Part shown: positions 1 through 64,000 of the stretch, piece by piece
Layout: the number at the start of each line of letters is the position of its first letter
Position numbering within the stretch: position 1 is the stretch's first letter
NCBI RefSeq assembly: GCF_000482505.1
Contig: NZ_AXVL01000017.1
Span: 1 to 64,000 of the forward strand
Length of the DNA: 64,000 nt
Reading direction: 5' to 3'
DNA from: Leptotrichia trevisanii DSM 22070
GTDB taxonomy: Bacteria; Fusobacteriota; Fusobacteriia; Fusobacteriales; Leptotrichiaceae
Notes under the pieces: model-generated
Database searches by the model: none
Told to the model about the DNA's origin: nothing
Seen by the model: only the letters and a program-made list of their open reading frames with translations
Made by a program: the position numbers and the translations under genes

Positions 1-70
1 GCCTCTTTTAAAATTATCAAATATATCAGTAAATACCTAAAAAATATGAATTTAATTTCCTTATAAATAA

Positions 71-100
71 AAAAAATCAATAAAAATTATTTATTGATTT
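71..100 (-). terminator. Intrinsic terminator after the TM2 gene
   Basis: A perfect 10-bp stem (AAATCAATAA / TTATTGATTT, 74-83 with 91-100) lies just after the stop of the TM2 gene. Read on the minus strand it runs into a T-rich tract. Confidence 0.7.
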
Positions 101-127
101 CCCATTTTTAAATATTCTTAAACCTTG

Positions 128-415
128 CTAATCTGATATTCTACCAAATTCATCAGCTGGCTTTTGTACTGCTTTTATTATTTGAATAACACATATTACA
201 AATTCTACAAAAAGAATTACCATTCCAACCAAAAGAATATATGTTAATACTCCTATTATTCCTGCAATTAAAAAATATATTCCTTCCTGTTTTCTACCCG
301 CATAAAATGAATGGATTCCGAAAGCTCCAAAAAACCAGGCTAATAAGCAATAAATTACTTTATTGTATTTAGGTTTTTCATTTTCTATATTTTCAGGCAA
401 ATTAGTTTCTGACAT
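128..415 (-). CDS. TM2 domain-containing membrane protein
   Basis: Small inner-membrane protein of 95 aa. After a polar N-terminus (residues 1-18), a first hydrophobic helix (about 20-32) leads into the TM2 hallmark GxxGxHxFYxGR at about 31-42. A second hydrophobic stretch (about 45-80) and a short polar tail follow. TM2 proteins are widespread and mostly of unknown function. A strong AAGGAGG site precedes the ATG. It lies downstream of the ybaB gene on the same strand and has its own terminator. The family call is secure; no specific role can be given. Confidence 0.85.
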   Translation of the reverse strand: MSETNLPENIENEKPKYNKVIYCLLAWFFGAFGIHSFYAGRKQEGIYFLIAGIIGVLTYILLVGMVILFVEFVICVIQIIKAVQKPADEFGRISD

Positions 416-464
416 AATAAGTCCTCCTTAAATATATTTATATATAAGCATAATTTTTAATTTT

Positions 465-824
465 TTAGAATAAACCTGGAATACTTACTCCGCCAGTAAC
501 TACTTCCATCTCTTTTTCAGCCATTTCTTCAGCTTTATCCAAGATTTCGTTTACTGCGTTTACAATTAAATCAGAAACTATTGTTGCATCATTTTCTTCA
601 ATTGCATCTTTTAATACATCCAATGAAATTGACAAGTCAACAATTTTTTTCTGTCCATTTGCTTTTACAGTGATTCCTCCACCAGCAACAGATGTTTCTA
701 CAAATTTGTCCTTCAAACCTTCTTGAATTTTTAACATTTCCTGTTGCATTACTTGAGCCTTTTTAATTATATCCTGTTGGTTTCCACCTGATTTACTTCC
801 TGCTCCTTTTATTTTTCTAACCAT
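465..824 (-). CDS. YbaB/EbfC family nucleoid-associated protein
   Basis: 119-aa basic/acidic DNA-binding protein of the YbaB/EbfC family, which forms homodimers that bind and bridge DNA. The family core is visible: a long N-terminal helix (QDIIKKAQVMQQEMLKIQEGL, about residues 17-37) followed by an AGGGITVKANGQKKIVDLSI strand region. The C-terminus ends in a glycine-rich VTGGVSIPGLF tail, as is usual. In many bacteria it neighbours dnaX and recR, but here it sits alone next to a TM2 gene and a tRNA operon. An AGGAGG site precedes the ATG. Confidence 0.93.
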   Translation of the reverse strand: MVRKIKGAGSKSGGNQQDIIKKAQVMQQEMLKIQEGLKDKFVETSVAGGGITVKANGQKKIVDLSISLDVLKDAIEENDATIVSDLIVNAVNEILDKAEEMAEKEMEVVTGGVSIPGLF

Positions 825-888
825 AGTTAATAATCCTCCTGCGAATTATGATTTATTTATAACAAATTTTATTTTTTACAAAAAAAAA

Positions 889-973
889 TGGTGGAGAGAG
901 AAGGATTCGAACCTTCGAAGGCTGAGCCGGCAGATTTACAGTCTGATCCCTTTGGCCACTCGGGAACCTCTCC
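889..973 (-). tRNA. tRNA-Tyr (GTA)
   Basis: Class II tRNA with a long variable arm. The anticodon loop CTGTAAA gives GTA. The acceptor GGAGAGG pairs with TCTCTCC and CCA is encoded. Last gene of the five-tRNA minus-strand operon, followed directly by a run of T residues that could serve as terminator. Confidence 0.97.
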
Positions 974-996
974 ACAACATTCTAAATTTTAAATAG

Positions 997-1072
<76 letters not shown>

Positions 1073-1078
1073 ATTAAA

Positions 1079-1155
1079 TGGCGGAAGTGACGAGACTCGA
1101 ACTCGCGACATCTTGCGTGACAGGCAAGCACTCTAACCAACTGAGCTACACCTCC
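1079..1155 (-). tRNA. tRNA-Asp (GTC)
   Basis: Cloverleaf with acceptor GGAGGTG / CACTTCC, anticodon stem CTTGC/GCAAG, anticodon GTC and encoded CCA. Third gene in the operon. Confidence 0.97.
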
Positions 1156-1159
1156 ATAA

Positions 1160-1235
1160 TGGTGGTCACAATTGGGTTCGAACCAATGACCCCCTGCTTG
1201 TAAGGCAGGTGCTCTCCCAGCTGAGCTATGCGACC
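1160..1235 (-). tRNA. tRNA-Val (TAC)
   Basis: Cloverleaf with acceptor GGTCGCA / TGTGACC, anticodon stem CCTGC/GCAGG, anticodon TAC and encoded CCA. Second gene in the operon. Confidence 0.97.
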
Positions 1236-1277
1236 ATAAAACAATCACCATTTAACATTAATATTCAATTTTTAAAT

Positions 1278-1352
1278 TGGTACGGCCTAGGGGGATCGAA
1301 CCCCTGTTACCGGGATGAAAACCCGAGGTCCTAACCACTAGACGAAGGCCGC
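1278..1352 (-). tRNA. tRNA-Glu (TTC)
   Basis: Cloverleaf with acceptor GCGGCCT / AGGCCGT (a G-U pair at the end), anticodon stem TCGGG/CCCGG, anticodon TTC and encoded CCA. First gene of the operon, about 40 nt downstream of a strong promoter. Confidence 0.96.
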
Positions 1353-1398
1353 ACATTCATTCCCTTATTTGTTTTCTTACTACTCACAGACAAGAAAT

Positions 1399-1427
1399 AT
1401 AATATCATATTTAATTTTGTTTGTCAA
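1399..1427 (-). promoter_or_regulatory. Promoter of the Glu-Val-Asp-Thr-Tyr tRNA operon
   Basis: On the minus strand a perfect -35 TTGACA (1422-1427), a 17-nt spacer and TATTAT (1399-1404) lie about 45 nt upstream of tRNA-Glu and after the stop of the yigZ-like gene. The tRNA operon therefore has its own promoter. Confidence 0.85.
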
Positions 1428-1473
1428 CAACTTTTATAAAAAAATTTTGGGTTTCTTTAAAATTTATTATTTT

Positions 1474-2064
1474 TTACATTTTTATTACTATTATTTTCTG
1501 CAATCCATTCAATTCATGTTCAATTTCATCACTTGCCGATATTTTCATAGTAACTCTATTTGAATAATTCTTTTCAAGTATTTCTATTCCAAATTTTAGT
1601 GTATTTGCATTTAAAAAAGTTTCTATTTCTGAAGTATATTCGTAATCATAATCCAGGATGAAAATGGATTTTTCCACATATTCTACAATTTCTGCCTCAT
1701 TAATAGCTAATTTTGCAGTTTTGGCATAATTTCTTATAAGTCCTCCTGCACCTAGTTTTATCCCACCAAAATATCTCGTTGCAACTATTGCCACATTATA
1801 CACATCCAGAATATTAAGTATTTCCGCCATCGGTTTCCCCGCTGTATTGCTCGGTTCCCCATCATCATTATATTTAAAATATTCCTGTCCATTTTCCATA
1901 ACCCTGTAAAGTGGCACATTGTGAGTTGCATTTGGATGCATCTTTTTTATTGAATCAATAAACTTTTCTGCTTCATTTACCGTCGAAACTGGCTTAATAT
2001 ACCCAATAAACTTCGATTTTTTTTCTTCAAATTCAATTATTGTCTCCTTTTGCACAGTTTTCAA
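1474..2064 (-). CDS. YigZ/IMPACT family protein
   Basis: 196-aa member of the UPF0029/IMPACT family, a two-domain fold. The N-terminal domain carries family motifs: EFEEKKSKFIGYIKPV (about 11-26), DDGEPSNTAGKPM (about 67-79), and VATRYFGGIKLGAGGLIRNY (about 94-113). The C-terminal domain (about 135-196) has the usual ferredoxin-like, EF-G-domain-like character. Function in bacteria is not well settled. The start is a TTG behind a strong GGGAGG site, so initiation should be efficient despite the rare codon. It stands alone between two unrelated units. Confidence 0.93.
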   Translation of the reverse strand: MKTVQKETIIEFEEKKSKFIGYIKPVSTVNEAEKFIDSIKKMHPNATHNVPLYRVMENGQEYFKYNDDGEPSNTAGKPMAEILNILDVYNVAIVATRYFGGIKLGAGGLIRNYAKTAKLAINEAEIVEYVEKSIFILDYDYEYTSEIETFLNANTLKFGIEILEKNYSNRVTMKISASDEIEHELNGLQKIIVIKM

Positions 2065-2290
2065 ATTATTCCTCCCTTCGCTTTATTAATACTAAACCTT
2101 ATTTAAAAAATAGAAATAAAATTCTATAATAATTAATTTGATAACCTTATTAAAAAAATTAAATCTAATTTTTAAGTATCCATATAAGGGATTCCTATTC
2201 AAAATTTGAAAAATCTCTTATTGTTAATAAATATTTTTCACAATTCTGATTTCTACTATTTAAATGGGAAATAGTATTAGATTATTTTGT

Positions 2291-3409
2291 TTAATAATTA
2301 TTTTTTCTTTCATTTTTTAATATTTCATCCAATAATTTTATTACCCTTGTATTTTCAAATTCTTTTCTGTATTTATTCATTACATTTTCATCCGCAACAG
2401 AAAGCATTTGTGCAACTGCAAGATATAGTGCTAATTCTGACTGCTCGTTAAAATAAACATCCTCATAGCTTACATCTTTCGTTGAAACGTTATCCAAATA
2501 ATATTTTACTGCATTTTCTATTCCATAATTCATCATATTTTTAGCTATTTTAATTTCAGCAATTTTTAACTCAAAACCTCTTATATAGTCATCCGGAATA
2601 CCAAAATCCTTCTGATTTTTCCCAATTTTAAAATAATCAATTATACGTTGATATTTATTAATTTCCTTCTTCTGATTTTCCAAAGTTTCTTTCCCACTGT
2701 CCAGAATTTCCTTTACGCTTTCACCATAAGTCCTTGTATCCTCCAAAACATTTTCCGTATCTTTATCAGAAATATCAGCAGCATCCTTATTTTGTATAAT
2801 TCCTTTTTTATTGTCATAAGAAAAGCCATCTGGTAAGTCATTTGCCTCAGTGTTAGGTTTTTTCTCATCTTCAACCAAGTAATCACCCAATGTTTCAATG
2901 AACATTACCATATCCAGATTTTCACTTAATGTATCAACAAGTTCCATTACTATAGAATTTTTATAACGTCGTTTTATGAGATTATAATAAAATTTTGCTT
3001 TTTTTTCATCGCCTTTCAGCTTATAATAGGTAAATTCGTTTGAAAGTTTATCAAATTGTGTTGAATACGGAGCAATTTTATCCATATATTCCCTTGCTTT
3101 TCTAAAGTTCTTTTTTTCACCCACCATATAGGCTCCCACAAGAACTGCACCCAATGTTTCATTTCTTTCATCTTTTTCATAAATTTTCTTTAATTTTAAA
3201 AGATTATCGTTTTCTTGCCCATCTTCTGTAAAAAAATTTTTTTCATCTTTGATCTCGTATTCAAACTTTATCGTTTCATCAATTACATCCTGCTTTATCC
3301 CAATTTTGGAAAGCCTGTCCTGTATAAGTTCAGCTCTAGTGTATGCCGATAATTCACATCCCAGTGTTAAAAAGAATGGCAATGATAACGATATAAAAAT
3401 TTTTTTCAT
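2291..3409 (-). CDS. Secreted or lipid-anchored protein, paralogue of its upstream neighbour
   Basis: 372-aa protein of unknown function. It begins with a signal sequence (MKKIFISLSLPFFLTLGCEL); a cysteine at 18 in a TLGC context could be a weak lipobox. Residues about 25-95 (AELIQDRLSKIGIKQDVIDE onward, ending near KKIYEKDERN) closely match the N-terminal part of the next gene upstream, so the pair are tandem paralogues. The rest is helix-rich and charged, with a TPR-like feel in the middle (REYMDKIAPYSTQ, KKAKFYYNLIKRRYKN). A GGAGAAGG site precedes the ATG and only 17 nt separate it from the upstream gene, so co-transcription is likely. No enzyme motif is visible. Confidence 0.8.
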   Translation of the reverse strand: MKKIFISLSLPFFLTLGCELSAYTRAELIQDRLSKIGIKQDVIDETIKFEYEIKDEKNFFTEDGQENDNLLKLKKIYEKDERNETLGAVLVGAYMVGEKKNFRKAREYMDKIAPYSTQFDKLSNEFTYYKLKGDEKKAKFYYNLIKRRYKNSIVMELVDTLSENLDMVMFIETLGDYLVEDEKKPNTEANDLPDGFSYDNKKGIIQNKDAADISDKDTENVLEDTRTYGESVKEILDSGKETLENQKKEINKYQRIIDYFKIGKNQKDFGIPDDYIRGFELKIAEIKIAKNMMNYGIENAVKYYLDNVSTKDVSYEDVYFNEQSELALYLAVAQMLSVADENVMNKYRKEFENTRVIKLLDEILKNERKNNY

Positions 3410-3426
3410 GAACCTTCTCCTCTTTC

Positions 3427-4308
3427 TTAATTTACCATTTTTGACAAGAAATCCTTGTCCTTTTCAGTTTCAGCCTGAATTTTCTTAGCAATCCACGTAT
3501 CTTCCAATTTTGCCCCATTGCTTATTTTTAATAAATCTTCTTTTATCTCCTCATTCATTATTACAACATTAAAATAAAGTATAACTTCCGCACGCAAATT
3601 ATAATTTTGTATTTCCTCACTCACACTTTCATTTACAATATTATTCAAATATTCTGAAACAGCCTGTTTCACTTCTCCCTTATCAAAAAGATTACGAATT
3701 TTGTTCAAATAATAAGTCAATTTCATAAAATAATATTCCTCGTCAGAAACTCCCACTTTTCGACGTTCACTCTCGTTTTTTAACAATTTTAGCACTTTTT
3801 CCGTAAGCATCTGTTTTTCCTCAAAATCTTTTGCCACAAAAATTTTTGCCAGTGTAACTACAATTGTATCATTATATTTTTTAGGAATTTCATCCATATA
3901 TTTTTCAAAACTTGGCATATCTCCCTTGTCCAGAGCGTACATCATTTTTGAAAAAGTCTTTTCATATTCATACGGCGTATATTTTACAAACAAATCAAGA
4001 TATTTTTTGTAATCTCCACTTATTTTTGATTCAAAAATTGTAATTAAAGCCTGTGCCACTATGTAGTTCCTCTCATCCTTCTGAAGCAATTTTTCCAGCT
4101 TTTCTACCCTTTCCCGAATAATCTTCTCATCATTTTCAAAATACTGTGTATCCCTTATTTCATAATCCAGTGCCACCGTTTCATCAATCAACGCCTGTTT
4201 CACCCCAAGTTTTGATAATGTTTCCTGAATTTTTTCCTTTTGCGAAAAACCATACACTCCAAAATTCATCATTAAAAATATTCCTAAAATCAAAAATAAT
4301 TTTTTCAT
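3427..4308 (-). CDS. Secreted protein, first gene of a tandem paralogous pair
   Basis: 293-aa protein of unknown function from the start chosen here. An open frame continues 18 codons upstream, but the ATG at 4308 is preceded by AAGGACGTGG and opens directly into a signal peptide (MKKLFLILGIFLMMNFGVYG). The mature N-terminus (KIQETLSKLGVKQALIDETV, then LEKLLQKDERN) is the segment shared with the downstream paralogue. The remainder is predicted helical, with a conserved-looking segment ending VVTLAKIFVAKDFEEKQML. A TATAAT box about 75 nt upstream (4383-4388) would serve the pair. The downstream gene follows after 17 nt. Confidence 0.8.
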   Translation of the reverse strand: MKKLFLILGIFLMMNFGVYGFSQKEKIQETLSKLGVKQALIDETVALDYEIRDTQYFENDEKIIRERVEKLEKLLQKDERNYIVAQALITIFESKISGDYKKYLDLFVKYTPYEYEKTFSKMMYALDKGDMPSFEKYMDEIPKKYNDTIVVTLAKIFVAKDFEEKQMLTEKVLKLLKNESERRKVGVSDEEYYFMKLTYYLNKIRNLFDKGEVKQAVSEYLNNIVNESVSEEIQNYNLRAEVILYFNVVIMNEEIKEDLLKISNGAKLEDTWIAKKIQAETEKDKDFLSKMVN

Positions 4309-4382
4309 CTTTACCACGTCCTTAAAATTTTGATAAAAACATTTTATACACTTACTGTTCATGTCTAAAATTACAACACTAT

Positions 4383-4411
4383 ATTATATCCCATATTTTC
4401 GATTTTCAAAA
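4383..4411 (-). promoter_or_regulatory. Likely promoter of the paralogous secreted-protein pair
   Basis: Minus-strand TATAAT (4383-4388) with a TTTTGA-type -35 17 nt further upstream. The -35 is weak, the -10 perfect. Confidence 0.5.
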
Positions 4412-4438
4412 ATTTTTATTGAATTTTCTTATATTTTT

Positions 4439-5203
4439 TTAAAAAATTAAGCTAATATTTATTCCTGCCAGCCGTAAAAAAAATTCCACAATTGCAAAAA
4501 AACCATTTGTTAAGTGTGAACTTCCCAAATAAACAATTGCAAAAATAATCAAAATTCCATATCTTTCAATTTTATTATAAAATGCCCTAATTTTCTCCCC
4601 TGAAAAAGAATAAACTATCCTACCCCCATCCAGTGGTGTTATAGGTATCAGGTTAAACAATCCAAGCAAAAGATTTATTGAATAAATATAAAGTAGAATT
4701 GTCATAAAAATATTCTCAATCTCCAGATGTTTTCCTAAAAATTTCAACAGTACAAGTGAAATTGCCGAAAGAATAAAGTTTACCACTATTCCAGCAATTG
4801 CAACACAAAATAATCCCAACCGATGTGGCCTTAAATTATAAAAATTAACTGGAACAGGTTTTGCCCAGCCTACCAAAAATTTGAATCCACTCAAAAGTAT
4901 AAGAATTGGCAGGATTATTCCCGTCAAATCAATATGTTTTAGTGGATTTAGTGTGATTCTACCCTCTCTTTTGGCAGTATCATCACCAAATTTATAAGCT
5001 ACATATCCATGTGCCACCTCGTGAAGAGTCATTGATATTACAAAAACCACAAGTGAAATTATCATATCCCTTGAAATTTCCATCACAAAAAAACTTTTTG
5101 CAATAAAATAAATAATAATTGTGGCAATAACTCCCAGTTTCAATTCTGGATATTGAGGATTCAAAATTTTAAATCTATTATAATACTCTTTTACTATTTT
5201 CAC
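4439..5203 (-). CDS. Site-2 protease family (M50) membrane metalloprotease
   Basis: 254-aa polytopic inner-membrane protein of the short, PDZ-less site-2 protease group (YwhC/Rv-type). The zinc motif HEVAH is at residues 61-65 within a hydrophobic helix. The second metal-binding motif NLIPITPLDGG at 184-194 supplies the aspartate ligand. Between them is the family segment GRITLNPLKHID (81-92) and a WAKPVPVN loop (113-120). About six membrane segments can be counted. Such proteases cleave membrane-embedded substrates; the substrate here cannot be inferred. The gene stands alone upstream of the secreted paralogue pair on the same strand. Confidence 0.92.
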   Translation of the reverse strand: MKIVKEYYNRFKILNPQYPELKLGVIATIIIYFIAKSFFVMEISRDMIISLVVFVISMTLHEVAHGYVAYKFGDDTAKREGRITLNPLKHIDLTGIILPILILLSGFKFLVGWAKPVPVNFYNLRPHRLGLFCVAIAGIVVNFILSAISLVLLKFLGKHLEIENIFMTILLYIYSINLLLGLFNLIPITPLDGGRIVYSFSGEKIRAFYNKIERYGILIIFAIVYLGSSHLTNGFFAIVEFFLRLAGINISLIF

Positions 5204-5301
5204 AAAATTTCCTTTCTAAAGTTACAATTTTAATTTTAAAATATACCCAAACGAAATAGTTAAAAATAGCTGTTCGAGTATATAATCAGGTTATTCATTT
5301 T

Positions 5302-5487
5302 CTATCCCTCTTCAATCCCCACTTCCACATCCTTCTTCCAGAACGCCATCCCAATTTTCACAACATTGTAATTTTCATATTCTAAACTTTTTGCATACTC
5401 TCTTTCGTTTATCTGTTTAAGAGCCTCTTTTATATTGAATGATAAATCCTCTTTTTTCAATTCCCCATTTTTTCCCAAATCCATCAC
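5302..5487 (-). pseudogene. C-terminal fragment of an AAA-ATPase/PD-(D/E)XK nuclease-like protein
   Basis: A 61-codon open frame that looks like the extreme C-terminus of the common AAA-ATPase-like plus PD-(D/E)XK nuclease proteins. The pattern ALKQINEREYAKSLEYENYN, then VVKIGMAFWKKDVEV, resembles their typical ending, in which the chain reads AxxQIxxxxYxxxY...IxxIGIxF. The upstream 500 codons of such proteins are absent. The frame starts GTG-ATG with only a poorly spaced GGGG before it. A good promoter sits just upstream, so it may still be transcribed. The identity is from family knowledge and is not certain. Confidence 0.5.
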
Positions 5488-5511
5488 CCCAATTTATTTT
5501 TATTTAAGTTA

Positions 5512-5540
5512 ATTATACCAAATTTCATAAAAAATAACAA
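5512..5540 (-). promoter_or_regulatory. Promoter upstream of the nuclease fragment
   Basis: Minus-strand TTGTTA (5535-5540), 17-nt spacer, perfect TATAAT (5512-5517). It would start transcription about 20 nt before the 61-codon fragment. Confidence 0.6.
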
Positions 5541-5565
5541 AGCATTTTAAAGAATTAGCACAAAA

Positions 5566-5594
5566 AGATATGGAGTACCAAAATTGATACTCCA
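5566..5594 (-). terminator. Terminator after the amphipathic-repeat gene
   Basis: Hairpin TGGAGTA / TACTCCA (5571-5577 with 5588-5594), extended by inner CAA/TTG pairing after one mismatch. On the minus strand it is followed by TATCTTTTT, a modest U-tract. Confidence 0.6.
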
Positions 5595-5627
5595 ATCTAA
5601 AGTTTCCTTTATTACATTTTTGTTTTA

Positions 5628-5939
5628 CTATTTTTTAAACATTCCAGTAACTTTATCCGCTAATCCCTTAGCACCTTCCACTGTCTTGTCTACTGCTTCC
5701 TCAGCACCTTTTTTTACATCTTGAACAATTTTATTATTTGCAGCTTTTTCAGCTAAATCTTTTGCACCTTCCACAGTTTTTCCTAAAACTTCTTCAGTTC
5801 CTTTTTTTATATTTTGAGCAACTTCACTTCCTGCAATTTCCTTTGTTTTATCAACAGCCTTATCAGCTAAATCCTTTGCTCCATCTGCAGTTTTTTTCAA
5901 AGCATCTTCTGCTCCTTTTTTCAAATCATCAAAATTCAT
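5628..5939 (-). CDS. Amphipathic helical repeat protein (LEA/apolipoprotein-like)
   Basis: 103-aa protein built almost entirely from three imperfect repeats of about 30 residues with the pattern KKGxEExxxKTxxGAKDLAxKA. Alanine, lysine, glutamate and aspartate dominate. The repeats should form long amphipathic helices like those of late-embryogenesis-abundant, CsbD-like or apolipoprotein-like stress proteins. There is no signal peptide and no catalytic motif. An ATG 15 nt upstream (5954) is possible, but GGAGG ideally precedes the ATG at 5939. It follows glmS by 48 nt on the same strand and has its own terminator, so it may be read through from glmS. Function unknown. Confidence 0.75.
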   Translation of the reverse strand: MNFDDLKKGAEDALKKTADGAKDLADKAVDKTKEIAGSEVAQNIKKGTEEVLGKTVEGAKDLAEKAANNKIVQDVKKGAEEAVDKTVEGAKGLADKVTGMFKK

Positions 5940-5987
5940 AACTTTTTCCTCCATTTTATTATTATTTATAATTATTAACTCATTATC

Positions 5988-7817
5988 TTATTCTACAGTT
6001 ACCGATTTTGCCAAATTTCTTGGTTTATCAACATCATTTCCTTTTAATTTTGATAAATAATATGCCAATAACTGATGAATTACAATCGTAGGGAATCCTG
6101 CGTAATCATCTTCCACATCTGGAATATAAAATACTTCATCCGCCACTTCTTCTACAACTGTGTTTCCTTCTTTTGCGATTGCAATTACATAAGCCCCTCT
6201 TGAAGTAACTTCTTTTATATTTGATACTGATTTTTCAAACAAGTCAGATTGTGTAACATTTACAACAACTGGTACCCCATCCGTAATAAGTGCAATCGTA
6301 CCGTGTTTTAATTCTCCTGAAGCAAAGGCTTCTGAATGAATATACGAGATTTCTTTAGATTTTAATGCACCTTCCACAGCAATTACATAATCAAGCCCAC
6401 GTCCAAGATAGAACATGTTTTCGCTATCTTTAATCTTATCTGCGACATCTTTTATTTTTTCATTATATTCCAGCATTTTCTGAATACTTTGTTCCACTTC
6501 ATATAATTTCTTAATATCCTTTATTGCTTCATCTTTTGTAATTTTTCCAAATTTATATGCAAAGTCTATTGCCATCAAGTTTAAAATTACCATTTGAGTT
6601 GTATACGCCTTTGTGGAAGCAACGGCAATTTCAGGCCCTGCCCAAGTATAAATAACGTGATCCGCTTCCCTTGCTATCGAAGAACCAACTACATTTGTAA
6701 TTGCAACAACTCTTGCACCATGCCTTTTAGCCTCTTTCATAGCCTCCAGCGTATCCAAAGTTTCTCCAGACTGACTTAACACGACAACTAAAGCCTTGTC
6801 ATTAATTACAGGGTTTCTATATCTAAATTCTGACGCAATGTCAACATCTACACGGATTCTTGTTTTCTTTTCAATGATGTGCTTTCCAGCAAGCCCGGCA
6901 TGATAAGCAGTTCCACAAGCTACGATATAAATATCATTAATTCCGCTCAAATATTCTTTTGTAAGTCCCGCATCATCAAAATTAATGTTATAATTTTCAT
7001 CAACTCTGCTGTTCAAAGTTTTTACAAGCACTTCTGGCTGTTCAAAAATTTCTTTTTCCATAAAATACTCATATCCACCTTTAGAAGCAGCTTCCAAATC
7101 CCACTCAATATGAGTTACATCTCTTTTTATCTCATTTCCGTCTACATCCATAATTTTTACAGAATCTTTTTTTATTTCCACAATTTCATTATTTTCAATC
7201 AAATATACATCCCTAGTATATTTCAAAATCGCAGGAATATCTGACGCAATAAAGTTTTCTCCATCTCCAAGCCCCACAATAAGTGGACTTTCCTTTCTTG
7301 CTGCAATAATTCTGTCAGGCTCATTTACAGACATAATTCCAAGTGCATACGCTCCTTTTATAACTTTTAATAATTTCTTTACTGTTTCAAGCAAATCTCC
7401 AGTATAAAGTTCATCCAGCAAATGTGCCACAACTTCTGTATCAGTTTCTGATTTAAACTTATACCCTTTTGCAACTAAATCCTTTTTTAGTTCCAGATAA
7501 TTTTCAATAATTCCATTGTGAACAACAACTAATGTTTTATCCTTGTTAAAATGGGGATGTGAATTTTCATCAGATGGCTTACCGTGAGTCGCCCATCTTG
7601 TATGCCCTATCGCAACTGTCCCTGAAAGCGGATGTTTTTTCAGCTCATCAGCCAAATTCTGCAATCTTCCCACTTTTTTCACAATCTCAAATTTCTCATT
7701 TCCAGTATTAACAGCAATCCCAGCCGAATCATAACCTCTGTACTCTAATTTTTCCAACCCGTCAATAACAAATTCCTGAGCGTTTTTTGCCCCGATGTAA
7801 CCTACAATTCCACACAT
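5988..7817 (-). CDS. glmS: Glutamine--fructose-6-phosphate aminotransferase (isomerizing)
   Basis: 609 aa, the family's normal length. It makes glucosamine-6-phosphate from fructose-6-phosphate and glutamine, the entry step to UDP-GlcNAc, peptidoglycan and LPS. The N-terminal Ntn glutaminase starts MCGIVGYIG with the catalytic Cys2. The HTRWATHGKP and HNGIIENY motifs of class II amidotransferases follow. Two SIS domains (about 290-425 and 460-600) show CGTAYHAG, SQSGETLDT and HSEAFASGELKHG. The C-terminus is KPRNLAKSVTVE, typical of GlmS. Expression is controlled by a glmS ribozyme in the 5' leader and driven by a strong promoter 200 nt upstream. Confidence 0.98.
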   Translation of the reverse strand: MCGIVGYIGAKNAQEFVIDGLEKLEYRGYDSAGIAVNTGNEKFEIVKKVGRLQNLADELKKHPLSGTVAIGHTRWATHGKPSDENSHPHFNKDKTLVVVHNGIIENYLELKKDLVAKGYKFKSETDTEVVAHLLDELYTGDLLETVKKLLKVIKGAYALGIMSVNEPDRIIAARKESPLIVGLGDGENFIASDIPAILKYTRDVYLIENNEIVEIKKDSVKIMDVDGNEIKRDVTHIEWDLEAASKGGYEYFMEKEIFEQPEVLVKTLNSRVDENYNINFDDAGLTKEYLSGINDIYIVACGTAYHAGLAGKHIIEKKTRIRVDVDIASEFRYRNPVINDKALVVVLSQSGETLDTLEAMKEAKRHGARVVAITNVVGSSIAREADHVIYTWAGPEIAVASTKAYTTQMVILNLMAIDFAYKFGKITKDEAIKDIKKLYEVEQSIQKMLEYNEKIKDVADKIKDSENMFYLGRGLDYVIAVEGALKSKEISYIHSEAFASGELKHGTIALITDGVPVVVNVTQSDLFEKSVSNIKEVTSRGAYVIAIAKEGNTVVEEVADEVFYIPDVEDDYAGFPTIVIHQLLAYYLSKLKGNDVDKPRNLAKSVTVE

Positions 7818-7849
7818 AATTTTTCTCCTTTATAATATAAAATTACTAG

Positions 7850-8001
7850 AAAATGTTACTATAATACCTTTGTAACTCCAATTACTCAGAATTTTTGTAT
7901 ATTATTAAGGTTGTAACCACCCAAAGAGCATCCGCCGATTATTTCGATAACTCTTTCCCTCGTCTCCTTTATCCATATTTTACCTTTAAAGGACTGGCGC
8001 T
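7850..8001 (-). ncRNA. glmS ribozyme (glucosamine-6-phosphate riboswitch)
   Basis: Self-cleaving RNA in the glmS leader. Read on the minus strand it shows the conserved core in order. First is A|GCGCCAG, with cleavage expected between 8001 and 8000. P1 follows (TCCTTT 7993-7988 with AAAGGA 7970-7965), then GACGAGG, a P2.1-like AAAGAG/CTCTTT pair, TTATCGA, and TCGGCGGATG. A P3-like hairpin GGTT-AACC is next. The less conserved P4 region, an AT-rich stem around 7860-7905, follows and its 3' limit is approximate. In the known class, GlcN6P acts as cofactor for cleavage, exposing the mRNA to degradation. The match to the consensus is strong by eye. Confidence 0.93.
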
Positions 8002-8029
8002 TTTCAATCTTTATTTTCTAGTTCATATG

Positions 8030-8058
8030 ATTATATCAAATTTTTTATATTTTTTCAA
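8030..8058 (-). promoter_or_regulatory. glmS promoter
   Basis: Minus-strand TTGAAA (8053-8058), 17-nt spacer, TATAAT (8030-8035). The predicted start near 8023 leaves about 22 nt ahead of the ribozyme cleavage site, as is usual for this ribozyme. Confidence 0.85.
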
Positions 8059-8202
8059 TATGTGAAATCTTTATTTTTTGTATAACTTTTTATACTATTC
8101 CCCATTTGCATAGCGAATATTTAATAAATTTTGAATTACATACTATTTTAGCAAGGAATTAAAACTTTTAATTTCTAATGGGGTTTAGTATTAAAATTAT
8201 TT

Positions 8203-8542
8203 CTAATATTTTTTATTGGTACTCTTAATAATAAAATCGTCTTTTACATATAAATCTCTAAACTCTTCAAATATTTTATAAAATCCTTTATTTCCTGATT
8301 TTGATAAAGTTTTTCATCTCCAACTAATTCAAATATATAACCTCTGTACATTATTTCATAAATTGTCGGATTTTCATTTCAAATTCAATTATTTTAGAAG
8401 TTTCCAGTTTATAACTACCAATTGACATAGGCCTTGTTCTAAAAAAATTTAATATAAATTTGGACATATGTTTTGATTCCAAAAACGAAGCAGTACAAAA
8501 TACTAAAAGTATTACAACACTAAGCATTAATTTTTTTATCAC
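8203..8542 (-). pseudogene. Small secreted/membrane-anchored protein with two frameshifts
   Basis: The first frame (to 8351) begins with GTG behind GAGGTAG and encodes a signal anchor (MIKKLMLSVVILLVFCTASF). Coding-like sequence then continues in two other frames. Adding one A to the A4 run at 8371-8374 (plus-strand T) leads into NPTIYEIMYRGYIFELVGDEK. Adding one A to the A5 run at 8310-8314 leads into KSGNKGFYKIFEEFRDLYVK, ending at a TAG at 8203-8205. The repaired product is 113 aa with no family I recognise. It starts 14 nt after murE and is probably co-transcribed. It may be a real pseudogene or hold two homopolymer sequencing errors. Confidence 0.65.
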
Positions 8543-8556
8543 TTTGCTACCTCAAA

Positions 8557-10098
8557 TTACTCCATTTCTTCCAAAATATCTCTCACAACTTCCCTATCAT
8601 CAAAATGTGTTTTTTCAGTCCCGATTATCTGATAAGTTTCGTGTCCTTTTCCTGCGATTAACAGGCTGTCGCCTTTTTGAAGCAATTTCATGCCGTGTTT
8701 TATTGCTCTTTTTCTATCAGCGATAATTAAATATTTGTCAAATGGATATTTTTCTTCAATAAGCCCTTTCTCTATATCCGCTAAAATTTTTACCGGGTTT
8801 TCTGTACGGGGATTGTCTGAAGTTAAAATGATGTAATCACTGAATTTTGCGGCTGCTTTTGCCATTTTTGGACGTTTTTCGTGATCTCTGTCACCACCTG
8901 CACCAAATATTGTTATCACATGCCCGTCTGTGATTTGCTTTAAAGTTTTCCCAACATTTAAAAGCCCGTCGTCTGTATGTGCAAAGTCAACTACAATCCG
9001 TACTTCCAAATCATTTTTTATTGTTTCAAATCTTCCTGGTACAGGCGGCATTTTTTCCAGTTTTTTCACAATATAGCTCATTTCAATGCCAAGTGACAAT
9101 ACAGAAGCCACACAGCCAAGAATATTATATAAATTATATTCTCCGACTAAATCGACTTCAAATTTGTATTCTTCCTTTTGTTCTTCATTTATATCCTTTA
9201 AACGAGGATTTGTTTTTTCTAAATAATTTTTTAAGTCTATTTTCACTTTCATTCCGTTATTTGTATAATTTACAATATCTCCCCAGATGTCAGCTTCTTC
9301 ATTTCTCACACCTATCGAAATATAGTTGCTGGATTTTTTTTCAGAATAAATTTTTGATCCATATTCATCATCAATGTTAATTACACCTGTCCCGTTATTT
9401 TTTTTGTCATTTCTCAACATTGAGAATAATTTTTTCTTGGCATTAAAATAATTTTCCATTGTCTTATGAAAATCCAGATGATCCTGTGTCAAATTCGTAA
9501 ATATTGCAGAATCAAATTGCAACATGTCCACACGTCCAATTTCCAATGCGTGCGAGCTGACTTCCATTATAAAATAATCTGCACCCTTTTTTACACTTTT
9601 ATCTATTAATTTTATTAATTCCAGCGATTCAGGAGTTGTATTCACTGTTTCAAATTCCTCATCTAAAATACGGTTTCCTGTTGTTCCTATTCTAGCTGTC
9701 TTTTCCAAAATGTTTTCTAAAATAAAACTTGATGTAGTTTTCCCATTTGTCCCTGTAATTCCAATAATTTTTATTTTATCTTGCGGATAACCATAATAAT
9801 TGGATGCTATTGTCCCTAATTTTTTTCTTATATCTTCCACTAAAACAAAAGTTATATCAGCAGCATTCTTATACTCGGCCATATCCACATTTCTTTCCAC
9901 AATAATCATTTTGGCACCGCCGTCAATTGCCTTTTGAATAAAACTATGTCCATCCACAGCACTTCCAGACATTGCCACAAATACAAAATCCTTACTGATT
10001 TTTCGTGAATCATACTCAATACCCTTTATTTCAAAGTTCTTTCCATCTTTGAGCACTTTATACTCTACATCTTTAAACATTTTATACATCTTATACAC
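8557..10098 (-). CDS. murE: UDP-N-acetylmuramoyl-tripeptide synthetase
   Basis: 513 aa. Adds the third amino acid, normally a diamino acid, to UDP-MurNAc-dipeptide in the cytoplasm. The N-terminal domain has GIEYDSRKISKDFVFVAMSG (about 26-45), followed by the ATP loop GITGTNGKTTSSF (about 111-123), TTPESLELI, and EVSSHALEIGRVDM. The C-terminal domain has VVDFAHTDDGLLN and the substrate motif DNPRTENP. DNPR is the signature of meso-diaminopimelate (or lanthionine) MurE rather than the lysine type. The first codon at 10098 is GTG; an ATG at 10089 with GGGAG about 12 nt upstream is an equally good start. It lies apart from the dcw cluster at the other end of the window. Confidence 0.96.
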   Translation of the reverse strand: MYKMYKMFKDVEYKVLKDGKNFEIKGIEYDSRKISKDFVFVAMSGSAVDGHSFIQKAIDGGAKMIIVERNVDMAEYKNAADITFVLVEDIRKKLGTIASNYYGYPQDKIKIIGITGTNGKTTSSFILENILEKTARIGTTGNRILDEEFETVNTTPESLELIKLIDKSVKKGADYFIMEVSSHALEIGRVDMLQFDSAIFTNLTQDHLDFHKTMENYFNAKKKLFSMLRNDKKNNGTGVINIDDEYGSKIYSEKKSSNYISIGVRNEEADIWGDIVNYTNNGMKVKIDLKNYLEKTNPRLKDINEEQKEEYKFEVDLVGEYNLYNILGCVASVLSLGIEMSYIVKKLEKMPPVPGRFETIKNDLEVRIVVDFAHTDDGLLNVGKTLKQITDGHVITIFGAGGDRDHEKRPKMAKAAAKFSDYIILTSDNPRTENPVKILADIEKGLIEEKYPFDKYLIIADRKRAIKHGMKLLQKGDSLLIAGKGHETYQIIGTEKTHFDDREVVRDILEEME

Positions 10099-10189
10099 TC
10101 TCTCCCTTTTCCAAGAATCTCAGGATTCTCAAATTTATCTTATACTTTATTCTATCACTTTACTCAAAAAAAATCTAGAAAAAAAGTTG

Positions 10190-10218
10190 TTGACAAATTC
10201 AAAAAAATACTATATAAT
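10190..10218 (+). promoter_or_regulatory. Promoter of the Leu-fMet-Met tRNA operon
   Basis: Perfect TTGACA (10190-10195), 17-nt spacer, perfect TATAAT (10213-10218), ending 32 nt before tRNA-Leu. Confidence 0.92.
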
Positions 10219-10250
10219 ATCATTTGTAAGTTTGCTTTTAAGTAAATTAT

Positions 10251-10338
10251 GCCTTGGTGGCGAAATCGGTAGACGCACAGGACTTAAAATCCTGTGGGAA
10301 TTTATCCCGTGCCGGTTCAAGTCCGGCCCGAGGCACCA
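10251..10338 (+). tRNA. tRNA-Leu (TAA)
   Basis: Class II tRNA with a long variable arm, acceptor GCCTTGG / CCGAGGC, anticodon stem CAGGA/TCCTG, anticodon TAA and encoded CCA. Confidence 0.97.
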
Positions 10339-10363
10339 CTTAATAGAAACTGTATTACATTGT

Positions 10364-10440
<77 letters not shown>

Positions 10441-10443
10441 AAT

Positions 10444-10520
10444 GCCTAGATAGCTCAGTTGGCTAGAGCATACGGTTCATACCCGTAGGGTCGGAAGTTC
10501 GAATCTTCTTCTAGGCACCA
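10444..10520 (+). tRNA. Elongator tRNA-Met (CAT)
   Basis: Cloverleaf with acceptor GCCTAGA / TCTAGGC, anticodon stem TACGG/CCGTA, anticodon CAT and encoded CCA. It lacks initiator features. A lysidine-modified tRNA-Ile2 also carries CAT; the acceptor and arm sequences look more like Met, but this is not certain. Confidence 0.9.
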
Positions 10521-10614
10521 TTAATTATACTAGTTAATTTGTACTTGCGATTATTGTAGGTATTTTTTTTTACAAATATTTACTAAATTAAAAAATTTTA
10601 AGGAGAAAATAAGC

Positions 10615-10902
10615 ATGATTCATATACTGGCAAGTTTTCAAGTGAAAAACGATAAATTATCTGACTTTATCAAACTTTGTAATGAACTTATAGAAGAAAG
10701 CCGTAAGGAAGAAGGATGTATTTCTTATCATTTACAGCAAAATACAGAAAAAGAAAATCAATTTGTATTTGTTGAGGAATGGAAATCCAATGAAGCTATT
10801 GAAAAACATAATTCAAGTGAACATTTTACCAGAATTGTACCGCTATTAGTAGAAATGTGTGAAAATGCTCCAGTTATTCAGACATTTAACAGAATAATTT
10901 AA
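10615..10902 (+). CDS. Antibiotic biosynthesis monooxygenase (ABM) family protein
   Basis: 95-aa single ABM domain, a dimeric ferredoxin-like fold found in quinol monooxygenases such as YgiN and in haem-degrading enzymes. The motifs fit: a first strand MIHILASFQVK, a helix with CNELIEESRKEEGCISYHL, then FVFVEEWKSNEAIEKHNSSEHF (the W and H pattern typical of the family), and a final strand PVIQTF. Substrate unknown. AAGGAG precedes the ATG. It follows the tRNA operon by 95 nt and could be partly read through from it. An intrinsic terminator follows. Confidence 0.88.
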   Translation: MIHILASFQVKNDKLSDFIKLCNELIEESRKEEGCISYHLQQNTEKENQFVFVEEWKSNEAIEKHNSSEHFTRIVPLLVEMCENAPVIQTFNRII

Positions 10903-10912
10903 AAATTATCAG

Positions 10913-10941
10913 AATGCAGCTTATTTGACTGCATTTTTTTA
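10913..10941 (+). terminator. Intrinsic terminator after the ABM gene
   Basis: Perfect AATGCAG / CTGCATT stem with a 9-nt loop and an immediate T7 run. Confidence 0.88.
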
Positions 10942-11053
10942 TTTAAAAAATATTTTATGAGAATAGATAAAATTTTTGTTATTTATCCAATTCTTATTTT
11001 AAAACAGACATATTATTCTAAATTTTTTACTCTGTCCAAATAAAATTAAAAAT

Positions 11054-11082
11054 TTGAAATGTTTGTAATGTTATGATATACT
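11054..11082 (+). promoter_or_regulatory. Promoter of the PpiC lipoprotein gene
   Basis: TTGAAA (11054-11059), 17-nt spacer, TATACT (11077-11082), about 45 nt upstream of the ATG. Confidence 0.75.
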
Positions 11083-11127
11083 AAAAACATAAATTAAATC
11101 TAAAAATTAGTTTGGAGGACAAATATA

Positions 11128-12021
11128 ATGAAAAATAAAATTAAAATAGGTGTTTTGACTCTATTATGTATATTTGCTATGTCTTGCGGAAATGGAGGAC
11201 AAAATGGAAAGGTTTTATTTGAGTCATCAGATAAAAAAATAAAAGTATATGAGAGTGAAGTTAATAATGAACTGGAAAAGGGATTATTTTCCAATGGATT
11301 GACTGAAAAAGATCTCACTCCTGAGCAAATTACACAAATGAAACAGTCTATCATAAAAAATATTGCTATAAACAGGGCAATCGCCTTGAAAGGAAAAGAG
11401 CAAAAACTTAACAAGGACAAAAAATATACTGAAAGCCAAAATATCTTACAAGAGCAATTACTGGCTAACTTAGCTATATTTAACGAACTTAATGACAAGG
11501 CAAAAATCAGCGATCAGGATGCAAAAAATATTTATGATGCAAATGCGGCTAATTTTACACGTCAGGAAGACTCTGTAAGACTACAGCTTATCGTATTTAA
11601 TACTTCAGATTCAGCAAAGGCAAACCAAGTATTAAGGGAAGCCGTTGCAAATCCTGCTAATTTTACTGCTTATGCACAAAAATATAACGCAAGCATTCAA
11701 GGAGTTGCTGAAAATGGTGAAACTCAGGAAATTCCATTAAGTCAATTGGAAAGCCGTTTTGGCCCTTTAAATGAAGCTATTAAAAATGTAGCGGCTGGAC
11801 AAATCGTAAATAGTGTAGTTACTGTTGGAAATGATTTATACATTGTAAAAGTTTTGGAAAAAAATGCTAAAGGTTTGATTCCTTTTGAAAAAGTTAAGGA
11901 AGCTATAAAAACTCAATTAAGAAATCAAAAAAGACAAGCTGAACAGCAAAAATTTATAAAATCCATAACTGATGAATATAAATTATCAAATATTGATGAA
12001 GCAATAAAAAATATTAAATAA
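11128..12021 (+). CDS. PpiC/PrsA-type peptidyl-prolyl isomerase lipoprotein
   Basis: 297 aa. A signal peptide ends in a lipobox-like FAMSC (Cys20), so it is likely a lipid-anchored periplasmic foldase. The layout is that of SurA/PrsA proteins: an N-terminal helical chaperone part (about 38-140, including KNIAINRAIALKGKEQKLNK), a parvulin-like PPIC domain (about 145-245, with VRLQLIVFNTSDSAKANQVL and VGNDLYIVKVLEKNAKG), and a C-terminal helix returning to the chaperone part. The isomerase domain is divergent, so it may act mainly as a chaperone for secreted or outer-membrane proteins. GGAGG precedes the ATG, and a clear promoter lies upstream. Confidence 0.88.
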   Translation: MKNKIKIGVLTLLCIFAMSCGNGGQNGKVLFESSDKKIKVYESEVNNELEKGLFSNGLTEKDLTPEQITQMKQSIIKNIAINRAIALKGKEQKLNKDKKYTESQNILQEQLLANLAIFNELNDKAKISDQDAKNIYDANAANFTRQEDSVRLQLIVFNTSDSAKANQVLREAVANPANFTAYAQKYNASIQGVAENGETQEIPLSQLESRFGPLNEAIKNVAAGQIVNSVVTVGNDLYIVKVLEKNAKGLIPFEKVKEAIKTQLRNQKRQAEQQKFIKSITDEYKLSNIDEAIKNIK

Positions 12022-12125
12022 TTCACTACAAGTAAAATTAAATAGGAAACAATTTCTAAGTTTAAAATTTAATTATGTAGTAAAACTGCTTTAAAACTAA
12101 CTCAAAAGTTTTGGCTATATTACTT

Positions 12126-12216
12126 AAATCCCTGAATTTTATTTCAAAGGGGATTTGGAATAGAAAGGAGCTGTTTTAAATAGATATAAAATTTATAGCA
12201 TCTATTTTTAACAGCT
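12126..12216 (+). other. Two intergenic hairpins between the PpiC gene and the next gene
   Basis: The 240-nt gap holds two inverted repeats. AAATCCC/GGGATTT pairs 12126-12132 with 12150-12156 (17-nt loop). A long stem pairs AGCTGTT..AAATAGAT near 12169-12186 with ATCTATTT..AACAGCT near 12200-12216. The long one lacks a following U-tract, so it may be a processing or stability element rather than a terminator. Confidence 0.5.
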
Positions 12217-12261
12217 TATTTAATGTAAAAGAATACTAAATGCTGAAAAGGAGGTTATTTT

Positions 12262-13764
12262 ATGAAAATATTGAAATATTTATTAAGCCTTGTATTAATA
12301 GTTCTAATTATGTTACTTTTTGGTGTAATGTTTTCCAGCAATATTGTTTCATACATGACGAAAACTAAACATTCGGAATTTGAGAATGTAAAATTTTCCA
12401 TAAAAAATAGTGAGATGAATTTTGATAATTTTGTAGTTAATGGAAAAAGTCTGGGAAAAGGACGGGCTACTGTCGGAGTTGTCAGAACTGGGCTATTCAA
12501 CCTTGTACCAAAATTGACGTTGTCTAACTTGAAGCTGGAGGATGTTAATCTGGATGGAATTTATAAGGAAAAAAGTTCTCATATTGATACTTTTACTGAT
12601 AAGATAAATTCACTTACTACTCAGGAGAAGTCTGATAAATCAACGGCTGATTTTATTAAGGAAACAACAAACAAAGTTACAACTTTGACAACTAATACTG
12701 ATAATTTCATTAATAGCAAATTACGTGAAAATATTGAAAAAGTTAATGTATTAAAACAGGATTACGTAGGACTTACAGACTTAAAAAGCAAGGCTCAGAA
12801 GATTGTGGAGCTTAACAATGAAATAAAACCTTTAGCAAAGGCTATTAACGTGGAAAAGGAAAATATTGAAAAAAATATTTCTGAAATTGAAATGGAGCGA
12901 AATATTGCACTTACAAATATTTCAGATAATCTGACTAAGCTGGAAAAGGAAATTTCGTTAAATGATTTCAATAACATTAATTCCAACAATAATGCTCAGA
13001 ATATGAATCTATATATATTCCTAGATAAAGGGAAAGACTTGGAAACTTCCCTAAACACAGCCTTAAAGGCAACTGCCCTTATAAAAGAGATAAAAGATTT
13101 GAATATGAGAATATCAGATATTAATATTAACGATGGAAAAATAGTGGCTAGAGGGCTGGATGGAAGTAATGTCCAAGTAAATGGAGAAGTTTTATTGGAA
13201 AACAATGCAAAATCATTAATAAAAGGACTGAACAATGGTTATGAAATTACTTATAATAAGGATAATTTCACTTCCAAAACATTATTTGCAGCTAATAAAA
13301 TAAGTTCCGTTATTGAATACGCAAAAAATGATTTACTTGAAGGAAAAGTTATAAAACTTGCTTCAGAGCTTGTTCTTGAAAACAATAACTTTAAAAACTT
13401 AAATCACACTGTACTGACTGATGAAGAAAAAACATTGCTGACTCAGAAAATTGAAAATTTGAAAAATAACAATTATCAACAGATTATGACTAAATATGAG
13501 GAAGATAATAAAAATATTGAAGCATTAATTGACAATGTCTATGTACAAAAAAATAAACTCGATAAACTGCAAAAAGATCTATTGTCATTAGGAACTATTA
13601 TCAAATTTGAACAGCCAACTAACAATGCAGCTACCGAAAACAATAATCAAACTAATAACTCCACTATTAATATTTTAAATAATTCAAATAATAACACTGA
13701 CAATAATATCAAAAATCAGAATGAAAATCAGAATTCCAACAAAATTAATATTGGAAACAGATAA
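12262..13764 (+). CDS. Membrane-anchored coiled-coil protein, TIGR03545/AsmA-like
   Basis: 500 aa. One N-terminal membrane helix (about 4-28) is followed by a beta-rich segment with an AsmA-like pattern (FENVKFSIKNSEMNFDNFVV, then LTLSNLKLEDVNLDGIY, about 39-98). A long coiled-coil region follows (about 130-230). A second beta-rich stretch (MRISDININDGKIVARGLDG, about 279-298) and a very asparagine-rich tail (about 450-500) close the protein. This order resembles the uncharacterised TIGR03545 family of periplasm-facing proteins; I infer that from pattern only. GGAGG precedes the ATG. A terminator follows directly. Confidence 0.7.
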   Translation: MKILKYLLSLVLIVLIMLLFGVMFSSNIVSYMTKTKHSEFENVKFSIKNSEMNFDNFVVNGKSLGKGRATVGVVRTGLFNLVPKLTLSNLKLEDVNLDGIYKEKSSHIDTFTDKINSLTTQEKSDKSTADFIKETTNKVTTLTTNTDNFINSKLRENIEKVNVLKQDYVGLTDLKSKAQKIVELNNEIKPLAKAINVEKENIEKNISEIEMERNIALTNISDNLTKLEKEISLNDFNNINSNNNAQNMNLYIFLDKGKDLETSLNTALKATALIKEIKDLNMRISDININDGKIVARGLDGSNVQVNGEVLLENNAKSLIKGLNNGYEITYNKDNFTSKTLFAANKISSVIEYAKNDLLEGKVIKLASELVLENNNFKNLNHTVLTDEEKTLLTQKIENLKNNNYQQIMTKYEEDNKNIEALIDNVYVQKNKLDKLQKDLLSLGTIIKFEQPTNNAATENNNQTNNSTINILNNSNNNTDNNIKNQNENQNSNKINIGNR

Positions 13765-13780
13765 ATTTTTTGAAAATTAT

Positions 13781-13813
13781 AGGCATACCACAACTGATAT
13801 GCCTTATTTTTTA
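13781..13813 (+). terminator. Intrinsic terminator after the TIGR03545-like gene
   Basis: Perfect AGGCATA / TATGCCT stem (13781-13787 with 13798-13804) followed by TATTTTTT. Confidence 0.8.
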
Positions 13814-13871
13814 AACTTTTGTTTGTATAGCGAAACCATTTTAAGACTCACAGCTTTCGCTATCAAAAGTT
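13814..13871 (+). promoter_or_regulatory. Long leader hairpin just upstream of phnC
   Basis: AACTTTTG plus ATAGCGAAA (13814-13821, 13827-13835) pairs with TTTCGCTAT plus CAAAAGTT (13855-13871). This is 17 bp with a 5-nt bulge and a 19-nt loop. It ends a few bases before the phnC ribosome binding site and has no U-tract, so it looks like a cis-regulatory or mRNA-stabilising structure. Confidence 0.6.
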
Positions 13872-13889
13872 CAGAGAAAGGAAATATTT

Positions 13890-14642
13890 ATGTTATTAAG
13901 TATAAAAAATGTTTCAAAAATATATGACAATGGGACAATTGCCTTAAAAAATGTTTCATTCGATGTGGAAAAGGGTGAATTTATATCGGTTATTGGGCCA
14001 TCAGGTTCGGGAAAATCGACACTTCTCAGAAGTATTAATAAAATGATTGATATTTCAGAAGGTTCAATTTTATTTGAAGATAAAAATATTGAAAACTTGA
14101 AAAAGGGAGAAATAGAGCTTGTCAGACGGGAAATTGGAATGATTTTTCAAAATTATAACCTTGTGGAAAGGCTTACCGTTATTGAAAACGTGCTTCATGG
14201 GCGACTTGGATATAAATCGATAATTGCTGGAATATTAGGCATTTATTCAGAAGAGGAGAAAAAAGAGGCTTTTAACTTTCTGGAAAAGGTAAATATGACT
14301 AAGTATGCTTACCAGAAGTGTAATGAACTGTCTGGAGGGCAAAAACAGCGTGTAGGAATTGCAAGGGCAATTATGCAAAAACCAAAACTTTTACTTTGCG
14401 ACGAACCAATCGCTTCACTTGATCCAAAAACCGCTGAAAATATAATGGACTATTTAAAAAAAATTGTTTCCGAGCTAAAAATTACGTGCATTGTGAATCT
14501 TCATCAGGTTGATATTGCCAAAAAGTATTCTGACAGAATTATTGCCTTAAATAAAGGCGAGAAAATTTTTGACGATAAAACAGGACGGCTTACAGATGAT
14601 ATGATTGAATTTATTTACAAAGATGAAGAACAGACACAATAA
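13890..14642 (+). CDS. phnC: PhnC-like phosphonate/phosphite ABC transporter ATPase
   Basis: 250-aa ABC ATPase that would energise uptake of a phosphonate-type anion. Walker A GPSGSGKST is at 36-44, the Q-loop lies at IFQNYNLV (about 84-91), the signature LSGGQKQRV starts at 146, Walker B is LLLCDEP (167-172), and the switch His is in NLHQVD. The segment VIENVLHGRLGYKS and the DEPIASLDPKTAENIMDYL wording are typical of PhnC. It is followed by two PhnE permeases in tight succession. No PhnD substrate-binding gene is adjacent, so the substrate is inferred from family only. Confidence 0.9.
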   Translation: MLLSIKNVSKIYDNGTIALKNVSFDVEKGEFISVIGPSGSGKSTLLRSINKMIDISEGSILFEDKNIENLKKGEIELVRREIGMIFQNYNLVERLTVIENVLHGRLGYKSIIAGILGIYSEEEKKEAFNFLEKVNMTKYAYQKCNELSGGQKQRVGIARAIMQKPKLLLCDEPIASLDPKTAENIMDYLKKIVSELKITCIVNLHQVDIAKKYSDRIIALNKGEKIFDDKTGRLTDDMIEFIYKDEEQTQ

Positions 14643-14651
14643 GGAGGTTTT

Positions 14652-15446
14652 ATGAATTTAAATGAAAAAGACATTTTTAAACGGAGATTTTATTCCAAAA
14701 TTATATTTTTATCAATAATTATCCTGATTTATACAATATCCTCCATTATTTCAGGTTTTCAGAATGGAATGGCTTTTTCCTCAATTCCAGCTGGCATTTT
14801 TTGGCTGTTACAAAAGTTTATACCTACACAGAATGCTTTGCAGTATTTTCCAGAAATTATGGATTCAGCAATAAAAACCGTTCTACTTGCCATAACTTCC
14901 ACAACGGTTTCTGCAACTTTTGCGTTATTTCTCGCAATAATTGGCTCAAACTCAACTGGAATCAATATTTTTACAAAAATTACAACAAAAGTAATCGCTT
15001 CATTTTTTAGAAATATTCCAATTGTCGCATGGGCTTTAATACTGGTATTTTCCTTTAAACAAAGCCAATTTACAGGTTTTCTCGCATTATTTCTAATAAC
15101 ATTTGGTTACTTGACACGTGCCTTTTCTGAAACAATTGACGATGTTGCAGGTGATGTAATTGAAGCATTGAAATCAGTTGGAGCTTCATACTTTCAAATA
15201 GTATTCTGTGGTGTTATCCCGAGCGTTTCCTCGCAGCTATTGTCGTGGCTTCTGTTTTTTATCGAAACAGGTGTTCGGGAATCTACATTAATTGGAATTT
15301 TGACAGGAACTGGAATTGGATTCACATTTAGCCTGTATTACAAAAGTTTTAGATATGATGCCGCTGGGCTTGTAATTTTAATAGTTACAGTTATTGTAAT
15401 TGGAATCGAAATTCTGTCTAACAAACTTAGAAAAGAAATGATGTAA
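14652..15446 (+). CDS. phnE: PhnE-like ABC transporter permease (first)
   Basis: 264-aa inner-membrane permease with about six membrane segments. The cytoplasmic coupling loop has the family pattern DVAGDVIEALKSVGASYFQI (about 160-179), which docks on PhnC. AAGGAGG precedes the ATG, 9 nt after the phnC stop. It forms a likely heterodimer with the next permease. PhnE1/PhnE2 pairs are common in this family. Confidence 0.9.
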   Translation: MNLNEKDIFKRRFYSKIIFLSIIILIYTISSIISGFQNGMAFSSIPAGIFWLLQKFIPTQNALQYFPEIMDSAIKTVLLAITSTTVSATFALFLAIIGSNSTGINIFTKITTKVIASFFRNIPIVAWALILVFSFKQSQFTGFLALFLITFGYLTRAFSETIDDVAGDVIEALKSVGASYFQIVFCGVIPSVSSQLLSWLLFFIETGVRESTLIGILTGTGIGFTFSLYYKSFRYDAAGLVILIVTVIVIGIEILSNKLRKEMM

Positions 15447-15478
15447 AACAAATTAACAGAAGGAAGGTGAATTTTCTT

Positions 15479-16285
15479 TTGGAAAAAATAAGAATTAAAA
15501 AACTCACAAAATCAAAAATTTATTTATACATAACCTTGTCCCTATTGTCAATTATTACAATTTATACATTAGTCACAATGGATTTTGGCGGTGTAAACAT
15601 TGGTGAAGCGACTGGACATTTTTTTAAAGATTTAGGAACAATGTTCTTTTCTCCCAAGCTATCTGAAAGAAATACCTTTAATCAAATTTTGTTTAGTCTT
15701 GCGGTAACAATTGCCTTAGCTGCACTTACAACAATTATAGGTTCATTCATAGCACTGTTTCTATCTTTCTTTGCAGCACAGAATTTATCAGGCAGATACA
15801 TTTCCAGAACTATAAAACTAGGAATATCATTTATCCGTGCGATTCCAACAATATTATGGGTTATGGTATTTTCAGTAGTGGCAAATGTCGGTGTAGAAGC
15901 AGCGATTATCGGAATGACTTTTCACAGTGTCGCCTACCTTGTAAAAGCCTACTCCGAAAGCATTGAAGAAATTGATAATGGAATCATTGAGGCTCTCAGG
16001 GCAACAGGTGCTTCATTCTGGAAAATAATATTTCAGGCTGTATTGCCAAGCACTATTACATCCCTTTTATCGTGGACATTTATCCGTTTTGAAATAAATT
16101 TTACAAATGCTGTATTAGTGGGAGCGGCGGCTGGAGCAGGTGGAATTGGATACGATATGTTTATGTCAGGAAGCATGTATTTTGATATAAGAGAAATAGG
16201 AGTCTTTGTATATCTAATATTTGGAGTAGCAATTATATTGGAACTTATTTCATATTTGTTGAAAAGAAAATACTTAAAAAACTAA
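15479..16285 (+). CDS. phnE: PhnE-like ABC transporter permease (second)
   Basis: About 268-aa permease, paralogous to the preceding gene. The coupling loop EIDNGIIEALRATGASFWKI is conserved, as are the RAIPTILWVMVFS and GAAAGAGGIGYD segments. An open frame begins with GTG at 15467, but AAGGAAG lies only 1-2 nt from it. The TTG at 15479 has the proper 9-nt spacing and is the better start. It closes the operon and is followed by an intrinsic terminator. Confidence 0.88.
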   Translation: MEKIRIKKLTKSKIYLYITLSLLSIITIYTLVTMDFGGVNIGEATGHFFKDLGTMFFSPKLSERNTFNQILFSLAVTIALAALTTIIGSFIALFLSFFAAQNLSGRYISRTIKLGISFIRAIPTILWVMVFSVVANVGVEAAIIGMTFHSVAYLVKAYSESIEEIDNGIIEALRATGASFWKIIFQAVLPSTITSLLSWTFIRFEINFTNAVLVGAAAGAGGIGYDMFMSGSMYFDIREIGVFVYLIFGVAIILELISYLLKRKYLKN

Positions 16286-16310
16286 ATGGAAAATATAGAT
16301 TTATAAATAA

Positions 16311-16354
16311 AAAATCTCTAAATTAAGGTAATTTCTTTTTTAGAGATTTTTTTA
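16311..16354 (+). terminator. Intrinsic terminator of the phn operon
   Basis: AAATCTCTAAA pairs with TTTTAGAGATTT, followed by a T7 run (about 16347-16353). Confidence 0.82.
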
Positions 16355-16820
16355 GTTAATAATTATATAAACTATTTTTATTTTTTCTATCATATACTCA
16401 AATCATTTAATTTAGTATCAACTATAAGTTTTATAAAATCTTAAAGCTCTCATTTTTCTTCAATCTACTTATGCTATATTAATTATATAAGTAGAGTCTG
16501 TTTATTACTAACACAAAAAATTTAAATTTTCCAAACATACGTTCATATCAATACTAATAAACCAACTTCAAAATAGATATAACAATATATAAGTCAAATT
16601 ATCTTTCCAGTTGCTGACAAATATAATAAAGTTATATAAAATTATGTGAATTATTTATCAAATTCAAGAAAAAATATATTAATTTTTTTTGTTTTTCCAA
16701 TTTATACAAAATCTGATTATTTCAATTATTAGAAAACATATTACTCAAAAAGATTTTGAAATTCAATGAAAATATTAGATGTTAAAATATAAATATTAAT
16801 AAGAAAAGAAGTAGATTATT
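16355..16820 (+). other. Gene-free AT-rich stretch
   Basis: About 465 nt without an open frame of coding character on either strand and without tRNA-like folds. The last 30 nt include a possible weak promoter (TTGAAA near 16756, TAAAAT near 16784) for the remnant that follows. Nothing else is visible. Confidence 0.5.
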
Positions 16821-17188
16821 ATGAAAAAACTGATCAGTATAGTGATATTTTTGATAACTTGTATATTTTCTTTTGGAAATGACTGGGAATTTGAGTCACG
16901 GGGAGAACATCTTATTCCACTTCAAATTTCTAATATGGCTATTAAAAAAGAAAAAATAGAATTTAATCTAAGAGATGATAATTTTATGGAGGTATCAGTA
17001 AACTTTGTATTTGACAGTTCATCTTTGCAAAATTTGGATATGACTTTTCTAAAAAAGAGCTGAAAAATTATTTTAGCCAGTTTTTCTGGTATGAACCGAA
17101 TAAACAGGTTTATATACCTAAATATATTTATGAGGATAGGATAAAAATAATAGATGAAATATTAAAAAAAAATATTAATAAAATTTAA
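16821..17188 (+). pseudogene. Secreted YARHG-domain protein remnant (N- and C-terminal parts only)
   Basis: The first frame (to 17063) has a signal peptide (MKKLISIVIFLITCIFSFG) and a segment like the start of DUF4424-type proteins (HLIPLQISNMAIKKEKIEFN, later VSVNFVFDS). From about 17012 the coding character moves to another frame. It reads FIFAKFGYDFSKKELKNYFS followed by WYEPNK, a clear YARHG domain, and then ILKKNINKI with a stop at 17186-17188. In relatives these two parts would be separated by a large middle region. The simplest reading is an internal deletion that joined them out of frame near 17010-17020. A plain one-base frameshift is the alternative. Confidence 0.6.
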
Positions 17189-17201
17189 GGAGGTAATTTT
17201 C

Positions 17202-17396
17202 ATGAAAAAAATAAAACCTAAAGAAAATACAGAAGTAAAAAAATTACCTGAAATTAATGCACCTATTTTGGGAAAAACTGAAAAGGAAAAAGAATTTATG
17301 GTAATAAACAAATATGGTGATTGGTATTATATCATTTTTGAATATCCTGCTGGTACAGGATATATACACAAAAGACAAGTGGAAATTATTAAGTAA
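17202..17396 (+). CDS. Small SH3-like domain protein
   Basis: 64 aa with no signal peptide. Residues about 13-63 resemble one bacterial SH3 domain: KKLPEINAPILGKTEKEKEF, then MVINKYGDWYYIIF, then GTGYIHKRQVEII. The W-Y pair and the final GYIHxxxVE strand are typical. AAGGAGG precedes the ATG. It starts 13 nt after the YARHG remnant and would share its transcript. It may be a surviving domain of a once larger secreted protein. Confidence 0.65.
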   Translation: MKKIKPKENTEVKKLPEINAPILGKTEKEKEFMVINKYGDWYYIIFEYPAGTGYIHKRQVEIIK

Positions 17397-17435
17397 GACA
17401 AATAATTTTGCTAGCTAAAATTAAGTCTAAAACAA

Positions 17436-17466
17436 AAAAGCACACATTCAATTTTAGTGTGCTTTT
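17436..17466. terminator. Bidirectional terminator between the SH3 gene and secY
   Basis: AAAAGCACAC / GTGTGCTTTT, a 10-bp perfect stem with an 11-nt loop. It has A/T tracts on both sides, between convergent genes. Confidence 0.88.
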
Positions 17467-17493
17467 AAAATTTATTTTAACCATTAATTTCTA

Positions 17494-18810
17494 TTAACGA
17501 TTTCTTCTATTTACAAAACTCTTCATTTGTTTAACTGCTAAGTAAGAATCTATTTGTAACAATAATTCCACCGCAGTTCCGACTAAGATCAGTAAACTTG
17601 TTCCTCCAAGCATAACTGGAAGTTTTAGGACGTATCCAAACCAGATATTTGGCATAATACCCAATAATGATAGGAAAATCGCACTCCCAAACGTTACTCT
17701 TGTAGCAACTTTTTCCAAATAATCAGCCGTCTCCTTTCCAGCTCTTACCGTAGGAATTGTTCCCCCGCTCTGCTTCAAATCATCAGATACTTTATCTGGA
17801 TCAAAAGCAATAGTAAGTGTATAGAAAAATGAAAATACTGTAATTAATATTGCAAATAATAATAGATATAAAACTCCTTTTGGCTCAAACTGAGCTGCCA
17901 AAAAGTTCTTTAAATCTCCTGTTTTCATCATTGAAACTAAAAACGGCGGTGCTGCCATTAATACTGACGCAAAGATTATTGGCATTACTCCAGACATATT
18001 TATTTTTAATGGTAAATATGTTCTTTTCCCAACTGTACTTTGTCCCCCGCCAAACCCAAGACTTCCTTTTCCTGCATATTGAATGGGAATTCTTCTTTCA
18101 GCCAGCTGTATAATTACCATAAGTGCAATAAATACTACAAATACTACAATTGATACCCCTAATAAAACTTTTCCCATTCCACTAGGCAATCCTGCAAGCA
18201 TAGCACTAATAACAGATGGCAATCCTGCAACAATGTTTAAGAAAATTAGCATTGATGTACCATTTCCGATACCTCTTATTGAGATTCTTTCAGAAATCCA
18301 CATCAGGAATGAAGTTCCTCCTGTAATTAGAACTACTGTACTAAGTATAAATTTTGGCCCCGGTTCCAATACCAACCCTTGATTTTGCATTAAAACTGCA
18401 ATTCCAAATGATTGAATGATTGCTAATACAATTGTTACATATCTTGACCATTGTGTTATTTTATCACGTTCTTTTCCACCTTCCTTTTGCATTTCATCTA
18501 TTTTAGGGAAAATTACTCCTAATAATTGAAATACAATGGAAGCATTAATATACGGGACTATTCCCAATGCAAAAATTGAAGCTCTTTCAACAGCTCCACC
18601 CGAAAATAAATTTAAAAATTGAGCAATTGCATTTCCCTGCTGGAAATTTTTAAAAGCCTCTGTATTAATTCCCGGAACTGCTATGTGAATTCCAACTCTT
18701 GCAACCATTATCATAAGTAATGTAAATGTTACTCTTTTTTCTAGTTCGGGTATATTAAAAATAGCTTTTACCCTGCTTGTTACTGCTTCAGCTAGAGTCA
18801 ATTCTATCAC
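17494..18810 (-). CDS. secY: Preprotein translocase subunit SecY
   Basis: 438 aa, ten membrane helices. Forms the SecYEG channel. Recognisable segments are RVGIHIAVPGI (plug side), LNLFSGGAVERASIFALGIVPYINASIVFQLL, GNGTSMLIFLNIVAGLP, and the C-terminal cytoplasmic loop RVTFGSAIFLSLLGIMP. Last gene of the str-S10-spc cluster; adk/map, which often follow, are absent. It starts 37 nt after rplO and ends at a bidirectional terminator. Confidence 0.98.
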   Translation of the reverse strand: MIELTLAEAVTSRVKAIFNIPELEKRVTFTLLMIMVARVGIHIAVPGINTEAFKNFQQGNAIAQFLNLFSGGAVERASIFALGIVPYINASIVFQLLGVIFPKIDEMQKEGGKERDKITQWSRYVTIVLAIIQSFGIAVLMQNQGLVLEPGPKFILSTVVLITGGTSFLMWISERISIRGIGNGTSMLIFLNIVAGLPSVISAMLAGLPSGMGKVLLGVSIVVFVVFIALMVIIQLAERRIPIQYAGKGSLGFGGGQSTVGKRTYLPLKINMSGVMPIIFASVLMAAPPFLVSMMKTGDLKNFLAAQFEPKGVLYLLLFAILITVFSFFYTLTIAFDPDKVSDDLKQSGGTIPTVRAGKETADYLEKVATRVTFGSAIFLSLLGIMPNIWFGYVLKLPVMLGGTSLLILVGTAVELLLQIDSYLAVKQMKSFVNRRNR

Positions 18811-18847
18811 TCCTTTAGTGTATGAAGAAAAAGCAAGATATCAAATC

Positions 18848-19462
18848 TTACTTATTCCCATCTTCTTTTTTATTATTTCCTGCTTTAGCTGAATATGATC
18901 TTACTTCTAATAATTCTACATTTCCTCCAGCTTTTTCAATTAATTCCTTAGCTGTTTTAGAAACCTTGTGTGCTTTTACAGTTAATTTTTTATTAACTTC
19001 TGCATTCCCTATAATTTTTAATAGACTTGTAAAATCTTTTTCTTTTACATATGATTCAATATTTACATTTAAATATTCTCTTACAGCTCTTCTACCTTTT
19101 GTATTTCTTAAAACCTCATCAGAATATTTTGTTATAAATTTAGGGTTTTTAACTATTCCATTTTCAACTAATGTTTGTAAGCTAACTACATCTCCATCGT
19201 TAAATTTTTCAACAATATTAGCCAATGTAATTACAATTATATCTTTTTTAAATGGTGCATTAGAAAATCCTCTTTTAGGAATTCTTCTAATAATAGGCAT
19301 TTGTCCACCTTCAAATATAGGTGATACATATGAACCTGATCTTTGTTTTTGTCCATTGTGACCTTTACCGGCAGTTTTTCCCCAACCAGTTCCGTGTCCT
19401 CTTCCTACTCTTCTTCTTTCTCTCTTCGATCCAGCAGCAGGTCTTAATTCATTAAGATTCAT
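18848..19462 (-). CDS. rplO: 50S ribosomal protein L15
   Basis: 204 aa, notably longer than the usual 145-150. The N-terminus is canonical: MNLNELRPAAGSKRERRRVG, then GRGHGTGWGKTAGKGHNGQK, and GFSNAPFKK. The extra length comes from an insertion of about 45 residues after about position 105 (KFITKYSDEVLRNTKGRRAV and onward) plus a short polar tail. The terminal KLTVKAHKVSKTAKELIEKA segment returns to the family pattern. It sits between rpmD and secY, as in other bacteria. Confidence 0.96.
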   Translation of the reverse strand: MNLNELRPAAGSKRERRRVGRGHGTGWGKTAGKGHNGQKQRSGSYVSPIFEGGQMPIIRRIPKRGFSNAPFKKDIIVITLANIVEKFNDGDVVSLQTLVENGIVKNPKFITKYSDEVLRNTKGRRAVREYLNVNIESYVKEKDFTSLLKIIGNAEVNKKLTVKAHKVSKTAKELIEKAGGNVELLEVRSYSAKAGNNKKEDGNK

Positions 19463-19467
19463 CTATT

Positions 19468-19647
19468 CTAAACCTCCTCTACTTTAAGTAAATAAGAAAC
19501 TAATTTAATTTTTCCTTCAATATCAGCAGTTTTGTTATGAACTGCACTTTGACTGATTTTTCTTAATCCAAGTGATTTTACAGTCGCAACATGATTAGGT
19601 TTTCTTCCATTAATTCCTTTTACAAGCGTTACTTTTACTTTAGACAT
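19468..19647 (-). CDS. rpmD: 50S ribosomal protein L30
   Basis: 59-aa gene in the space between rplO and rpsE. The translation starts MSKVKVTLVKGINGRKPNHV, continues VKSLGLRKISQSAVHNKT and ends LVSYLLKVEEV. These are the L30 motifs (VTLVKG, LGLRK). GGAGG precedes the ATG at 19647 and the stop lies 5 nt before rplO, in the expected spc-operon position. Confidence 0.97.
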   Translation of the reverse strand: MSKVKVTLVKGINGRKPNHVATVKSLGLRKISQSAVHNKTADIEGKIKLVSYLLKVEEV

Positions 19648-19668
19648 TAATTTTACCTCCTAACCTTA

Positions 19669-20178
19669 TTATCCTAAAATTTCTTCAACTGATTTTCCTC
19701 TAAGTCTTGCTACATCTTCAAGAGAACGCAATTGTTTTAATCCTTCTAAAGTTGCTCTTGCAACGTTATCTTTAGTTTTTGAACCTCTAATTTTTGTAAG
19801 CACATCTTTTACACCTGCTAACTCTAATAATTCCCTAGTTGCTGAACCAGCGATAACTCCTGTCCCTTTTGAAGCTGGTTTTAATAATACAGAAGTTGCA
19901 TTATATTTACCAATTTGCTCATGCGGTAATGTTCCACCCTTTAATGAAACAGTTACTAAGTTTTTCTTAGCATTTGCGATGGCTTTTCTGATTGCATCAG
20001 GTACACCGTTAGCTTTTCCTAAACCGATACCTACTTTTCCTTTTTCATCTCCAACAGCTGCTAATACTGAGAACGAAATTCTTCTTCCTCCTTTAACAGT
20101 TTTAGAAACTCTGCTTATTCTTAAAAGTCTTTCTTTATATTCACTTTCTCTTTCTCTGTTATCTCTATCTCTAGCCAA
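19669..20178 (-). CDS. rpsE: 30S ribosomal protein S5
   Basis: 169 aa. N-terminal dsRBD-like part with RLLRISRVSKTVKGGRRISF and GIGLGKANGVPDAIRKAI; C-terminal part with GSATRELLELAGVKDVLTK and ending SVEEILG. It belongs to the spc operon, between rplR and rpmD. Confidence 0.98.
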   Translation of the reverse strand: MARDRDNRERESEYKERLLRISRVSKTVKGGRRISFSVLAAVGDEKGKVGIGLGKANGVPDAIRKAIANAKKNLVTVSLKGGTLPHEQIGKYNATSVLLKPASKGTGVIAGSATRELLELAGVKDVLTKIRGSKTKDNVARATLEGLKQLRSLEDVARLRGKSVEEILG

Positions 20179-20196
20179 AATAAATCCTCCTTATCT

Positions 20197-20559
20197 TTAG
20201 AATTTTAATCCTGCTTCTCTAGCAGCATCTGCCACAGCTTTAATTCTTCCTGTGTACACATATCCACCTCTGTCGAATACAACAGCAGTAATACCTTTAT
20301 CTAACGCCTTTTTAGCAATTCTTTCTCCAACTTGTTTAGCTGCTTCAATATTTGAACCTTTTTCAATTTTTGCACCTTTTTCAATAGTTGATGCAGAAAC
20401 TAAAGTGTTTCCTGTTGTATCATCAATTACTTGAACGAAGATATTTTGTAAACTTCTATACACAGCAAGTCTAGGTCTTTCAGCAGTTCCAACGATTTTT
20501 TTTCTAATACTTCTATGTTTTTTCTGTCTTAATTTATTTCTATCAAGTTTTTTTACCAT
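20197..20559 (-). CDS. rplR: 50S ribosomal protein L18
   Basis: 120 aa, binds 5S rRNA. Motifs [20 protein letters not shown] and [20 protein letters not shown] are canonical. Between rplF and rpsE. Confidence 0.98.
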
Positions 20560-20572
20560 TAAAATCTACCTC

Positions 20573-21106
20573 CTATCCTTTCTTACCTTCTTTTCTTCTA
20601 ATTACTTCATCAGCGTATTTAACACCTTTTCCTTTATATGGTTCAGGTGGACGTTTAGCTCTGATGTTTGCGGCAACTTGTCCAACTAATTGTTTGTCAA
20701 TTCCTTCAACAGAAATTTTAGTATTTCCTTCAACTTTGAAAGTAATTCCTTCTACTGCTTCAATTTCAACTGGATGTGAATATCCTAAAGACAAAGTTAA
20801 TCCTTTTCCGCTAGATTGTACTCTGTATCCTACTCCGACTAATTCCAATCCTTTAGTGAATCCTTCACTTACTCCAACAATCATATTGTTTAAGTTTGCT
20901 CTTGTAGTCCCATGAAGAGCTCTGATATTTGGTAAATCATTTGATCTTTCAAATGTAATTTCATTACCATCAATATTTACTTTAATTTCACTGCTTAATT
21001 CTCTTACTAATTGCCCTTTTGGCCCTTTTACAGTAAAAGTATTTCCATCCTGCTTAACCTCAACACCAGCAGGTATAGTTATAGGTTTTTTACCTATTCT
21101 TGACAT
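20573..21106 (-). CDS. rplF: 50S ribosomal protein L6
   Basis: 177 aa. Starts [17 protein letters not shown]; duplicated fold with [12 protein letters not shown] and the C-terminal [20 protein letters not shown]. Canonical spc-operon position between rpsH and rplR. Confidence 0.98.
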
Positions 21107-21138
21107 TGTTTATCCTCCTAATTTATAAAATGCGTAAA

Positions 21139-21534
21139 TTACCACACGTAGCAAAGAACTTCTCCACCAACGTTATGCTTTCTGCATTCCTTGTCTGTAA
21201 TAACACCTTGTGGTGTTGAGACAATGGCAATTCCTAATCCACCTAATACTTTAGGCAAGCTTTCTACAGATGTGTAAACTCTTCTTCCAGGTTTTGATAT
21301 TCTTTTCAATCCTTTGATTACAGCTTCTCCATCTACAGTTTTTAAAGATACAACTATATTTTTTATAGCTCCTTCTTCTTTGATTTCATAACCGTTTATA
21401 TATCCTTCATTTTTTAATATATTCGCTATACTTTCTTTAATTCTTGAAAATGGTATTGCAACTTGTGCATGTTTAGCCATGTTTCCGTTTCTGATTCTAG
21501 TAAGCATATCAGCAATAGGATCTGTTAAATACAT
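21139..21534 (-). CDS. rpsH: 30S ribosomal protein S8
   Basis: 131 aa. [18 protein letters not shown] at the start and GGEVLCYVW at the end are canonical. Known elsewhere as the translational repressor of the spc operon; no obvious S8-binding mimic was identified here. Follows rpsN. Confidence 0.98.
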
Positions 21535-21555
21535 TAATTCTTCCTCCTCTCAAAA

Positions 21556-21843
21556 TTACCAACTTGATTTTTTTACTCCAGGGATAACTCCCTCTCCTGC
21601 TAATTGTCTGAACATAACTCTTGAAATACCAAATTCTCTCATATATCCTCTTGGTCTTCCGTTAATTTGACATCTATTTCTAACTCTTGTAGGTGAAGCG
21701 TTTCTTGGTAATTTAGATAATTCTAAAATTGCTTCTCTATCACCTTTTTTAGCTCTTGCTTTTAATTCAGCTCTTTTAGCTGCATATTTATCAACTGTTT
21801 TTTCTCTTTTTAAGTTTCTTTCAACCATTGCTTTTTTAGCCAT
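21556..21843 (-). CDS. rpsN: 30S ribosomal protein S14 (zinc-free type)
   Basis: 95 aa, the long C-minus form. The region that holds CxxC pairs in the zinc form reads [20 protein letters not shown], with a single cysteine. N-terminus [20 protein letters not shown] is typical. Located between rplE and rpsH. Confidence 0.97.
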
Positions 21844-21873
21844 TGATTAAATTACACCTCCTTCAAAATAATA

Positions 21874-22428
21874 CTATTTTGCAAACGGCATTCCGAATGC
21901 TTTTAATAAAGCTCTTCCTTGCTCATCATTTTGTGCTGTAGACACGATTGTAATTCCTAATCCAAAGATTTTATCTACTTTATCAATTTCAATTTCAGGG
22001 AATACGATTTGTTCTCTTAATCCTAATGTATAGTTCCCTCTTCCATCAAAACCTTTAGGTGAAACACCTTCAAAATCTCTTACCCTTGGTAATGTGATAC
22101 TGATTAATCTATCTAGGAATTCATACATTTTTTCTTTTCTTAATGTAACTTTTGCTCCAATTTTTTGTCCTTCTCTTAATTTAAATCCAGCTTCTGATTT
22201 TCTAGCTGCTCTTGGTACAGGCTGTTGTCCTGTAATTTGTGCCAATTCAGCAATAGCCGTATCTATTAACTTAGGATTGCTTACTGCTTCTCCAATCCCC
22301 ATATTCACTACTATTTTATCAAGTTTTGGTACTTGCATAACGTTAGATAAATTTAATTCTTTCAATAATGATGAAACTATTTCATCTTTGTATAATTTCT
22401 GTAATCTTGGAATATATTTTTCAGCCAT
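21874..22428 (-). CDS. rplE: 50S ribosomal protein L5
   Basis: 184 aa, 5S rRNA-binding. Motifs [58 protein letters not shown] and the end [13 protein letters not shown]-like (here [15 protein letters not shown]) are canonical. Confidence 0.98.
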
Positions 22429-22453
22429 TTATTACATCCTCCTCTCTAAAATA

Positions 22454-22837
22454 TTATATTTCATTACCAGACACAACTGATATTCTTACTTTTTTTCCAT
22501 CTCTAATTTCTTTTCTTACTCTTGTAGGTTTCCCTGCCCCTTCATCCCAAAGCATTACTTTAGATGAGAAAATTGGCATTTCTCTTTCTACAACTTCGCC
22601 TTGTGGGTTCATTGCATTAGGTTTAATATGTCTTTTTTTGATATTTACACCTTCAACAATTATTTTTCCAGTTTTAGGGAATACTTTTAATACTTTTCCA
22701 ATTTTTCCTTTATCTCCAGTTTGCGTACTGTTTTCATTACGTAACAAATCTTTTGATCTACCACTAATTACAATAACTGTATCTCCAGTTCTAACATGTA
22801 ATCTTTTAGGTACTGATTTTAAGTTTGGTTTAGCCAC
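22454..22837 (-). CDS. rplX: 50S ribosomal protein L24
   Basis: 127 aa, longer than the usual 102-105. KOW motif in HVRTGDTVIVISGRSKDL; an extra segment (LRNENSTQTGDKG) precedes KIGKVLKVFPKTGKIIVEGV, then VNIKKRHIKPN. The insertion explains the extra length. Between rplN and rplE. Confidence 0.96.
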   Translation of the reverse strand: MAKPNLKSVPKRLHVRTGDTVIVISGRSKDLLRNENSTQTGDKGKIGKVLKVFPKTGKIIVEGVNIKKRHIKPNAMNPQGEVVEREMPIFSSKVMLWDEGAGKPTRVRKEIRDGKKVRISVVSGNEI

Positions 22838-22852
22838 GTTTAACTCTCCTTC

Positions 22853-23221
22853 CTATAATACTTCCGGTGCTAGAGAAACTATTTTCATAAAGTTTTTCGC
22901 TCTTAATTCTCTTGCTACAGGTCCAAAAATTCTTGTTCCTCTTACTTCTAATGCTGTATTTAATATAACTGCCGCATTGTCATCAAATTTTATATATGAA
23001 CCATCTGCTCTTTTTAATTCTTTTCTTGTTCTAACGATTACAGCTTTTACTACATCACCTTTCTTAACGTTTCCGTTTGGTATAGCTTCTTTTACTGTTG
23101 CTACTACGATGTCTCCTATTTTACCGAATCTTCTTCTTGATCCACCTAATACTCTAATAACCATGATTTTTTTAGCTCCAGTGTTATCAGCAACATTAAG
23201 CATCGTTTGTTGTTGAACCAT
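22853..23221 (-). CDS. rplN: 50S ribosomal protein L14
   Basis: 122 aa. [34 protein letters not shown] and the end [18 protein letters not shown] are canonical. A 95-nt gap separates it from rpsQ. Confidence 0.98.
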
Positions 23222-23316
23222 TTAAAATTTCCTCCTCTCAAATGTTAACTCACACTATTCTCTTCCTGTTTTAATATTGAAAATAAAACATCAAGTAATT
23301 TTTTAGTAAGATTAAA

Positions 23317-23577
23317 TTATTTAGCTCTTTCTAAGATAGTAACAACTCTCCATCTCTTATCTTTACTTAATGGTCTAGTTTCCATAATTTGCACTTTATC
23401 TCCGATTCCACAGTCATTGTTTTCATCGTGTGCTTTATATTTTTTAGAAGTTTTTACTCTTTTTTTATAAAGTTTGTGTAATTTCATTGTTTCTTCAAGA
23501 ACAACTACCGTTTTATCCATTTTGTTAGAAACAACGATTCCTTCTCTTACTTTTCTTTCGTTTCTTTTATTTTCCAC
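23317..23577 (-). CDS. rpsQ: 30S ribosomal protein S17
   Basis: 86 aa. [35 protein letters not shown], and [20 protein letters not shown] are canonical. Follows rpmC by 11 nt. Confidence 0.98.
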
Positions 23578-23588
23578 TCTTGATCCTC

Positions 23589-23780
23589 CTATTTACCAGT
23601 TTTTTCAGTTACAACAGTTTTTAGTCTTGCTATTGTTCTTTTAACATCTCGTATTTTAGCAGTGTTTTGTAATTGTCCAAGAGTTTTTTGAAATTTTAAA
23701 TTAAATAATTCTTGTTTCAATTCATTTACTTTAACTTCCAATTCTTCCAATGATAATTCTCTAATTTCGTTAATTGTCAT
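23589..23780 (-). CDS. rpmC: 50S ribosomal protein L29
   Basis: 63 aa, two-helix protein at the exit tunnel. [20 protein letters not shown] and [14 protein letters not shown] are canonical. Overlaps the last base of rplP, so coupled translation is likely. Confidence 0.98.
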
Positions 23781-24205
23781 TACTTATCACCACCTACTTC
23801 TTCTTTTCTAACAAATTTAACTTTTATAGGTAGTTTATGTCCAGCTTTTCTTAATGCTTCTTTGGCTTTCTCTTCAGATACTCCACCAACTTCAAACATT
23901 ACTTTATCTTTTTTAACTACTGCTACCCAACCTTCTGCATTACCTTTACCTTTACCCATTCTTGTTCCTTCAGGTCTTTTAGTATAAGGTTTATCAGGGA
24001 ATATTCTTATCCAGATTTTACCTTCTCTTTTAAATGTTCTATTGATTGTTACCCTACAAGCCTCGATTTGTCTTGAAGTAATCCAACCAAATTCTCTAGC
24101 GGCAAGTCCAAATTCACCAAAATCAACTTTGTTTCCTTTAGTTGCTACACCACCCATTTTTCCTCTGAACTGTTTTCTATATTTCGTTCTTTTAGGTATT
24201 AACAT
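23780..24205 (-). CDS. rplP: 50S ribosomal protein L16
   Basis: 141 aa from the ATG at 24205 ([20 protein letters not shown]). The open frame extends 15 codons further into rpsC, but homology and a GAAGGAG site at the end of rpsC favour 24205. Motifs [17 protein letters not shown] and [20 protein letters not shown] are canonical. One nucleotide separates it from rpsC. Confidence 0.97.
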
Positions 24206-24206
24206 A

Positions 24207-24863
24207 TTATTCGTTTTCTCCTTCCTTTGTAGTAGAAAGAACTTCACCATTAAATATCCATACTTTTAATCCTAAAGCACCGTATGTAGTGTGTGCAGTA
24301 GCTGTTGCATAATCAACATCTGCTCTTAAAGTATGTAGTGGTACTCTTCCTGAAAGTGTCCATTCACTTCTTGCAATTTCGGCACCATTCAATCTTCCCG
24401 ATACCATAACTTTAATTCCTTTAATCCCAGCTTTTTCTGCTCTTTGAATAGCTTGTTGAACTGCTCTTTTATAAGCAACCCTTTTTTCAATTGCTGTTGC
24501 AATGCTTTCTGCTACTAATTGAGCGTCTTTATTAGGGTTTTTAATTTCCTGTACTTTAATTTGTACTCTTTTACCAGTTAATTTTTCTAATTTTACTTTT
24601 AAAGCCTCGATTTCTTGCCCTTTTCTTCCGATTAAGATTCCAGCTTTTCCAGTTTCTATAATAACTGCTACTTCTGTAGGTGATGTTCTTTCTATTTGAA
24701 TAGAAGAAATCCCTGCGTGGTAATAGTTTTTCTTAATATATTCTTTAATTTTTAAATCTTCATGAAAGTTACTTACGTATTCTTTTCCCTCAGCGAACCA
24801 TTTTGAATCCCAAGTTCTTGTGATTCCTAATCTTATCCCCCTAGGATCTACTTTTTGTCCCAC
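24207..24863 (-). CDS. rpsC: 30S ribosomal protein S3
   Basis: 218 aa. [20 protein letters not shown] at the start, KH domain with [20 protein letters not shown], and C-terminal [20 protein letters not shown]. Canonical position between rplV and rplP. Confidence 0.98.
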
Positions 24864-24888
24864 AGACTTACCTCCTTATTTGTCTAAA

Positions 24889-25227
24889 TTAATCTTCTCT
24901 TTCATCAACTTCTACTGTGATGTGAGCTGTTGGTTTTCTAATAATGTCAGCTCTTCCCATTGCTCTTGGGCTGATTCTTTTCAATACTGGCCCTTTATCA
25001 ATTAATATTTTTGATACAAACAGTTTATCAGGATCCATATTGTTATTATGTTCAGCGTTTGCAATTGCTGATCTTAATGTTTTTTCTATGTATAATGCTG
25101 CTTTTTTATTTGTAAATTTTAAAATGTTCAATGCTTGCAATGCATTTTTCCCTCTTACAATATCAGCAACTAATCTTGCTTTTTGAGGGCTTAATCTTTG
25201 GTATTTCAATTTAGCTACTACTGCCAT
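24889..25227 (-). CDS. rplV: 50S ribosomal protein L22
   Basis: 112 aa. [20 protein letters not shown] and [20 protein letters not shown], the extended loop that lines the exit tunnel, are canonical. Confidence 0.98.
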
Positions 25228-25273
25228 TCAAAGTCCTCTCCTTTCATCAATGTATGTCTATCGGTTTATTTAA

Positions 25274-25546
25274 TTATTTTTTACCTTTTTTAGCGTCTTT
25301 TCCATGTCCGTAGAAAGTTCTAGTTGGTGCAAATTCACCTAATTTATGTCCAACCATTTCCTCAGTTACATATACAGGTATATGTTTTTTACCATTATAG
25401 ACAGCAAAAGTATGTCCAATAAATTGAGGGAATATAGTTGATCTTCTAGACCATGTTTTAATAACTTGTTTTTTACCTCCCAATGCTTCTATTTTTTCTA
25501 ATAAATATGCATCAACAAAAGGTCCTTTTTTTAATGAACGAGCCAT
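25274..25546 (-). CDS. rpsS: 30S ribosomal protein S19
   Basis: 90 aa. [40 protein letters not shown] and [17 protein letters not shown] are canonical. It is separated from rplB by an unusually long gap. Confidence 0.98.
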
Positions 25547-25783
25547 TCTTTCCTCCTTATTTCATTTTTTAAATTGAGAAATGTTACTTAATACATCTCA
25601 TTTCTAATTATCTATTATCTAAGATATTTAAATTTTAATTCAATGTATCAAGCAATATTTTTATATTCAGCCAAACTTCTTTTTAGATATTTTATCTGTC
25701 TGTTTGACTGGCACAGTCCATTTCTGCGTTTTTCATCTAAAAATTGTGTTATCAGAATTGATATTGACTTTATTTTTAAACTA
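25547..25783 (-). other. Unusual 237-nt spacer between rplB and rpsS
   Basis: These two genes are normally nearly contiguous. On the minus strand, positions about 25648-25770 read open as ITQFLDEKRRNGLCQSNRQI followed by KYLKRSLAEYKNIA and a stop. There is no start of its own, because the frame runs out of the rplB 3' end. It may be a fragment of foreign coding sequence. A 7-bp inverted repeat AGAAATG/CATTTCT (25577-25583, 25599-25605) lies near rpsS. Confidence 0.45.
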
Positions 25784-26611
25784 CTATTTTTTTCTTCCTC
25801 TAACGATGAATTTATCACTAAGTTTTTTACCTCTAGTTTTTTTACCAAGTGTAGGTTTACCCCAAGGTGTAACTGGTGATTTTCTACCAATTGGAGATCT
25901 TCCTTCTCCTCCTCCGTGTGGGTGATCCACAGGATTCATTACTGATCCTCTAACGTGAGGTTTTCTTCCTAAGTGTCTATTTCTTCCAGCTTTTCCTAAT
26001 GATACTAATGAATGTTCAGAATTTCCTACTGTTCCGATTGTAGCCATACATTCCTTATGGATAAGTCTTAATTCTCCAGATGGTAATTCCACGTGGCAGT
26101 AAGTCCCTTCTTTTGCAACAAGTCTTGCAGCTGTTCCTGCTGATCTTGCCAACTGTCCACCTTTACCAGGCATAAGTTCTACATTGTGAATAACTGTCCC
26201 TACTGGTAAGTCTTTTAATTTTAACGCATTTCCAGGTTTGATATCTGCACCTTCTCCTGCTAATACAATGTCACCTTTTTTAAGTCCGTTTGGAGCTAAG
26301 ATATATCTTTTTTCTCCATCAACATAGTGTAACAATGCAATGTTTGCAGTTCTGTTTGGATCATATTCAAGAGTTGCAACTTTTGCTGGTATTCCAATTT
26401 TATTTCTTTTCCAGTCGATTACTCTATATAATCTCTTGTGTCCTTTATGTCTGTTTCTACCTGTTCTATGTCCATAGTTGTCAATTCCGTAAGATGAATT
26501 TAACGGTTCAACTAGAGATTTTTCAGGTCTTACCTTATCTAATTCCTTATTAACTAATATCGACATATGCCGTGTCCCACTAGTCATCGGTTTTAATTTT
26601 TTTATTGGCAT
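25784..26611 (-). CDS. rplB: 50S ribosomal protein L2
   Basis: 275 aa. Peptidyl-transferase-centre protein. [40 protein letters not shown], and the C-terminal [20 protein letters not shown] with the conserved His are canonical. It is preceded by a 210-nt gap with its own promoter, and followed by a 237-nt spacer. Confidence 0.98.
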
Positions 26612-26703
26612 AATTTCCGTTCCCTCTCTTCCTATTTCTCATTTTATTTTCTCATTATTCAAAAAAATTTTAAATAATCTCTATAATTTTACATAACTTA
26701 TCT

Positions 26704-26732
26704 ATTATAGCATTTTTACTAAATAATTTCCA
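26704..26732 (-). promoter_or_regulatory. Internal promoter upstream of rplB
   Basis: Minus-strand TGGAAA (26727-26732), 17-nt spacer, TGC-TATAAT extended -10 (26704-26709). It lies in the 210-nt rplW-rplB gap and would start transcription about 85 nt before rplB. Confidence 0.6.
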
Positions 26733-26770
26733 CAAAAAAATATAGTTAATTTTACTTTTTATAAAAATTA

Positions 26771-26795
26771 TTTTTCGGGGAATCCCCCGAGAAAT
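26771..26795 (-). repeat. GC-rich palindrome in the rplW-rplB gap
   Basis: CGGGG / CCCCG around an AATC loop (26776-26789), extended by A-T pairs outside. It stands out in AT-rich surroundings. There is no U-tract on the minus strand, so it is not a classic terminator. Confidence 0.6.
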
Positions 26796-26821
26796 AGATG
26801 TTATGATTTTTATGATTCGCC

Positions 26822-27106
26822 TTATCCTTCGTAAGCTGTAATAGATTCTCCATCTTTCAATTTAACAACTGCTTTTTTGATAGTGGCTGTCTTATACATT
26901 GACATTCTGAATCTTTTGTTTTTCGGTTTAACGTTTAAAGTATTTACACCTTGAACTTTTACATTGAATAGTTTTTCAACTGCATCTTTAATTTGAAGTT
27001 TGTTTGCTCTTCTATCTACTATAAAAACATATTCATTATTTTCCAATAAATTTCTTGCTTTTTCTGTATTAATTACAGGTTTTTTGATAATATCAGTAAT
27101 ATGCAT
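26822..27106 (-). CDS. rplW: 50S ribosomal protein L23
   Basis: 94 aa. [40 protein letters not shown] and [13 protein letters not shown] are canonical. Its start overlaps the rplD stop by one base. Confidence 0.98.
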
Positions 27107-27750
27107 TATGCTAACACCTCCTCGATTGTTGCAAGAGCTTCTTTAGTTAAGATTACCTTGTCTTGTTTGATTAACCAGTAGATGCTTAAATCTCTTGTAT
27201 TTATTGCTGCAACTTTTTCAATATTTCTAGTTGATAAATATAAGAAATAATCTCTATCTATATTATCAGCGTCATCATTTGTTACATATAATTGTTTTGC
27301 TCCATCAAAATTCAATGCTTTTGCAAAATTAATAAATGTTTTTGTTTTTGGTGTTTCCAATACGAAATCATCTAATACAATTAAGTTTCCTTCGCTAATT
27401 TTTGTTGCTAAAGCTGATTTCAAAGCTAGTTTTCTAACTTTTTTATTTACTTTTTTAGCATAGTTTCTTGGTTTTGGCCCGTGAACTACTCCTCCACCTA
27501 CCATGTGTGGTGCTCTTGTAGAACCTTGTCTGGCTCTTCCTGTTCCTTTTTGTCTAAAAGGTTTTCTTCCTCCACCTCTTACTTCTGCTCTTGTCTTTGT
27601 TGAGGCAGATCCTTGTCTGGCTTCAGCTAATTCTGCTACTAAAACTTCGTGCATTACGTGTTTATTTGGTTCAATTCCAAATATGTCGTTATTTACTTCA
27701 ATAGTTCCTGCTTGTGAACCGTCTAATTTATATATATTTAAAACTGGCAT
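27106..27750 (-). CDS. rplD: 50S ribosomal protein L4
   Basis: 214 aa. The extended loop [20 protein letters not shown], then [13 protein letters not shown], are canonical. In E. coli L4 represses the S10 operon; whether that holds here is unknown. Confidence 0.98.
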
Positions 27751-27771
27751 GTTATCCTCCTCTCTTTCCTA

Positions 27772-28398
27772 TTAATATTTCTTTACCGATTTTTTGATAA
27801 CTAAATAACCATTTTTTGGCCCTGGAACAGCACCTTTTACTAATAAAAGACTGTTTTCCACATCAAATTTAATAACTTGCAAGTTTTGAACTGTTACTTT
27901 TTCAGCTCCCAATCTTCCAGCCATTTTTTTACCTTTTGGCACATTACTGTTTGATGCGGCTCCTCCTGCGTTAGAACCTCCAAGTCTATGGTTTCTTGAA
28001 ACCCCGTGTGAAGCTCTGTTTCCACCAAAGTTATGTCTTTTCATAACCCCTGCAGTCCCTTTACCTTTTGAAGTTCCAGAAATATCAACAAATTCGATAC
28101 CTTCCAATACGTCTACTTTAATTTCTTGTCCTAATGTAAAGTCAGCTGGATTAGCTACTTTAAATTCTTTAAGAAATCTTTTTGGAGTAATTCCTGCTTT
28201 TTTAAATACACCTAATAATGGTTTAGTAGTATTTTTTTCTTTTTTATCTCCATAAGCTAGTGTGATAGCATTGTACCCTTCTTTTTCCTCAGTCTTAATT
28301 TGTGTAATGAAGTTAGTTCCTGCTTCAATTACTGTAACTGGAATTAATTTTTCATCTTCAAAAATTTGAGTCATTCCGATTTTTTTACCTAATATCAT
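27772..28398 (-). CDS. rplC: 50S ribosomal protein L3
   Basis: 208 aa. MILGKKIGMTQIFEDEKLIP, GTSKGKGTAGVMKRHNFGGN, and GRLGAEKVTVQNLQV are canonical. Follows rpsJ by 61 nt. Confidence 0.98.
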   Translation of the reverse strand: MILGKKIGMTQIFEDEKLIPVTVIEAGTNFITQIKTEEKEGYNAITLAYGDKKEKNTTKPLLGVFKKAGITPKRFLKEFKVANPADFTLGQEIKVDVLEGIEFVDISGTSKGKGTAGVMKRHNFGGNRASHGVSRNHRLGGSNAGGAASNSNVPKGKKMAGRLGAEKVTVQNLQVIKFDVENSLLLVKGAVPGPKNGYLVIKKSVKKY

Positions 28399-28459
28399 TT
28401 TTTATTTTTCCTCCTTAATATATTGGTTGACAATTTTTTATGCCAACTTGTACTAAGCC

Positions 28460-28765
28460 TTACGATTGCTTAATTTCAACTCCCACACCTGATGGCAAGT
28501 TTAATGATGCTAATGCATTTACGATTTGTTGATTTGAATTTTTGATTTCTACAAATCTTCTGTGAATTCTCATTTCAAATTGTTCTCTTGAATCTTTATT
28601 TACGTGAACTGATCTTAAAACTGTATATTTTTTAGTTTTTGTAGGCAATGGAAGCGGTCCTGCTAATTCTGAACCATTTTTCTTAGCTACTTCTGCGATT
28701 TTTTTAGCAGATTGATCCAACAGTTTGTGATCATAAGATTGTAAATATATTCTTATTTTATCCAA
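28460..28765 (-). CDS. rpsJ: 30S ribosomal protein S10
   Basis: 101 aa. IRIYLQSYDHKLLDQSAKKI, GPLPLPTKTKKYTVLRSVHV and HRRFVEIKNSNQQ are canonical. First gene of the S10 segment. It has its own promoter upstream, because the ancestral link to tuf is broken by the inserted outer-membrane protein gene. Confidence 0.98.
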   Translation of the reverse strand: MDKIRIYLQSYDHKLLDQSAKKIAEVAKKNGSELAGPLPLPTKTKKYTVLRSVHVNKDSREQFEMRIHRRFVEIKNSNQQIVNALASLNLPSGVGVEIKQS

Positions 28766-28806
28766 AGTCTTTCCTCCTGTTTATTTCTTTGTTTATCTTA
28801 GCAAAT

Positions 28807-28838
28807 AGAGAAATTAGATTATTAAAACCTAATCTCTC
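28807..28838 (-). promoter_or_regulatory. Leader hairpin upstream of rpsJ
   Basis: Minus-strand AGAGATTAG pairs with CTAATTTCTCT around an AT-rich loop, with a small bulge. No U-tract follows. It sits in the transcript between the rpsJ promoter and rpsJ and could take part in autoregulation. Confidence 0.45.
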
Positions 28839-28882
28839 CTTTACTTAACATTTGTGAACTATTTTCTATTACATTTCTAAAC

Positions 28883-28911
28883 ATTATAACAAATATTTTC
28901 ATTATCTGCAA
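28883..28911 (-). promoter_or_regulatory. Promoter of the S10 segment
   Basis: Minus-strand TTGCAG (28906-28911), 17-nt spacer, TATAAT (28883-28888), just downstream of the tuf remnant. Expected start near 28876, about 110 nt before rpsJ. Confidence 0.75.
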
Positions 28912-28932
28912 TATTTATTTTTTATTTCCAAG

Positions 28933-29012
28933 TCCTTTACAGAAAACTATTTAGTAATAGTTGCTACTACTCCTGAAGCTACTGTTCTTCCACCTTCTCT
29001 TATCGCAAATCT
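28933..29012 (-). pseudogene. 3'-terminal remnant of a second tuf copy
   Basis: 80 bp identical to the end of the intact tuf gene (30698-30777). It encodes [20 protein letters not shown] plus the last Lys and stop, with 14 bp of 3' flank. No further tuf sequence precedes it. Instead an inverted repeat and the outer-membrane protein gene begin abruptly at 29013. It marks where tuf originally met rpsJ. Confidence 0.93.
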
Positions 29013-29035
29013 GAGATGAAAAAATCTTTCATCTC
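29013..29035 (-). repeat. Inverted repeat abutting the tuf remnant
   Basis: GAGATGAAA / TTTCATCTC, a perfect 9-bp stem with a 5-nt loop. It starts at the very base where identity to tuf ends. It may act as transcription stop for the upstream outer-membrane gene, although the U-tract is missing, or it may be the end of the inserted segment. Confidence 0.7.
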
Positions 29036-29065
29036 TTCTTATTATAAAAACAGAATAATTAAAAA

Positions 29066-30169
29066 TTATTTAACTTCTAAACCAACATTCAATCCTGCTC
29101 TTAATTCATTATATTCTCTTGTATATTTATCAGTATTTCTATAACGTCCATCATTAGCATATCCTTTAACAGTTTCTTTGTTAACAACTCTGTATTTAAC
29201 CATAGGGTTTAATGTTAATGTTCCTACTGGTAAATCAATTCCTGTCTTATATCCTAATCCAGTCCATACTGAGAAGTTATTTGAGAACCCATGTCTAGCT
29301 GTTTGTTTTTCCCATTCATTTTCAGTATTCACTAATCCATAGAACCCACCAAAACTAGGTGTTTTATAAGTTGCTCCTACTACATAGTCCAAATACACAG
29401 TAGATTTAGCATCTTTTCCAGTTTCAACTAATTTACCTTTTGCATCTCTTAATTTGTTAGTTAAACTAACATTATAATCTAAACTTCCAATTCCATTGTC
29501 AAAGATTTTTCCACTATTTTCTAAAGCGAAGTTAAATCCCCATCCAGATACTTTTCCTTTTTGGAAGTCACTTCCATCCCAAGCATTGTCTGCACTTTTA
29601 CTTCCTGATTGATCAAAATAAACAAGTTGAGTTTTTGCATTAAAATTTTGTCCAAAGAAACTAATTCCAAATGTTGGTCCTACATAAATTTCATTTGATG
29701 TTCCTCTATGTCCAGAATATCTTCCTGTTCCACTTGTAGATTTATATGTCCATCCTAAATCCCATTTAGAAGTCCAAGAACCTAATGTAATATCTCTATA
29801 TAATGCAATATCATTTTCCCAAGATTGAGATTTATCGTAAGTTCCTTTTACTCCTGTTTTAGATTCATAATCAAATTTGTTTTTAACTCTGTCTTGATCA
29901 TTTTGGAATTCAAATCTTAATCCTAAGTTTCCTTCATCTACTAAATGTAAATCTCCACCAAAGATGTTTCTCCATCTAGTTTTTTCTTTATTGTCACCTT
30001 TAAATCCGGCAACTCCTAATCCATTTCCTGTATTTGATTTTTTGTCAGTATAACTTTGTCTAACTTCAGTAGAGAAATGAATGTCTTTTAATGTATCTTG
30101 ATCTTGTTCAGCTAAGGCAAGACTAGATACGCTTAATGCTAATGCTAATACTCCTAATACTTTTTTCAT
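29066..30169 (-). CDS. Beta-barrel outer-membrane protein, probable porin
   Basis: 367 aa with a clear signal peptide (MKKVLGVLALALSVSSLALA, cleavage near 20). The mature chain is an alternation of short amphipathic strands rich in G, Y, W, N and T (for example WKWDLGWTYKST-like SKWDLGWTYKSTSGTGRY, and VGPTFGISFFGQNF), as expected of a 12-16-stranded barrel. It ends in GLNVGLEVK, without the usual terminal aromatic residue. No specific family can be fixed; a FomA-like or general fusobacterial porin is plausible. It has a strong promoter and AGGAGG site and is wedged between tuf and rpsJ. Confidence 0.82.
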   Translation of the reverse strand: MKKVLGVLALALSVSSLALAEQDQDTLKDIHFSTEVRQSYTDKKSNTGNGLGVAGFKGDNKEKTRWRNIFGGDLHLVDEGNLGLRFEFQNDQDRVKNKFDYESKTGVKGTYDKSQSWENDIALYRDITLGSWTSKWDLGWTYKSTSGTGRYSGHRGTSNEIYVGPTFGISFFGQNFNAKTQLVYFDQSGSKSADNAWDGSDFQKGKVSGWGFNFALENSGKIFDNGIGSLDYNVSLTNKLRDAKGKLVETGKDAKSTVYLDYVVGATYKTPSFGGFYGLVNTENEWEKQTARHGFSNNFSVWTGLGYKTGIDLPVGTLTLNPMVKYRVVNKETVKGYANDGRYRNTDKYTREYNELRAGLNVGLEVK

Positions 30170-30224
30170 TGTTTTTTCCTCCTAAAAATAATTTTAACAA
30201 ATATATCTTAACAATTCACAGCTA

Positions 30225-30253
30225 ATTTTAGCACAATAATATGAATTTGTAAA
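30225..30253 (-). promoter_or_regulatory. Promoter of the outer-membrane protein gene
   Basis: Minus-strand TTTACA (30248-30253), 17-nt spacer ending TGTGC, TAAAAT extended -10 (30225-30230). About 50 nt upstream of the ATG. The rest of the 540-nt gap up to tuf holds only the tuf terminator and AT-rich sequence. Confidence 0.8.
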
Positions 30254-30544
30254 GTTTTTTTTAAAAAAAAGGTAATTTATCAATACTAAAGTTAAAATAA
30301 TTTTCAAAATCAAATTAAATACCCTTGTATCACAGCATATCTACTTTTAAAAAACTAACTATAAGTTATTTACAAATTTCAAATCAAGTAAAAATTTTAA
30401 CGAAAACAAATATAACTTTATCATTGAAAACGCTTCTTTAAAAATGCACCTTAAGTCTAAGACAATTTTTATATGAAATATTTATAGATAATATAAATTG
30501 TAATATTTCTATAAATCTTATAACTAGTATACCTTATAATTCTA

Positions 30545-30607
30545 AAAAAAACAATAGCACCATAAATAAATCTAAAAATTTTTTTAATAATTTAATTAAG
30601 TGCTATT
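30545..30607 (-). terminator. Terminator of the str segment after tuf
   Basis: Minus-strand AATAGCAC pairs with GTGCTATT (30600-30607 with 30553-30560) across a 39-nt AT-rich loop, followed by GTTTTTTTT. The loop is unusually long. Confidence 0.7.
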
Positions 30608-30697
30608 ATTAGTTATATTTTACTTATAAACATCTTATTTTTTAAACAAACCATAAAACTATAAAATATTTATTCTTGCTTTCTTATTTTAAGAAAA

Positions 30698-30777
30698 TCC
30701 TTTACAGAAAACTATTTAGTAATAGTTGCTACTACTCCTGAAGCTACTGTTCTTCCACCTTCTCTTATCGCAAATCT
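30698..30777 (-). repeat. 80-bp direct repeat, intact-tuf copy
   Basis: Exact match to 28933-29012, same orientation, 1,765 bp apart. The segment between the two copies contains the outer-membrane protein gene with its promoter. Confidence 0.97.
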
Positions 30778-31896
30778 TAATCCTTCTTCCATTGCGATTG
30801 GGTGAATCAATTCAACTGTCATTTCAATGTTGTCTCCAGGCATTACCATTTCTACACCTTCTGGCAAATTAACTTCTCCTGTGATGTCAGTCGTTCTGAA
30901 GTAGAATTGTGGTTTGTATCCTGTGAAGAATGGTGTATGTCTTCCTCCTTCATCTTTTGTCAATACGTATACTTCTGACTTGAATCCTGTATGTGGAGTG
31001 ATTGTCCCTGGTTTAGCAAGTACTTGCCCTCTTTCAACTTCTTCTTTCTTAGTCCCTCTTAACAATGCTCCGATATTGTCCCCAGCTTGTCCTGAATCCA
31101 ATAGCTTTCTGAACATTTCTACTCCTGTTACAGTAGTCTTTGTCGTTGGTTTGATTCCTACAATTTCCACTTCCTCACCAACGTTGATTACTCCTCTTTC
31201 AACTCTTCCTGTTACAACTGTTCCTCTTCCTGTAATTGTGAATACGTCTTCAATTGGCATTAAGAATGCTTGGTCTACCGGTCTTTCTGGTGTTGGAATA
31301 TATTCGTCAACTGCGTTCATTAATTCCATGATTCTTTCTACCCATTGAGCTTCTCCATTTAATGCTCCTAATGAAGATCCTTTAATTACTGGTACATCAT
31401 CTCCTGGGAATCCGTATTCTGTAAGTAATTCTCTTACTTCCATTTCTACTAATTCTAATAATTCTTCGTCGTCTACCATGTCAACTTTGTTTAAGTAAAC
31501 TACAATGTAAGGAACTCCAACTTGTCTTGCAAGCAGGATGTGTTCTCTTGTTTGAGGCATAGGCCCATCAGCTGCTGATACTACTAGGATTGCTCCATCC
31601 ATTTGAGCTGCTCCTGTAATCATATTTTTTACATAATCGGCATGGCCTGGACAGTCAACGTGAGCATAGTGTCTGTTTTCTGTTTCATACTCAATGTGAG
31701 CTGTGTTGATTGTAATCCCTCTTTCTCTTTCTTCAGGGGCTTGGTCGATATTTTCAAAATCAACTTTTTCAGCCAGTCCTTTTTCAGCCAATACTTTTGA
31801 TATTGCTGCTGTTGTTGTTGTTTTCCCGTGATCTACGTGTCCGATTGTTCCTACGTTTACGTGTGGTTTGCTTCTCTCGAATTTAGCTTTTGCCAT
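30712..31896 (-). CDS. tuf: Elongation factor Tu
   Basis: 394 aa, GTPase delivering aminoacyl-tRNA. G1 [10 protein letters not shown]2 [10 protein letters not shown]3 [10 protein letters not shown]4 NKVD (NKCD in many species), G5 SSL-like GSSLGAL. Domains 2 and 3 are complete and the end is [11 protein letters not shown]. Last gene of the str segment, 60 nt after fusA. A terminator follows. Confidence 0.98.
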
Positions 31897-31956
31897 TTTT
31901 ATAATTCCTCCGTTTTTTAATTTTTTAAGATTTTTATTTGTTATTTTAGATTTTTA

Positions 31957-34041
31957 CTATTTTCCTTGTCTTTCATCAATTACTTGCTGAGCAATATTTT
32001 TTGGAACTTCTACATATTTTTCAAATTCCATTGAGTAAGATGCTCTTCCTTGTGTTTTTGATCTCAAGTCAGTTGCATAACCGAACATTTGTGATAAAGG
32101 TACTTCTGCATTAACAATTTTTGCATTGTTTCTGTCAGTCATTCCTGAAACTTGTCCACGTCTTGCATTTAAATCTCCAATTACGTCTCCCATGTATTCT
32201 TCTGGAGTAGTAACTTCTACTTTAAAGATTGGTTCCAATAATACTGGATTAGCGGCTCTAAGTCCTTTTTTAACTGCCATTGAACCTGCTATTTTAAATG
32301 CCATTTCTGATGAATCGACTTCATGGTAAGATCCATCATATAATGTAACTTTTATATCTTGAACAGGGTATCCTGCAACAACTCCTGCTTCTAATGCTTC
32401 TTGAATTCCTTTATCTACTGCTGGAATATATTCTCTTGGAATTGCTCCTCCAGTAATTTGGTTAACAAACTCGTATCCTTTTCCGTGATTAGCTTCAACT
32501 TTCATCTTAACATGTCCGTATTGTCCACGTCCTCCAGATTGTTTTGCATATTTTTCTTCAATGTCTGCTAATCCGTTAATTGTTTCTCTGTAGGCAACTT
32601 GTGGTTTACCGACATTTGCTTCCACTTTGAATTCACGTTTCATTCTGTCTACGATGATTTCCAAGTGTAATTCTCCCATTCCTGCGATAAGTGTTTGTCC
32701 TGTTTCCTGGTTAGTTGACACTTTGAATGTTGGATCTTCTTCTGCAAGTTTTGCAAGAGCTGTTCCCATTTTTTCCTGATCGGCTTTAGTTTTTGGTTCA
32801 ACTGCGATTTGGATAACTGTATCAGGGAATTCCATTTTTTCTAGGATGATTGGAGCATTTTCAGCACACAATGTATCTCCTGTTGTAGTATCTTTTAGTC
32901 CAACTGCCGCAGCTATATCTCCAGAGTAAACTATATCAAGTTCTTCTCTTTTGTTAGCGTGCATTTGAAGCAATCTTCCCATTCTTTCTTTTTTACCTTT
33001 AGTAGAGTTTAATACATAAGATCCTTTTTCTAACACTCCTGAATAAACTCTGAAGAACGATAATCTTCCAACAAATGGATCTGTAATGATTTTGAACGCC
33101 AATGCTGAGAATGGTTCTTCGTCTCCAATTGTTCTTTGGATAGGTTCTTCTGTCTTAGGATCAGTTCCATTTACTTTTCCTTCGTTAATATCCACTGGTG
33201 AAGGCATATAAGCAACTACTGCATCAAGTAATGGTTGGATTCCTTTATTTTTAAATGCTGTTCCACACAATACAGGCACAACTGTTCCTTCGATTGTAGC
33301 AACTCTTAATGCTTTTTTGATTTCTTCCTCAGTGATTTCTTCTCCACCGAAGTATTTTTCCATTAATTCATCATCAGTTTCAACTACAGATTCTATCATG
33401 TGTTCTCTTGCTGTTTGAGCATCATCTAACAATTCAGCTCTTATATCAACCACTTCGTAGTCAGCACCCATAGTTTCATCTTTAAATAAATATTCTTTCA
33501 TTGTTACCAAGTCGATAATTCCTTCAAAATTATCTTCTGCACCAATTGGTAATTGGATTGGCACACCATTTCCACCTAATTTTTCTTTAATGTCGTTTAC
33601 ACACATGTCAAAGTCTGCTCCGACTCTATCCATTTTATTAAAGAAAGCCATTCTTGGCACGTTATATTTGTCAGCTTGTCTCCAAACTGTTTCTGATTGA
33701 GGTTGCACCCCGTCAACTGCCGAGAACACTGCAACTGCTCCGTCCAATACTCTTAATGATCTTTCTACCTCAACTGTAAAGTCAACGTGGCCTGGTGTAT
33801 CTATTATATTAATTCTATGTCCATTCCAGAACGCTGTTGTTGCAGCTGATGTAATTGTGATTCCTCTTTCTTGTTCTTGTTCCATATAATCCATCGTAGC
33901 AGCTCCTTCGTGAACTTCTCCGATTTTATGGTTTACACCTGTATAAAACAAAATTCTTTCAGTAGTAGTTGTTTTTCCGGCGTCTATATGTGCCATGATA
34001 CCAATATTTCTAGTATCTTTCAAAGCAACTTTTCTTGCCAT
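31957..34041 (-). CDS. fusA: Elongation factor G
   Basis: 694 aa, translocase GTPase. G1 [10 protein letters not shown]2 [10 protein letters not shown]3 [10 protein letters not shown]4 NKMDRVGAD. Five-domain length is normal, and the C-terminal [20 protein letters not shown] is canonical. It lies between rpsG and tuf. Confidence 0.98.
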
Positions 34042-34197
34042 TTAAATTTTCCTCCTTGTTTTTGTAAGCTACTTCTTTTTAAAAAAGTATGTTTAAAATT
34101 TGAAACAATATTTTTATAAATCCAGTTCTGAAAAAATGAATTTAGTAAAAATATAAACATTTCTGAATACTCATTAATTTTCTTTAAATAAATGAGA

Positions 34198-34668
<471 letters not shown>

Positions 34669-34700
34669 TTAATTGTCCTCCTTACTTTTTTAAAAATTAA

Positions 34701-35069
34701 TTACCCTTTTTTCGCTCCGTATCTTGATCTACCTTGTTTTCTGTTTACAACTCCTGCTGTATCCAATGCTCCTCTGATTATTTTATATCTAACCCCCGGC
34801 AAATCTTTTGTTCTTCCTCCTCTTAAAAGAACGATACTATGTTCTTGTAAGTTGTGTCCGATTCCTGGAATATAAGCAGTAACTTCGATTCCATTTACTA
34901 ATTTAACCCTTGCTACCTTTCTTAAGGCTGAGTTAGGTTTTTTAGGTGTAGTTGTATATACTCTTACACAAACCCCTCTTTTTTGTGGATTACCTTTCAA
35001 TGCAGGTGATTTTTTCTTTTTCTCAGTTGTACTTCTACCAAATCTTACTAATTGATTAATAGTAGGCAT
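34701..35069 (-). CDS. rpsL: 30S ribosomal protein S12
   Basis: 122 aa from the ATG at 35069 ([20 protein letters not shown]), which has GGAGG 10 nt upstream; a frame extending 6 codons further is not used. The decoding-centre motif [18 protein letters not shown] keeps the lysine linked to streptomycin sensitivity. First gene of the str segment. The transcript has a leader of about 270 nt. Confidence 0.97.
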
Positions 35070-35162
35070 CTGTTTTCCTCCTCTCAAATTTCTTTGATTT
35101 ATATATTTATTCTCGCGTTATATTTCAAAACTAAAACTTTTTATAAAGCTCATTTCTTCAAT

Positions 35163-35192
35163 CTACATTTGATAAAGCTGCATTTGACAAAG
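35163..35192 (-). repeat. 15-bp tandem repeat in the rpsL leader
   Basis: Two adjacent copies of CT(A/G)CATTTGA(T/C)AAAG (plus strand, 35163-35177 and 35178-35192), 13 of 15 identical. A further TTTGATAAAG lies about 35 nt upstream in the leader. Otherwise the 35088-35346 leader shows no gene. Confidence 0.6.
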
Positions 35193-35346
35193 TTTTTTAT
35201 TGTTGCTTTTCTTGCAAATTTACTTTATCAAACATAAGTGCATACTTATTTTAAGTATATCGATTTACTCTAAAATTCACTTCAAAACACATTATTTTGA
35301 TAAATAATATATTTTTCAAAATTTAGTTATGAGTTCTAACCTAATT

Positions 35347-35375
35347 ATTTTATACTATAAAAGCCCTTTTGTCAA
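35347..35375 (-). promoter_or_regulatory. Promoter of the str-S10 cluster
   Basis: Minus-strand perfect TTGACA (35370-35375), 17-nt spacer, TAAAAT (35347-35352). The -35 lies inside the loop and arm of the preceding terminator hairpin. Confidence 0.85.
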
Positions 35376-35380
35376 GGGCT
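35362..35380 (-). terminator. Terminator overlapping the rpsL promoter
   Basis: AGCCCTT / AAGGGCT stem (35362-35368 with 35374-35380), 5-nt loop, followed on the minus strand by TTTTAT. It would end transcripts from the AlbA-type gene upstream. Confidence 0.7.
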
Positions 35381-35418
35381 ATAAAAAGATTTTTATTCAA
35401 TAATTTTCAAAGCAGTTT

Positions 35419-36881
35419 TCATTTCAAAAAATATTTTAAATTTTCTTCCTGAATTTCCCATTTGCCATTCTGGCTTGTTCCTTCATACTTCAAAATATTT
35501 TTCTGCTTAAATTTTTTCATATAATATTTTACTTTATTTACCGTCCAATTTAAATTGTCAGCTATCTGTTTTTGGGACATTTCAGGGTTATTTAATACTG
35601 TATTTATTATAGTTTTATCTGTTTCTGTAAGATTTTTTATATCCAATTTTTCTTTTTCAGAAACAGCTTGGGTAGTGTTGGTTTTACCTTGGGTACTACC
35701 TTGGGTACTTTGGGCAGTGTTATAGCTTTTTCTGTAAATATTAATTCTGAAATCGTTTTCAAAAGTTATGAATTCTGGTTCTTCCAGTCCGTATTCTGCC
35801 AATTCACTCATAATTCTAGGAATACCGCTTCCCCATTTCTCAATAATATTTACATAAGCAAAAACTGAGGCGATTGCACGGTTACGAAGTTTTGAAAATC
35901 CCTCTTTCATTCTTTTTACATTTACTCCTGAAAGCAGCATTCCTGGCGAAGTAATTTCTAACCTGTTATCATAAAGTGCAACTTGAATATCATTTGGCTC
36001 AAGATAGCTTCGATGAATTACAGCATTTGCAATTACCTCCCTTATTGATTTAGGCGGGATTTCATATTTATCAACTCTGTAAATTCCAACAATATCTGAA
36101 CCTAAATTTATTTTTTCAAGCACATATTGATACGCTTTTTCCAGCTGCATAATAATTGAACCTTCAAATTCCTTCTTATCAACAAATATGTTTCTAGTTT
36201 CCCCTTTAAACACACCACATTGTATCTTTCGTGAAATTTCCCAATTTTCCTTGCCAGACAGTAAAATATAGGCATTTGTCGGAAAAATTCTGCCATTTTT
36301 TCTTCCAGAAGTTTCCAGCTTAACAAAGTATTTTTAGTAACTTTTTTTATTTTTGTATCAGTTTCAGAATTTTCTCTTGCCAATTCCTCCAGCCATTCAC
36401 AGAACCTCTCAATTTCCTCATCATTAACACTTTCCCCATAGCAAATTTGCTGATCAAAATACTTGTTTTCCCCTTCTAAAACCAATTCCTTCAAAATATA
36501 ATCCTCTTCAATAATTCTAGTCGTAGCGCCACTTCTGATATAAGTTCCTTTTTGCATCCCTTTTGACTTCAAATAATAAGGCTTTTTCTTACCTCCTTCA
36601 ATTTCCATAATAACAACTGTCTTATTTTCCAGCGTATGTAAACTTATATCTGGAACAATCATTGGATAGCAGCTATCTGAGATTACATTAATTATCCCAT
36701 CCATAACTTCAAACTCATTTTCAACTCCAATAATTTCTCCATTATCTTTTACTCCAAAAACTATTTTTCCACCATTTCCATTTGCAAATGCTACAGCTGT
36801 TTTTATATAAGCATTAGTTTTAGCATTTTCCTTAAATTCAATCTTTTCGTTTTCCCCTTTCAATATTTCCTCAATTAACAT
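35419..36881 (-). pseudogene. AlbA/Schlafen plus ATPase-type transcriptional regulator, frameshifted
   Basis: One 487-aa protein split by a single-base deletion in an A6 run (T on plus, 36296-36301). Restoring one A joins LLEEK to NGRIFPTNAYILLSGKENWE and then to GVFKGETRNIFVDKKEFEGS in the downstream frame. Domains: AlbA_2 at about 10-130 (EKIEFKENAKTNAYIKTAVA; GGKIVFGVKDNGEIIGV), the HATPase_c_4 region with KSIREVIANAVIHRSY, then a Thr/Gln-rich linker (TQSTQGSTQGKTNTTQ). A C-terminal winged helix (SQKQIADNLNWTVNKVKYYM) ends the chain. Such proteins are usually DNA-binding regulators or part of defence modules. It has a perfect promoter, so the break may be recent or a sequencing error. Confidence 0.85.
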
Positions 36882-36916
36882 TTAAAATCCCTCCTTTAAT
36901 TTTTTATTTTTATTCT

Positions 36917-36945
36917 ATTATACAATATAAACTTATCCTTTTCAA
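36917..36945 (-). promoter_or_regulatory. Promoter of the AlbA-type gene
   Basis: Minus-strand TTGAAA (36940-36945), 17-nt spacer, TATAAT (36917-36922), about 35 nt before the ATG and its AAAGGAGG site. Confidence 0.82.
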
Positions 36946-36951
36946 TTAAAA

Positions 36952-36993
36952 AAAATAAAGTGCCCATCTAAATTTTCAAGGCACTTTATTTTA
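36952..36993 (-). terminator. Terminator after the amidase gene
   Basis: AAAATAAAGTGCC pairs with GGCACTTTATTTT, followed on the minus strand by a T8 run. Confidence 0.85.
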
Positions 36994-37017
36994 TAATTCT
37001 ATTTCAAATCATTAAAA

Positions 37018-37734
37018 TTATTTTTCTCTTAAATATTTTTCAATACCGTTTACCATTCCATTTACCATCTTTTCCTGATATTCTGGTGTTGACATTTTTC
37101 TGTCCTCTTCTGGATTTGACATAAAACCAAATTCTATTAGTGTATTTGTAACTTTGGACCAGTTTGTTCCTGTTAAATCATCTCTATATGAAACTCCACG
37201 ATTTTTGGCTCCTGTTGCTTTTACGTATTCTGATAATATGTCACGGGAGAATTTGTCACTGGATTTTTGGACATTTTTTGTGTATGGATTTTTTGGTGAA
37301 GAAGTTAAAACTGTGGCTCCCTGTGTTGAGGAATTGTTGATTCCATCAGCGTGAAGTCTTATATAAAGAGTACATCCTGCATTATTTGTCTTGATTGCAC
37401 GCTCCTTATTACTGATATTCACATCATGTGTTTCACGTACCATAAATACCTTGTAACCTTTATCTTGCAATGCTTTTCTTAATTTCAATCCAACTTCAAG
37501 TGTAAGCTGATATTCATATTTTTTTGTTGCTACTCCTCTTGTCCCAGATGAAACTTTTGGCTTTTTCTTTGATGAACCTGGTGCAACTTCTTCAAGCCCT
37601 GGATTTCCTTTAAGCTGGTGTCCTGGATCAATACAGATTAATTCATTACTTTTTTGAGCTGCATTTAATGGAGCAGCCATCATCAATCCTGCTACTGCCA
37701 AGTACAATATTTTTTTTATTCCTTTTTTCATCAT
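37018..37734 (-). CDS. N-acetylmuramoyl-L-alanine amidase (Amidase_3)
   Basis: 238-aa secreted zinc amidase that cuts the bond between MurNAc and the stem peptide. Signal peptide 1-26 (ends APLNAAQ). Zinc ligands are visible as His39 in IDPGH, Glu80 in QLTLEVG and His128 in YIRLHADG; the catalytic Glu201 is in IEFGFMSNPEED. The RETHDVNISNKERAIKTNNA segment is typical of the AmiC/CwlM group. No wall-binding domain is present. It is transcribed alone, divergent from cstA. Confidence 0.95.
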   Translation of the reverse strand: MMKKGIKKILYLAVAGLMMAAPLNAAQKSNELICIDPGHQLKGNPGLEEVAPGSSKKKPKVSSGTRGVATKKYEYQLTLEVGLKLRKALQDKGYKVFMVRETHDVNISNKERAIKTNNAGCTLYIRLHADGINNSSTQGATVLTSSPKNPYTKNVQKSSDKFSRDILSEYVKATGAKNRGVSYRDDLTGTNWSKVTNTLIEFGFMSNPEEDRKMSTPEYQEKMVNGMVNGIEKYLREK

Positions 37735-37838
37735 TTCTTCCTCCTAAAAATTTTATTTTTAAATTTAATGTTAATATATTTATAGCTAATCTTAAAATCT
37801 CCTTTTTAACTTTGATTTCAAAACATTACCATCGTTTT

Positions 37839-37867
37839 AGTCTATCACATAATAATAAAATTGACAA
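37839..37867 (-). promoter_or_regulatory. Probable promoter of the amidase gene
   Basis: Minus-strand TTGTCA (37862-37867), 17-nt spacer, TGA-TAGACT (37839-37844). The start would be about 98 nt before the ATG. Confidence 0.55.
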
Positions 37868-38011
37868 CAACTTTTTTAAATTCCTGTTAGATTTTTTTAC
37901 AAATACTCTTGTTTTTTTACAAAATCAGGCTATTATATTATTAGTAAAATGATTTTAAAAGTTTTTATATAGTAAATAAATGAATATTTAAAATTGTAGG
38001 AGGTTTTTATT

Positions 38012-39481
38012 ATGATTTCTTTCATTTTAGCGATTGTCGCTCTCATCTCAGGATATATGTTTTACAGCAAATTTGTGGAAAAAGTTTTTGGAATAGAACC
38101 TGATAGATTACCGCCTTCCATCGAATATTATGATGGCGTTGACTATGTGCAAGTTAGCACTCCAAAAGCATTTTTGATTCAATTTCTGAATATTGCCGGG
38201 ACAGGGCCGATATTTGGAGCTATTGCAGGTGCTTTGTGGGGGCCAGCCGCATTTTTGTGGATTGTTTTTGGATGTATTTTTGGAGGGGCAGTTCATGATT
38301 TCCTGATTGGTATGCTCTCGCTCAGGGACAAGGGAAGCAGTATTGGTGAACTTGTGGGACAAAACTTGGGTGTTGTTATGCAGCAGATCATGAGAGTTTT
38401 CTCAATTGTTTTACTTCTTTTGGTTGGAGTAGTGTTTATAAAGTCACCTGCTGATATTCTTCATAATTTAATTCCAGGTGTAAGTGCCATGACTTTTACA
38501 ATTATTATAATTGCTTATTACATTCTGGCGACAATTCTCCCACTTGATAAAATCATTGCCAAAATTTATCCAATTTTTGGTTTTGCATTACTATTTATGG
38601 CGATTGGTATTGGAGGAATGTTAATTTATGGACAATTTACAGGAGCTTTCGCAATTCCTGAAATTACTGAAATTTTCAAGGGAAATCCTCATCCTAAAGG
38701 AACTTCAATGTTCCCTTACTTATTCATCTCAATAGCCTGTGGTGCAGTAAGCGGTTTCCACGCTACTCAATCTCCAATGGTTGCACGTTGTATAAAAAAT
38801 GAAACTGAAGGAAGAAAAGTGTTTTATGGAGCAATGATTGCAGAAGGTGTTGTTGCACTAGTATGGGCTGCCGCTGCGATGACAGTATTTGGCGGAATTA
38901 AGGAACTTGCTGCTGCTGGAACTCCTGCGGTTGTTGTAAATAAGGCATCTGTTCAGCTGCTTGGTATATTTGGGGCATTCCTGGCTGTGCTTGGTGTTGT
39001 TGCCTGTCCTATTACTTCGGGAGATACTGCCTTTAGAGGTTCAAGATTAATTATTGCCGACATTTTCAAAATTAAGCAAAGTCCAATAAAAAATAGATTT
39101 TTAATTGCAATTCCGTTGTTTGTTATCGGTATCTATTTGACAACTATTGACTTTAACATTATCTGGAGATATTTTGCATGGGCAAATCAAACTTTGGCGG
39201 CCGTTTCATTATGGACTGCAACAGTATGGCTTGTTAAGAAGGAAAAACCTTTCTTATTCGCATTAATTCCTTCAATGTTTATGACAATGGTTGTTACAAC
39301 TTACATCATAATCGCTCCAGAAGGATTTGTAAGATTTTTCAAAAATGTGCCTGTTCACACTATCGAATTTTACGGAATATTAATCGCAAGTGTAGTTACA
39401 ATTATCTGTACAGCATTATTATTTAACTATAAACATCATTTGCATAGTCATCCAACTGGAAACTTAAAAGTTGCCAAATAG
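38012..39481 (+). CDS. cstA: CstA family carbon starvation/peptide or pyruvate transporter
   Basis: 489-aa polytopic inner-membrane protein, the short form of CstA (long ones are about 700 aa). Family segments: GYMFYSKFVEKVFGIEPDRL, YDGVDYVQVSTPKAFLIQFL, NIAGTGPIFGAIAGALWGPA, FGGAVHDFLIGMLSLRDKG, and SGFHATQSPMVARC. A GDTAFRGSRLIIAD segment and about 13 membrane helices are seen. CstA proteins import peptides or pyruvate. TAGGAGG precedes the ATG. It is divergent from the amidase gene across 277 nt. Confidence 0.93.
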   Translation: MISFILAIVALISGYMFYSKFVEKVFGIEPDRLPPSIEYYDGVDYVQVSTPKAFLIQFLNIAGTGPIFGAIAGALWGPAAFLWIVFGCIFGGAVHDFLIGMLSLRDKGSSIGELVGQNLGVVMQQIMRVFSIVLLLLVGVVFIKSPADILHNLIPGVSAMTFTIIIIAYYILATILPLDKIIAKIYPIFGFALLFMAIGIGGMLIYGQFTGAFAIPEITEIFKGNPHPKGTSMFPYLFISIACGAVSGFHATQSPMVARCIKNETEGRKVFYGAMIAEGVVALVWAAAAMTVFGGIKELAAAGTPAVVVNKASVQLLGIFGAFLAVLGVVACPITSGDTAFRGSRLIIADIFKIKQSPIKNRFLIAIPLFVIGIYLTTIDFNIIWRYFAWANQTLAAVSLWTATVWLVKKEKPFLFALIPSMFMTMVVTTYIIIAPEGFVRFFKNVPVHTIEFYGILIASVVTIICTALLFNYKHHLHSHPTGNLKVAK

Positions 39482-39510
39482 GCTTTTTTGAAAAAATTAT
39501 GTAATAAAAT

Positions 39511-39557
39511 ACAGTCAAACAAGTTTTTACCCAGAAATCTTTGCTTGACTGTTTTTA
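39511..39557. terminator. Terminator between cstA and the convergent amidohydrolase gene
   Basis: ACAGTCAA.CAA pairs with TTG.TTGACTGT (one mismatch), followed by TTTTT on the plus strand. It may serve both converging genes. Confidence 0.75.
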
Positions 39558-39565
39558 TTTATTTT

Positions 39566-40551
39566 TTAATAAGAAAATTTCAATCTTTTATCAATGTTAA
39601 ATTTTTTTCTTCTTGGATTACCTTCGCATCTATACACAATTTTATTTTTTATATCGTAAACTGAAGACCAAATTGTATCAAAACCTTTGGTTCTATTATA
39701 CTGACACAAAAAACCTTTCTCCCCTTTCAATAATCCAAATATATCATCTAAATTATAACCTAAATAATTTTGCTTTTTCAATGTTTCATATCTTTTATGT
39801 GAAAAAATATCATCTTCTGCCTCGTAATTATAACAAAGCATATCTTTTTCTACAAAATGATTCGTTTTATAATTAATATTATCTGTTATTACAATATTTT
39901 TAACTTTAACATTTAATTCAGCAGATAAAATTTTTCCAAACCTATCAGCAGCAATTATATTTTGTGATGAACCAATAGGAACTTTTTCCAAAAACTCCTT
40001 CACCTGTTCAGTATTTTCACATTTTTCTAAAATATACCTAACCAAAAATCCCGCATTAAAGCCTTCACCTTTTACAGTAGGATATACAAATGTCAGCCCA
40101 CAAGCAAGTCCTTTTTCATTAATTCCATCTTCCATTTCTATCATAGCTGTTGTATTCCCAACAAATGAAAAGCCTTTATCCAGCTTATACAGCACACTGT
40201 CAGCAAGTTTTTCAATTTTTGTTAAGAAATCGCTATTCCTTGCAAAAAAATACCATTTTTATTAGATACTGCAACCATTGAACATTGAGTATCATAGGTA
40301 AAAACATACATGCCTGCTAAAAAAGCGAACACCTTTTCAAAATCTGACTTTTGGCCTGCCGCAAATCCTTTTATTTCTTCAACTATTTCAAGATAATATT
40401 TTTCATAAATACGAATTACTTTTTGAGAATAAGATAATTTTTCTTTTGTAAGATATTTTTCAAAATTAATTTTAATTCCATTTTTATATAATCTTTCTCC
40501 ATATGAAAATCCTGCAACCTCATGACTATTTTTCCATCTTGAATGATACAT
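39566..40551 (-). pseudogene. C45/choloylglycine hydrolase-like N-terminal-nucleophile amidohydrolase, frameshifted
   Basis: A 328-aa protein split by loss of one T in the T7 run (A on plus, 40244-40250). Adding one T changes NGIFLQGIAIS-stop to NGIFFARNSDFLTKIEKLAD, leading straight into VLYKLDKGFSFVGNTTAMIE. The family hallmarks then appear: the nucleophile Cys90 in TYDTQCS, the FARNSDF motif, and EMEDGINEKGLACGLTFVYP. It is a C45/acyl-CoA:6-APA acyltransferase-like or bile-salt-hydrolase-like linear amide hydrolase. Substrate unknown. No promoter is obvious. Confidence 0.82.
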
Positions 40552-40682
40552 TCTAATACCTCCACAAAAATATTATTTACTGCTGTATAAAATGTACCAC
40601 AATAAAAAATATAAGTCTACTCGTATAATCAAATCTTCTAATTTCAAAATTATAATTTCTTCAAGTATAATTTTTTATCATA

Positions 40683-40886
40683 CTAATTGTTTTCTCTGTA
40701 ATAATGCCATTCATCCACTCTCGTTCCATCTTTAAACTGGCATTTTCCTGCTTCATTTCCATCTTTATCTTTTGCATTAATAGACTTTCCACCATGTTTT
40801 TCACAAAAAACTGAAGCTGGATTTGGCATTCTAACAATAGAGGCAGCAATCATAAATACACTTGCAGCCACTTTTAAATTTTTCAT
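40683..40886 (-). CDS. DUF333 domain-containing small secreted protein
   Basis: 67 aa from the ATG at 40886. An upstream GTG (40916) is ruled out because a TATAAT box at 40920-40925 places the transcript start at about that base. A signal peptide (KNLKVAASVFMIAASIV) is followed by the DUF333 pattern: MPNPASVFCEKHGGKSIN, GNEAGKCQFKDGTRVDEWHY and YRENN. Two conserved cysteines and the EWxYYR end are typical. Members are annotated as putative haemolysins without solid evidence; function unknown. Confidence 0.82.
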   Translation of the reverse strand: MKNLKVAASVFMIAASIVRMPNPASVFCEKHGGKSINAKDKDGNEAGKCQFKDGTRVDEWHYYRENN

Positions 40887-41108
40887 TTTTGTTCTATTTT
40901 TTGACTTTAATTTCACATGATTATAGTATATCGTATCTTTTTTGTATTATGTATTTACATTAAAAATTAATATCTTTTATTTATAGCAAAGAATCTTAAC
41001 CTCTCTACAATATTTTTTACTGTTCTATTCAAATTCCAAAATTTTCACTTTATTTTTTTAACTTTTTCATATATAATATTTCCAAAAATATATTATTTAG
41101 GAGAAAAA

Positions 41109-41660
41109 ATGCTAAACTTTATACAAAATATTGATATTTTTACTATTAATCTATTTTACAATTTCCAGCACAGCTTAAATTCCAAACTTCTGAACAGCAT
41201 AATGATATTTTTTACTGGCTTAGGAAATCACGGATTAATCTGGATTGCAATAACATTATTTCTGCTTTCTAGCAAAAAATATCGAAAAATCGGATATTTA
41301 TCGGTAATTTCATTGATTATAAATGCAATTATTGTAAATGTCATTTTAAAAAATCTTACGCATAAAGCAAGACCCTTTACAGAAATATCTGACATTATTC
41401 TTTTAGTCAAAGCCCCAAAGGATTTTTCTTTTCCTTCAGGACATACTTCAGCATCTTTTACAATGGTATATATTTTTTACAAACATTTAAAAAAATATTT
41501 CCCAGCTGTGCTGATAACAAGCATTATTATTGCTTTTTCAAGGTTATACTTAACTGTACATTTTCCAAGTGATGTTTTGGCTGGATTGCTTATTGGATTG
41601 TTTGCAGGATTTTTAGGGGAGAAAATTTTTAATAAGAAAAATAATTTGATGAAAAGTTAG
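41109..41660 (+). CDS. PAP2-family membrane phosphatase
   Basis: 183 aa with six membrane segments. The three-part catalytic motif is complete: K81-x6-R88-P89 (KNLTHKARP), P109-S-G-H112 (FPSGHTSA), and S144-R-x5-H151-x3-D155 (SRLYLTVHFPSDVLAG). Such enzymes hydrolyse undecaprenyl pyrophosphate, phosphatidic acid or related lipids. A BcrC/UppP-like role in wall lipid recycling fits but is not proved. AGGAG precedes the ATG. Lies alone on the plus strand. Confidence 0.92.
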   Translation: MLNFIQNIDIFTINLFYNFQHSLNSKLLNSIMIFFTGLGNHGLIWIAITLFLLSSKKYRKIGYLSVISLIINAIIVNVILKNLTHKARPFTEISDIILLVKAPKDFSFPSGHTSASFTMVYIFYKHLKKYFPAVLITSIIIAFSRLYLTVHFPSDVLAGLLIGLFAGFLGEKIFNKKNNLMKS

Positions 41661-41701
41661 GATTTACTAGCTTTTTTTGTATAAAAATTTATTTTTCATA
41701 A

Positions 41702-43234
41702 CTAATACTCTGAACATTTTATAATCAGTTGCAGTATAAAAATTATAATTCCAAATATCATCCAGAAATTTGACTTTTTTCTTTTATAAGTTTCTTCCTT
41801 TATATTTCTGCCTTTAGAATTTTTTTCTATAAAATATCTCAAATCGTTATCGTATTCAATTTCATAATTTTTTTCTGAAATTTTATCGCCCGTATATTCT
41901 CCCATTTCTTCCAGAAAATCCTGTGCATCTCTTATTGCTTCTCTCCCAAGTTCAATCAATCCTGTTTCATTTAATACTTTAAATGCCCATTCCTTTGATT
42001 TATTCCCACTTTCCTGTCTATTATTGTAATATATCATATCGCTAATTGCAGGAGCATATTTCATATTAGCGACTTTTTCATATAGCTTGTATGCTTCCTC
42101 TTCATCCTTACTGCATTCATAAAGTATCCCAAGTTCATAAATAGATTTTGCATCTCCCAGTTCCTGCCCAATTTTATACCATTTTTCAGCTTCTTTCTCA
42201 TTTTCTTCAACCGTATCAAAATATTTCCCCAGTTCATAAGCCGCCTCTTTCACTCCTAGAGAATAAGCCTTTTTATACATATCTTTGGCTTTTTCTCCAT
42301 TGCCTGCAACATAATATGATTTTGCAAGCAACAAATATCCTCTTTCATTATATTGTGCCGCTTCAAGAAACAGTTTTTGAGCATTTCCCTTATCTCTCTT
42401 TTCCAAAAGTTCATTTCCCTGATTAATCAGTTCCACGTATTTTCTGTCTTTTTCATTTCCAAGCATAAATTCAATATTCTTGATTATTTCAGAATTCAAT
42501 CCCATAATTTGCTTTTCATTTAACAATTTTTCCTGCCATTCTAGTATTTTTTCTCTTTTATTCTGCTTAAAGTAAATTCTTACAAGATTGTATATTAATT
42601 CAGCATTTTTTGTATCAGCAATTTTTAGATAAATACTTTCTGCTTCTTCATAATCCTTCTTTTCTTCAGCAATTTTTCCTAGCCTAATTATTGAATTAAT
42701 TTCGCTATTTTTTGCACCCTCGTTATACTAGTCCTGTGCAAGCTCATCATTTTCCGCTCCCTCTTCAATCATTCCAAGATAATAAGCCGCTTCTTTTACT
42801 CCATCATTGTACGCAAAATTGAACATATTAATCGCATTTTGTATATCCTTTTTACAATAATAATAAAATTTACCCAGCTCATAATTCCCACTCATCTTCA
42901 ATCCTGCTGCTCTTTCCAGCTCTTTCTTTGCCCTCTCAAAATTTCCCAGAATTATACTTTGATGTGCAAAAAAAATACTTTTCTGATACTCTTCATTTCT
43001 TTCTTCTTCATTTCCTTCATAATTTTGTGAATAATCCACTTCAACAATATCATCTATTGAAACAACCCTATGCCCAAATCTATCCACATTATCTGATTCC
43101 TCTTCATTTTCCCTGTTTTCTTTTTTTCTCGAAAAATCATCAAATTCATACATTTTTTTACGATTTCTAAAATTCATTATTATCAAAATTACAATTCCGA
43201 TAACTACGATTAATACCGATATTAATATTTCCAT
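41702..43234 (-). pseudogene. Sel1/TPR repeat membrane protein interrupted by an in-frame amber codon
   Basis: A single 510-aa reading frame broken only by TAG at codon 169 (42728-42730). Before it lies ENDELAQD, after it YNEGAKNSEINSIIRLGKIA, all in one frame, so a Tyr codon has probably mutated to TAG. The ATG at 43234 follows GGGAG; a longer open frame is not used. N-terminal membrane helix (about 2-24), then an acidic linker. Sel1/TPR-type repeats follow (YELGKFYYYCKKDIQNAINM; ERGYLLLAKSYYVAGNGEKA; YELGILYECSKDEEEAYKLY), and a C-terminal helix (FWMIFGIIIFILQLII) ends the chain. It is downstream of the Fic gene. Confidence 0.83.
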
Positions 43235-43304
43235 ACACTTTCTCCCTGCTGTTAAAACTTCTTTTTTACTTGGCAATATTCATTGTATTCACGATTTTTA
43301 TCCT

Positions 43305-43934
43305 TTATTTCCCTAATTCTTTCACATCATATTTCCTCATATTTTCATATTCATAAGACTGATTAATCCCTTTCATGAATATATCTCTGCTTTCCACATC
43401 TTCCGTCAAATTCTCCTTCAAAAGAAATTTCAATTCCAAATCATTAACCACACTTCTTTTCATTGCCGATAAATAATCATTTCTATTAATATTTTGCCAA
43501 TTCACACACATTCCAAGACTTCTTATCAACATCTGATCCAGCCAAATCCTAGTAGCTCTCCCATTTCCCTCATAAAACGGATGCATTATATTCATCTCAA
43601 CATATTTCTCAATTATTTCCTCAAAATTATTTTCAGGCATTTTAGAAACTGTCTTTAAATTATCTTCAAGATACATCGCACGACAAAATACAGTATCGCC
43701 TTTCCGAATATCATGTTCCCGTATTTTTCCTGCAGTTCCATAACATTCTTGAAACAAATACCGATGTATTTCCTTCAATCCTTCAAAAGTTCCCACTTGA
43801 ATTTTTTTCAATATCCCATTATCAAATAACTCTTTTGCCCTTTTTTTACTCAAAAATTCTTCATCATCTTGTGAAACTAACCTTTTTAAAATTTTGTCAC
43901 TTTCGTTTTCCCAAATGTATTTATTATTTGCCAT
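43305..43934 (-). CDS. Fic family protein adenylyltransferase
   Basis: 209 aa. Fic enzymes transfer AMP (sometimes other groups) to Ser/Thr/Tyr of target proteins. The active-site motif HPFYEGNGRATR (His118-Arg129) is complete. A C-terminal SYEYEN (193-198) fits the (S/T)xxxE(G/N) auto-inhibitory helix of class III Fic proteins such as NmFic, which would switch activity by oligomer state. The N-terminal FEGLKEIHRYLFQECYGTAG segment is typical. It is likely in one operon with the two-TM protein upstream (29-nt gap) and the Sel1/TPR gene downstream (70-nt gap to its start). Target unknown. Confidence 0.93.
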   Translation of the reverse strand: MANNKYIWENESDKILKRLVSQDDEEFLSKKRAKELFDNGILKKIQVGTFEGLKEIHRYLFQECYGTAGKIREHDIRKGDTVFCRAMYLEDNLKTVSKMPENNFEEIIEKYVEMNIMHPFYEGNGRATRIWLDQMLIRSLGMCVNWQNINRNDYLSAMKRSVVNDLELKFLLKENLTEDVESRDIFMKGINQSYEYENMRKYDVKELGK

Positions 43935-43963
43935 TTGCTTTTCCTGCTTTCATAAAATTATTC

Positions 43964-44866
43964 TTATTTTTGAAAAACCATTGAATTATATAATGCCTCA
44001 AATAAAGGAAGTTTTACTATCGCTGTTGCCCTTTCAGAAAAAATTATTTCATCTTCTCTTGTTTTTATTTCTAACATTCCTCCAAAATTTCTGGAAACTT
44101 TTATTGGCTGTAGTCTATTCCACGGATAAATTGCACCATCCACAACTAATCCTTCTTTTTTTATTATCAACTTATTATTTGGATTTTCAAAAACTTTACG
44201 AGCTTCATTTTGAAGTCTGTCAAGAGGCACAACTTTATCTCTCATAGCACGATAAACTCTATCTCTACGCTTTCCAAGAAAATCTCTTTTACGGTAATCA
44301 GCTTTTATGTCTTCTTCTGAACGTACGCCAAAAACTTCTTCCCCATCTGAATTTATAATTTCTTTGGAAACAGGTATTCTGTCAAGCAGATGATTTTTTA
44401 GAAGACTTTGTATAGTTTGTGATGGAAAAGCTATTTCAGATATTGTTCTCCAGTAATTCTTATTATTTCTATAAGCCAGGAAATCCCCTGAATATGTTGT
44501 TATTATAAAATATTCCAAAGATTTATAATCTATATCTTCATTTTCAACATTTGTAACAAAAGTATTTTCCTTCAATTCCACAGTTCTTATCCCATTAAAC
44601 AATATCGTCATCAATATCGAAAAACAGCAAAATACCGAAACTATCACACCAAGCATCGCCACTTGAAAAAAAGGCATCAAAATCCCACAAATTCCACCAA
44701 TAATAACCCATTTTATTAAATTTCTATACGTAACTGTGCTAAATTTTATAAACACTTTCTGATTGTCTGAAATATCCACACAGTTTACTATTTTTTCTTC
44801 TTTCCTCCCTAATTCTGATTGCTCTCTCATTCTTTCCATTTCTACGTAGCTTTTTTCATTTTGCAT
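43964..44866 (-). CDS. Two-TM membrane protein of unknown function
   Basis: 300 aa. A cytoplasmic N-terminus of about 45 residues precedes two adjacent membrane helices (about 50-90: WVIIGGICGILMPFF and GVIVSVFCCFSILMTILF). A soluble C-terminal part follows, with a YcxB/PH-like beta pattern (VELKENTFVTNVENEDIDYK; KKEGLVVDGAIYPWNRLQPI; MLEIKTREDEIIF). No catalytic motif. It is first in the likely operon with fic and the Sel1/TPR gene. Confidence 0.75.
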   Translation of the reverse strand: MQNEKSYVEMERMREQSELGRKEEKIVNCVDISDNQKVFIKFSTVTYRNLIKWVIIGGICGILMPFFQVAMLGVIVSVFCCFSILMTILFNGIRTVELKENTFVTNVENEDIDYKSLEYFIITTYSGDFLAYRNNKNYWRTISEIAFPSQTIQSLLKNHLLDRIPVSKEIINSDGEEVFGVRSEEDIKADYRKRDFLGKRRDRVYRAMRDKVVPLDRLQNEARKVFENPNNKLIIKKEGLVVDGAIYPWNRLQPIKVSRNFGGMLEIKTREDEIIFSERATAIVKLPLFEALYNSMVFQK

Positions 44867-44951
44867 AATTTTTATCCTCCTAAGTTTTTTGTATTTTTAT
44901 TTAAAAATTATTTTTTATTCCTTTTAAATTTTTTCCAAATGAAATTAAATC

Positions 44952-46883
44952 CTATTCCAAACTCTCCAACTCCCCACTTTTCACATCCCACTCTTCCATC
45001 TTCTCCATCTCTTCTTCTTCCAGCCTGTCCAGTTTTTCCTGCACTTCCATAAGTTTTTCCACATTATTTTCTTTTCCAGCTTTTTCGTATTCAGCATTCA
45101 AGTTTTCTCTAATTTCTGTGATTTTTTCCATTTCCTTTTCCAGTTTCTCAATATCACGGTTCAATTTTGCGATTTTTCTTGACTGCTCCTTCTGCTCCTG
45201 ATATGAGAGTTTTTTCTCTTCCTTCGTTTCGATGTCTGTTCCTTGAGAATCTGATTTTGCTGTTTTTAGGCTTTCTTTATAGTCTTCGTAATTTCCTTTG
45301 AATTTTGTCAATCCGTTTTCATCAAGGCAGTAAATTGTGTTACAGACTGTGTCTAAAAAGTGTCTGTTGTGGGAAACAACTAGCATTGTTCCGTCAAAAT
45401 CCTCCAAAGCGTCCTCCAGCACTTCGATGGAATAAACATCCAGATGGTTTGTAGGCTCATCTAAAATCAAAAAGTTGGCTTTTTCCATGTAAAGTTTCAA
45501 AAATGCCACACGAACTCTTTCCCCACCGCTTAGCATACTGATTTTTTTCTGTACATCGTCGCCTGAAAACAAAAATCCACCTGCGAGTGTTCGCAAGTAT
45601 TCTTCCGTCAAATCAAGTGAATTATTTATTTCCTGTAAAATTGTGCTTTCCTGTGAAAATTCCTGATGATTCTGATCATAATATCCGATTTTTAGCCTTG
45701 TTCCAAACTCAATTTCCCCTGTATCCTTCGGCAACTTATCCAAAAGTATTTTTAGAAGTGTAGATTTCCCAATCCCATTTTTCCCAATAATTCCTACTCT
45801 TTCTCCACGGAAAAGTTCAAAATTTATATTATTCAAAACTTTTTTCCCATCAAAGCTTTTAGACAAATTTCTAACTTTTAGCACATTTTCCCCGCTCATT
45901 TTAGCCGCTTCAAATTTTAGCCTCATTCTTTGCGGATTAAATACAGGATCTTCCATTCTCTCAATTCTATCCAGTATTTTTTGTCGTCCTTTCGCCTGTC
46001 TTGCCTTTATTCCAGCTCGAAATCTGTCAATATATTCCTCCATTTTCTTAATTTTTTCCTGTTCCTTCTCATATCTCTTGATTTCCCCCTTCAAAATCAT
46101 CTCTTTTTGAAGAATAAACGATGAAAAGTTGCCATCATACTTATGCAATTTTTTATTTTCCAACTCAAAAATTTTTGTACAGACATTATCCAAAAATATT
46201 CTATCGTGAGAAACAAGCAAAAACGCCTTATTATACTTTTTCAAATAATCCTCAAGCCACTCAATCGAAATCAAGTCCAGATGGTTTGTTGGCTCGTCCA
46301 GAATCAGCAAGTCAGGTTCAGATAAAAGCAGTTTTGCAAGCGAAACACGTGTCCTTTCTCCACCGCTCAAATCCTGCAATAGCAAATTCTCGTATTCCCC
46401 AGTAAGCTCAAGCCCTGTAAGCACCTGTTTAATCTTGTATTCAATCTCATAACCATTTTTTGCCTCGTAAATATAAGAAAGTTCAGCAGACTTGTTAATC
46501 AGCTTTTCCATTTCATCCTCATCTGCTGTTCCCATAAGCATATTAACCTTCTGAATCTCGTCCCAAATTTTTCTCTCTTCCTCAAAAATAGTCATCATTT
46601 CCTCATAAATCGTATTTTTTTCATCTGAAAACTCGGTATTCTGCGACAAATACCCAATTTTGGTAGCCCCACTTTTCACAATTTCCCCAAACTCATTAAG
46701 ATTATTCTCATTCCCATCAATCCGCTCTTCTCCCAAAAGCATCCTGATAATCGTAGACTTTCCAGCCCCATTTACGCCCACAAGCCCAATCTTATCCTTT
46801 TCTTCAATCGTAAAATTAACATCTCTCAAAATATATTCCCCTGCAAATTGCTTATATACCTTGTTAAACTGAACTAAACTCAT
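44952..46883 (-). CDS. ABC-F family ATPase
   Basis: 643 aa, two ABC domains, no membrane segment. Walker A1 GVNGAGKST, signature DLSGGERTRVSL, Walker B LLILDEPTNHLD; Walker A2 GKNGIGKST, signature MLSGGERVRVAF, Walker B ANFLILDEPTNHLD. The inter-domain linker (KEMILKGEIKRYEKEQEKIK onward) and a C-terminal coiled coil (about 560-640) are present. ABC-F proteins act on ribosomes as translation factors or antibiotic-protection factors; this could be the Uup/YdiF type. The frame opens 11 codons earlier, but AAAGGA sits 7 nt before the ATG at 46883. Confidence 0.94.
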   Translation of the reverse strand: MSLVQFNKVYKQFAGEYILRDVNFTIEEKDKIGLVGVNGAGKSTIIRMLLGEERIDGNENNLNEFGEIVKSGATKIGYLSQNTEFSDEKNTIYEEMMTIFEEERKIWDEIQKVNMLMGTADEDEMEKLINKSAELSYIYEAKNGYEIEYKIKQVLTGLELTGEYENLLLQDLSGGERTRVSLAKLLLSEPDLLILDEPTNHLDLISIEWLEDYLKKYNKAFLLVSHDRIFLDNVCTKIFELENKKLHKYDGNFSSFILQKEMILKGEIKRYEKEQEKIKKMEEYIDRFRAGIKARQAKGRQKILDRIERMEDPVFNPQRMRLKFEAAKMSGENVLKVRNLSKSFDGKKVLNNINFELFRGERVGIIGKNGIGKSTLLKILLDKLPKDTGEIEFGTRLKIGYYDQNHQEFSQESTILQEINNSLDLTEEYLRTLAGGFLFSGDDVQKKISMLSGGERVRVAFLKLYMEKANFLILDEPTNHLDVYSIEVLEDALEDFDGTMLVVSHNRHFLDTVCNTIYCLDENGLTKFKGNYEDYKESLKTAKSDSQGTDIETKEEKKLSYQEQKEQSRKIAKLNRDIEKLEKEMEKITEIRENLNAEYEKAGKENNVEKLMEVQEKLDRLEEEEMEKMEEWDVKSGELESLE

Positions 46884-47014
46884 TAAATATCCTTTCCTTT
46901 TCCCCATTTTTATCAAATTATTTTTATTTAAATTTATTTTTAAATTATATCATTTTTGATATTTGTTTACAATGTTTGTGAAATTTTTGAAATCATATAA
47001 AATACAACAAAAAT

Positions 47015-47056
47015 AAAAAAAGGCTCCATTCAATAAAAAACAAAGTCTTTTTTTAA
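47015..47056 (-). terminator. Terminator after the 321-aa unknown gene
   Basis: Minus-strand AAAAAAAGACT pairs with AGCCTTTTTTT (one mismatch), followed by TATTTTT. Confidence 0.65.
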
Positions 47057-47059
47057 ATT

Positions 47060-48025
47060 TCAAACTCCTAAAACTTTACAATTTCTAACAAATAAAAACG
47101 AAATATCTTCAATCATTATCTCAGATTTAGCAACAAAAATTCCAGCCATTTTATCTATTTCTTTTAAAATTATTTTCTCGTTATCAAATCTTTCAATTAT
47201 TCCAAATTTTTCAGAATATGATTTCTCATGCTCAAAATGTACTAATATTTTATTCTCAAAGCATTTTTTCAAAACTTCTTCTATTTTCATTTTTACAATA
47301 TTTGGAAAAATTTCTTCTAAATTTATATCTTTTACTTCTATTAAATTCATTCTATCGTTAATTTCTTCAATATCTGACATTTTTAATATAGTAAATTTAT
47401 AATCGCCAAAAAATAAATCCTTCTCGTTAATCAAAATATGATTATCGTCTTGAAAAATAATATCACCTAAAACATCCTCTAAATCATAAACTTTTATTAA
47501 TTTATTTTTTTTAATTTCATCGTCTTCTACAATAATATCTTTTATAACGTTTTTTCCTGCTCTTATAATTTTTACTCCGTATTTTCTTATAATTTCTTCT
47601 TCGTTTTCATCTTCTTCATCACAAAAATGAAACCAAAAAAACTCATCTGAATTTTTAATTAAATAGCCATTGTTATTCCAATCTCTATCATAAGAAATTT
47701 GTAATCTTATTTTATTTTTTACAAAATATTCAAATAAATGTTCAAAAAAATTATCTTTTCTTAAAATAACAGTTTTTCCCTCATTGGAAAGTCTCTCTTT
47801 TATATTTTCCTTCATTAATTCTAAATACCATTTTTTTCTTCCTAATTTCTTTAATTCTTCATCTTTTAAAAATTTGTATCCTTCATACTTTCCGTAAGGG
47901 TTAATTGATGTGAAAATATGAAATTTACTACTATTTCCAATATAATTCCCAACAGAAAATCTATCTCCTAAACGTGAATACTCTAGCAACTCATCTTTCC
48001 CAATTTTCTCTAAAATCTTTTTCAT
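47060..48025 (-). CDS. Protein of unknown function
   Basis: 321 aa, soluble, very rich in I, K, E and N. No signal peptide or membrane helix. A repeated small-barrel look is visible: YGKYEGYKFLKDEELKKLGR near the start, then FGIIERFDNEKIILKEIDKM and IMIEDISFLFVRN near the end, like strand-turn-strand units that bind RNA or peptides. This is a pattern impression only. AGGAG precedes the ATG. An 8-bp inverted repeat (ACTTTTAC/GTAAAAGT, 48047-48068) lies in its leader. Confidence 0.7.
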   Translation of the reverse strand: MKKILEKIGKDELLEYSRLGDRFSVGNYIGNSSKFHIFTSINPYGKYEGYKFLKDEELKKLGRKKWYLELMKENIKERLSNEGKTVILRKDNFFEHLFEYFVKNKIRLQISYDRDWNNNGYLIKNSDEFFWFHFCDEEDENEEEIIRKYGVKIIRAGKNVIKDIIVEDDEIKKNKLIKVYDLEDVLGDIIFQDDNHILINEKDLFFGDYKFTILKMSDIEEINDRMNLIEVKDINLEEIFPNIVKMKIEEVLKKCFENKILVHFEHEKSYSEKFGIIERFDNEKIILKEIDKMAGIFVAKSEIMIEDISFLFVRNCKVLGV

Positions 48026-48133
48026 AAAATTCTCCTATTCTACAAAACTTTTACTCATTTGTAAAAGTCTAAAAACCCCGATAAACACAATATTTTTTAA
48101 TGTTTAATTTCCTTATTTTTCTACACTCTTTGA

Positions 48134-48153
48134 CAAGGAGTCTTGATTCCTTG
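48134..48153. repeat. Short inverted repeat after the MFS gene
   Basis: CAAGGA / TCCTTG with an 8-nt loop in the 181-nt gap. The outer sequence TAGCAAGGAAT (minus strand) also occurs near 8152 (plus strand), so it might be part of an intergenic repeat family. No U-tract. Confidence 0.4.
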
Positions 48154-48206
48154 CTATGCTACTCAATTTCTGCAACTTTTTACTCTTATAACTGGCTACA
48201 AATTAA

Positions 48207-49619
48207 TTATAACTCTTCCCTACTTTCATCAGATTTACCATTGACATTCTCTTCTCCACTTACATCATTCTCCTTTTCATCAGAATCCTCGTTTTTTCCT
48301 TTATTAGAATGAATAACGTATCTTGAGCCTGAAAACATTATTTTTGAAAACATGCTTTTTATACGGCTGCTTCCCCCAGCGTACACAAATGTTTTTTCAA
48401 ATGAATAAACCCTTGTTAATTCCAGCAATGAAAACAATCTTAAAATAAATCCTATAACAAAGGCAAATCTTATTGTGTAAAATTGTTCTCCGAAAATATA
48501 AATTACCCCATTATTTATAAATTTTCCCAGTATCCCACCAAACAATCCTGCCAATATTGCTGAAAGCCCTGAAACCATCGCATAAGCTCCCACATAAGCA
48601 TCAGCAGGCTCTCCTGAAACTTCCATCATCAAATTTAATAAACTTAATGTTATCGCTGTAAATCCTATCGCATCAATTACTGCGGCTGCAAAAAGCATTG
48701 ACATTTTATTATCCTGAGTCATTGAAAAATACGTAAGCACATAATATGTTGTAAAAAATATTCCCATTCTAAGCATTGTCTTGTTTCCGTATTTATCAGA
48801 CAATTTCCCATAAACTAGATAAAGTACACTTGACAATATCGCTGTTAAAACTCCCATTTGGGAAATAAACATTGTATTTACACCAAGTATTTTTATCCTG
48901 TAATATTCTGTCATTGGCTTTAGAAATTCCCATGTAAACAGCCACACAGAAGCAAATTTTAGATAAACGACAAAATTTTTATTTTTAAATGCTGTCTTTA
49001 TGCTCACTTTTTTCATATTTCTTTCTGAATCAGGCACATAATGAAGACACATAAATATTGCTGAACCTATTGCTGAAAGTGACATTGCCGTTGTCAAGAT
49101 AAGCATTGCATTTTTCCTGTCTGGCATTGATAAGACATATCCATAAAACAAAGTGTAAACCACAGTAGACAACGATGAAAACAAATTACGTTTCCCAAAA
49201 TATTTTCCCCTTTCCCTTTTATCAATAATCTTCGTCATCACAGCTGTCCAGACGTTATTTGAAAAAGGCGAAACAAGAGCGTAAATAAGCATTACCGCAA
49301 AATAGACTTCCTGCCTTCTTATATCAAAAAGAACAGCAAAAGGCATAACACAAATAACCAGCCTTGAAACAGTCGCCGCTATCACCATCGTCCTTTTTCT
49401 GCTCCCAAGCAGAAGATTTACCCGCTTAGTAAATATCTGCAGTAAATATCCCGCAGTTGGCAATGATGATACAATTGATATAAAAAAAGAACTCATATTA
49501 AAATAAATCGCCAAACTCAAAAGTACAAAACTCTGCATCCCAACTGAATACCCGTTAAAGAACATAACCTCCAGTATCGCATATTTTTTCGTATTTTCTA
49601 TTGAATGTTCCTTATCCAT
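48207..49619 (-). CDS. MFS transporter
   Basis: 470 aa, 12 membrane segments in two halves. MFS loop 2-3 is visible as TKRVNLLLGSRKRTM and its repeat 8-9 as YGKLSDKYGNKTMLR. The C-terminus is a long charged tail (about 430-470, KGKNEDSDEKENDVSGEENV). Efflux or nutrient transport cannot be told apart. A short intergenic region precedes it, and crcB lies upstream on the same strand. Confidence 0.87.
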   Translation of the reverse strand: MDKEHSIENTKKYAILEVMFFNGYSVGMQSFVLLSLAIYFNMSSFFISIVSSLPTAGYLLQIFTKRVNLLLGSRKRTMVIAATVSRLVICVMPFAVLFDIRRQEVYFAVMLIYALVSPFSNNVWTAVMTKIIDKRERGKYFGKRNLFSSLSTVVYTLFYGYVLSMPDRKNAMLILTTAMSLSAIGSAIFMCLHYVPDSERNMKKVSIKTAFKNKNFVVYLKFASVWLFTWEFLKPMTEYYRIKILGVNTMFISQMGVLTAILSSVLYLVYGKLSDKYGNKTMLRMGIFFTTYYVLTYFSMTQDNKMSMLFAAAVIDAIGFTAITLSLLNLMMEVSGEPADAYVGAYAMVSGLSAILAGLFGGILGKFINNGVIYIFGEQFYTIRFAFVIGFILRLFSLLELTRVYSFEKTFVYAGGSSRIKSMFSKIMFSGSRYVIHSNKGKNEDSDEKENDVSGEENVNGKSDESREEL

Positions 49620-49698
49620 ATTAACTCCTTCACTAAATATTCAAGTTTTCTCATACCAAAATTTAATAAAAATATTCCAATTTTTTACATTACACTTT

Positions 49699-50058
49699 TT
49701 ATGCCACTCTAACAATCCCTCTTCCAATAAAAACCCCCACAACCGACAGCACAACACTCAAAACCGCATATCCCAATGCAATCCCAGTATTTCCCTTCTC
49801 AATCAAATTATACGTTTCCAGCGAAAACGTAGAAAATGTAGTAAATCCACCACAAATTCCCACTTTCAAAAACAAATTCCAATTCTCCGAAATCTCCCTG
49901 CCAGCCACCACCTCAACAACAACCCCAATCAATATTGCGCCCAAAACATTCGTAACAAAAGTCTGTACAGGAAAACTCACTTTCAGGGGCACAGCACTAA
50001 TCAAATAACGAAGAATCGCCCCAATTCCCCCACCAATTCCAACCATCAAAAATTTCAT
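49699..50058 (-). CDS. crcB: Fluoride exporter CrcB/FluC
   Basis: 119 aa, four membrane helices; dual-topology homodimeric fluoride channel. Hallmarks GGGIGAILRYLIS (about 8-20) and GICGGFTTFSTFSLETYNLI (with the phenylalanine-box and sodium-site residues) are complete. Only one copy is in the window, which suits a homodimer. No fluoride riboswitch is visible upstream; the gap holds a terminator. Confidence 0.95.
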   Translation of the reverse strand: MKFLMVGIGGGIGAILRYLISAVPLKVSFPVQTFVTNVLGAILIGVVVEVVAGREISENWNLFLKVGICGGFTTFSTFSLETYNLIEKGNTGIALGYAVLSVVLSVVGVFIGRGIVRVA

Positions 50059-50103
50059 TATTTACCATCCTTAATAATTAAAAATTTATATAAAAAGTAA
50101 AAA

Positions 50104-50158
50104 AAATTAGGCTTTTATGAGATAACTTTAAAAATAAAATAGTCCCTTTGCCTAATTT
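50104..50158 (-). terminator. Terminator after the DUF937 gene
   Basis: Minus-strand AAATTAGGC (50150-50158) pairs with GCCTAATTT (50104-50112) across a 37-nt AT-rich loop, followed by a T run. Confidence 0.65.
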
Positions 50159-50179
50159 CATACTTATTTTTTACACTTT

Positions 50180-50758
50180 CTATTTTTTACCGCCAAAAAA
50201 TTTCCCAACTAATCCCATTACATCGTCCACTACGTTTCCATCTTTATTTGCATCGAGCATATTTGTAATTGTGCTCATAATTCCACCTTCACCTGTGAAG
50301 TTTGCTGCAAGGTTTGAAGTTAAGTTTCCAATTCCTTGCACATCCAGATTATTTTCCTTTTTTTGCTGTCCCAATGCTCCTAATACAAGTGGAGCCAATG
50401 TTTGTAAGATTTTCATGCTTCCTTGATTATCAAGTCCGCTTGACTGTGAAACGGCATTGGCCACATTTTGTGTATTGTTTCCAAACAAATGTCCTAAAAT
50501 TCCTGCACCATCCTTTAAATCAGGATTTTGCAAATAACTTCCAAGATTGTTTAATACTGAACCGTCGTGCTGATTTAACGCATTGTTCAATCCTTCTGCC
50601 TTTTCACTGTTATTTGCATTTTTATTAACTGCTGCCAATATTGCAGGTAAAGCTGCCGCTACTCCATCTTTTACCTGTGTGCTGCTCCCTCCTATCTGTT
50701 CTGTCAATTTTCCTAGATCCTGTCCCTGTAAAAGTCCAAATAATGCTTCTAAATTCAT
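50180..50758 (-). CDS. DUF937 domain-containing protein
   Basis: 192 aa. Matches the DUF937/YidB pattern: SSTQVKDGVAAALPAILAAV (about 25-44), GAGILGHLFGNNTQNVANAV (about 83-102) and SGLDNQGSMKILQTLAPLVL (about 106-125). A C-terminal LDANKDGNVVDDVMGLVGKF segment resembles a calcium-binding EF-hand-like loop (DANKDGNVVDD). Function unknown. It follows the lipoprotein gene on the same strand. Confidence 0.88.
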   Translation of the reverse strand: MNLEALFGLLQGQDLGKLTEQIGGSSTQVKDGVAAALPAILAAVNKNANNSEKAEGLNNALNQHDGSVLNNLGSYLQNPDLKDGAGILGHLFGNNTQNVANAVSQSSGLDNQGSMKILQTLAPLVLGALGQQKKENNLDVQGIGNLTSNLAANFTGEGGIMSTITNMLDANKDGNVVDDVMGLVGKFFGGKK

Positions 50759-50799
50759 CTTCCCTCCTATTTTTTCTTTTATTTCTTAAATTATTGTTT

Positions 50800-51450
50800 T
50801 TATTTAAAGTTTACTGCCACTTTAGTGTTCTTTTCATCATTATTCCTAAAATTTAAGTTTTGAATGCTTGTTACAGCGTTTTCAGTTTCTGACTCCCTCG
50901 CATAAAATACAAATTCACTTGTTACAGAGTCTATCTGTATTCCATAAGTTATTCCATTTGTATATGTCAACAGACTTGACAGTTCCTTATCTCCCAAATT
51001 TGCCAAAATCTTGGTATAAATTGCTCTTGCTTCAGCTTCCTTGATGTTTTCATCAGATACTTGTATCAGATTAATTACCATATTTTCAATTATTGCAAGA
51101 TTGGCCCCATCCACCTTTCCTACCTTTAAAAATATGCTTGTAGCACTTATTCCGCTGTAATCCAGTGCATAAATAGCATCTCCCTTTGAATGTATTTTAG
51201 CATAATAGTAGTTCTTGTTTTCATACACCAATTTTTCAAAATCTCCAATACTTATTTTATTATCTTTAGACTTTTTAGAGAAAGTTTCAATTATTTTTTC
51301 AATTGAATTATTTGAAAAAATATTCTCCTTTGCAGCTTTATTCTGTATATTTTCTGAATTTTTCTTTTTCTCCTGACTCTCCTTTTTACCACAGTTAGTC
51401 ATAAAAATAAATAAAAAAAGCAAAAATACAACTCTACTTTTATTCAACAT
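50800..51450 (-). CDS. Lipoprotein of unknown function
   Basis: 216 aa from the ATG at 51450, preceded by AGGTGG at proper spacing; a GTG at 51462 is less suitable. The signal peptide (LNKSRVVFLLFLFIFMTNCG) ends in a lipobox-like FMTNC, so a lipid anchor is likely. A Lys/Glu/Ser-rich linker (about 22-60) leads to a globular part (DNKISIGDFEKLVYENKNYY; IFLKVGKVDGANLAIIENMV; NGITYGIQIDSVTSEFVFYA). No family recognised. A promoter lies about 115 nt upstream. Confidence 0.78.
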   Translation of the reverse strand: MLNKSRVVFLLFLFIFMTNCGKKESQEKKKNSENIQNKAAKENIFSNNSIEKIIETFSKKSKDNKISIGDFEKLVYENKNYYYAKIHSKGDAIYALDYSGISATSIFLKVGKVDGANLAIIENMVINLIQVSDENIKEAEARAIYTKILANLGDKELSSLLTYTNGITYGIQIDSVTSEFVFYARESETENAVTSIQNLNFRNNDEKNTKVAVNFK

Positions 51451-51566
51451 TTTTACTACCACCTAATTTTATATACTTAAACTTCTCCAAAACCGAATCA
51501 GCCTAAAATTTATTACAGTAATCAATTCTTTATTTGTAGCAATACAATTTTGAAGCAATTTTATAC

Positions 51567-51595
51567 ATTATACAATATTATTCTTAATTTTTCCA
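51567..51595 (-). promoter_or_regulatory. Promoter of the lipoprotein gene
   Basis: Minus-strand TGGAAA (51590-51595), 17-nt spacer, TATAAT (51567-51572). Confidence 0.6.
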
Positions 51596-51605
51596 TATTT
51601 TTTCA

Positions 51606-51655
51606 AAAAAAAAGACTATCTAAAAATAAGTTATACTCATTTTAAATAGTCTTAA
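51606..51655 (-). terminator. Terminator of the rpsF-ssb-rpsR operon
   Basis: Minus-strand AAGACTATTTAAAA pairs with TTTTTAGATAGTCTT, followed by a T-rich tract of about 8 bases. Confidence 0.85.
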
Positions 51656-51678
51656 AAATTTATAAAAACAAAAACTTC

Positions 51679-51918
51679 TTATTTTTCAATTTTTGTGTAA
51701 GGCATTAAAGCGATTTGTCTAGCTCTTTTGATTGCTTTAGCAATTTTTCTTTGAACTTTAGCTTCTAATCCTGTTACTCTAGCTGGAGAGATTTTTCCTT
51801 TATCATTCATAAAGTTTTTTAACAATTCAACGTTTTTATAATTAATGTCTTCTACTTTAAATTTAACTTTTGGACGTCTTTTTCTTCTTTTAAATTCTGT
51901 AACTGGTTTAGCTCTCAT
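51679..51918 (-). CDS. rpsR: 30S ribosomal protein S18
   Basis: 79 aa. [40 protein letters not shown] and [14 protein letters not shown] are canonical. Last gene of rpsF-ssb-rpsR; GGAGGTG precedes the ATG. Confidence 0.97.
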
Positions 51919-51985
51919 TAATTTGCACCTCCTAAAACTTTTATAGCAAATTTCATTTTTTATTATAAAATTTACTTAGCTATTA

Positions 51986-52411
51986 TTAAAATGGAAACTC
52001 TTCATCATCATCCATATCATCATTATCATTGTCAAAAGTGTCATTTTGTACTGGTTTACTGTTATTATTGTTAAAAGATTGGTTTTGTTGGTATCCACCA
52101 CTATTCCCAGAATTTCCTGCACTTTCAACAAATTCAAAGCTGTTTACAACAACTCTTGTCATTCTTCTTTTTTCACCGTTCTGTTCGTAACTGCTTACGC
52201 TTAAACGTCCCTGTACAAGAATCCTGTTACCTTTTCTAAAATATTCAGCAATTGTTTCAGCTGTTTTTTCCCATACCGTACAGTCAATAAATTCCACTTC
52301 ATCTCTTGTTTTTTGCACAGCTAATGAAAAATTTGCAAATGCTTTTCCTCCTGAAGTATATTTTAACTCAGGATCTCTTGTCATTCTTCCCATCAGTATT
52401 ACTACATTCAT
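51986..52411 (-). CDS. ssb: Single-stranded DNA-binding protein
   Basis: 141 aa. N-terminal OB fold (about 1-105) with MNVVILMGRMTRDPELKYTS and FIDCTVWEKTAETIAEYFRK, a Gly/Asn/Gln-rich linker, and the acidic protein-docking tip DMDDDEEFPF. Located between rpsF and rpsR, the classic arrangement. Confidence 0.97.
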   Translation of the reverse strand: MNVVILMGRMTRDPELKYTSGGKAFANFSLAVQKTRDEVEFIDCTVWEKTAETIAEYFRKGNRILVQGRLSVSSYEQNGEKRRMTRVVVNSFEFVESAGNSGNSGGYQQNQSFNNNNSKPVQNDTFDNDNDDMDDDEEFPF

Positions 52412-52515
52412 AATTTTTCCCCCTAATTTTTATATTTATTTTTAAAATTTAAAATAACAAAACCTCAAATTTAATTTATAAGTATTAACCCTCTTATAAT
52501 TTAAGTTATTTCAAA

Positions 52516-52800
52516 TTAGTCATTTTTAACAATCATGTATTTCAAAAGTGATTCGTTAATGTTTAATTTTGCTTCAATTTCAGTAAATCTAGTTCCATCT
52601 GCCTGGAATGTTGTTAAAACGTAGTATCCGTTTTCTTTTTTCTTAATTGGGTAAGCTAATTTTCTATCTCCCCAGATTTCTGTCTTAACTTCAGTTGCTC
52701 CGGCAGCTGTCAATGTATTTTCTACAAATGTAACTCCAGCTTGTTTTTCTTCATCTGTCAATTGTGTAGACAAAATAAACATAATTTCATAATTTCTCAT
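52516..52800 (-). CDS. rpsF: 30S ribosomal protein S6
   Basis: 94 aa. MRNYEIMFILSTQLTDEEKQ and EIWGDRKLAYPIKKKENGYY are canonical. First gene of its operon, with a strong promoter. AAAGGAG precedes the ATG. Confidence 0.97.
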   Translation of the reverse strand: MRNYEIMFILSTQLTDEEKQAGVTFVENTLTAAGATEVKTEIWGDRKLAYPIKKKENGYYVLTTFQADGTRFTEIEAKLNINESLLKYMIVKND

Positions 52801-52818
52801 TTCTTTCTCCTTTCCTAT

Positions 52819-52853
52819 GGCTTTTTTAGCCCTACTTCCACAAATAGAGCAGG
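52819..52853 (-). promoter_or_regulatory. Leader hairpins upstream of rpsF
   Basis: The leader folds into CCTGCT/AGTAGG (52848-52853 with 52831-52836) and a GGCT/AGCC mini-hairpin (52819-52830). S6:S18 autoregulatory motifs are known in this position in other bacteria. The match to that motif was not established. Confidence 0.4.
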
Positions 52854-52860
52854 TTATATA

Positions 52861-52889
52861 ATTATAACAAAAAAACCCAACAAAATCAA
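52861..52889 (-). promoter_or_regulatory. Promoter of rpsF-ssb-rpsR
   Basis: Minus-strand TTGATT (52884-52889), 17-nt spacer, TGT-TATAAT (52861-52866). Confidence 0.75.
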
Positions 52890-52940
52890 GCCATTTTCAA
52901 AATTATTTATACTGTTTATTTTTTTTCAAAATTTGAATAA

Positions 52941-52980
52941 ACAAAAATAAAACTATTTAAGATTATCCGCTAAATAGTTT
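52941..52980 (-). terminator. Terminator after ftsZ
   Basis: AAACTATTTA / TAAATAGTTT, a 10-bp perfect stem (52950-52959 with 52971-52980) with an 11-nt loop, followed on the minus strand by TATTTTTG. About 60 nt after the ftsZ stop. Confidence 0.75.
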
Positions 52981-53038
52981 GTATTTTTATAATAAATTGT
53001 TTTAAAATAACTTTCTTTGCATTAGGCTTGTTTTTTGA

Positions 53039-54157
53039 TTACTCTTCAAAAAATGGCGGCAATACAAAATTATCATCCTCTTCTTTGTCTTCTTCGTAAC
53101 CATCTTCTTCATTTTGATAATTATTTTCTTCATCAGTTTCTTCTGTTTTATTTTCTGCGTCTGTTTTTTCTTCTTCCGGTGCAAATCTAATTGTTCTTGA
53201 AGCCTCTGGATTAGCTGTCAAAAATTCTTCCTGAAAATCTGTTGCTACCAATGATACACTTATTGTTCCTTCCAATTCAGGCTCCATAATGTATCCCCAT
53301 AATAAGTTAGCCTTGTCATGCCCCGCTTTTTCTGCGATTGTCTGAGCCACTTCCTGTATTTCCTGTAACCCAATATCTGGCCCTGCTGTAACGTTTATCA
53401 AGATTTTTCTTGCTCCTTCGATGGATTTTTCCAGCAGTGGGCTGTTTAATGCCTGTGCAGTTGCACTCTTAGCTTTTTCGTCACCATTTGCTTCTCCAAA
53501 TCCTAACATTGCAATTCCTGAATTTTGCATAATAGATTTTACATCTGCAAAATCCAAGTTTACAATTCCCTGTTTTGTAATCAAGTCAGAAATTCCTTTT
53601 ATTCCCATTTTCAAAACACCATTTGCTTCTTTAAAGGCATTCATCAATGAAATATTCATTCCCGGTATTTCAAAAAGTCTATCATTTGGGATAGCAATTA
53701 ATGTATCTACATTTTCTCTTAAATTATCAATTCCAACTGCAGCATTATTTTTCTTTAATGGCCCTTCAAAACTAAATGGTTTTGTAACAATTGCTACAGT
53801 TAAAATTCCCATTGCTTTTGCAACTTCAGCAATTATTGGAGATGCTCCTGTACCTGTTCCACCACCCATTCCAGCAGTTATAAACAGCATATCTGTCCCT
53901 TCCAGCACTTCTTTTATTTTTTCTTCTGATTCCTTTGCCGCAATCCTCCCTTTTTCAGGATCCGCTCCAGCTCCCATTCCTCGTCCTAAAAGAACTTTTA
54001 TAGGTGCCTTTGATCTATCTAAATCCTGCTGATCTGTGTTTATTGCTATAAAATCAACAGTCGTTATATTACTTTCAATCATATCGTTTATTGCATTTCC
54101 ACCTGCTCCACCTACTCCTACTACTTTCAGTTTCGCTGCATTACTAAAGTTATCCAT
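53039..54157 (-). CDS. ftsZ: Cell division protein FtsZ
   Basis: 372-aa tubulin-like GTPase forming the Z ring. VVGVGGAGGNAINDMI at the start, tubulin signature GMGGGTGTGASPI, T7-loop region NLDFADVKSIM, and a polymerisation domain to about 320. The C-terminal linker (about 325-363) is strikingly acidic (EETDEENNYQNEEDGYEEDK) and ends in FVLPPFFEE, which replaces the usual DxPxFxR-type peptide that binds FtsA/ZipA. Last gene of the dcw segment, 73 nt after ftsQ. Confidence 0.98.
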   Translation of the reverse strand: MDNFSNAAKLKVVGVGGAGGNAINDMIESNITTVDFIAINTDQQDLDRSKAPIKVLLGRGMGAGADPEKGRIAAKESEEKIKEVLEGTDMLFITAGMGGGTGTGASPIIAEVAKAMGILTVAIVTKPFSFEGPLKKNNAAVGIDNLRENVDTLIAIPNDRLFEIPGMNISLMNAFKEANGVLKMGIKGISDLITKQGIVNLDFADVKSIMQNSGIAMLGFGEANGDEKAKSATAQALNSPLLEKSIEGARKILINVTAGPDIGLQEIQEVAQTIAEKAGHDKANLLWGYIMEPELEGTISVSLVATDFQEEFLTANPEASRTIRFAPEEEKTDAENKTEETDEENNYQNEEDGYEEDKEEDDNFVLPPFFEE

Positions 54158-54230
54158 TTTTTCTTTGCTACTTAGATTATTATAACTTATTTAAAGTAGC
54201 TTCTCCTTTCTCTTATTTTAACACACAGTA

Positions 54231-54902
54231 TTATTCGCCTTTCACAACAATATCTATAAATCTTAAATCCATAGAAGTCACAGGTCTTTCTTTTTTTATT
54301 TTTTCGTATAGCTTATATGCATCATTATATTTTTTTTCCGTTACTAAAGTATCTGTTATAATTTTTACATTATTATTAAGTATTATTTCATAATTTTTCT
54401 CAGATTGCCGTATTTCTGAAATCATAGCATAAAAATCTTTATTTTTTATTTTAGAAAGTATTGTTTTTATCTGATTTAAACTTTCATCACTTGTGTAATC
54501 TATTACAGGAATATTTTTTGAAGGATCTTCTAAAATATCGCCGTATATATTCAAATCTTTATCTGCTAAAAGCGTTTTATCTCCCTTTTTCACATATGCG
54601 TAAGGTTCCCTTTCTTCCAGAGTTACCTCTATTTTACTTGGAAAAAGTTTTTTTACCGATACTTTTTTTACTCTCACGTCGGTTTTTATAAGATTTTCAA
54701 TTTCACTGGTGTTCAGATACACAATATTTTTACCTTTCATCTGTTCCAGCTGAGCAGCTATATCCTGTTTTAATAATTTTGATTGCCCCTCTATTAGAAC
54801 TTCCTGAATTTTAAAATAATCCGTATCTACAAATCTTTTACCAAAAAACATCATTCCTGCCAATAAAAATAATAAAATTAGTACCTTAACTGACTTTTTC
54901 AT
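54231..54902 (-). CDS. ftsQ: Cell division protein FtsQ/DivIB
   Basis: 223-aa bitopic divisome protein. N-terminal membrane helix (about 7-20), then a POTRA domain (FKIQEVLIEGQSKLLKQDIA to EVTLEEREPYAYV) and the FtsQ beta domain (about 100-190). The ATG at 54902 has GGAG 7 nt upstream; a TTG two codons earlier is less likely. It is followed directly by ftsZ, with no ftsA between. A 142-nt gap to murB precedes it. Confidence 0.92.
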   Translation of the reverse strand: MKKSVKVLILLFLLAGMMFFGKRFVDTDYFKIQEVLIEGQSKLLKQDIAAQLEQMKGKNIVYLNTSEIENLIKTDVRVKKVSVKKLFPSKIEVTLEEREPYAYVKKGDKTLLADKDLNIYGDILEDPSKNIPVIDYTSDESLNQIKTILSKIKNKDFYAMISEIRQSEKNYEIILNNNVKIITDTLVTEKKYNDAYKLYEKIKKERPVTSMDLRFIDIVVKGE

Positions 54903-55044
54903 ATTCAAACTCCGTTTTTTCTATTATTATACACTTTTTTTTGATTTTATTCAACATATTAAATAAATTTATTTAAATTTATAATAAATTTAATCAAGAA
55001 CTGAGTTTAAATATTTAAGTTTATTTATCAATATTTTATTTTTA

Positions 55045-55899
55045 TTAACCTTTTAATATTATTATTTCTGTTTCCAGCTTTACTCCAAATTTTTCAAAGA
55101 CAACTTCCTTTACATGTTCAATAACGGAAATAACATCATTAAAAGTGGCATTTCCTAAATTTGTTATAAAGTTTGGATGTTTTGGTGAAACTGCCACATC
55201 TCCAACTCTATATCCCTTTAAATCAGCATCAGAAATAAGTCTTGCCGCAAATGTCCCTTTCGGATTTTTGAATGTACTTCCTAAATTAGGTAAATCTAAT
55301 GGATGTTTTACTTTTCTCTGTTCTCTTTTATCATCTGAAGCAGCCTTGTCAAACCCAAATCCAAATTTGAAAAGGGCAGAAATTACAATCCATTTATTTT
55401 CCTTGATTTCGGTAGTTCTATATTTAAAGTTCAAGTCTGTTGTCTTAATTTTTACAATTTCTCCATCATTTTTACAAACTTCCACTTCTTCAATACAATC
55501 AAAAATCTCTGTCCCGTAAGCTCCACCATTCATATTTACAAGCCCACCAACAGATCCTGGAATACCAGTAATATTCTCTAACCCTGTATAATTATTTTTT
55601 TCCATAAAATCTATTAGATCATTCAAATCCAGTCCAGCTTCCACTCTTATCAAATCATAATCGCCTTTTTTTTCTTCAACTGTTATATTTTTTAATCTTT
55701 TTAATGATAAAAAACTTATATCTAAATTTCCATCATTAATAAGAGTATTTGTTCCATTTCCTAAAAGAAAAATGTTATTTCTAGTTTGTAAAACTTCTTT
55801 TAATTCATTTTTATCATCTATGAAAATAAGCTCTTTTGCAGTTCCGCCAACTTTCATATTTGAATATTCCTTCATCTTGGCATTTTTTATTATTTCCAT
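55045..55899 (-). CDS. murB: UDP-N-acetylenolpyruvoylglucosamine reductase
   Basis: 284-aa FAD enzyme making UDP-MurNAc. FAD-binding motifs FLLGNGTNTLINDG and GIPGSVGGLVNMNGGAYGTE; the catalytic Ser is in NLGSTFKNPKG; the late Glu is in GVKLETEIIIL. This is the short type II/III form. Between murC and ftsQ. Confidence 0.96.
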   Translation of the reverse strand: MEIIKNAKMKEYSNMKVGGTAKELIFIDDKNELKEVLQTRNNIFLLGNGTNTLINDGNLDISFLSLKRLKNITVEEKKGDYDLIRVEAGLDLNDLIDFMEKNNYTGLENITGIPGSVGGLVNMNGGAYGTEIFDCIEEVEVCKNDGEIVKIKTTDLNFKYRTTEIKENKWIVISALFKFGFGFDKAASDDKREQRKVKHPLDLPNLGSTFKNPKGTFAARLISDADLKGYRVGDVAVSPKHPNFITNLGNATFNDVISVIEHVKEVVFEKFGVKLETEIIILKG

Positions 55900-55975
55900 T
55901 TTTTATTTCATTCTCACTTTCTATGAATCTTTGTATAAGCGTTATTGTATCGGTTATTCTACAATATTATTTATT

Positions 55976-57337
55976 CTAACCATCAATTTCCATCTTTTTC
56001 AAATCATTTGCAATCTCATGAGCTACCCTTGATACACTTCCAGCTCCCATGAATACATAAGTATTTCCACTATTTCTATCATTTTTTATAATGTCTTCTA
56101 TTTCTTCCTGAGTTTGCACTCTGACATTTCCTCCAATTTTTTCTGCAAGCGATTCTGAAGTTACACCATAAGTGTTATCTTCACTTGCTGCATATATTGG
56201 AAGTAGAATCAAGTCATCGGCATCTTTTAATGAATTTACGAAATCATCAAAGAAAAATTTTGTACGGCTGTATCGGTGAGGCTGGAAAATTACTGTTACT
56301 TTACCTTTTTCAGTATTGTGTGCCGCATTAATTGTTACTTTTACTTCTGTCGGATGATGTGCGTAATCATCAATTATTCTCAAATTATTGTCATAAATAA
56401 CTTGGTATCTTCTGTTTGCACCTTTAAATTTTAAGATTCTCTCTTTTACTTTTTTCATATTACATTTAAACTCATGGGCAAAATAAATTACCGGAAGTGA
56501 ATTTGCAACATTATGATCTCCAGGAATGCTCAAGCTGAATGTCCCCAAATCCTCACCTTTTTTCACAACTTCAAAACTTGTTATTCCATCCTCCACTCTT
56601 ATATTTTTGGCAAAAATATCAGCTGTTTCGTCTTTTATACTGTACCAGACTACATTTTTATTTTTTATATTAAGCCCAACTTTTTCAACAGTATCTTTAC
56701 AAAGAATAGCAATTTTTTCTGTACTGTCAATAAACTGCTCAAATGATTTCTTTATATTTTCAAAAGTTCCGTGATGATCCAAGTGATCAGCTTCCACATT
56801 TGTTACAACAGAATATTTTGGTTTTATGTATAAAAATGAATTGTCACTTTCATCGGCTTCGGCAATAAAATATTCTGAATTACCAATCTGACTGTTACTG
56901 CTTATTTCTGGAATAATTCCTCCAACTACTATAAATGGCTCCTTTTCCAAAAGTGCCACACTCATCATTGAGCTTGTAGTAGTCTTCCCGTGAGTTCCTG
57001 CCACAGCGATTCCATCGAATCTGTTCATTATTTCAGCAAGCAGCTCTCCTCTTTTTATTTTTTTTATATTATTATCAACGATATATTTATATTCTGGATT
57101 TGTTTCTCTTATTGCTGTAGAATATACGAATAAATCTATTCCCTTGTCCTTTACATTTTCTTCCACTTGCCCTATATAAACTTTTATCCCCATATCTTCC
57201 ATATCTTTAGTTACAGGCTTTCTTTCTAAATCTGAACCTGCCACATTAAATCCGTCCGCTGCCAAAATTTTTGCAAGTCCACTCATTCCAATTCCGTTTA
57301 TTCCGCTAAAATATACGTTATTTACTTTTGTTAGCAT
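55976..57337 (-). CDS. murC: UDP-N-acetylmuramate--L-alanine ligase
   Basis: 453 aa from the ATG at 57337, which has an ideal GGAGG; an ATG four codons upstream lacks one. Motifs: NNVYFSGINGIGMSGLAKIL, the ATP loop VAGTHGKTTTSSM, EADESDNSFLYIKP, DDYAHHPTEVK and FQPHRYSRTKFF. Adds L-Ala to UDP-MurNAc. Between murG and murB. Confidence 0.97.
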   Translation of the reverse strand: MLTKVNNVYFSGINGIGMSGLAKILAADGFNVAGSDLERKPVTKDMEDMGIKVYIGQVEENVKDKGIDLFVYSTAIRETNPEYKYIVDNNIKKIKRGELLAEIMNRFDGIAVAGTHGKTTTSSMMSVALLEKEPFIVVGGIIPEISSNSQIGNSEYFIAEADESDNSFLYIKPKYSVVTNVEADHLDHHGTFENIKKSFEQFIDSTEKIAILCKDTVEKVGLNIKNKNVVWYSIKDETADIFAKNIRVEDGITSFEVVKKGEDLGTFSLSIPGDHNVANSLPVIYFAHEFKCNMKKVKERILKFKGANRRYQVIYDNNLRIIDDYAHHPTEVKVTINAAHNTEKGKVTVIFQPHRYSRTKFFFDDFVNSLKDADDLILLPIYAASEDNTYGVTSESLAEKIGGNVRVQTQEEIEDIIKNDRNSGNTYVFMGAGSVSRVAHEIANDLKKMEIDG

Positions 57338-57377
57338 AATTTCCTCCAAATTTTCTTTTCCTTGTTAGTTTATTTAT

Positions 57378-58427
57378 TTAAATTCCCATTTCTTTTACTA
57401 TTATTTCCGCTGAATTGCCTTTTTTCAAGGTTTTTACATTTTCACTCATAAATTCCAGCATTGATACCTGTCGCACTATTGACAATGCTTCATCTATCGC
57501 TTTTTCTGCTGTTTCATTTGTAAATATTTTTGCACCATTCGCATATTCCAGCACATCTGCATTTTCCTTTTGTCCAACAAAGTCGTATGGAATCAATACT
57601 GACGGTTTTTCCAGCTGGATAAGTTCAGAAATTGTTGAGGCTCCAGCACGGCAGATTACAATATCAGAAGCCGCCATCAATTCTGGAACATTTTCAAAAT
57701 ATGGTTCAACTACCGCTGTTCCAAAATCTCTTATTCTGTAAGTCGATGCTTCATAGTTATCTTTTCCTGTCGCCCAGAATAATCGTATTCTCTTATCTTC
57801 CATTATCGTTTTCCATTTTTTCACAATTGCTTCATTTATATTCTTGGCACCAAGGCTTCCACCTATTACAAGAATAACTCTCTCGTCATCCTTTATTCCG
57901 AGTTTCCGTCTTTCCTCCTGTTTATTTTTCTCATAAAAATCTTCCCTTAATGGATTTCCAGTCACAACAAACTTATTTTTATATTTTTCCTTAATACTTT
58001 CGAGTGTATTTTCAAAAGCGATAAATACCTTTTTTGCCCCTTTATAAAACCATTTGTTAGCCTGCCCCATTGTATGATTCTGTTCCTGCAGATAATATGG
58101 TATTCGTAACACATTAGCCGCTATTAGCACCGGTATTGTTATATAATTCCCAAATGCTATAATCTTTGTAGGCTTTTCCTTTTTTAACAGTTTTATTACA
58201 CCCGCCGTTGCAGTTATCATCTTAAATCCTGATTTTATACTTCTTAATGGCAGCACATCAAGCCCTATAAATCTAAAATTTTCATTTGGAACAATATCCT
58301 TTTCCATTCTATGTTTTGTTCCAATAAATAGCGTATCTATACCTTTTTCCCTAACTTTTTTTGCGATTGACAAGGCTGGGTAAATATGTCCGCCTGTTCC
58401 TCCCGTAGTAAATACTACTTTTTCCAT
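57378..58427 (-). CDS. murG: UDP-GlcNAc--lipid I GlcNAc transferase MurG
   Basis: 349 aa, GT-B fold, membrane-associated. FTTGGTGGHIYPALSIAKKV at the N-terminus, YYLQEQNHTMGQANKW, VIGGSLGAKNINEAI, and the donor site ICRAGASTISELIQLEKPSV. Makes lipid II from lipid I. Between ftsW and murC. Confidence 0.97.
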   Translation of the reverse strand: MEKVVFTTGGTGGHIYPALSIAKKVREKGIDTLFIGTKHRMEKDIVPNENFRFIGLDVLPLRSIKSGFKMITATAGVIKLLKKEKPTKIIAFGNYITIPVLIAANVLRIPYYLQEQNHTMGQANKWFYKGAKKVFIAFENTLESIKEKYKNKFVVTGNPLREDFYEKNKQEERRKLGIKDDERVILVIGGSLGAKNINEAIVKKWKTIMEDKRIRLFWATGKDNYEASTYRIRDFGTAVVEPYFENVPELMAASDIVICRAGASTISELIQLEKPSVLIPYDFVGQKENADVLEYANGAKIFTNETAEKAIDEALSIVRQVSMLEFMSENVKTLKKGNSAEIIVKEMGI

Positions 58428-58476
58428 TTTCGTTTTCCCTCTCGTTTTTATTTATTATTCAAAATTTATTTTATTT

Positions 58477-59613
58477 CTACATCATATAATCCATTTCCCG
58501 CATTTTATCAAGGTTGCTTCCCATTTCCTGCCTGTATAACGCCCGCAATATATTATAAACAATTCCTAATGTCATCATAACTACTATCATTGTACTTCCT
58601 CCGTAACTCATCATTGGAAGAGGAATTCCTGTAGAAGGTATCAGCTGGCTTGCAACCGCTACGTTTCCTATTATCTGTGTGGCAAACATTATAAAAATAC
58701 CACTTAATAGATATTTTGCATACAAATCCTTTATTTTTCTCAATGCAATCCCTATTATAATTAACAAGGCCGCATATAATCCCAATAAAAACAAGACTCC
58801 CAAAAATCCATTTTCCTCAGCAAACCCTGAAAAAACATAATCTGTATGTATTTCTGGCAAAAAATTATATTTTTGCAACCCATTTCCATAAAATCTTCCA
58901 CTAACTTTTCCATTCGCTATGGCAATCAGCGATTCTGCAGTCTGCCCTCCGCCGTCTTTAGATTTATATTCAACAAGCCTGTTTACCCTATATCCAACCT
59001 TTGTTATCGCAAGCCACCCTCCGATTCCAATTATTGCTGAATAAGTCGAAATTATTGAAAATTTTACTTCCGCAATGAATAAATAAGTCAATGCTATTAT
59101 TGTAATTTGCGCCGTACTGCTAAATGCCTTTTCAAATAAAATAAGAAACATATATATAAATGAACTTATCATCATAATTCCACTTGTTATCTTAGGAAAT
59201 TTTTTTATTTTATTTCGTGTCTTAAATGTGTAAGCAAGCGTTGATAACGTAATAATTAAAAATAATTTAGCAAATTCTGAAGGCTGAAGCAATATTACCC
59301 GCAAATCAATCCAACGTTTTGCCCCATTTACCGTTTTTCCCGCCAACAACACTAATATAAGTCCAAAAGCCCCTATAACATACAAATATTTTGCTATATC
59401 CTTATATTTTTTATAATTTACATTAGCTGTAAATGCAAACAATCCCCAGCCTACCACTAGCCATATTGCCTGCCGCATTAAAAAATAATAGCTTTTTCCA
59501 TATTCCTTCTGTCCTTTTGGAAAACTAAGACTTGCTATAGTTATAAGACTCAATGCTGAAAGTATTATAATTACAATTATAAAACTCGTTCCCAATATTT
59601 TTTTACTATTCAC
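58477..59613 (-). CDS. ftsW: FtsW-type SEDS glycosyltransferase
   Basis: 378 aa, ten membrane helices. SEDS motifs GAKRWIDLRVILLQPSEFAK and LPEIHTDYVFSGFAEENGFLG-like loop (LPEIHTDYVFSGFAEENGFL), and PLPMMSYGGSTMIVVMMTLG. Polymerises lipid II at the septum with a class B PBP. Its place between murD and murG marks it as FtsW rather than RodA. Confidence 0.93.
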   Translation of the reverse strand: MNSKKILGTSFIIVIIILSALSLITIASLSFPKGQKEYGKSYYFLMRQAIWLVVGWGLFAFTANVNYKKYKDIAKYLYVIGAFGLILVLLAGKTVNGAKRWIDLRVILLQPSEFAKLFLIITLSTLAYTFKTRNKIKKFPKITSGIMMISSFIYMFLILFEKAFSSTAQITIIALTYLFIAEVKFSIISTYSAIIGIGGWLAITKVGYRVNRLVEYKSKDGGGQTAESLIAIANGKVSGRFYGNGLQKYNFLPEIHTDYVFSGFAEENGFLGVLFLLGLYAALLIIIGIALRKIKDLYAKYLLSGIFIMFATQIIGNVAVASQLIPSTGIPLPMMSYGGSTMIVVMMTLGIVYNILRALYRQEMGSNLDKMREMDYMM

Positions 59614-59651
59614 TTTTTTCTCCTAAATTACATTTTTCCAAAAAATAAAAA

Positions 59652-61031
59652 TTATTTTCCTATAATTTTTTGTGTCAATTCCTTAAATACTTTTCCCCTA
59701 TGTTCAAAACTCTTAAATTGGCAAAAACTAGATGTCGCAGGTGAAAACAGCACTGTCTGATTTTGGGAAAAATCCACATTTTCCTTCAAATAATTCAATA
59801 CATTTTCAACCGTTTCCAAATTCTTATAATTCTTATACCCAATTTTTTCCATATCATCTATCAAAAGCTGAGCATTATCCCCAATCAGATAAACAAAGTC
59901 AACTTTCTCCTTAACTCTTTCAATCAGAGGCATATTATCAATTTTCTTGTCATCTCCGCCTAAAATCATAATAATCGAATTATTAAACGAATCAATAGCC
60001 TTTAATGTCGATTCCACATTTGTCCCCTTAGAATCATTAATAAACGTTGTATTCCCTTTTACAAAAAAGTTTTCAAGCCTATGCTCCAACGCATTTGTTG
60101 ATTTCAAAAATTCAATCAGCTTTTTATTTTCCACATTTAATATTTTCGCCGAACTTATCAAAAATAACATATTTTCCAAATTATGTCTACCCTTTAATGA
60201 TAATTCTTCCGTTTTCATCAAAATTTCTGAAACTTCATCAATTTTTTCACCAAAATTCTGAACTTCGTCAATTCGTTTATTCAAATCCTTCATTATACGA
60301 ATATCATTTTCATAAACAAAAACTGTTCCCTTTGTCTCTGTACTCAAATACACCTTTTGAGCCTTTATTTTCTCTTTTATCTCATTTCTTTCATACAACT
60401 TCGCAAAAACTTCATCATCCAGATTAATCAGCGCAAAATCATTTTCTGTCTGCTTATTAAAAATCGCAAACTTTGTAATATAGTAATCTTCCACCGTATC
60501 ATACCGTGTCAGATGATCAGGTGTCAAATTAATTATCCCGGCGATATTTGAATGAATCTGCGGATTATTTTCCAATTGGTAGCTGCTAAGCTCCAGCACA
60601 ACATAATCCAGTTCTTCCTCATCAGCCACCAGTTTTGCAAATGAAAAACCTGCATTCCCGGCAAGTTTCGCACGAAATCCAGCAAAATTAAGTAATTCAG
60701 CCATTTTAGTAGATGTTGTAGTTTTCCCGTTTGTCCCAGTAAATGAAATAATCTTTATATTTTTATCCACATATTTATAAGCCAAATCAATTTCTGAAAT
60801 AATCTTAACATCCTTTTCCTTCGCAACTTTCAAAAGCTCCGCCTTCCAAGGAATCCCTGGACTTTTCACAACAAATTCAATTTTTTCTTCATTCAAAATC
60901 CTAACTCCCTCTTCTGACGACATTGCAACCTTATCATCTATCAAATATACTTCATATCCATTTTTTTCCAGCAGTTCCTTCGCACCAAGTCCACTTAACC
61001 CAGCACCAAATACAATTCCCTTTTTATCCAT
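59652..61031 (-). CDS. murD: UDP-N-acetylmuramoylalanine--D-glutamate ligase
   Basis: 459 aa. Rossmann start GIVFGAGLSGLGAKELLEKN, ATP loop SFTGTNGKTTTSTKMAELLN, ELSSYQLENNPQIHSNIAGI, NLTPDHLTRYDTVEDYY and INDSKGTNVESTLKAI. Adds D-Glu. It lies after the MITE-like insertion that separates it from mraY. Confidence 0.97.
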   Translation of the reverse strand: MDKKGIVFGAGLSGLGAKELLEKNGYEVYLIDDKVAMSSEEGVRILNEEKIEFVVKSPGIPWKAELLKVAKEKDVKIISEIDLAYKYVDKNIKIISFTGTNGKTTTSTKMAELLNFAGFRAKLAGNAGFSFAKLVADEEELDYVVLELSSYQLENNPQIHSNIAGIINLTPDHLTRYDTVEDYYITKFAIFNKQTENDFALINLDDEVFAKLYERNEIKEKIKAQKVYLSTETKGTVFVYENDIRIMKDLNKRIDEVQNFGEKIDEVSEILMKTEELSLKGRHNLENMLFLISSAKILNVENKKLIEFLKSTNALEHRLENFFVKGNTTFINDSKGTNVESTLKAIDSFNNSIIMILGGDDKKIDNMPLIERVKEKVDFVYLIGDNAQLLIDDMEKIGYKNYKNLETVENVLNYLKENVDFSQNQTVLFSPATSSFCQFKSFEHRGKVFKELTQKIIGK

Positions 61032-61081
61032 GTGATTTTTTCCTCTCTTTTTTATACAATTTTATAAATGTTAATTAATCC

Positions 61082-61284
61082 TAAGTATTTAACTAAGTAG
61101 TTTTTCTATTTTAAAGATGTTTATTAATAACTATTTTTTATTATATATTTTAATTTTTTTAACGTAAGGGTATCAGACGCCATGCCCTTACAATTTTGCT
61201 TAGTAATATTAAAATAACTTTTGTAATTAAAATTAAAAGTGTCGTGATTTTTTGAAAATAAAAAATAGCTTAGTTGAATACTTA
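61082..61284. mobile_element. MITE-like element between mraY and murD
   Basis: Terminal inverted repeats TAAGTATTTAACTAAG (61082-61097) and CTTAGTTGAATACTTA (61269-61284) match at 15 of 16 positions. Similarity continues inward as T-rich sequence for about 15 nt. The 203-bp segment has no open frame and contains a GC-rich inverted repeat GTAAGGG/CCCTTAC (61164-61170 with 61185-61191). It breaks an otherwise compact dcw cluster. No target-site duplication was confirmed. Confidence 0.55.
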
Positions 61285-61363
61285 AAAAATAAATTTATTA
61301 TATTCTTATTTACAATTTCATTTTTTATGAAATAATAAATAAAAACATAATTTTAATTAGTTT

Positions 61364-61383
61364 GCAGGGGAAAAATCCCCTGC
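61364..61383 (-). repeat. GC-rich palindrome after mraY
   Basis: GCAGGGGA-AAAA-TCCCCTGC, a perfect 8-bp GC-rich stem with a 4-nt loop, 9 nt after the mraY stop. The minus-strand U-tract is absent. It could be a 3' stabilising hairpin or a weak terminator. Confidence 0.65.
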
Positions 61384-61391
61384 TTTATTAT

Positions 61392-62480
61392 TTATCTTAA
61401 TTTCAAAATTACAAATGTTAATAGACATGTCATTATTGAAACAATCCAGAATCTTATTGTAACTTTTGTTTCAGGAAGTCCTAGTAGTTCAAAGTGATGG
61501 TGAATTGGGGCCATCTTGAATACCCGTTTTCCAAAAGTTTTAAAATGCCAGACTTGAATCATAACTGACAAGGCCTCCATAATAAATATAAATCCAGCAA
61601 TTGGCAATAATAATTCCTGTTTTATGAAAATAACGATAATTCCTAAAATTCCTCCCAGTGTCAGAGAGCCAGTATCTCCCATAAATACTTGCGCCGGATA
61701 AAAATTGTACCATAAAAAACCAATTAACGCACCTATTACCGAAGCTAGATAAACTGTTATTTCTGATACTTCTGGAATATGATACAGATTTAAATATTTT
61801 GCATAATTATGGTGTCCTGTCAAATATGTTATTATAAGAAGCGTAATACTTACCACAATTATTGGCCCACTCACAAGTCCGTCCAGTCCATCCGTCAAAT
61901 TTACCGCATTTGAAGAGCCGATTATTACAAATGACACAAAAATAAAAAACAGGACTGGTGTTATGTATATATACGAATTTTTTATTAACGGATTTATTAT
62001 CGAAAAATCAATTGTCTTATTAACAAGTCCAAATTTATACACAAAGCCAAATGTTAATGCTGTGATTATAAGTTGTCCCAATATTTTTTTCTTTCCAGAA
62101 AGTCCACTTTTATGTCTTGTTAATTTCAGGTAATCATCATAAAATCCAATTGTTGTAAATAAAATTGTAATTACAAACAGAAATACAATAAATTTATTTG
62201 TAAAGTTGCCAGCAACTGCTGTTGCAAATAAAATTGCTCCAATTATTAGAAGCCCTCCCATTGTAGGTGTTCCCGACTTGTCAAAATGCGATTTAGGCCC
62301 TTCCTCCCTTGCCGTATCTCCATATTTTTTCTTTTTAAGCCAGGCAATGAACGGTTTCCCTAAAATTAACATAAACAAAAACGCAATCATAAACGCCACA
62401 GACGCTCTTAGCATTATTGATTTAAAAATACGTAAAACTCTCCAGTTATTTATAAATAACTCTTGCAGTAAATATAACAT
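61392..62480 (-). CDS. mraY: Phospho-N-acetylmuramoyl-pentapeptide transferase MraY
   Basis: 362 aa, ten membrane helices; makes lipid I on undecaprenyl phosphate. KSHFDKSGTPTMGGLLII, NLTDGLDGLVSGPI, VFMGDTGSLTLGG, and MAPIHHHFELLGLPETKVTI are canonical. Between murF and the insertion. Confidence 0.97.
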   Translation of the reverse strand: MLYLLQELFINNWRVLRIFKSIMLRASVAFMIAFLFMLILGKPFIAWLKKKKYGDTAREEGPKSHFDKSGTPTMGGLLIIGAILFATAVAGNFTNKFIVFLFVITILFTTIGFYDDYLKLTRHKSGLSGKKKILGQLIITALTFGFVYKFGLVNKTIDFSIINPLIKNSYIYITPVLFFIFVSFVIIGSSNAVNLTDGLDGLVSGPIIVVSITLLIITYLTGHHNYAKYLNLYHIPEVSEITVYLASVIGALIGFLWYNFYPAQVFMGDTGSLTLGGILGIIVIFIKQELLLPIAGFIFIMEALSVMIQVWHFKTFGKRVFKMAPIHHHFELLGLPETKVTIRFWIVSIMTCLLTFVILKLR

Positions 62481-62571
62481 TCTTTATTATAGAATTTTTT
62501 TACTCATAATCCATACTCAAACAAATTATATAACAATAAAAAAACTCTTCTCCTTTCTTTGTTTAAAATAT

Positions 62572-63966
62572 TTATTTTTCTATGATTTCTTCTAATCTCA
62601 TTCCCCGTGATGCTTTTAACAGCACTACCTTTTCTCCAGAAATCTGTCCTATTTTTTCCTTTATTTCTTCCTTTTCATCAAAATGTCCAAATTCCCTGTT
62701 TTTCAGGTTCTCATTTTTTAAATTCCCATTGTCCACATTTTCCTTTATTTTTTCAAATAGACTTTTCATCCTTTCTCCGAACAAATAAAGTTTGTCAAAT
62801 TTTGTATTTTTTATTGTATTAAAAAGATTGCTATGAAGTTCCAGCTCATTTTCCCCCAGTTCCAACATATCCCCCAGAACAACGACTTTTTGTCTATCGT
62901 TATATATCTGGGAAAATGTTTCAAGTGATTTCTCCATAGACATTGGACTTGCATTATAGGCATCGTTAATATATGTTGTGTCGCCGTTTTCAATTATTTG
63001 AAATCGCATTCCAGTCAAGCCAATATTTTTCACAGCTTCACCTATTATTTTATCTTCCATTCCGAATTGTTTAGCCACAGCAATTGCCATAACTAAGTTT
63101 AATACATTGTGTTCTCCCAGAACATTCGTTTTATAATTTCTCTCAACTGTGCTTTGACAAGTTTTTCCAAAATATTTCAGAAAAAAATCAGTCCCGCTTT
63201 CGTTAAAATGAACGTCTCCATAATAAAAATCAGACGTTTTATCCCTAAACTCATTATTTCCCAAATTCAAAGCCCTTACAACTTCAATATTTTCAGCTTT
63301 CACATTTTTTAAATATTCATCATCGCCATTGATTACGAGCGTATTTTTAATATACGGGATAATTTCCGTTTTTGCCAAAAATACATTTTCCTTCGTTTTC
63401 AGAAATTCCAGATGTGATTCACCAATGTTGGTAATAACATTAATATCAGGCAATGCAATCTGTCCCAGCAGATCAATTTCCCCAAAGCCGCTCATCCCCA
63501 TTTCCAGAATGATAAACTCATCATCTTTTTCAGCACGCAACAAAGTGAAGGGCAGTCCAATATGATTATTGTAATTCCCTTCAGTCTTTTTTCCTTTATA
63601 TTTTTGTGAAAGCAGGTGGTAAATCATGTCCTTTACAGTCGTTTTCCCGTTGCTCCCCGTAATTCCTATTACTTTTATATCTAAATTCTTTCGCCATTCT
63701 CTGGCAAAATTTTGCAGAAACACAACACTGTCCTTTACAAAAAATGCACGATCAGCATACTTTTCATCAATTTCCACAGCTTCACTGTCATAAACAGCCA
63801 AAGCCCCTTTTTCCAATGCTTCATTAACAAAATTGTTCCCGCCTCTGATGGCAACAAAAACATCATTTTCATCAAGTTCCTTTGAATTAATAGAAACTTT
63901 ATTTATCTCAAAATCTGATATTTTCCCTTTGTTAAAGAAACTTTGAAACACTTCACTTTTATTCAT
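62572..63966 (-). CDS. murF: UDP-N-acetylmuramoyl-tripeptide--D-alanyl-D-alanine ligase
   Basis: 464 aa. N-terminal VSINSKELDENDVFVAIRGG, ATP loop GITGSNGKTTVKDMIYHLLS, GNYNNHIGLPFTLLRA, EMGMSGFGEIDLLGQIALPD, and DAYNASPMSMEKSLETF are canonical. TTGGAG precedes the ATG. First dcw gene in the window; its promoter and any earlier genes lie outside. Confidence 0.97.
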   Translation of the reverse strand: MNKSEVFQSFFNKGKISDFEINKVSINSKELDENDVFVAIRGGNNFVNEALEKGALAVYDSEAVEIDEKYADRAFFVKDSVVFLQNFAREWRKNLDIKVIGITGSNGKTTVKDMIYHLLSQKYKGKKTEGNYNNHIGLPFTLLRAEKDDEFIILEMGMSGFGEIDLLGQIALPDINVITNIGESHLEFLKTKENVFLAKTEIIPYIKNTLVINGDDEYLKNVKAENIEVVRALNLGNNEFRDKTSDFYYGDVHFNESGTDFFLKYFGKTCQSTVERNYKTNVLGEHNVLNLVMAIAVAKQFGMEDKIIGEAVKNIGLTGMRFQIIENGDTTYINDAYNASPMSMEKSLETFSQIYNDRQKVVVLGDMLELGENELELHSNLFNTIKNTKFDKLYLFGERMKSLFEKIKENVDNGNLKNENLKNREFGHFDEKEEIKEKIGQISGEKVVLLKASRGMRLEEIIEK

Positions 63967-64000
63967 AAAATTTCTCCAAATTCTTATCTAATTTAATACT

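Follow-up and report, generated by a model that had tools for sequence, protein, structure and literature searches.

In Leptotrichia trevisanii DSM 22070, the minus-strand dcw genes mraY and murD are separated by 360 bp, of which 203 bp form a block with inverted repeats at its ends (Table 1). We analysed this block in the 64,000-nt stretch of DNA that surrounds it (hereafter the window) and in the genome to which the window belongs, G000, one of 13 genomes of the genus that were compared (G000–G012). The initial annotation had described a non-coding block that separates the two genes and has 16-bp ends identical at 15 positions, and we recovered it at exactly the same coordinates: the best 16-base inverted match within 61000–61400 (80% AT) is a 15/16 match at 61082–61097/61269–61284, a value reached by 1 of 60 dinucleotide shuffles of that stretch, and no open reading frame (ORF) of ≥80 aa overlaps the block. 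The weaker inward similarity that had been noted corresponds to arms that reach 34 nt at 76% complementarity, and the central GC-rich inverted repeat is a hairpin, GTAAGGGTAT–CAGACGCC–ATGCCCTTAC. Folding of 61060–61310 as RNA gave a z score of −3.3 (200 shuffles). A terminator-like match at the hairpin runs antisense to the dcw genes, no T run follows the hairpin on the dcw strand and approximately 50 nt remain between the block end and the murD start. A further GC-rich hairpin (GCAGGGG...CCCCTGC) lies directly after mraY and is kept in all 10 closer genomes with the spacer read; its T run occurs solely on the non-dcw strand.

Table 1 Features of the mraY–murD region and family-related stretches elsewhere in the window
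Feature	Position	Strand	Remarks
mraY	61392..62480	-	stop at 61392
murD	59652..61031	-	start at 61031
Family copy, 203 bp	61082..61284	.	ends TAAGTATTTAACTAAG and, inverted, TAAGTATTCAACTAAG
Left terminal inverted repeat arm, 34 nt, 76% complementary to right arm	61082..61115	+	diverged matches at other copies
Right terminal inverted repeat arm	61251..61284	-	arm comparison
A unit: AT-rich stretch and hairpin, common to other copies	61123..61193	+	module mapping
Hairpin, 10-bp stem; 8-nt constant loop CAGACGCC at 61174–61181	61164..61191	+	
M stretch and start of C module	61207..61263	+	B, rest of C and Cend missing in window copy
GC-rich hairpin directly after mraY	61364..61383		
Second family copy in window, core-less; outer TACTA...TAGTA inverted repeat, one inner end, no hairpin core	2089..2277	+	
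AT-rich stretch, weak outer-repeat consensus match	54947..55067	both	E 3e-6, 8e-6

A dispersed family in Leptotrichia

The search of the genome for other copies that had been proposed for this block was positive. A 251-bp query matched 48 stretches in the window genome, a number that includes the query itself and in many cases counts a single copy as two pieces, and it had matches in each of the 13 Leptotrichia genomes, at 2 to 53 stretches per genome. When a fuller copy was compared with 96 genomes from the order, each of the 13 genus members matched strongly, with a best E no higher than 4e-17. Matches with E of 0.001 or better also occurred in 57 of the 83 genomes outside the genus; given that none was better than 1.2e-7, these are read as AT-rich background. 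A search of the species collection with the hairpin pattern, which may omit records near the window genome, returned 22 stretches, distributed over Leptotrichia sp. oral taxon 879 (n = 13), L. hongkongensis (n = 7) and GC-rich metagenome-assembled genome (MAG) DNA (n = 2). We rejected the last two as family members (Syntrophaceae and Rhodanobacter MAGs; GC-rich DNA, with the surrounding element missing), as well as the single match of the pattern to a viral contig, in GC-rich DNA unlike the element. Plasmid records gave no match to the window element, and Rfam covariance-model searches returned nothing for 60000–62500 (up to E 1) or for seven loci with other copies. On the basis of the order-wide genome search and the hairpin-pattern search, the family appears to be restricted to Leptotrichia as far as searched.

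The copies are intergenic in the main: for 31 of 34 with neighbours read, overlap with large ORFs is ≤30 bp, and the neighbouring ORFs are co-directional at 25 copies, divergent at 6 and convergent at 3. Four further stretches (L026, L027, L146 and L177) belong to a sister repeat that has a similar AT-rich end (TTAATAAATATTTTTTC) but a different hairpin (GGATTGCTCATTGCCGCAAATCC), as well as CGACGGAGC...CTAGCCATAGG modules; it takes the place of the family element in G009 at the site orthologous to C10:57518. At L021 on G000:C71, a family copy is truncated, and immediately to its right lies an apparent insertion-sequence start with its own reading frame.

Modular anatomy and paired stems

In the window genome, module consensus strings mapped onto 40 merged stretches revealed the arrangement A–B–M–C–Cend. 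The optional, nested modules are D and F, placed at the A hairpin and at Cend, respectively, together with E and G. Cend and C read backwards have the layout of A and B; a complete copy therefore consists of two inverted units. Such copies are long fold-back elements with a hairpin in each unit, and one of 601 nt folded into a single long stem (z −7.6, 20 shuffles). The window copy is internally deleted, retaining A, M, the start of C and one hairpin. Short core-less copies with TACTA ends were also considered as pre-insertion shells, a reading that we rejected because their junctions lie at differing short repeats, as deletions would leave.

The hairpin loop is near-constant (CARWCGCC; mostly CARACGCC in A units and mostly CARTCGCC in C units), and, read on the same strand, the two loops of one copy complement each other at 7 of their 8 positions (CAGACGCC versus GGCGACTG). 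The stems vary yet stay paired: mean pairing was 0.868 among 53 distinct hairpins (from 110 rows, pre-filtered for pairing), compared with ≤0.750 in 1,000 redeals of the 3′ arms, and all four Watson–Crick types are present at stem pair 3. An unfiltered check of 27 distinct CAGWCGCCAT sites found good pairing at 22; the other five lie in L058, L091, L096, L099 and L100, and the last four of these stretches carry no family module. Across copies, this stem covariation shows that the family is under selection or of common descent; it does not show use at mraY–murD.

Terminal repeats and a probable link to IS630

The family has two end types, TACTAAACCCC and TAAGTATTCA. The exact pattern TAAGTAYTYAACTAAR gave 11 hits in the 13 genomes, 10 of them at the mraY–murD site, and diverged versions of the same ends are found elsewhere. 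Among 100 other hairpin units (purged of identical 50-mers only, with orthologues remaining), an upstream match to the window end at ≥17 of 25 positions was present in 42 (shuffled mean, 10.2; maximum, 18; 50 shuffles) and at ≥19 of 25 positions in 10 (shuffled mean, 0.28; maximum, 2). The best matches lie mostly 89–111 nt upstream of the loop, compared with 92 nt in the window copy. Because end matches recur at the expected spacing in other copies, the ends of the window block are, judging from sequence comparison, the ends of the family in diverged form; the idea that the 16-bp ends are purely locus-specific was dropped once these diverged versions had been found.

Young copies carry a second inverted repeat further out (TA-CTAAACCCC; TACTAAACCCC.TTTAAA), which matches the ends of approximately 1.1-kb IS630-family insertion sequences in G011 (L184) and G006 (L186). 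Against the model NF033545 (cut-off 100), the two ORFs of L184 scored 123.5 bits, above the cut-off, and 75.6 bits, below it. The window copy has the inner end type only (TAAGTAT...), for which no insertion sequence bearing that end was found, and its own link to IS630 would be indirect. Of DDE_3, the window genome has only one short fragment. TA is present at both element ends, a clean empty site that would define a duplication was not found, and a target-site duplication was shown at no site examined. The AT-rich stretch at 54947–55067 that weakly matches the outer-repeat consensus is possibly an old relic or a chance match.

An intergenic, multi-copy repeat built of inverted hairpin pairs could also be of the REP/BIME type or derived from IS200/IS605, moved by a hairpin-recognising Y1 (HUH) transposase. 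We consider this origin highly improbable, given that the long terminal inverted repeats do not fit it and that no Y1_Tnp domain (PF01797) is present in the window genome, the same search being positive in 5 of 14 control genomes.

The mraY–murD site across the genus

We took the mraY loci from all 13 genomes. The site is filled in six: G000 (203 bp), G003 (339 bp), G005 (616 bp, containing a run of N), G007 (372 bp), G009 (308 bp) and G011 (321 bp). In G002, G004 and G012 there is an imperfect palindrome alone; it resembles the family ends and therefore reads as a terminal-repeat scar. The remaining four are element-free: G006, G008 and G010 have short diverged spacers with no element visible, and in G001 the element is absent and the spacer shorter, which could reflect a larger deletion rather than a never-occupied site. 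The distance between the murD start and a fixed anchor close to the end of mraY is 377 bp in the window genome, 199–210 bp in the three scarred relatives and 161–164 bp in two distant ones. The initial annotation had suggested a non-autonomous, MITE-like element, as opposed to a sequence unique in its genome and conserved at this place in distant species, and had pointed to empty sites in relatives as a test. Copies are many, their shared ends are diverged, occupancy varies among relatives and the sequence is not kept at mraY–murD in distant species, all of which bears that suggestion out. Its further proposal, that the block may carry a promoter or terminator affecting the downstream murD–ftsZ genes, gained no support from the analysis, in which the sole terminator-like match at the hairpin ran antisense to these genes.

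The block might have been domesticated, its hairpin and outer stem acting in the mraY–murD transcript as a processing site or attenuator and being kept for that reason. The family-wide constant loop and covarying stem, together with a fold of the whole block that is better than that of shuffles, are compatible with such a role; nevertheless, it seems improbable for an element that is scarred or missing in 7 of 13 genomes, that varies in orientation and content where the site is filled, that has no T run 3′ of the hairpin on the dcw strand and whose covariation across copies points to family-wide selection or common descent rather than use at this site.

Both orientations occur at the site. The A arm faces murD in G000, G003 and G007 and faces mraY in G005 and G009; G011 has its C unit towards murD. 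Locus-specific arm sequences travel with orientation: the left arm of G000 is closest to the right arm of G005 and the left arm of G003, and the left arms of G005 and G009 are closest to the right arm of G007. The flanks of the element are a mosaic between species, and between-species exchange may therefore contribute. Rather than one old insertion that flipped, the site could be a hot spot, in which family elements entered a pre-existing palindrome in separate events in several species and in either orientation. The palindrome kept in the three core-less genomes and the quite different elements that fill the same gap at other orthologous sites would be expected in that case; against this, the arm sequences that move with orientation lie inside the terminal repeat, and the palindrome resembles the family's own ends. 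We therefore regard independent hits as unlikely, with a chance still worth weighing.

Occupancy and reversal at other sites

To read orthologous sites, we looked up flanks in G009, G002, G003 and G004 and took 15 surrounding stretches per genome. Pairings through the repeat alone, several of those with L131, L162, L110 and L105 among them, do not indicate orthology and were left out; the rows for C3_17484 contain L131 and L162, and this site was judged from G009 alone. Most sites are occupied in several species, by elements of varying length. Most copies, lying at the same places in several species, are therefore old, and direct evidence of movement comes from a few young copies. The orthologous sites of these are element-free in G009, G002 and G003 (C71:88487), in G002 (C70:115716), in G002 and G004 (C5:68049), in G009 (C2:36036) and in G004 (C3:18658, where the gap holds 155 bp of other sequence).

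A second locus (G000:C19:21036–21324) is filled in G000, G007, G011 and G012, shows a single end in G002 and G004, and is empty in the other 7 of 13 genomes. Here the copies of G007 and G011/G012 are reversed relative to each other, with 91.8% identity over 243 bp on opposite strands, compared with 75.8–89.0% for those copies within the best 12 rows that come from other sites. The unit order is opposite in at least one relative at 8 of the 11 sites readable in both the window genome and at least one relative (C3_70791 being read from the loop letter alone, and a twelfth site, C70_84670, being unreadable in the relative). Inversion is indistinguishable from replacement save at mraY–murD and the second locus, because the relative's element is clearly different at several sites. 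Reversal was observed between species only.

These patterns would also accommodate an invertible, self-complementary family whose loops and stems are selected as single-stranded DNA or RNA (protein-bound or kissing) and whose structure drives reversal and module exchange in place; the elements would then be switchable intergenic structures and not mere relics. We put this forward as a doubtful, speculative reading.

Origin of the block and comparison with known repeats

The block is very probably an old, internally deleted copy of a transposase-less, inverted-repeat MITE family restricted to Leptotrichia, with a proposed IS630-type spread followed by decay and flipping. The elements are short and without a transposase gene (203–616 bp at mraY–murD), share diverged terminal inverted repeats, exist as many dispersed copies and have filled and unfilled sites. 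The MITE reading holds because this dispersal, the shared ends and the variable occupancy are joined by scars made of the ends, both orientations at one site, modular deletion and, on young copies, an outer repeat that matches the ends of an IS630-family insertion sequence. We infer that the family spread in trans through an IS630-type transposase at TA sites, that fixed copies would decay through deletion between short repeats, and that the long inverted arms may allow copies to be flipped or exchanged by recombination or template switching. The mraY–murD transcript most likely continues through the block, which folds on itself and ends before murD; because of this read-through, a regulatory role at this site is most likely not needed.

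Several bacterial repeats are comparable. RUP of Streptococcus pneumoniae, proposed in PMC3049150 to be mobilised by IS630-Spn1, is likewise a small, AT-rich, intergenic inverted-repeat element with ends like those of an IS630-type insertion sequence; the Leptotrichia family differs in its greater length and its modular build (two inverted hairpin units plus nested modules), and we liken the two without claiming sequence kinship. BOX of S. pneumoniae (boxA–boxB–boxC), as presented in the same source, is also composite, with modules variable in number and choice, and structured if transcribed, whereas the Leptotrichia modules form two inverted units with nested insertions instead of a tandem array, in another host and with another sequence. 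Correia elements of Neisseria resemble the family as intergenic MITEs within transcripts whose terminal repeats pair in RNA, and RNase III cleaves them at these repeats (PMC10969869); their sequence and core are unrelated to the Leptotrichia family as far as seen, and RNase III processing is a Correia feature. Leptotrichia buccalis was among the 50 genomes of a survey that classed 250 motifs as mobile/repeat sequence candidates (MRSC; PMC11109978), which share with the family multiple copies, structure, covariation and inconsistent orientation; the Leptotrichia family may be among them. In the accessible text of PMC8040213, Leptotrichia is named solely for candidate ToxN-linked RNAs. The titles and abstracts found in literature searches on Leptotrichia repeats, MITEs, IS630 and transposases, or on Fusobacterium MITEs, do not describe the family, and the supplementary motif list of PMC11109978 could include it. 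The family is thus of a known kind, a MITE, with no earlier description in the literature searched and a prior listing in those supplements possible.

The analysis identifies a repeat family for a genus of oral bacteria, and the element explains the differing spacing of the dcw cluster between Leptotrichia species. Its sites—filled in both orientations, scarred and empty—form a natural series for studying fold-back inversion, shrinkage and module exchange in place. Of greater interest than the single block is the family itself, whose elements are modular, fold back on themselves and flip.
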